Below, piece after piece: positions 1 to 21,171 of a stretch of 21,171 nt of DNA. Each line of letters opens with the position of its first letter. The first letter of the stretch is position 1. The DNA lies in IMG/VR virus record IMGVR_UViG_3300035703_000445, positions 1-21,171 of that record. One strand, written 5' to 3'. The notes under the pieces are model-generated. The model saw nothing but the letters and a program-made list of their open reading frames with translations, was not told the origin of the DNA and did not search any database. A program made the position numbers and the translations under genes. The DNA comes from a virus.

Positions 1-36
1 AGATACAAGCACTGATGAGAAGAATGAATTAAAAAC

Positions 37-212
37 TCATTCGTGATTAGATAAGATTCGTATAGAAACTTATTCTTAAGAATCACTGATGATAAAGAAC
101 TCAAAAGTTCATTCGTGATTAGATAAGATTCGTATAGAAAGATAATACTGCGACACCATTGTGAGATTATAATCACAAAGTCATTCGTGATTAGATAAGA
201 TTCGTATAGAGA
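37..212. repeat. Three 32-bp direct repeats at exact 72-bp period
   Basis: Copies lie at 37-68, 109-140 and 181-212. Each begins TCATTCGTGATTAG and ends ATTCGTATAGAAA. Copies 1 and 2 are identical over 32 bp, and copy 3 differs only at its next-to-last base. The two spacers (69-108 and 141-180) are exactly 40 bp and differ from each other, though both end in similar CAAA(A)G tails. The repeat has no obvious internal hairpin, but each spacer or flank contains a short inverted repeat: TTCTTAAGAA at 73-82, TTGTGA/TCACAA at 159-164/173-178 and GAGATTC/GAATCTC at 209-215/226-232. The geometry resembles a small CRISPR array or a set of iterons. No cas gene is in the window, so this is called only as a repeat array. 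Confidence 0.9.
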
Positions 213-252
213 TTCGAAGTTATCAGAATCTCAAAGCAATCATAAGAAGAGA

Positions 253-284
253 AAATTCGTTTATAATTCAAGTTCGTTATGGGG
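253..284. repeat. Decayed fourth copy of the 72-bp-period repeat
   Basis: This block starts exactly 72 bp after the third copy. It keeps both core hexamers of the repeat in register: ATTCGT at 255-260 and GTTCGT at 272-277. By hand alignment it matches the consensus at 16 of 32 positions. It is too diverged to be certain, but the conserved phase supports common origin and would be the degenerate end of the array. Confidence 0.45.
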
Positions 285-360
285 CAGATACTTGACGGGC
301 ACTGCAAGGTCTGATAGAATTGACCAGTAGAGTTTATTCGTTCTTTCGGTTCTTTAACTT

Positions 361-528
361 ATGGCAATTTCTTCTCCCAAGGCACAAAAGAATAAGTATC
401 GTATCACTCTTGAATTAAACGTGAATGAAGATTTTAATCCTCATCAGATTCAGTGGAAGAAACTGTTCGGGTTAGACAGTAAAGAATCAGTGAAGAGTTA
501 TGTAGAAGATCTCAATGCTCCTTGGTGA
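361..528 (+). CDS. Small conserved cyanophage protein (55 aa)
   Basis: The frame runs from ATG 361 to TGA 526-528 and encodes 55 residues beginning MAISSPKAQKNKYRITLELN and ending in EDLNAPW. The first part is basic (Lys, Arg) and could form a short beta strand (YRITLELNV, about residues 13-21). The second half is mixed and likely helical (IQWKKLFGL, SVKSYVEDL). There is no signal peptide or membrane segment. No clear ribosome binding site precedes the ATG; the leader is pyrimidine-rich. I recall similar small proteins next to baseplate genes in T4-like cyanophages, but no function is known to me. It stands alone between the repeat array and the hairpin-rich region. Confidence 0.75.
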   Translation: MAISSPKAQKNKYRITLELNVNEDFNPHQIQWKKLFGLDSKESVKSYVEDLNAPW

Positions 529-531
529 TTC

Positions 532-564
532 ATAATACAATGCAACTTTCCTTCGTTGTATTAT
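532..564. repeat. Inverted repeat just after the 55-aa gene
   Basis: ATAATACAA (532-540) pairs perfectly with TTGTATTAT (556-564) around a 15-nt loop. It begins four bases after the stop codon, as a transcription terminator would, but no T-run follows. A 3'-end stabilising hairpin is as likely as a terminator. Confidence 0.6.
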
Positions 565-579
565 ACTCTCGTGGGGTAA

Positions 580-603
580 GAAACATCGTCTGATAGATGT
601 TTC
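580..603. repeat. Inverted repeat, 8-bp stem
   Basis: GAAACATC (580-587) pairs perfectly with GATGTTTC (596-603) around an 8-nt loop. No T-run follows directly. Confidence 0.6.
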
Positions 604-653
604 GTTGATTATTATTACTTTGTCTGATTGTTTTTATCTTTCTGAGCAACTTA

Positions 654-708
654 ATTCTTTATACTTATTACTATTCGTCGTTAATTGGCGGCAGTTCGTA
701 TAAAGAAT
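654..708. repeat. Inverted repeat, 11-bp perfect stem
   Basis: ATTCTTTATAC (654-664) is the exact reverse complement of GTATAAAGAAT (698-708), with a 33-nt loop. It is the first of four nearly adjacent inverted repeats. Confidence 0.7.
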
Positions 709-710
709 AG

Positions 711-764
711 GCAGTTCTTATTAAATAGTGATGGTTTTTGCTGTTAATAAGTAATAAGAACTGC
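711..764. repeat. Inverted repeat, 13-bp perfect stem
   Basis: GCAGTTCTTATTA (711-723) is the exact reverse complement of TAATAAGAACTGC (752-764), with a 28-nt loop. An alternative inner stem exists: CTTATTAA (717-724) with TTAATAAG (744-751). Two mutually exclusive foldings are therefore possible. This is the strongest inverted repeat in the region. Confidence 0.75.
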
Positions 765-815
765 GTTGTTTTATAAGAATAGCACAGTAATTTGGGGGCA
801 GTTAGTATAAACAAC
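765..815. repeat. Inverted repeat, 10-bp stem with one bulge
   Basis: GTTGTTTTATA (765-775) pairs with TATAAACAAC (806-815) if one T is bulged out; the loop is 30 nt. It starts at the base after the 13-bp inverted repeat ends. Confidence 0.55.
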
Positions 816-838
816 ACGAATAAGTATTAGTTATTCGT
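816..838. repeat. Inverted repeat, 8-bp stem and 7-nt loop
   Basis: ACGAATAA (816-823) pairs perfectly with TTATTCGT (831-838). The short loop makes this the most hairpin-like of the chain. It abuts the previous inverted repeat. Confidence 0.6.
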
Positions 839-896
839 TGTCAGTTGTTTATTCGTTATAGCAGTTATTTTATGTTATTTCTTATTGTTTATATCT

Positions 897-922
897 GGCG
901 TTGCCCCGTATATAAAAACGCC
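897..922. repeat. GC-rich inverted repeat around a TATA-like box
   Basis: GGCGTT (897-902) pairs with AACGCC (917-922). The loop contains most of the sequence TATATAAAAA, which includes an imperfect late-promoter-like box. No T-run follows, so a terminator is not supported. Confidence 0.45.
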
Positions 923-998
923 CCACTACCCTAACCTACACTGTATGTCTTTTTCGACCTATCTGTCACTCTCATAAAAAAAATTTTTCCAGAAAAAA

Positions 999-1136
999 AT
1001 GGCACCAAAAAGAAAAGCAAATTGTCACGGATGGGGAATCTTCGGAGGTAAGCATAAAAAGAAAAAAAATTGCGCGACTGGTATTTTCAGAACTCCTGCA
1101 CAAAAAAGAGCATCTTCAAAAAGAAAGAAGAGATGA
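999..1136 (+). CDS. Very basic 45-aa protein
   Basis: ATG 999 to TGA 1134-1136 encodes MAPKRKANCHGWGIFGGKHK and a further 25 residues ending in SSKRKKR. About two fifths of the residues are Lys or Arg, so nucleic acid binding or packaging with DNA is plausible. Two Cys and two His (C9, H10, H19, C25) could hold a metal, but the spacing matches no zinc motif I know. A purine-rich stretch precedes the ATG but there is no clear Shine-Dalgarno sequence. The stop codon overlaps the start of the next gene as ATGA, suggesting coupled translation. I do not recognise the protein; its existence rests on start, overlap and composition. Confidence 0.6.
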   Translation: MAPKRKANCHGWGIFGGKHKKKKNCATGIFRTPAQKRASSKRKKR

Positions 1137-1276
1137 AAAAATCAGCGCCATATTGGAATTTTTGGAGAGTGATACTTGCAGGATGGATAATTAAATATCC
1201 AAAAACTGTAAGTAAAATTATATTCATACCTCTTGGTATTTTGATTAGTCTGATATATAATGCAATAGTAAAATAA
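1133..1276 (+). CDS. Small membrane protein (47 aa)
   Basis: The ATG at 1133 overlaps the preceding TGA and follows the purine-rich site AGAAAGAAG. The same frame opens upstream from a TTG at 1070, but that start would bury most of the preceding gene, so 1133 is chosen. The product begins MKKSAPYWNFWRVILAG and has a hydrophobic segment at about residues 29-46 (IIFIPLGILISLIY) that should span a membrane once. The N-terminal part is basic and aromatic. No function can be assigned. Small one-helix proteins are common phage accessory products that act on the host envelope, but nothing specific shows that here. Confidence 0.6.
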   Translation: MKKSAPYWNFWRVILAGWIIKYPKTVSKIIFIPLGILISLIYNAIVK

Positions 1277-1310
1277 CTTTACTATAAAAAAATTTCGCAA
1301 AAAATTTTTT

Positions 1311-1508
1311 ATGCAAACAGAAAAAATATATCACATCTATGCAAAAGACAAGTGTTTATTTCATTCTATCAAAGAGGATGAATTTGAAACAACTTGGAGC
1401 ACCATTAACAACATGGTAGGAATTATGAAAACTGACTATGTTATAGAAGATCTATCTTATGAAGAATTGATTTTTCAGAAAGAAATGAGTTTAAACTCTT
1501 CACATTGA
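1311..1508 (+). CDS. Small conserved cyanophage protein (65 aa)
   Basis: The protein begins MQTEKIYHIYAKDKCLFHSI and has the central segment TTWSTINNMVGIMKTDY. I recall this pattern (YHIYAKDxCLFH, then TTWxTINNMVG) in small proteins of T4-like cyanophages, usually in the baseplate region; its function is not known to me. It is acidic overall in the second half and has no signal peptide or membrane span. The ATG follows directly after an A/T-rich stretch with no Shine-Dalgarno site. It may be a small beta-alpha fold with the beta strand at residues 5-18. Confidence 0.8.
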   Translation: MQTEKIYHIYAKDKCLFHSIKEDEFETTWSTINNMVGIMKTDYVIEDLSYEELIFQKEMSLNSSH

Positions 1509-1557
1509 CAACTGCATATATAGACTGTTAAAATTGAACTGAAGGTTTTATTTTTTT

Positions 1558-2325
1558 ATGGCAAAAGGATTTACTGTTAAAGCAGCAGCACCAAAACCCG
1601 CATCTCAAGAATGGGATTATGACGATATCAAACAAAGAATGCGAGGAAAATCAATTGTTTTTTGTTTGCCTGGTCGAGGATGCTCTTATATTTTTCTGAA
1701 AGCATTTGTGCAACTTTGTTTTGATATCGTACAAAATGGAATGAGTATTCAGATTTCTCAAGATTATTCATCAATGGTTAATTTTGCAAGATGCAAATGT
1801 CTTGGAGCAAATGTTCTAAGAGGACCAAAGCAAGTTCCTTGGGATGGAAAACTTGAATATGATTATCAACTTTGGATTGACTCGGATATTGTCTTTGATT
1901 CTAACAAATTCTGGCAACTCTGTGATTTGGCTCTTTCTTCTGAAGGAGAAGAGCGCGAAGTGGTTGCTGGATGGTATGCAACTGAAGATGGTCGCACAAC
2001 TTCTGTCGCACATTGGTTAGAAGAAGAAGACTTCCGCAAAAATGGGGGAGTTATGAATCATGAAACCGTAGAGTCTATCTCAAAACGGAAAAAACCATTC
2101 ACTGTTGATTACACTGGATTTGGTTGGGTTCTGATTAAAAAGGGAGTCTTCGAAAATCTTGAGTATCCTTGGTTTGCTCCCAAGATGCAACAATTTGAGT
2201 CTGGTGAAGTTCAAGACATGTGTGGTGAAGATGTTTCATTCTGTCTTGATGCTAAAGAGGCAGGTTTTGAAATCTGGTGCGACCCTCGTATTAGAGTTGG
2301 ACATGAGAAAACTCGTATTATCTGA
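1558..2325 (+). CDS. Putative GT-A-fold glycosyltransferase
   Basis: This 255-aa protein looks like a compact GT-A glycosyltransferase, which would transfer a sugar from a nucleotide-sugar donor in the host cytoplasm. After a short N-terminal tail, residues 30-53 (GKSIVFCLPGRGCSYIFLKA) resemble the first strand and substrate-binding turn. WIDSDIVF carries a DxD metal-binding motif at D108-S109-D110. The C-terminal part has GEDVSFC (223-229) and GHEKT (H249 at 249), which fits the late acidic and His metal ligands of the fold. The length suits a minimal single-domain enzyme. No membrane segment is seen. A GAAGG site lies upstream of the ATG. Its stop overlaps the next start (TGATG). Similar proteins are encoded by other cyanophages; the target (virion protein, DNA base or host glycan) is unknown. 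Confidence 0.75.
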   Translation: MAKGFTVKAAAPKPASQEWDYDDIKQRMRGKSIVFCLPGRGCSYIFLKAFVQLCFDIVQNGMSIQISQDYSSMVNFARCKCLGANVLRGPKQVPWDGKLEYDYQLWIDSDIVFDSNKFWQLCDLALSSEGEEREVVAGWYATEDGRTTSVAHWLEEEDFRKNGGVMNHETVESISKRKKPFTVDYTGFGWVLIKKGVFENLEYPWFAPKMQQFESGEVQDMCGEDVSFCLDAKEAGFEIWCDPRIRVGHEKTRII

Positions 2326-2477
2326 TGAATAAACTTTATAATATTTTATATAAAGGGCGTAAAATTTATGCAAACCTCACTATGGAAGACTGTAGTGAGA
2401 TACTACAAGATCTCTCAGAATCCTTTTTCTCGGGGGAACTAATTGATCCAGAACTTATAGAATTGGAGGAAATTTAA
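2325..2477 (+). CDS. Small acidic conserved cyanophage protein (50 aa)
   Basis: The ATG at 2325 shares its A with the stop of the glycosyltransferase-like gene, so translation is probably coupled. The 50-residue product begins MNKLYNILYKGRKIYANLTM and continues EDCSEILQDLSESFF, ending in an acidic helix-like tail (DPELIELEEI). I recall this signature (LYxxxYKGRKIYxNLTMEDCxxIL) from many T4-like cyanophages, where it is of unknown function. No signal peptide or membrane span is visible. Too short for ordinary gene calling, but the junctions on both sides and the family resemblance support it. Confidence 0.8.
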   Translation: MNKLYNILYKGRKIYANLTMEDCSEILQDLSESFFSGELIDPELIELEEI

Positions 2478-2478
2478 A

Positions 2479-2610
2479 ATGGCAATGAACAAAAAAGATT
2501 TTGAATCCGGAGCACCTAAGAAAACACGTCAAGGACGTTCTGCTCGTACATTACTTAGTGCAACTTCTCGTAATGGACGTAAGAAAAAGTATAGAGGACA
2601 AGGTAAATAA
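2479..2610 (+). CDS. Small basic conserved cyanophage protein (43 aa)
   Basis: The ATG at 2479 lies one base after the preceding stop, and a strong Shine-Dalgarno-like GGAGGA sits about 10 bases upstream inside the end of that gene. The product begins MAMNKKDFESGAPKKTRQGR and ends RNGRKKKYRGQGK; it is rich in Lys, Arg and Gly and probably disordered. I recall the same MNKKDFE...PKKTRQG...KKYRGQGK pattern in other cyanophages, with no known function. RNA or DNA binding is an inference from charge. The gene is directly followed by a strong terminator, so it ends a transcription unit. Confidence 0.8.
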   Translation: MAMNKKDFESGAPKKTRQGRSARTLLSATSRNGRKKKYRGQGK

Positions 2611-2618
2611 TATAGATA
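2602..2618 (+). promoter_or_regulatory. Possible late-promoter-like boxes before the 225-aa gene
   Basis: GGTAAATA (2602-2609) overlaps the TAA stop of the upstream gene and TATAGATA (2611-2618) follows; each is one base off the T4-type late box (TATAAATA, first base free). A start a few bases further on would put the terminator-like hairpin at or near the 5' end of the message for the gene at 2656. This is weak support from matching alone. Confidence 0.3.
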
Positions 2619-2645
2619 AAGCAGAGAACAATCTCTGCTTTTTTT
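2618..2645 (+). terminator. Strong intrinsic terminator
   Basis: AAAGCAGAGA (2618-2627) pairs perfectly with TCTCTGCTTT (2632-2641) around the 4-nt loop ACAA, and T residues continue to 2645. This is a classic Rho-independent terminator eight bases after the stop of the 43-aa gene. The next start codon lies only 10 bases beyond it. Confidence 0.9.
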
Positions 2646-2655
2646 ATTATCTAAT

Positions 2656-3333
2656 ATGGCATATTTAAATCACAATCTTCCAACGATTACTTGTTATATC
2701 CGCAATGAATTTCTTTATAATCATAAAAAAGGTCATGGTGAAGTAACTTTATGTGATGTACATTCTGTAGCATCCTTAGAGAAACATGTGCCACTTTTTG
2801 AGGCATTTTTAGAGAACGGAGTCAATTGGACTCGAAGGCCAATTCATGCATTTTGTTGGAAACAAGATGCACCAGTTCCCAAATTAGAAGAATGTATGTG
2901 GTGGGATTGTTTTTCTCCTTATATTGATGCTCAAGTGCGTTCAAGATTAGCAGGATTACGTGCTGAATTAATTAATTATAGAGGAGAAAAGAATGAAGGA
3001 ACCTACCTATTCACTCTTGATTGGTCGTGGGAGTCGAAATCAACATTAAATACTAACTTTAGTGAGACTCCAGAACACAAATGTGCTCACTTTTTTAAAA
3101 TGGATAATGGAAATTTCTATGCATATCCAAATAATAAGATATTATGGTATGATGATGCATGGATAAAGAATAGAATTACCAAAAATCCAGGATATGAAAT
3201 TGATTTAACCGAATATTCAGTCGAAAATCGTCGTAAAATCGAAACTTCAGATGATTTTATGTACGAAATTACAGAAATTCGGGATAGCAACCCCGTAAAA
3301 AGTTCTGATCTAAAAAATCAGGAGCAAAAATGA
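2656..3333 (+). CDS. Conserved cyanophage protein of unknown function (225 aa)
   Basis: The 225-residue product begins MAYLNHNLPTITCYIRNEFL. It is rich in aromatic residues and has conspicuous Trp and Cys clusters: NWTRRPIHAFCWKQDA near residues 56-71 and CMWWDCFSPYIDAQVRSRLAG near 80-100. A second beta-rich part contains LFTLDWSWES. The C-terminal 40 residues are charged and probably flexible. I recall similar proteins in T4-like cyanophages near gp25 but no domain name or activity. No signal peptide or membrane helix is visible. It does not resemble T4 gp53. The leader is only 10 bases after the terminator. The stop overlaps the next gene's start as ATGA. Confidence 0.85.
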   Translation: MAYLNHNLPTITCYIRNEFLYNHKKGHGEVTLCDVHSVASLEKHVPLFEAFLENGVNWTRRPIHAFCWKQDAPVPKLEECMWWDCFSPYIDAQVRSRLAGLRAELINYRGEKNEGTYLFTLDWSWESKSTLNTNFSETPEHKCAHFFKMDNGNFYAYPNNKILWYDDAWIKNRITKNPGYEIDLTEYSVENRRKIETSDDFMYEITEIRDSNPVKSSDLKNQEQK

Positions 3334-3593
3334 CTAAAAAAATCGATAAAAATCAAGAATTTATGACAAATGAGTGGGGAACAAAATATTTGTCAAGTGA
3401 ATATGGTTGGGATAATGAAATTTTTCAAATTTCATCCAAAAAAATTCTATGTGAAGTTGAAAATGATGATGCAGTTATTAAGAAACACAACTTTAAACAT
3501 CAAAATGATATTCATTCAAAAATTAGAAATGATAATGACTATGATGATTGGGATTATGGCACTGAACCAATATATAATATCCAAAATTCCTGA
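3330..3593 (+). CDS. Acidic protein of unknown function (87 aa)
   Basis: The start is chosen because the ATG at 3330 overlaps the preceding TGA and an AGGAG site lies five bases upstream. The product begins MTKKIDKNQEFMTNEWGTKY and is strongly acidic toward the end (NDNDYDDWDYGTEPIY). It has no membrane segment, signal peptide or motif I recognise. A second open frame (3370-3600) overlaps almost completely. That frame is rich in Met and Ile and lacks a ribosome binding site, so it is taken as a shadow. The gene's stop codon overlaps the late-promoter-like box that precedes gp25. Confidence 0.7.
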   Translation: MTKKIDKNQEFMTNEWGTKYLSSEYGWDNEIFQISSKKILCEVENDDAVIKKHNFKHQNDIHSKIRNDNDYDDWDYGTEPIYNIQNS

Positions 3594-3599
3594 TAAATA
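3592..3599 (+). promoter_or_regulatory. T4-type late promoter box before gp25
   Basis: GATAAATA matches the T4-like late box (TATAAATA, first base variable) and lies 22 bases before the gp25 start, leaving room for a short leader. It overlaps the TGA of the upstream gene. T4 late promoters need no -35 element, so the box alone is the expected signal. It would drive the baseplate operon. Confidence 0.65.
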
Positions 3600-3621
3600 A
3601 TACTAAAGTCATTATTTTTAA

Positions 3622-4023
3622 ATGCCAATAGAACGAGTAAGTAAAAGTTTTAAAGACATAAGTATGTCTTTTCAGATTAATCCACTTAATTCTGATATTA
3701 TTGCATTGAAAAATGAAAACGCAATTGCTCGTTCTATTCGTAATATTGTATTTACGATGCAAGGCGAAAAATTTTTTGATAATATATTTGGTTCCGGAGT
3801 AAAAAAACTACTTTTTGATAATATTGATGAAATTACAGCATCATCGATAAAAGATGAAATAGAAAATTCTATTATCAACTATGAACCTAGAGTTGAATTA
3901 ATTGATGTTATATCTTCTCCAGACTATGACAATAATGGAATTGATATTACAATTATATACAGAATTATTGGTGCAGATGTTCAACCCCAACAATTAGAAT
4001 TCGTACTGTTGCCGAATAGATAA
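3622..4023 (+). CDS. 25: Baseplate wedge subunit gp25
   Basis: This 133-aa protein belongs to the gp25/gpW baseplate family. In T4, gp25 joins gp6 and gp53 in the inner baseplate wedge and shapes the start of the sheath; related proteins occur in contractile injection systems. Family signs are QGEKFF (QGE at 47-49) followed by FGSG (56-59) and a leucine-rich helix, then EPRVEL (88-93) leading into two beta strands (DVISS, GIDITIIYRI). The length matches T4 gp25 (132 aa). The stop TAA is immediately followed by the ATG of gp6, so the two are probably translated together. A late-type promoter box lies upstream. Confidence 0.95.
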   Translation: MPIERVSKSFKDISMSFQINPLNSDIIALKNENAIARSIRNIVFTMQGEKFFDNIFGSGVKKLLFDNIDEITASSIKDEIENSIINYEPRVELIDVISSPDYDNNGIDITIIYRIIGADVQPQQLEFVLLPNR

Positions 4024-5940
4024 ATGTCCCTCACAAACTTTTCTAATCTGGATTTTGATCAGATTAAGACAACCCTTAAAGCATACTTAAGATCAAATTC
4101 TAATTTTACAGACTATGATTTTGAGGGATCCAATCTATCTACGATTCTAGATGTCTTGGCGTACAATACGTACATTACATCTTATAATGCAAATATGGTT
4201 GCAAATGAGGTCTTCATTGATAGTGCAACTTTAAGAGAAAATGTAGTTTCTCTCGCAAGAAATATTGGATACATCCCAAGATCAAGGAAAGCATCTAGAG
4301 CAACGGTTAGTTTTTTTGTAGATCTTACTGGGGAAGCAAACGTATCATCTTTAACTCTCAAAAAAGGAGTTGTTGCATCAACAACAAGAACCTTTGGAAA
4401 TCAATCATTTGTTTTTTCAATATTAGAGGATATAACCAAACCCGTCTTCAATAATATTGCGACTTTTAATGATATTGAAATATATGAAGGTTCTCTGGTA
4501 ACATCTAAATTTACATATAGTTCAAATAATCCAAATCAAAAGTTTATATTACCAAACTCCGGAATTGACACAAGTCTTCTTTCGGTAGAAGTAACAAGTA
4601 GCGATATAAAAACAAAATATTATTTGCATAATAATATTTTTGATGTATCAAAAGATTCTAGAGTTTTCTTTCTGCAGGAAGTAGAAGATGAGAGATATGA
4701 ATTAATCTTTGGTGATGGAGTTTTCGGAGCAGCACTTAATGATGGAGATGAAATTACTGCTTCCTATATTGTTTCAAATGGAAGTTCAGCAAATGGAATA
4801 TCCCAATTTTCTTTTGCTGGAATATTAAACTATATTTCAACCAATGCACCAGTTATTGTAACTTCAGGAATATCTTTATTATCTACTGGATTAATTTCTT
4901 CCGGAGGAGAAGAAATTGAAAGTGTTGAATCAATTAGAAAATATGCACCCAGAATATATTCATCACAAAACAGGGCAATAACATCTAATGACTATGAATC
5001 CTTGGTTAAAAATGTTATATACCCAGAGACTGAATCTATTTCCGTATTTGGTGGTGAAGAATTAGTTCCTCCACAATATGGAAAAGTATTCATTAGTATC
5101 AAACCAAGAACAGGTGACTTTTTACCTAATATAACAAAAGAAAATATTAAATCAAAATTAAAATCATATGCAGTTGCTGGAATTGTTCCAGAAATATTAG
5201 ATTTAAAATACCTCAATATTGAAGTTGATTCCAAAGTTTATTATAATACAAATCTTTCATCAAATCCAAATGATGTTTTGACTCAAATACAAAATAATGT
5301 GGAAAGATATGCAGATTCTACAGAACTTAATAAATATGGTGCCAGATTTAAATATAGCAAATTCTTAAAAATAATAGACGAAAGTCATCGTTCAATCACT
5401 TCAAATATTACCAGAATTTCAATAAGAAGAGATGTAAGAGTAGTATTAAATGCATTTGCAACTTATTCAATAGGGTTTGGTAATAGATTTAACATTAATA
5501 ATCAAAGTGGATATAATATAAGATCATCTGCATTTAAAATTTCTGGAATAACAGAACAGGTTTATATATCAGATATTCCTGGTTCAAATCAAACAACAGG
5601 ATCTATATTTTTATTCACTCTACCAAGCTCAACTTCAACTATACCAACTATAGTGAGAAGAAATGTTGGAACAATTGATTATGAACAAGGAATAATTAAT
5701 ATAAATCCGATTAATATAACATCTACAGAAAAAATTATAAACGGACAATCTGTAATTCAAATCTCAGCAACGCCAAAATCAAATGATGTGATTGGACTTC
5801 AGGACTTGTATTTACAACTAGATAGTAGTAACAGTTTATTTGAAATGGTGATTGATGAGGTTTCTTCTGGATTAGATCCCTCTGCTTCAAACTTCATAGT
5901 ATCTTCAAGTTACACAAACGGAAACTTAGTACGACTCTAA
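4024..5940 (+). CDS. 6: Baseplate wedge subunit gp6 (baseplate J family)
   Basis: At 638 aa this is close to T4 gp6 (660 aa), which forms the ring connecting the baseplate wedges and belongs to the baseplate J superfamily. Residues 18-90 carry the expected N-terminal helical part (FTDYDFEGSNLSTILDVLAY, then ENVVSLARNIGYIPRS). The J-type core is seen in YELIFGDGVFGAALNDGDEI (about 225-244), and IRKYAPRIYSSQNRAITSND (304-323) is the typical motif before the dimerising region. The C-terminal beta-rich part is more variable. It starts at the base after the gp25 stop with no separate ribosome binding site, which implies coupling. Six bases separate it from the giant gene. Confidence 0.95.
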   Translation: MSLTNFSNLDFDQIKTTLKAYLRSNSNFTDYDFEGSNLSTILDVLAYNTYITSYNANMVANEVFIDSATLRENVVSLARNIGYIPRSRKASRATVSFFVDLTGEANVSSLTLKKGVVASTTRTFGNQSFVFSILEDITKPVFNNIATFNDIEIYEGSLVTSKFTYSSNNPNQKFILPNSGIDTSLLSVEVTSSDIKTKYYLHNNIFDVSKDSRVFFLQEVEDERYELIFGDGVFGAALNDGDEITASYIVSNGSSANGISQFSFAGILNYISTNAPVIVTSGISLLSTGLISSGGEEIESVESIRKYAPRIYSSQNRAITSNDYESLVKNVIYPETESISVFGGEELVPPQYGKVFISIKPRTGDFLPNITKENIKSKLKSYAVAGIVPEILDLKYLNIEVDSKVYYNTNLSSNPNDVLTQIQNNVERYADSTELNKYGARFKYSKFLKIIDESHRSITSNITRISIRRDVRVVLNAFATYSIGFGNRFNINNQSGYNIRSSAFKISGITEQVYISDIPGSNQTTGSIFLFTLPSSTSTIPTIVRRNVGTIDYEQGIININPINITSTEKIINGQSVIQISATPKSNDVIGLQDLYLQLDSSNSLFEMVIDEVSSGLDPSASNFIVSSSYTNGNLVRL

Positions 5941-5946
5941 AAAGAA

Positions 5947-8900
5947 ATGGATAAAAGAATAAAAATTAGCAATGTTGTAAGAAATCAACTTCCACAATAT
6001 GTTCAGGAAGAATATCCTCTAATATCTGAATTTTTATCCCAGTATTATATTTCTCAAGAGTATCAAGGTTCTGCTGCGGATCTAATTCAAAATATTGAAG
6101 AATATGTAAAGGTAGATTCATTTACAGATATAATTGAAAGTGTTACATTAAAAGATTCTATTACTTTTAGTGATGAGACAATAACAGTCGATTCTTCTAC
6201 GGGGACGAATGGATTTCCTTCCTCATATGGATTAATACAAATAGACGACGAAATCATCACTTATACTGGTATTACATCAACATCCTTTACTGGATGTATA
6301 AGAGGATTTTGTGGTGTCACTTCATATGAAAAACAAAATAGTCCAGATGAACTAGTATTTCAAACATCAGAATCTACTAATCACTCTTCTGGGTCAAAAA
6401 TTATAAATTTAAGTTCTCTATTTTTAAAGGAGTTTCTTAAAAAATCTAAATACCAACTTCTTCCTGGTTTTGAATCGAGAGAAATCTATACGCCAGTTAA
6501 AGAATCCACATTTATCAAACAAGCAAAGGATTTTTATTCAACAAAAGGAACTGATAGATCTTTTAAAATCTTATTTGGTGCTCTTTATGGAGAAAGTGTA
6601 AGTGTCATAAAGCCAAAAGATTATTTACTTAAACCTTCGGATGCCCAGTATCGTGTTACAAATGATTTTGTAGTTGAGGCATTGGAAGGAAATCCTTTGG
6701 ATTTATTAGATTCTACTTTAAATCAAGATTCGTATTCAACTCTTACTAAGGCATATGCTCCAGTAACAAATGTAGAGCAAATAATTACTAAGACTGGAGA
6801 GGAATATTATAAGTTAAGTATAGACTCTGGATATTCTAGAGACCTTATAGTGGATGGTGCAGTTTATGGTGCATTTAGTGTTCATGCTAAAACGAGAGTA
6901 ATAGGAACATATTTAAGTGGTGCAACAACAATTACAGTAGATTCTACTATTGGGTTCCCAGATAGTGGTGAATTATATGTATCATACTTTGACGGTACAA
7001 ACGGAGTAGTAACTTACAATTCAAAATCTTCCAATCAGTTTTATGAATGTTCTGGTGTCTCCTCAAAAATAGAAGACGCTACAGCAATTTATATAAATTC
7101 ATTTGCATATGGTAGGTCTATCAAAAATCAAGATGAAATTATAAAGGTGAGAATAAATTCTGTTATAAATGATTTGAGTATAGACACTTTAAGTGATAAT
7201 ATTTTTAATGTAGATAATTATAAAATATCAATAAAAACTCTTGGAACAGATCCGACAGATGTAGTATCAAATAACTGGAGTTTTAACATATCTCCAACAT
7301 ATGAAGATGTTTCTTGGGAAATTATTTCTTCATCTGACGCTTCATCTGACGTAAAAATAACAACAAAACCAAAAAATATAATTAAAGTAGGAGATTCTGT
7401 AGAAGTCATATCTTCACAATCAAATAATTCATTTGCCGCAGATGTAGTTAGTGTAGATAATGATAAACAATTTGTTATAACAGTATCTCAAAATGAATTT
7501 TCTGAATCTAATATTTACAGTATTAGAAGAAATCTTTCAAAAGTTAATTCTACAAATTATCTTGGGTTGAATGATATCTTGAGTGATGTTCAGAATGTTT
7601 ATAAAAGAGGAGATTCAACATATGTAGCATCAAATTCAATTCCTTCCGGTACATTATACTGTAGCAATTTATCGGTAACTGGAGAATTTGAGATAACAGG
7701 GTCATATAGTTTTTCGGTAAAGGATGGAGTTCATCCATTCTCTACTGGCGACATAGTTTATTATACTCCAGAAAATGTTGATAAGAATAAAATAGTTAAA
7801 GAGGGAATTTATTATGTAAAAAAAATATCCGACACTGAGTTAAGTTTATCGAGAGGAAACTCTGATATTTACGTTTCCAAATTTATTCAATTATTGGGAA
7901 ATAGTGGAGATCCTTCAAAAGGAATACCTGCAGATTCTTCAAGAGGAACAATAGAATTTTATAAAATAAAATCAAAATCTCTTAAACCCCAAAATTTATT
8001 AAGAGAAATTTCTTCACCGGTCAATGATGGATTTACATATAGAACTCCGGTTGGACAAACTGGAATTTTAGTTAATGGTGTTGAAATTAAAAACTATAAA
8101 TCAGATGACCGTGTTTTTTATGGGAAGATAGATTCTATTGATGTAATATCTGAAGGAAATGGATACGATGTAGTTTCTCCCCCTATTTTAGAAATAGAAG
8201 ATTCTTCTGGAAGTGGAGCATTTGGTTATTGTGCAGTAGAGGGTTCTCTACGAGAAATAAAAGTACTAGAATCAGGTTTTGATTATGTAGATATTCCAAA
8301 AATTTCAATTACTGGCGGAAATGGATCCGGTGCTATTGCAGAAGCAAACATAAAATTAGTTACACATGAAGAGTCATTTAGCGCAACAAAAAATGTTATT
8401 TTAGGATCTCCAGAGTCTTCGGTTATAGGATTTTCAACTTATCATAAATTTAGAAATGGTGAAGAAGTAGTTTATGATAATAGTGGATTTGTCAGTATTG
8501 GTGGATTATCTCAAAATTCATCTTACTTTGTATCTGTAGAATCACCAACCGAAATCAAGTTGTACAAAAATCCAGATGATGTAATAACTGGTACCGCAGT
8601 ATCATTTACTTCATATGGGACTGGTACTCACAAGATAAGAGCAAAAACCAGAAAAATAACATTAGGATCTATTAATATAGTAAATTCTGGAAGTGGATAT
8701 TCCAATAAAAAAAGAACCACTCAACCAATAGGAATTAATACATCACTTAACTTTATTACAATAAAGAATCATGATTATAAAACTGGTGATATCATAAGAT
8801 ACGATTATCAAGGGACTAAAGTATCTGGTTTATCTACATCAAAAGACTATTTTGTAACAAAAATCGATGAAGATTCTTTTACACTTTCCGAAGTTGGAGT

Positions 8901-11900
8901 AGGAAATACCTATAGAGAATTTTATTTTGAAACTAAACAATATGTTAATTTAGAAACAGTTGGAGTAGGAACACACATATTCAATTATCCAAAAATATCA
9001 GTTGAAATAATTGGAGATGTAAATGTTTCAGTATCTGGTGGAGTAACAAAAGAAACATTTAAGGCAAAGATAGAATCATCTTTTAAAGGAAATATAACAT
9101 CAATACATTTAGAGAATGGTGGAAATAATTATGGCGTATCTAATATTATTAACTTTGATAGGCAACCTTCTATTACTTTGGATTCTGGATCTGGATGTGA
9201 ATTAAATCCTATAATTAAAGATGGAAAAATAGTTGATGTCATTATTTTGGTTGCTGGTAGAAACTATAATTCTACTCCAAATTTGTCAATAACAGGAGAT
9301 GGGTTTGGTGCAGTTTTATATCCAATCATAGAGAATGGTAGAGTTGTTTCGGTAAATATCATTGAAGGTGGAAAAGGATATAAAAAAGAAAATACTAAAA
9401 TTTTAGTACAATCAAATGGAAGTGGCTCAAAATTATATTCTAAATTGCAAACTTGGACAGTAAATCTATATGAAAGATTTAAAGAATATTTACCTGAAGA
9501 TGATGGATTTTTATCCGAAAGTATAAATCCAGACTATCAACTTCAATATACAAATATATTTTGTCCTGAAAAACTAATAGATGGAGATTCTTCAAGACAC
9601 TCTTCAATAATTGGATGGGCATATGATGGAAATCCAATATACGGACCGTATTCATATAAAAATGTTGATGGAACTGGTCCTATTGTTAGAATGAAATCTT
9701 CATATGATTTACTAGAATCTCAAGATAACAGACCATCAATTTCAGATTTTCCTTTAAGATTCTTTGTAGAAGATTACAAATATTATACAAATGATTCCAG
9801 CGACGTTTTAGATGAATATAATGGAAGATTTTGCGTTACTCCAGAATTTCCATCAGGAACTTATGCATATTTTGCAACGATTGAAGATGGCGAAAATAAT
9901 ATTTTTCCGTATTTAATTGGAAATAATTACAAATCTACTCCAAATTCATTTAATTTTAGCATTTTAGCAAATCAATCAAGAAACTTTTTTGAACTTGGTC
10001 TAGTAAGAAATACAACTCCATATGGATTAACCGATTCTGGAATAACTTACTCGTATTTGAATAACCAGAATTATAATGTTGGATATAGTAAAATAAAACA
10101 AGTTTCTCGTGGTTATGTTGAAGGTGTTGATATAATTTCTGGCGGAGAAAATTATAAAGTAGGAGATAAAATACTTTTTAATAATGAAAATACGGGAGGT
10201 TATGGAGCATCCGCAAAAGTAACTGAAGTAGTTGGGGCAGCAGTTACCTCTATAAGTTTATCTAAAACTCTTGCGACAAATGTTGAACTATATCCAAATA
10301 ATATAAATTCATCTTTTACAGCATCTTTTGAAAATCCGCATCAATTTAAAGATAGAGATATTGTTTATATTTCCGGATTAAGCAGTTCATTTTATCCTAT
10401 CACTGGGTTATATCAAGTAGGCGTAACGACAGATTCATTAAAACTGTCCGCAGGCATAGGTTCTACAGCGACAACCGGAATTGTAACATATTTTTCGGTT
10501 TTTGGAAATCTTAATAATTTTGAGGCAAATGATATTCTTACAATAAATCAAGAAAAAGTTAAAATATTAAATGTCGATGGAGATTCTTCGAGAATTAAAG
10601 TTCTCAGATCTGTTAATGGAACTGTTGGAACTTCTCACTCTTCCTTTGATGATTTACATCAAAATCCTAGAAAATTAAACTTTAATTTCAATTCAAGTTC
10701 TATTTTCCCACAAACAAAAATAAACAAGGAAATTTATTTTGACCCATCAGAATCTTTGGGAATAGGAACTCAGTATGGTACTGGTATTGGAAAGACGGTA
10801 GTATTTTCTAATCCTGGATATGGTGTAAAGAAAATTTTTGTTCCAACAAAATCAATATATCTAAAGGGACACAATTTAGAAACAGGAGATGAAGTAAAAT
10901 ATAAATTAAATGGGGGAACATCTATAGGATTCTCTACAGACGGAGAGACTACATTTACATTATCCGAAGATTCTACATTGTACATTGCAAAAATTTCTGA
11001 CGATTTTGTTGGAGTTTCAACAGTTAGAGTAACACTTGGTAATTCTGGAGAATTTGTAGGTGTAACAGATCAAACTAAAAATGAAAGTACTTTGTATTTT
11101 GTAAGTGAGGGAAGTGGCGCATATCATAGTTTTAAAACAAATTATGATATTATAACTAGTCAAGTATCAAAAAATACTGTTACGGTTTCTACTGCAGAAA
11201 CTCATGGATTGTCAAATGGTGATTTTATAAGATTAAATGTAAATTCAGGTATTTCAACTACAATAAAAATAAAATATAATGATGCAAATAGAAGACTTAT
11301 TGTAAATCCAACTAATTTTTCTTCTGCTGGGGTCAATACTGTTAGAAATACTATAGAGTTGCCCAACCATAATTTGATTAATGGACAAAAAGTAATTTAT
11401 AATTCATCAAATCCACCATCATCACTAAAGAATGATGGAATATATTATGTTGTTGTTTATGACCAGGACAATATAAAACTATCAGATTCTTTCTATAATT
11501 CGACTCTAAGAACACCAGTATTTTTAAATATAGAATCTGCTTCCGGTGGAACTATTTCTTTAATAAATCCAGAGATAAAAATATACAAAAATTCGGATAT
11601 AACTTTTGATTTATCAGATTCTTCATTATCATATACATCATCTGGAGAAATTTATTCTGCATTTGAATTTGAAATTTATACTGATGATACTTTTAAAGAT
11701 GTAGTATCAGATATTCAAAGATCAGGAACTGTTGGTGTTGATGCTAGTGTCACACTAGATACATCCAATATTACATCAGATAGACTATATTACAAATTAA
11801 ATTCAATAACAAAAAGAAAAAATTTACCAGAAGTAAAAGAAAGCATTGTTATTGACTATTTTGTTGCTAACAATAATATATTGAATATTGGAAACAGTGA

Positions 11901-14900
11901 ATTTGATGGAATATATGAAATAAAGAAACTCACAAATAATTCATTCAATTATATACTACCAAATAATACTGAATCTGCTGGTTATTCTTTACCAGATGGA
12001 GTAACTTATTATACAAATTCTACAACTTCTTATGGAAGTATATCAAATATACAGATAACAAATTCTGGAAAATATTATTATAATCTCCCTACAATATCCA
12101 AAATAGAATCCAATCTTGGTTCTAATGCAATTTTAGAACCAAATAGCAAATCTATAGGTCAGATAAAAAAGGTAAATTTGGATAATATTGGATTTGACTT
12201 TTCTTCTGATTATACAATAAGACCAACTTCTTATCCAGTTTATACTTTCAAATTAGAACCACTATATTATTTTAATGAAATTAAAATAACTTATTCTGGA
12301 GTTGGATATGTAACTCCACCTAAACTAGTTGTGATAGATTCTTTAAGTGGGGAGGAAATCACGGATTTAGAATTACAATATGACTTGACAGATAGTTATG
12401 TTACAATATTGAAAAATACCTACCAATTATCGCAATTATCGCCAAGAATAATACCAAAGAATAATTCAAATGGAATAGGAGTACATTCAGTTTCCTTTAA
12501 TAATTCTACAAAGAAAGTTACAATTACCCTGAATAAAGAATTTGAAAGTGAAAGTGATTTTCCTTTTAGTGTTGGTGATAAAATTCTAGTAGAAAATATT
12601 TCTATAACCAACCCAGAAATTGGTGTTGGTTATAATTCAAAAAATTATAATTATACTTTATTTGAAATTACTGACACTGACCCAAATATAGAAGAAGTTG
12701 GATTTGCTACTATTGAATATAGTTTAGAAAGTCTGCTTGGAACTAATCAAATTCCAGGAACATTTGATTCAGAAAATTCTTTAGGTAGAGTTATCTTAGA
12801 ACAAGATCTTATTAAATTTAGTTCAACTTTAATTAGAGGAGAGTATTTTGTTGGCGAAGAGGTGATTGTTGGTGATTCAAATATTGGTTATGTTGAAAGT
12901 TGGAATCCTAATAATGGATTCATAACAATATCTAGATTATCTGGAGAAATTGAAGAAAATCAATCTATAAAAGGAGCAAACTCCTTCGCCACTGCTACAA
13001 TATCAAAGATATTTAAAAGTAGTTTATTTTTTGAATTATCATCTTCTTCAAAAATTTCTAAAGAGTGGCAGACAGAAACTGGCTTCTTAAACAATGATTT
13101 GCAAAAGATACAAGATAGTTTTTATTATCAGAATTTTTCATATTCTTTAAAATCAAAAATAGATTATGATACTTGGAAAGATGCTGTAATGACTCTGAAC
13201 CACCCAAGAGGATTTAAGGGTTTTGCAGATTATCAGTTAGAGTCAGAAAGTTCTGTTGGATCTATAAATCAATTAGAAAATAATGTTGATGTTCTTGTAG
13301 ATATTATTAGTGTTTCGGATTTAAATACTTATTATAACTTTGATACATCTAGAGAAAATAGAATACAAATAAATTCTTCCGTAGCATCAAATGAAATTTT
13401 ATTCGATGGAAAAATCTTAGAAGATCATATTTTATCAATAGGAAATCGAGTCCTATCAATTGATGATATTAGTTGGCAGTTTGATAGTACCGAACTTACT
13501 CAAAAGAAAGACTTTATTTTAACCAGTGGAGGGTTGCCAATATTTAAAAGAGAATTTGATGGCAGTAGTTTGGATACGATAAACTTAAATGACAATACAA
13601 TAAAAATTAATAATCATTTCTTTGTTACTGGGGAAAAAATTTCGTATAATAACAATACAAATTCAACAGCAAATTCAATTGGAATTGGAACAACTGATTT
13701 TGGTGTCGGTATTGGATTAACTAATAAATTGCCAAGTGAAGTATATGTAGTAAAAATTAGCGATAATTTAATAAAATTAGCAAGAACTGCCGAAGAATCT
13801 TTAAAATCTATACCCGATACTTTAGATATACTAAGTGTTGGTATTGGTTCTACACATTATTTTTCCGCATTCAATCAAAATTCAAGAGTTTTAATTTCCC
13901 TCAATAACGTAATTCAATCACCAATAGTTTCCACTGCAATAACTACTAGAATTTCTCAAAATGTAACTGGAACATCTAGTACAATCTACTTAGATAGTGC
14001 ATCACAATTCTTTAATGGAGATCTAGCAAAAATTAACAATGAAATAGTGAAAATTAATAGTGTTGGTGTTGGGACTACAAATATTTTAAATGTAAGTAGA
14101 GCATGGATGGGAACTGAACAATCCTCACATGTTTTAGGTGATGTTGTAACCAAATTTATAGGAAACTATAATATAATTGAAAATACTATTAATTTTGCAG
14201 AACCTCCCTATGGAGAATATTCTACTGAACAATTTGAAAGAGACGAAGAAACTAACTTGCTTTTGGAAAAATCAAGTTTTCATGGTAGATCTTTTATAAA
14301 ATCCGGTTCTCAGAATCAGAATGAATCCACATATGGAAATAACTACATTTTTGATGACTTATCTGGTGATTTTAGTGGAATATCGAGTAATTTTGTACTA
14401 AAGAGTTCTGGAATAGATGTAACTGGAATATCTTCAAACAACATTATTATGTTGGTGAATGAAATAATGCAAATTCCTTCATATACCACCAATAATTCTA
14501 CATCAGATATTAATAACTATACTTTAATAGAAAATTCCGGAATAACTTCAGTATATTTCAGTGGTTCTTCAGCAATACCAAATGCAGAAGATATCAACAC
14601 TTCAAGTTTGCCAAGAAAAGGAATAATTATTTCAGTTGGATCGACAGAAGGTTTTGGATATCAACCCCTAGTATCTGCTGGAGGTACTTCTGTCGTATCT
14701 GCATCCGGAACAATTCAATCAATTAGTATAGGAAATAGTGGTTCTGGATATAGGTCAGGCATTCAAACCATGGTAAATGTTGGAGTAAAAACTGAAGATT
14801 TGAAATATTCAAATATTCATTATGTTGGAACTGCTTCTATAAGTGATGGTCATGTTGTAGGTGTTTCTATCACAAATCCAGGATTTGGATATACTTCATC

Positions 14901-16770
14901 CAATCCACCAATAGTAGTGTTCGATTCTCCACTTTCTTATACAGATATACCATTAATATATTCAGAATCATCTGGATCATCTGGAATTGGCACCCAATCT
15001 AAAATAGATATTGTTGTTAGCAACGATTCAAGTGTTATAGAGTTTGAAATAAAAAACTTCGGATATAATTATAATGTGGGTGACATATTAACAATTAGTA
15101 CTGGGGGAGTGACTGGAATTCCAACAGATACGTCAAAGACATTTAGCGAATTCAAAATATTTATTGATAAAATTAAAAATGACAAATTCTCTGGATGGTT
15201 TGTTGGTAAATTACAAACAATTGATGATATAAGTTCTCTATTTAACGGAAGAAGAAGAAGTTTTCCTTTATCAGTAAGTGGTGATGACAAATTTACACTA
15301 TATAAACAAAAAGGATCAAAAATAGATTTAAATTATAACATATTGGTATTTTTTAATGATGTATTGCAAGTTCCTTACGAATCTTATACACTATCTCCAA
15401 GTGGAAATAGAATAATATTCTCAGAGGCACCAAAGGGAGGAGATGAAAATGGGGCAGAATCTGGAGACAAGTGTAAAATTCTTTTCTATATGGGAAATAG
15501 TGAGTATGATACTGAAACAGTAAGTGTTGTTGAAAGTGTAAAAATTGGCGATAGACTTACTTTGGGATATGATATAAGTTTGGGACAAACTTTTACTCTG
15601 CAAGAAGAACCAAGAACAGTTGAATCTTTAGATTTGTCATCAGCACTGACTCTTCCATACTTTGGTGGGGGAATTGCTGACGATGAATCAATATTCAGAC
15701 CAATTTCTTGGAGTTTGCAAACAGAAGATTTAATCATAAACTCAGAATTAGTAAGTAAAAGTAGACTATCAAATGAACCTATAATACAACCGGTATCATA
15801 TCTAATAAGTCCAGTATCTATTGGAAGTTCTTTTATTTTTGTTGACAACATAAGACCATTTTTTAATGCAAAGAATGAGTCGAATATAGAAAACTATAGT
15901 TTCCAAAATAAGATTACTATTATATCCCAAGAATCAAAGGAACCTGGTTTTGCAACTGCCGTGGTTTCAGTTTCTGGAACAGTATCTTCTGTTTCAATAA
16001 CTGATGGTGGATTTGGTTATGTTTCAAATCCAGAAGTTACTTTTGAATCTCCAATAGGTTTTGGAACAACCGCAAGAGCAACAGCGGTTTCTTCAATAAC
16101 TTCAGGGATAATAACAAGTATAGTTGTAACTAATGGAGGACTTGAGTATTCTCAAGAAAATCCACCAAACATTTTGATTGAACCACCAACTTTAAAAATA
16201 GAAACAAATGAAGTAACTGGTTATTTTGGGGATTATGGAATTATTTCCGGAATTTCTACTGGTTCTATTGTTGGTGTTGCATCAACAGCAATTATATTTG
16301 ATTTATTCATACCAAGCGATTCATATCTAAGAGATTCTTCTTTGACTGGAATAAGTGGAATAACAACAATCAGTGGAATACAGACTGGATATTATTTTGT
16401 CGTTTATAATTCAAAAATTGGCAATGGAGTAACTTCATTAAATTCCTCAGGTCAAATAGTTGGAATAGGAACAACATTTTTAGATAATGTTTATAGAGCA
16501 GAATCTGTTTCTTTTGCAACTTCATATGTTCCATATGAAGGATTACGTGATGTTATAAAAGTTGTAGTTAGTGTATCATCCTTAAATGGACTAACTGGAA
16601 CTGGATTTAGCGATTTTTATGGAGAATATAGTTGGGGAAGAATTAATTTAAGTGGAAGAGAAAAATCTAATGAATATCCTGCAGGAACTTTAAATGGTGT
16701 TGTTGGATTAAGAACGGGAACTATTGTTAGAAGAACAAATCAATTGAGATATTCTGATTATGCATCATAA
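5947..16770 (+). CDS. Giant modular virion structural protein (3607 aa), gp7 position
   Basis: It begins with a helical segment (LPQYVQEEYPLISEFLSQYY, residues 15-34) that I associate with baseplate structural proteins. The rest is a beta-rich mosaic. At least 14 GxGY...P modules followed by xSVxI strands occur, for example at 728-802, 1048-1166, 2030-2130, 2919-3055 and 3343-3415. About eight H-x-TGD-x-V-x-Y...YxVxxIxDxxIKL modules (FCCH-like) occur at 597-640, 830-880, 937-982, 1461-1503, 1640-1690, 1802-1846 and 2550-2612. Modules like VDSxxGFP...DEIxTYTG occur near 79-123, 328-372 and 2679-2725. Tail-fibre-like VLQVPYESYTLSPSG lies near 3139. A YHYH-like domain covers 1219-1328. Lying between gp6 and gp8, it probably replaces T4 gp7 (1032 aa) and adds peripheral or receptor-contacting parts; the exact role is inferred. 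Confidence 0.9.
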   Translation: MDKRIKISNVVRNQLPQYVQEEYPLISEFLSQYYISQEYQGSAADLIQNIEEYVKVDSFTDIIESVTLKDSITFSDETITVDSSTGTNGFPSSYGLIQIDDEIITYTGITSTSFTGCIRGFCGVTSYEKQNSPDELVFQTSESTNHSSGSKIINLSSLFLKEFLKKSKYQLLPGFESREIYTPVKESTFIKQAKDFYSTKGTDRSFKILFGALYGESVSVIKPKDYLLKPSDAQYRVTNDFVVEALEGNPLDLLDSTLNQDSYSTLTKAYAPVTNVEQIITKTGEEYYKLSIDSGYSRDLIVDGAVYGAFSVHAKTRVIGTYLSGATTITVDSTIGFPDSGELYVSYFDGTNGVVTYNSKSSNQFYECSGVSSKIEDATAIYINSFAYGRSIKNQDEIIKVRINSVINDLSIDTLSDNIFNVDNYKISIKTLGTDPTDVVSNNWSFNISPTYEDVSWEIISSSDASSDVKITTKPKNIIKVGDSVEVISSQSNNSFAADVVSVDNDKQFVITVSQNEFSESNIYSIRRNLSKVNSTNYLGLNDILSDVQNVYKRGDSTYVASNSIPSGTLYCSNLSVTGEFEITGSYSFSVKDGVHPFSTGDIVYYTPENVDKNKIVKEGIYYVKKISDTELSLSRGNSDIYVSKFIQLLGNSGDPSKGIPADSSRGTIEFYKIKSKSLKPQNLLREISSPVNDGFTYRTPVGQTGILVNGVEIKNYKSDDRVFYGKIDSIDVISEGNGYDVVSPPILEIEDSSGSGAFGYCAVEGSLREIKVLESGFDYVDIPKISITGGNGSGAIAEANIKLVTHEESFSATKNVILGSPESSVIGFSTYHKFRNGEEVVYDNSGFVSIGGLSQNSSYFVSVESPTEIKLYKNPDDVITGTAVSFTSYGTGTHKIRAKTRKITLGSINIVNSGSGYSNKKRTTQPIGINTSLNFITIKNHDYKTGDIIRYDYQGTKVSGLSTSKDYFVTKIDEDSFTLSEVGVGNTYREFYFETKQYVNLETVGVGTHIFNYPKISVEIIGDVNVSVSGGVTKETFKAKIESSFKGNITSIHLENGGNNYGVSNIINFDRQPSITLDSGSGCELNPIIKDGKIVDVIILVAGRNYNSTPNLSITGDGFGAVLYPIIENGRVVSVNIIEGGKGYKKENTKILVQSNGSGSKLYSKLQTWTVNLYERFKEYLPEDDGFLSESINPDYQLQYTNIFCPEKLIDGDSSRHSSIIGWAYDGNPIYGPYSYKNVDGTGPIVRMKSSYDLLESQDNRPSISDFPLRFFVEDYKYYTNDSSDVLDEYNGRFCVTPEFPSGTYAYFATIEDGENNIFPYLIGNNYKSTPNSFNFSILANQSRNFFELGLVRNTTPYGLTDSGITYSYLNNQNYNVGYSKIKQVSRGYVEGVDIISGGENYKVGDKILFNNENTGGYGASAKVTEVVGAAVTSISLSKTLATNVELYPNNINSSFTASFENPHQFKDRDIVYISGLSSSFYPITGLYQVGVTTDSLKLSAGIGSTATTGIVTYFSVFGNLNNFEANDILTINQEKVKILNVDGDSSRIKVLRSVNGTVGTSHSSFDDLHQNPRKLNFNFNSSSIFPQTKINKEIYFDPSESLGIGTQYGTGIGKTVVFSNPGYGVKKIFVPTKSIYLKGHNLETGDEVKYKLNGGTSIGFSTDGETTFTLSEDSTLYIAKISDDFVGVSTVRVTLGNSGEFVGVTDQTKNESTLYFVSEGSGAYHSFKTNYDIITSQVSKNTVTVSTAETHGLSNGDFIRLNVNSGISTTIKIKYNDANRRLIVNPTNFSSAGVNTVRNTIELPNHNLINGQKVIYNSSNPPSSLKNDGIYYVVVYDQDNIKLSDSFYNSTLRTPVFLNIESASGGTISLINPEIKIYKNSDITFDLSDSSLSYTSSGEIYSAFEFEIYTDDTFKDVVSDIQRSGTVGVDASVTLDTSNITSDRLYYKLNSITKRKNLPEVKESIVIDYFVANNNILNIGNSEFDGIYEIKKLTNNSFNYILPNNTESAGYSLPDGVTYYTNSTTSYGSISNIQITNSGKYYYNLPTISKIESNLGSNAILEPNSKSIGQIKKVNLDNIGFDFSSDYTIRPTSYPVYTFKLEPLYYFNEIKITYSGVGYVTPPKLVVIDSLSGEEITDLELQYDLTDSYVTILKNTYQLSQLSPRIIPKNNSNGIGVHSVSFNNSTKKVTITLNKEFESESDFPFSVGDKILVENISITNPEIGVGYNSKNYNYTLFEITDTDPNIEEVGFATIEYSLESLLGTNQIPGTFDSENSLGRVILEQDLIKFSSTLIRGEYFVGEEVIVGDSNIGYVESWNPNNGFITISRLSGEIEENQSIKGANSFATATISKIFKSSLFFELSSSSKISKEWQTETGFLNNDLQKIQDSFYYQNFSYSLKSKIDYDTWKDAVMTLNHPRGFKGFADYQLESESSVGSINQLENNVDVLVDIISVSDLNTYYNFDTSRENRIQINSSVASNEILFDGKILEDHILSIGNRVLSIDDISWQFDSTELTQKKDFILTSGGLPIFKREFDGSSLDTINLNDNTIKINNHFFVTGEKISYNNNTNSTANSIGIGTTDFGVGIGLTNKLPSEVYVVKISDNLIKLARTAEESLKSIPDTLDILSVGIGSTHYFSAFNQNSRVLISLNNVIQSPIVSTAITTRISQNVTGTSSTIYLDSASQFFNGDLAKINNEIVKINSVGVGTTNILNVSRAWMGTEQSSHVLGDVVTKFIGNYNIIENTINFAEPPYGEYSTEQFERDEETNLLLEKSSFHGRSFIKSGSQNQNESTYGNNYIFDDLSGDFSGISSNFVLKSSGIDVTGISSNNIIMLVNEIMQIPSYTTNNSTSDINNYTLIENSGITSVYFSGSSAIPNAEDINTSSLPRKGIIISVGSTEGFGYQPLVSAGGTSVVSASGTIQSISIGNSGSGYRSGIQTMVNVGVKTEDLKYSNIHYVGTASISDGHVVGVSITNPGFGYTSSNPPIVVFDSPLSYTDIPLIYSESSGSSGIGTQSKIDIVVSNDSSVIEFEIKNFGYNYNVGDILTISTGGVTGIPTDTSKTFSEFKIFIDKIKNDKFSGWFVGKLQTIDDISSLFNGRRRSFPLSVSGDDKFTLYKQKGSKIDLNYNILVFFNDVLQVPYESYTLSPSGNRIIFSEAPKGGDENGAESGDKCKILFYMGNSEYDTETVSVVESVKIGDRLTLGYDISLGQTFTLQEEPRTVESLDLSSALTLPYFGGGIADDESIFRPISWSLQTEDLIINSELVSKSRLSNEPIIQPVSYLISPVSIGSSFIFVDNIRPFFNAKNESNIENYSFQNKITIISQESKEPGFATAVVSVSGTVSSVSITDGGFGYVSNPEVTFESPIGFGTTARATAVSSITSGIITSIVVTNGGLEYSQENPPNILIEPPTLKIETNEVTGYFGDYGIISGISTGSIVGVASTAIIFDLFIPSDSYLRDSSLTGISGITTISGIQTGYYFVVYNSKIGNGVTSLNSSGQIVGIGTTFLDNVYRAESVSFATSYVPYEGLRDVIKVVVSVSSLNGLTGTGFSDFYGEYSWGRINLSGREKSNEYPAGTLNGVVGLRTGTIVRRTNQLRYSDYAS

Positions 16771-16773
16771 ATA
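16766..16773 (+). promoter_or_regulatory. T4-type late promoter box before gp8
   Basis: CATAAATA overlaps the TAA stop of the giant gene and lies 18 bases before the gp8 ATG. It matches the late box in seven fixed positions. It would let gp8 and the downstream genes be transcribed independently of the 10.8-kb gene before them. Confidence 0.6.
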
Positions 16774-16790
16774 ATTTAAAACATTCAAAA

Positions 16791-18344
16791 ATGTCTGCAA
16801 TTATAACTGATCAGTTTAGAATATTAAATGCAAAGAATTTCGTAAATTTAGTAAAACAAAATTCTTTTTATACTTTTGTTGGTTTGCCAAATGCAAATGA
16901 GATTGACTCAGATTGGGATACAAATCCACCAGCACCAGTAGATAATTTTAATTATTATAATAGTGTTTGGGAAACTATAATTTCTTTAAAAAAAATTAAC
17001 GAAAGTGACGTAAAACTAGTTATTCCAAAAATTACTTGGCAATCTGGATTAACATATGATTATTATAGACATGACTATAGTAGTTCAAATAGATCTGTAG
17101 TATCGGATGCAACAAATTTATATTCATCAAGATATTATGTGATGAATAGTGATTATAGAGTCTATATTTGCCTAGAGAATGGTACAAATCCAGATAATCC
17201 AAATGGACAACCATCCCTTGATGAGCCAACATTTGTTGATATAGAACCAAGAACTGCAGGGTCTAGTGGTGATGGATATATTTGGAAATATCTTTATACA
17301 ATAAAACCATCAGATATTGTAAAATTTGAATCCACAAATTATATTCCAGTACCATCAGATTGGGAGTCTAATCCAGAACATTCTTCTGTAAGAAATAATG
17401 CAGTCGATGGGTCAATAAAGTCAGTAATTATTAAAAATAGAGGAACTGGTGTAGGGGTTGCTGGCGTAACATACAAAAATGTACCGATAAAAGGTGATGG
17501 TGTTGGTGCAGAATGTACTGTAGTAATTAATAATGTTAATAAAGTCGAATCTGTAACAATATCCAATCAAGGATCGAACTATACTTATGGTAATGTTGAT
17601 TTAGAATCTGCCAATATATCATCTAGTAACGAAAGACCAATACTTGATGTAATTATAACACCGAAAGGGGGTCATGGTTATGATATTTACAAAGAATTGG
17701 GTGCTAGAAATGTTTTAGTTTATTCTAGAATAGAAAATGATGTGCAGAATCCGGATTTTATAACAGGTAATCAGATTGCAAGGGTTGGTATTATAGAAAA
17801 TCCAAAATCATCTATAGGTTCAACCCTAACCGAACCACTTTCTAGTGCAGTTTATGCTTTAAAATTAACGGGTGTTGATTATGATAAAGCAACCTTTGTT
17901 GCAGATTCTGAAATTACTCAAACGGTAGGAACTGGAATAACCGCAGTTGGAAAAGTTATAAGTTATAATAAAAATACTGGAGTTTTAAAATATTGGCAAG
18001 AAAGAACTTTAGTTGGATTTGCAACTACCGGGTTTATAAACCCAAATCCAGAATATGGATTTAATTTAAATAGATTTACAAGTTCTCCTTCAGGCCAAGG
18101 TAGTTTGACAATCAGTGGAAATACTTCGGGGGGAACTTTATCAATTCAACAAGATTTTAGCGGCATATCAACTACCCCAATAAATAGTAATATAACATAT
18201 TACCTTGGTCAGGAATTTAAAGATGGAATATCAGAACCAGAGGTTCAGAGATATTCTGGCAATATAATTCATATTGATAATCGCCCATCAATTACAAGAT
18301 CTTCTAACCAAAAAGAAGATATCAAAATCATTTTGCAGTTTTAA
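16791..18344 (+). CDS. 8: Baseplate wedge subunit gp8, extended
   Basis: The protein begins MSAIITDQFRILNAKNFVNL, the typical start of cyanophage gp8, and contains SSGDGYIWKYLYTIKPSDIV (159-178), a hallmark of the gp8 family. In T4, gp8 dimers sit in the wedge and contact gp7 and gp10. At 517 aa it is longer than T4 gp8 (334 aa). Residues 207-275 carry two GxG/GxNY modules (VIIKNRGTG, GDGVGAECTV, SVTISNQGSNY) of the type repeated in the giant protein just upstream. The C-terminal part has more beta-rich sequence (SGQGSLTISGNTSGGTLSI). It is separated by 20 bases from the giant gene, with a late-type box in between, and by six bases from the next gene. Confidence 0.92.
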   Translation: MSAIITDQFRILNAKNFVNLVKQNSFYTFVGLPNANEIDSDWDTNPPAPVDNFNYYNSVWETIISLKKINESDVKLVIPKITWQSGLTYDYYRHDYSSSNRSVVSDATNLYSSRYYVMNSDYRVYICLENGTNPDNPNGQPSLDEPTFVDIEPRTAGSSGDGYIWKYLYTIKPSDIVKFESTNYIPVPSDWESNPEHSSVRNNAVDGSIKSVIIKNRGTGVGVAGVTYKNVPIKGDGVGAECTVVINNVNKVESVTISNQGSNYTYGNVDLESANISSSNERPILDVIITPKGGHGYDIYKELGARNVLVYSRIENDVQNPDFITGNQIARVGIIENPKSSIGSTLTEPLSSAVYALKLTGVDYDKATFVADSEITQTVGTGITAVGKVISYNKNTGVLKYWQERTLVGFATTGFINPNPEYGFNLNRFTSSPSGQGSLTISGNTSGGTLSIQQDFSGISTTPINSNITYYLGQEFKDGISEPEVQRYSGNIIHIDNRPSITRSSNQKEDIKIILQF

Positions 18345-18350
18345 ACAATT

Positions 18351-21171
18351 ATGTCTCAGCAAACTAATTTAAACGTATCTCCATATTTTGATGATTTTGA
18401 TGCAAATAATGATTATTATAGAGTACTATTTAAACCTGGATATCCTGTCCAAGCTAGAGAGTTAACAACATTACAATCAATACTACAAAATCAAATTGAA
18501 AAGTTTGGGCAACATTTCTTCAAAGATGGTGCAAAAATCATACCAGGAAATACAACTTATACTGACATTTATCATGCAGTAGAACTTGAAAATACTTACT
18601 TGGGAATTCCAGTTTCATCTTATGCAGATCAATTAATTGGAACTAAAATATCTGGTCTAACATCGGGAGTTACTGCAATTGTAACTAATGTTCTATTACC
18701 ACAATTTTCCGAAAGAGGAAATTTGACTCTATATGTCAATTATTTACAAGCAAGCACTGTAGATAATTTTTCAGAAACATTTCTTGATGGTGAACTATTA
18801 AAATCAGATGAAATTGTAATAACGCAACTATTAGGTACAACCAATATTGCAATAGGAGAGCCGTTTGCTTCATTAGTTGCAAGAAATGCTACTTCTATTG
18901 GTTCTGCTTTTTCTGTTAATGATGGCGTTTATTTTATTAGGGGATATTTTATAAATGTAAAGAAAGAAACTTTAATACTCGATCAATATTCCAATAGACC
19001 AAGTTATAGAATAGGGTTCTTTGTAAATGAAGAGATTGTAAACTCAAATATAGATGAAAATTTAAACGATAATTCTCAAGGTTTTAATAATTATTCATCA
19101 CCGGGGGCAGATAGATTAAAAATATCAGTTTCTTTATTTAAAAAATCTTTAGATGATACTGATGATAGCAATTTTATAGAAATTGCCACAGTCAAAAACG
19201 GGATAATTAAATTTAAAAACGATACCTATACACAATATAATTTATTATCTGATGAATTTGCAAGAAGAACTTATGATGAGTCTGGAGATTATTATATTAG
19301 ACCCTTTAATATTTCTGTAAAGGAATCTTTAAATGACAATTTAGGAAATAATGGCGTATTTCCTCCAAACACATTTACTGATGGCGGTTCTGTTCCGTCA
19401 GAAAATTTATCTTTATATCAAATTTCTCCAGGAAAAGCATATGTGAGAGGATATGAAGTTGATGTTATAAGTTCTACTCTTTTAGATGTGCCGAAACCAA
19501 GGCAAACAAAAACTATAGAACAGCAATCATTAATTTATAATACGGGTTCAACACTAAGACTTAATAGAGTCTATGGTGCTCCAAAAGTGGGAATCGGAAA
19601 TACATATGTTATAAGTCTTAGAGATTCTAGAGTAGGAGTATCTTCCCATATTGCTCCCGGAAAAGAAATCGGGTTAGCTAGAGTCTATGATTTTAGATTA
19701 GAGTCTGGTTCATATGACTCATCAAATTCGCAATTGAATGAATGGAATATTTCTCTTTTTGATATACAAACAGTAACAGAAATTACCGTAAATGAGTCAG
19801 TAACATTAAACATTCCAACATTTGTAAAGGGAAAAAGTACTGGAGCAACTGGATTTTTAAAAGAAAATGTCAATTCAAGCAAATCATTAGTTCTTTACCA
19901 AACAACAGGAAACTTTTCTTTAAATGAAAGTTTAATATTTGATGGCATAGAAAGTAATAGAGTTTCCACAGCAGTCACTTCATATGGATTTTCTGATGTG
20001 AAATCTTTGTATGGAGTAGTTGGAACTGGAAATACTTTCACTGCGGATGTAATTCAATCTGCGAAGTTTAATGTTGGAGTTGCAAATGTAACTCAATCAA
20101 GCAGTGGAATTAGTACAATTACCAGCACAAATCCATTATTTCCAGGAAAAATTGTAAAAAATGGTGATCTGTTAAAATACACAGATTCCAGATTTTCTGT
20201 TCCAGTATTTGTAAAAGTAGAAGAAAAAACAAATACTTCAATATCAGTATCGGGAATAACAACGGTTGCAAATATATGTGAAGGAAGTTTGCCTTTACAA
20301 GACTTATATGTTTCCGATTTGCAAGTATTGCATACAACTTTAGAATCTTCATCGGATAATACATTATATACAAAACTCCCCAAAAATAATATTTCAAATG
20401 TAAATTTAGCAGATGCTTCTTTAACTATAAGAAAAACATATAATACTGGAATTAGTATATCTTCAAATGAATTAACAACGATAGTTGCTGATTCTAATGA
20501 ATTCTTCTTACCTTTTGATGAAGAAAGATACTTATTGGTAAGATCTGATGGTTCTATAGAACCATTAAGTACAGATAAAGTAAAAATAAACGGAAATACT
20601 TTAGAAATTAAAAATTTAGGTTCATATGATCCAAGTCCAACATTAGTTGCTACTTTAAGAAAAATAAATCCAAAAGAGAAAATTAAGAAAAAAAATAGAG
20701 TAAAAACAATAAATGTAAATAAATCAATTTATGAAGGTTCAGGAACTGGTGAAGATACTTTAAATAATGGATTAACATATGGAAATTATCCATATGGAAC
20801 TAGAGTTGAAGATGATATTATTTCTCTAAATGAACCTGATATTATAGAAGTTCATGGAATTTATGAGTCAAGAGATACTGGAGAGGCATATGCTCCTTCA
20901 ATGAGTCTTGCATCTATTAGTGGTCCATCTACAAAAACATCCGATTTGGTAATCGGAGAGAGTCTGTCCGGACAAACAAGCGGAGCAATAGCTATTGTTG
21001 TTGGATTGAAATCTGATAATGAAATTTATTATATTACAAAAAACAATACTTCATTTGTTGCTGGAGAGCAATTGTTATTTGGAGAATCTGGAGTTCTAGC
21101 TTCTATTGTAGATCTTCAGGGTGGAGATAAAGAAATAACATCACATTATACACTCAATCCCGGACAAAAAT
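18351..21171 (+). CDS. DUF4815-type virion structural protein, 3' end outside window
   Basis: The frame is open from ATG 18351 to the window edge (940 codons checked by hand, no stop), so the gene is cut by the window. The N-terminus (NVSPYFDDFDANNDYYRVLF, KPGYPVQARELTTLQSILQN, then HFFKDGAKIIPGN) is the hallmark of DUF4815 proteins of T4-like cyanophages and other large myoviruses. LYQISPGKAYVRGYEVDV near residues 355-372 is a second hallmark. Later parts are beta-rich with SGxTSGAxAxV-like repeats (for example GKSTGATGFLKEN and ESLSGQTSGAIAIVVG). DUF4815 proteins are virion components; a baseplate-peripheral or fibre-attachment role is inferred from position after gp8. It may be the functional counterpart of T4 gp9 or gp10, but no direct similarity is claimed. 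Confidence 0.9.
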   Translation, partial: MSQQTNLNVSPYFDDFDANNDYYRVLFKPGYPVQARELTTLQSILQNQIEKFGQHFFKDGAKIIPGNTTYTDIYHAVELENTYLGIPVSSYADQLIGTKISGLTSGVTAIVTNVLLPQFSERGNLTLYVNYLQASTVDNFSETFLDGELLKSDEIVITQLLGTTNIAIGEPFASLVARNATSIGSAFSVNDGVYFIRGYFINVKKETLILDQYSNRPSYRIGFFVNEEIVNSNIDENLNDNSQGFNNYSSPGADRLKISVSLFKKSLDDTDDSNFIEIATVKNGIIKFKNDTYTQYNLLSDEFARRTYDESGDYYIRPFNISVKESLNDNLGNNGVFPPNTFTDGGSVPSENLSLYQISPGKAYVRGYEVDVISSTLLDVPKPRQTKTIEQQSLIYNTGSTLRLNRVYGAPKVGIGNTYVISLRDSRVGVSSHIAPGKEIGLARVYDFRLESGSYDSSNSQLNEWNISLFDIQTVTEITVNESVTLNIPTFVKGKSTGATGFLKENVNSSKSLVLYQTTGNFSLNESLIFDGIESNRVSTAVTSYGFSDVKSLYGVVGTGNTFTADVIQSAKFNVGVANVTQSSSGISTITSTNPLFPGKIVKNGDLLKYTDSRFSVPVFVKVEEKTNTSISVSGITTVANICEGSLPLQDLYVSDLQVLHTTLESSSDNTLYTKLPKNNISNVNLADASLTIRKTYNTGISISSNELTTIVADSNEFFLPFDEERYLLVRSDGSIEPLSTDKVKINGNTLEIKNLGSYDPSPTLVATLRKINPKEKIKKKNRVKTINVNKSIYEGSGTGEDTLNNGLTYGNYPYGTRVEDDIISLNEPDIIEVHGIYESRDTGEAYAPSMSLASISGPSTKTSDLVIGESLSGQTSGAIAIVVGLKSDNEIYYITKNNTSFVAGEQLLFGESGVLASIVDLQGGDKEITSHYTLNPGQK

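Follow-up and report, generated by a model that had tools for sequence, protein, structure and literature searches.

The origin oriE of phage T4 contains evenly spaced direct repeats that are syntenic in related phages and are accompanied by an early-mode promoter (PMC3016281). A functional phage-encoded CRISPR array has been reported for a Nostoc cyanophage (PMC4916379). Iteron-type plasmid origins, such as R6K gamma, are built of directional repeats that are restricted to one locus and are associated with AT-rich DNA. Plasmid iterons are usually spaced by about two helical turns, and palindromes are the targets of many phage regulators. To our knowledge, it is unsettled where replication starts in cyanomyoviruses and which proteins time their early promoters.

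Here we describe an array of direct repeats in a 21,171-nucleotide stretch of viral DNA (hereafter the window; positions 1 to 21,171 of IMG/VR record IMGVR_UViG_3300035703_000445). The baseplate genes downstream identify the source as a T4-type cyanomyovirus, and the nearest annotated genomes belong to the Kyanoviridae. The array shares with oriE its evenly spaced direct repeats, a T4-type phage as carrier, a location near an early promoter and a position upstream of baseplate gene 6, but the oriE repeats are ~12 bp long, spaced by 24 bp and lie inside gene 5, whereas the array consists of ~28-bp cores with two half-sites, placed at 69–73 bp in non-coding DNA. The 24-bp repeats of T4 (L153 3403–3570, gene 5) are in frame and resemble codon-level protein repeats; they could reflect repetition in the protein and not be iterons. 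Similarly to plasmid iteron origins, the repeats are directional, locus-restricted and found together with AT-rich DNA, the same intergenic region also holding DnaA boxes in some phages; however, no Rep initiator gene was identified adjacent to the array, and its units are separated by about seven helical turns. Activating or operator arrays of phage promoters also present repeated sites that end at a set distance from a promoter of the sigma70 type, but the present sites are direct instead of palindromic and number up to five or more units at 72 bp. Finally, the repeat and spacer geometry is at first sight like that of the Nostoc cyanophage CRISPR array, from which the locus differs by its conserved spacers, of which spacer 1 matches only its own locus, and by the absence of Cas1 from nine array-bearing contigs.

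The initial annotation had described three near-identical 32-bp blocks 72 bp apart, and their coordinates and identity were confirmed (Table 1). The spacing is exactly 72 bp; copies 1 and 2 are identical over 32 bp and copy 3 has a single substitution, at position 31, leaving a 30-bp block that is common to all three. Exact repeats in the window reach 32 bp, as compared to no more than 19 bp among 100 first-order Markov shuffles, and the pattern TTCGTKATTAG-N4-9-TTCGTAT occurs at only three places in 21 kb and 0 times in the 100 shuffles. The unit itself can be written as TTCGTKATTAG-N6-TTCGTAT, that is, a pair of TTCGT half-sites at a distance of 17 bp within a conserved core of ~28 bp. A fourth block does follow in exact register; it had been likened to the degenerate end of a CRISPR array, but it is instead a promoter-proximal unit that is conserved as such across clades and that lies one period past the last full unit in other array-bearing phages too. 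Further copies had been suspected to the left, and indeed an additional one is present 72 bp upstream in relatives; the window begins in its spacer. Contigs start in or beside the array in three members of the clade (position 1 in the window, L012 and L015), which probably reflects assembly breaks at the repeat. Within each core, TGATTAGATAA (window 43–53 and the equivalent place in other units) provides a stop codon in every forward frame, so that the array is not translatable end to end.

Table 1. Features of the repeat array and the adjoining promoter and gene (window coordinates)
Feature	Position	Strand	Remarks
Unit 0 spacer, core missing as the contig begins here	1–36	+	L034–L054: same spacer, core 72 bp upstream
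Unit 1 core	37–68	+	Half-sites TTCGT 40–44, 57–61; common block 37–66
Spacer 1	69–108	+	Kept within the clade, unrelated to other spacers
Unit 2 core	109–140	+	Half-sites TTCGT 112–116, 129–133; common block 109–138
Spacer 2	141–180	+	
Unit 3 core	181–212	+	Half-sites 184–188, 201–205; common block 181–210
Spacer 3	213–252	+	
Promoter-proximal unit	253–284	+	TTCGT 256–260 (184 + 72) and 273–277 (201 + 72); TATAAT after first half-site
Sigma70-type promoter TTGACG-17-TAGAAT	292–320	+	First base of the -35 lies 19 bp past that of the last TTCGT
55-aa gene, phrog_12516	361–528	+	PHROG E = 2e-20

When the repeat was looked for in relatives, using a looser pattern and the 55-aa gene as a handle, it was present at the same place in about 30 related cyanomyovirus contigs of IMG/VR, which are genome fragments and come from related phages that are not independent samples. 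The arrays of these relatives contain 2–6 full units with a period of 69–73 bp, always upstream of the 55-aa gene and in the same orientation. Sixteen other IMG/VR stretches contain the exact 30-mer, in 14 cases as three copies at 72 bp; one contig (L014, the same as L042) carries a single exact copy and two degenerate ones, one unit having been lost. Units are gained and lost whole, as seen from L071, where two identical units stand side by side, and from L042 with its one unit fewer. Direct comparison at the DNA level gave no match to isolated phages, and an exact 25-mer of the repeat core is absent from genome_contigs; a host origin of the repeat was rejected as far as this exact search can tell. 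The literature searched contained no publication on the array. In nine array-bearing contigs of 41–156 kb, the exact 12-bp left half of the core occurs only in the array, and matches with one mismatch outside it are isolated and near the level of a reversed-pattern control.

The cores and the spacers have evolved very differently. In a profile of 57 distinct units TTCGT and TTA are invariant and the second CGT is kept at 81–91%, whereas the spacer has near zero information; within arrays, the cores are 71–100% identical and the spacers 23–50%, where chance gives 30%. Between the orthologous arrays of L034 and L047 the cores are 92–100% identical and the spacers 69–92%, and in comparisons with L046 and L065 three of four cores are still 92–96% identical while most spacers are near chance. 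The site sequence is thus conserved above the surrounding DNA, and the 69–73 bp period is retained despite spacers that have no sequence in common. Of the two processes proposed by the initial annotation, selection and recent duplication, the latter alone does not account for identical cores next to unrelated spacers. The constraint appears to fall on DNA sequence and phase, as in binding sites for one protein.

The array is also coupled to a promoter. A TTGAC[AG]-17-TA promoter precedes the 55-aa gene in 16 of 16 representative phages, and in 15 of them the last TTCGT starts 16–20 bp upstream of the -35 element, a distance reached in ~0.5% of shuffles per phage, although the 16 representatives share ancestry and their spacing does not amount to 16 independent events. 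In L061–L064, L071 and L072 the array extends about one more period before the promoter and the final distance is unchanged. The core-versus-spacer conservation, the fixed period and this fixed promoter distance support direct repeats that bind protein, which had been among the original candidates together with iterons. Judging from these sequence patterns, the array probably represents direct-repeat candidate binding sites for one sequence-specific phage or host protein and ends at the early-type promoter of phrog_12516. The period of 69–73 bp is close to seven helical turns, placing the units on almost the same side of the helix, and all copies are oriented like the gene, which agrees with this reading; the directionality of the sites, on the other hand, is unlike the palindromic targets mentioned above. 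One protein would occupy the units, probably in a cooperative manner by forming a filament or a loop, and the promoter-proximal unit would let the bound protein contact or block RNA polymerase, by which the array would switch the phrog_12516 promoter during infection. The same promoter may also supply a primer or unwinding for a replication origin in the intergenic region. As a conserved, promoter-coupled and locus-specific element, the array could provide a 72-bp bait for a regulator or initiator, as well as a defined fragment for an origin test.

Several other explanations were weighed against protein-binding sites. That each unit is itself a promoter, making the array a series of tandem activator-dependent promoters, is suggested by the TATAAT inside the promoter-proximal unit and by most of the divergent arrays, in which one unit has TATAAT ~14 bp downstream of where the second half-site begins; this is nonetheless highly improbable, since a -10 element is not consistently present at that place among the near-identical units of the window, the information content is near zero downstream of the core and a promoter scan gives none within the window array. 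A mini-CRISPR array without cas genes would account for near-identical repeats with regular, unrelated spacers, but orthologous spacers occur in the same order throughout the clade of the window, which is the very outcome by which the initial annotation proposed to refute this candidate. The search of spacer 1 for foreign targets likewise returned only its own locus, a degenerate pattern of this spacer matching 11 viral contigs, all at the array. Furthermore, Cas1 was not found in nine array-bearing contigs of 41–156 kb, which are incomplete genomes, the repeat core was not found in genome_contigs, and the final unit is coupled to a promoter, leaving CRISPR with hardly any probability. Transcription of the array into a tandem structured RNA or an RNA sponge would fit the perfect hairpins in several spacers and the strong promoter-like site immediately ahead of the array in L047, L061, L064 and L065. 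Yet 54 distinct spacers fold no better than their shuffles (mean z -0.26, p<0.05 in 4 only), some hairpin arms are disrupted by substitutions within the clade and Rfam gives no match at the array, which makes the suggested tandem regulatory RNA very unlikely. The spacer hairpins, striking by eye, were accordingly dropped as conserved elements after failing the shuffle comparison, and ARAGORN found no tRNAs or tandem tRNA remnants, which had been considered as 72 nt is the length of a tRNA.

The intergenic region may contain a replication origin, and by analogy with oriE, the nearest precedent, this reading is a serious one. It would make the array the iteron cluster of a phage origin like T4 oriE, beside an AT-rich unwinding element and DnaA boxes, a possibility that we hold only tentatively. 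It is compatible with the promoter-linked reading, since T4 oriE, too, requires an early promoter. Gene 6 is 1.7 kb downstream of T4 oriE and 3.8 kb downstream of the array, and the repeats of the array are directly oriented and confined to one locus. An AT-rich unwinding element is found nearby: the intergenic 60-mers rank among the least stable 0.014–0.3% of five genomes, of which G001 bears the array, the element being ~720 bp upstream of its first unit. TTTTCCACA is the cyanobacterial DnaA box (PMC5987646), and of the 33 exact boxes present in 16 records, 12 are located upstream of the 55-aa gene, in 0.9% of the bases, with a nominal P of 1e-16 that ignores shared ancestry and concerns boxes noticed before testing; elsewhere in the genomes of these records exact boxes are rare. 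The densest DnaA-box cluster of the genome is at the locus in S-SM2 and G001, and such clusters occur in a subset of phages that includes the array-bearing L034, L058, L061 and L065. In these four and in S-SCSM1, TATTAAAAAACATATATGAGT with at most one mismatch from the consensus stands beside the boxes, and in G001, S-SCSM1 and S-SRM01 no other site in the genome matches the consensus better than the copy at the locus. P-TIM68, though its 55-aa gene is 13 kb away, retains a similar region ahead of a glycosyltransferase-like gene and gp25, comprising an AT-rich element and two DnaA boxes as an inverted pair. Against an origin, many array phages are without DnaA boxes, and among six held-out Kyanoviridae a local cluster is present only in the lake phage DSL-LC02 (1/6), by which the DnaA module was also discarded as a universal cyanophage feature. 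GC-skew extremes coincide with the locus in 0 of 5 genomes. The locus is not ori(uvsY), and homology to this T4 origin was rejected, as ~47 kb separate the locus from uvsY in G001 and S-SM2. Even in T4 the iterons have no established role (PMC3016281).

The intergenic region ahead of the 55-aa gene measures ~1.1 kb in L034 and L058. The preceding small ORF is directly followed by the AT-rich TATTAAAAAACATATATGAGT, which has no more than one mismatch in several clades, and in some phages then by two to three DnaA boxes; after these come a leftward promoter-like block (GATCTTGG...), in many cases a late-type TATAAATA, and then the array. The succession of TATTAAAAAACATATATGAGT and a DnaA-box trio lies ~1092–1030 bp ahead of the 55-aa gene in L034 and at 36368–36430 in G001; it is common to marine and array-bearing phages, with a patchy distribution.

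The 55-aa protein has 65 relatives in IMG/VR and no Pfam match, and its structural model (pLDDT 81) has no match in the PDB. As the product of the adjacent gene it was the sole candidate initiator examined, and no DNA-binding fold is visible in its model. A role as ribbon-helix-helix autoregulator of its own array was rejected on the same AlphaFold model, which comprises one short helix only, and on the lacking PDB match. The protein is also encoded in phages that have no array, which counts against protein-binding sites serving this gene.

Different lineages use unrelated motifs at this one position, again beside promoters, namely TTCGTKATTAG at 72 bp in the group of the window, CTAGATTC in G010 and G011, and TCTCGACGAG in S-SRM01; several marine phages have only DnaA boxes there. 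Eight of the 11 copies of CTAGATTC in G010 lie within 260 bp upstream of the 55-aa gene, and 7 of the 8 in G011 within 290 bp upstream of it. The CTAGATTC family, often in the form AACTAGATTCNCAT, is on one strand in L091 and L094 (G010 5558–5813, G011 18350–18641). In S-SRM01, ten copies of TCTCGACGAG are concentrated in 5.4 kb with none elsewhere in 241 kb; five are just upstream of the 55-aa gene, and one sits inside the spacer of a TTGCAT-17-TATAAT promoter. The TCTCGACGAG copies are directional (L025 2742–2905, corresponding to S-SRM01 85569–85731, and further at 88204, 88243 and 90907–90997). The replacement of motifs at the same position points to a rapid turnover of protein–DNA specificity. 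It is rather unlikely, although conceivable, that the region is a cyanomyovirus origin whose initiator sites are swapped wholesale between lineages, always before the same gene; if true, origin specificity would evolve by the replacement of iteron/initiator pairs, like that of plasmid incompatibility groups.

Additional elements accompany the locus. Homing-endonuclease-like ORFs, by eye of the GIY-YIG or HNH type, are found between the preceding small ORF and the array in L004, L003, L017 and L009. GAACTTTCCTACGGGRYCAAAAG is conserved upstream of the array in L004, L009 and L058, and lies on the opposite strand near 3730 in L025 (S-SRM01). Within the window, CTACCCTAACCTACA is located at 926–940, upstream of a glycosyltransferase-like gene, and it recurs in the distant cyanomyoviruses L159 and L158 and, in a shortened form, in L144.
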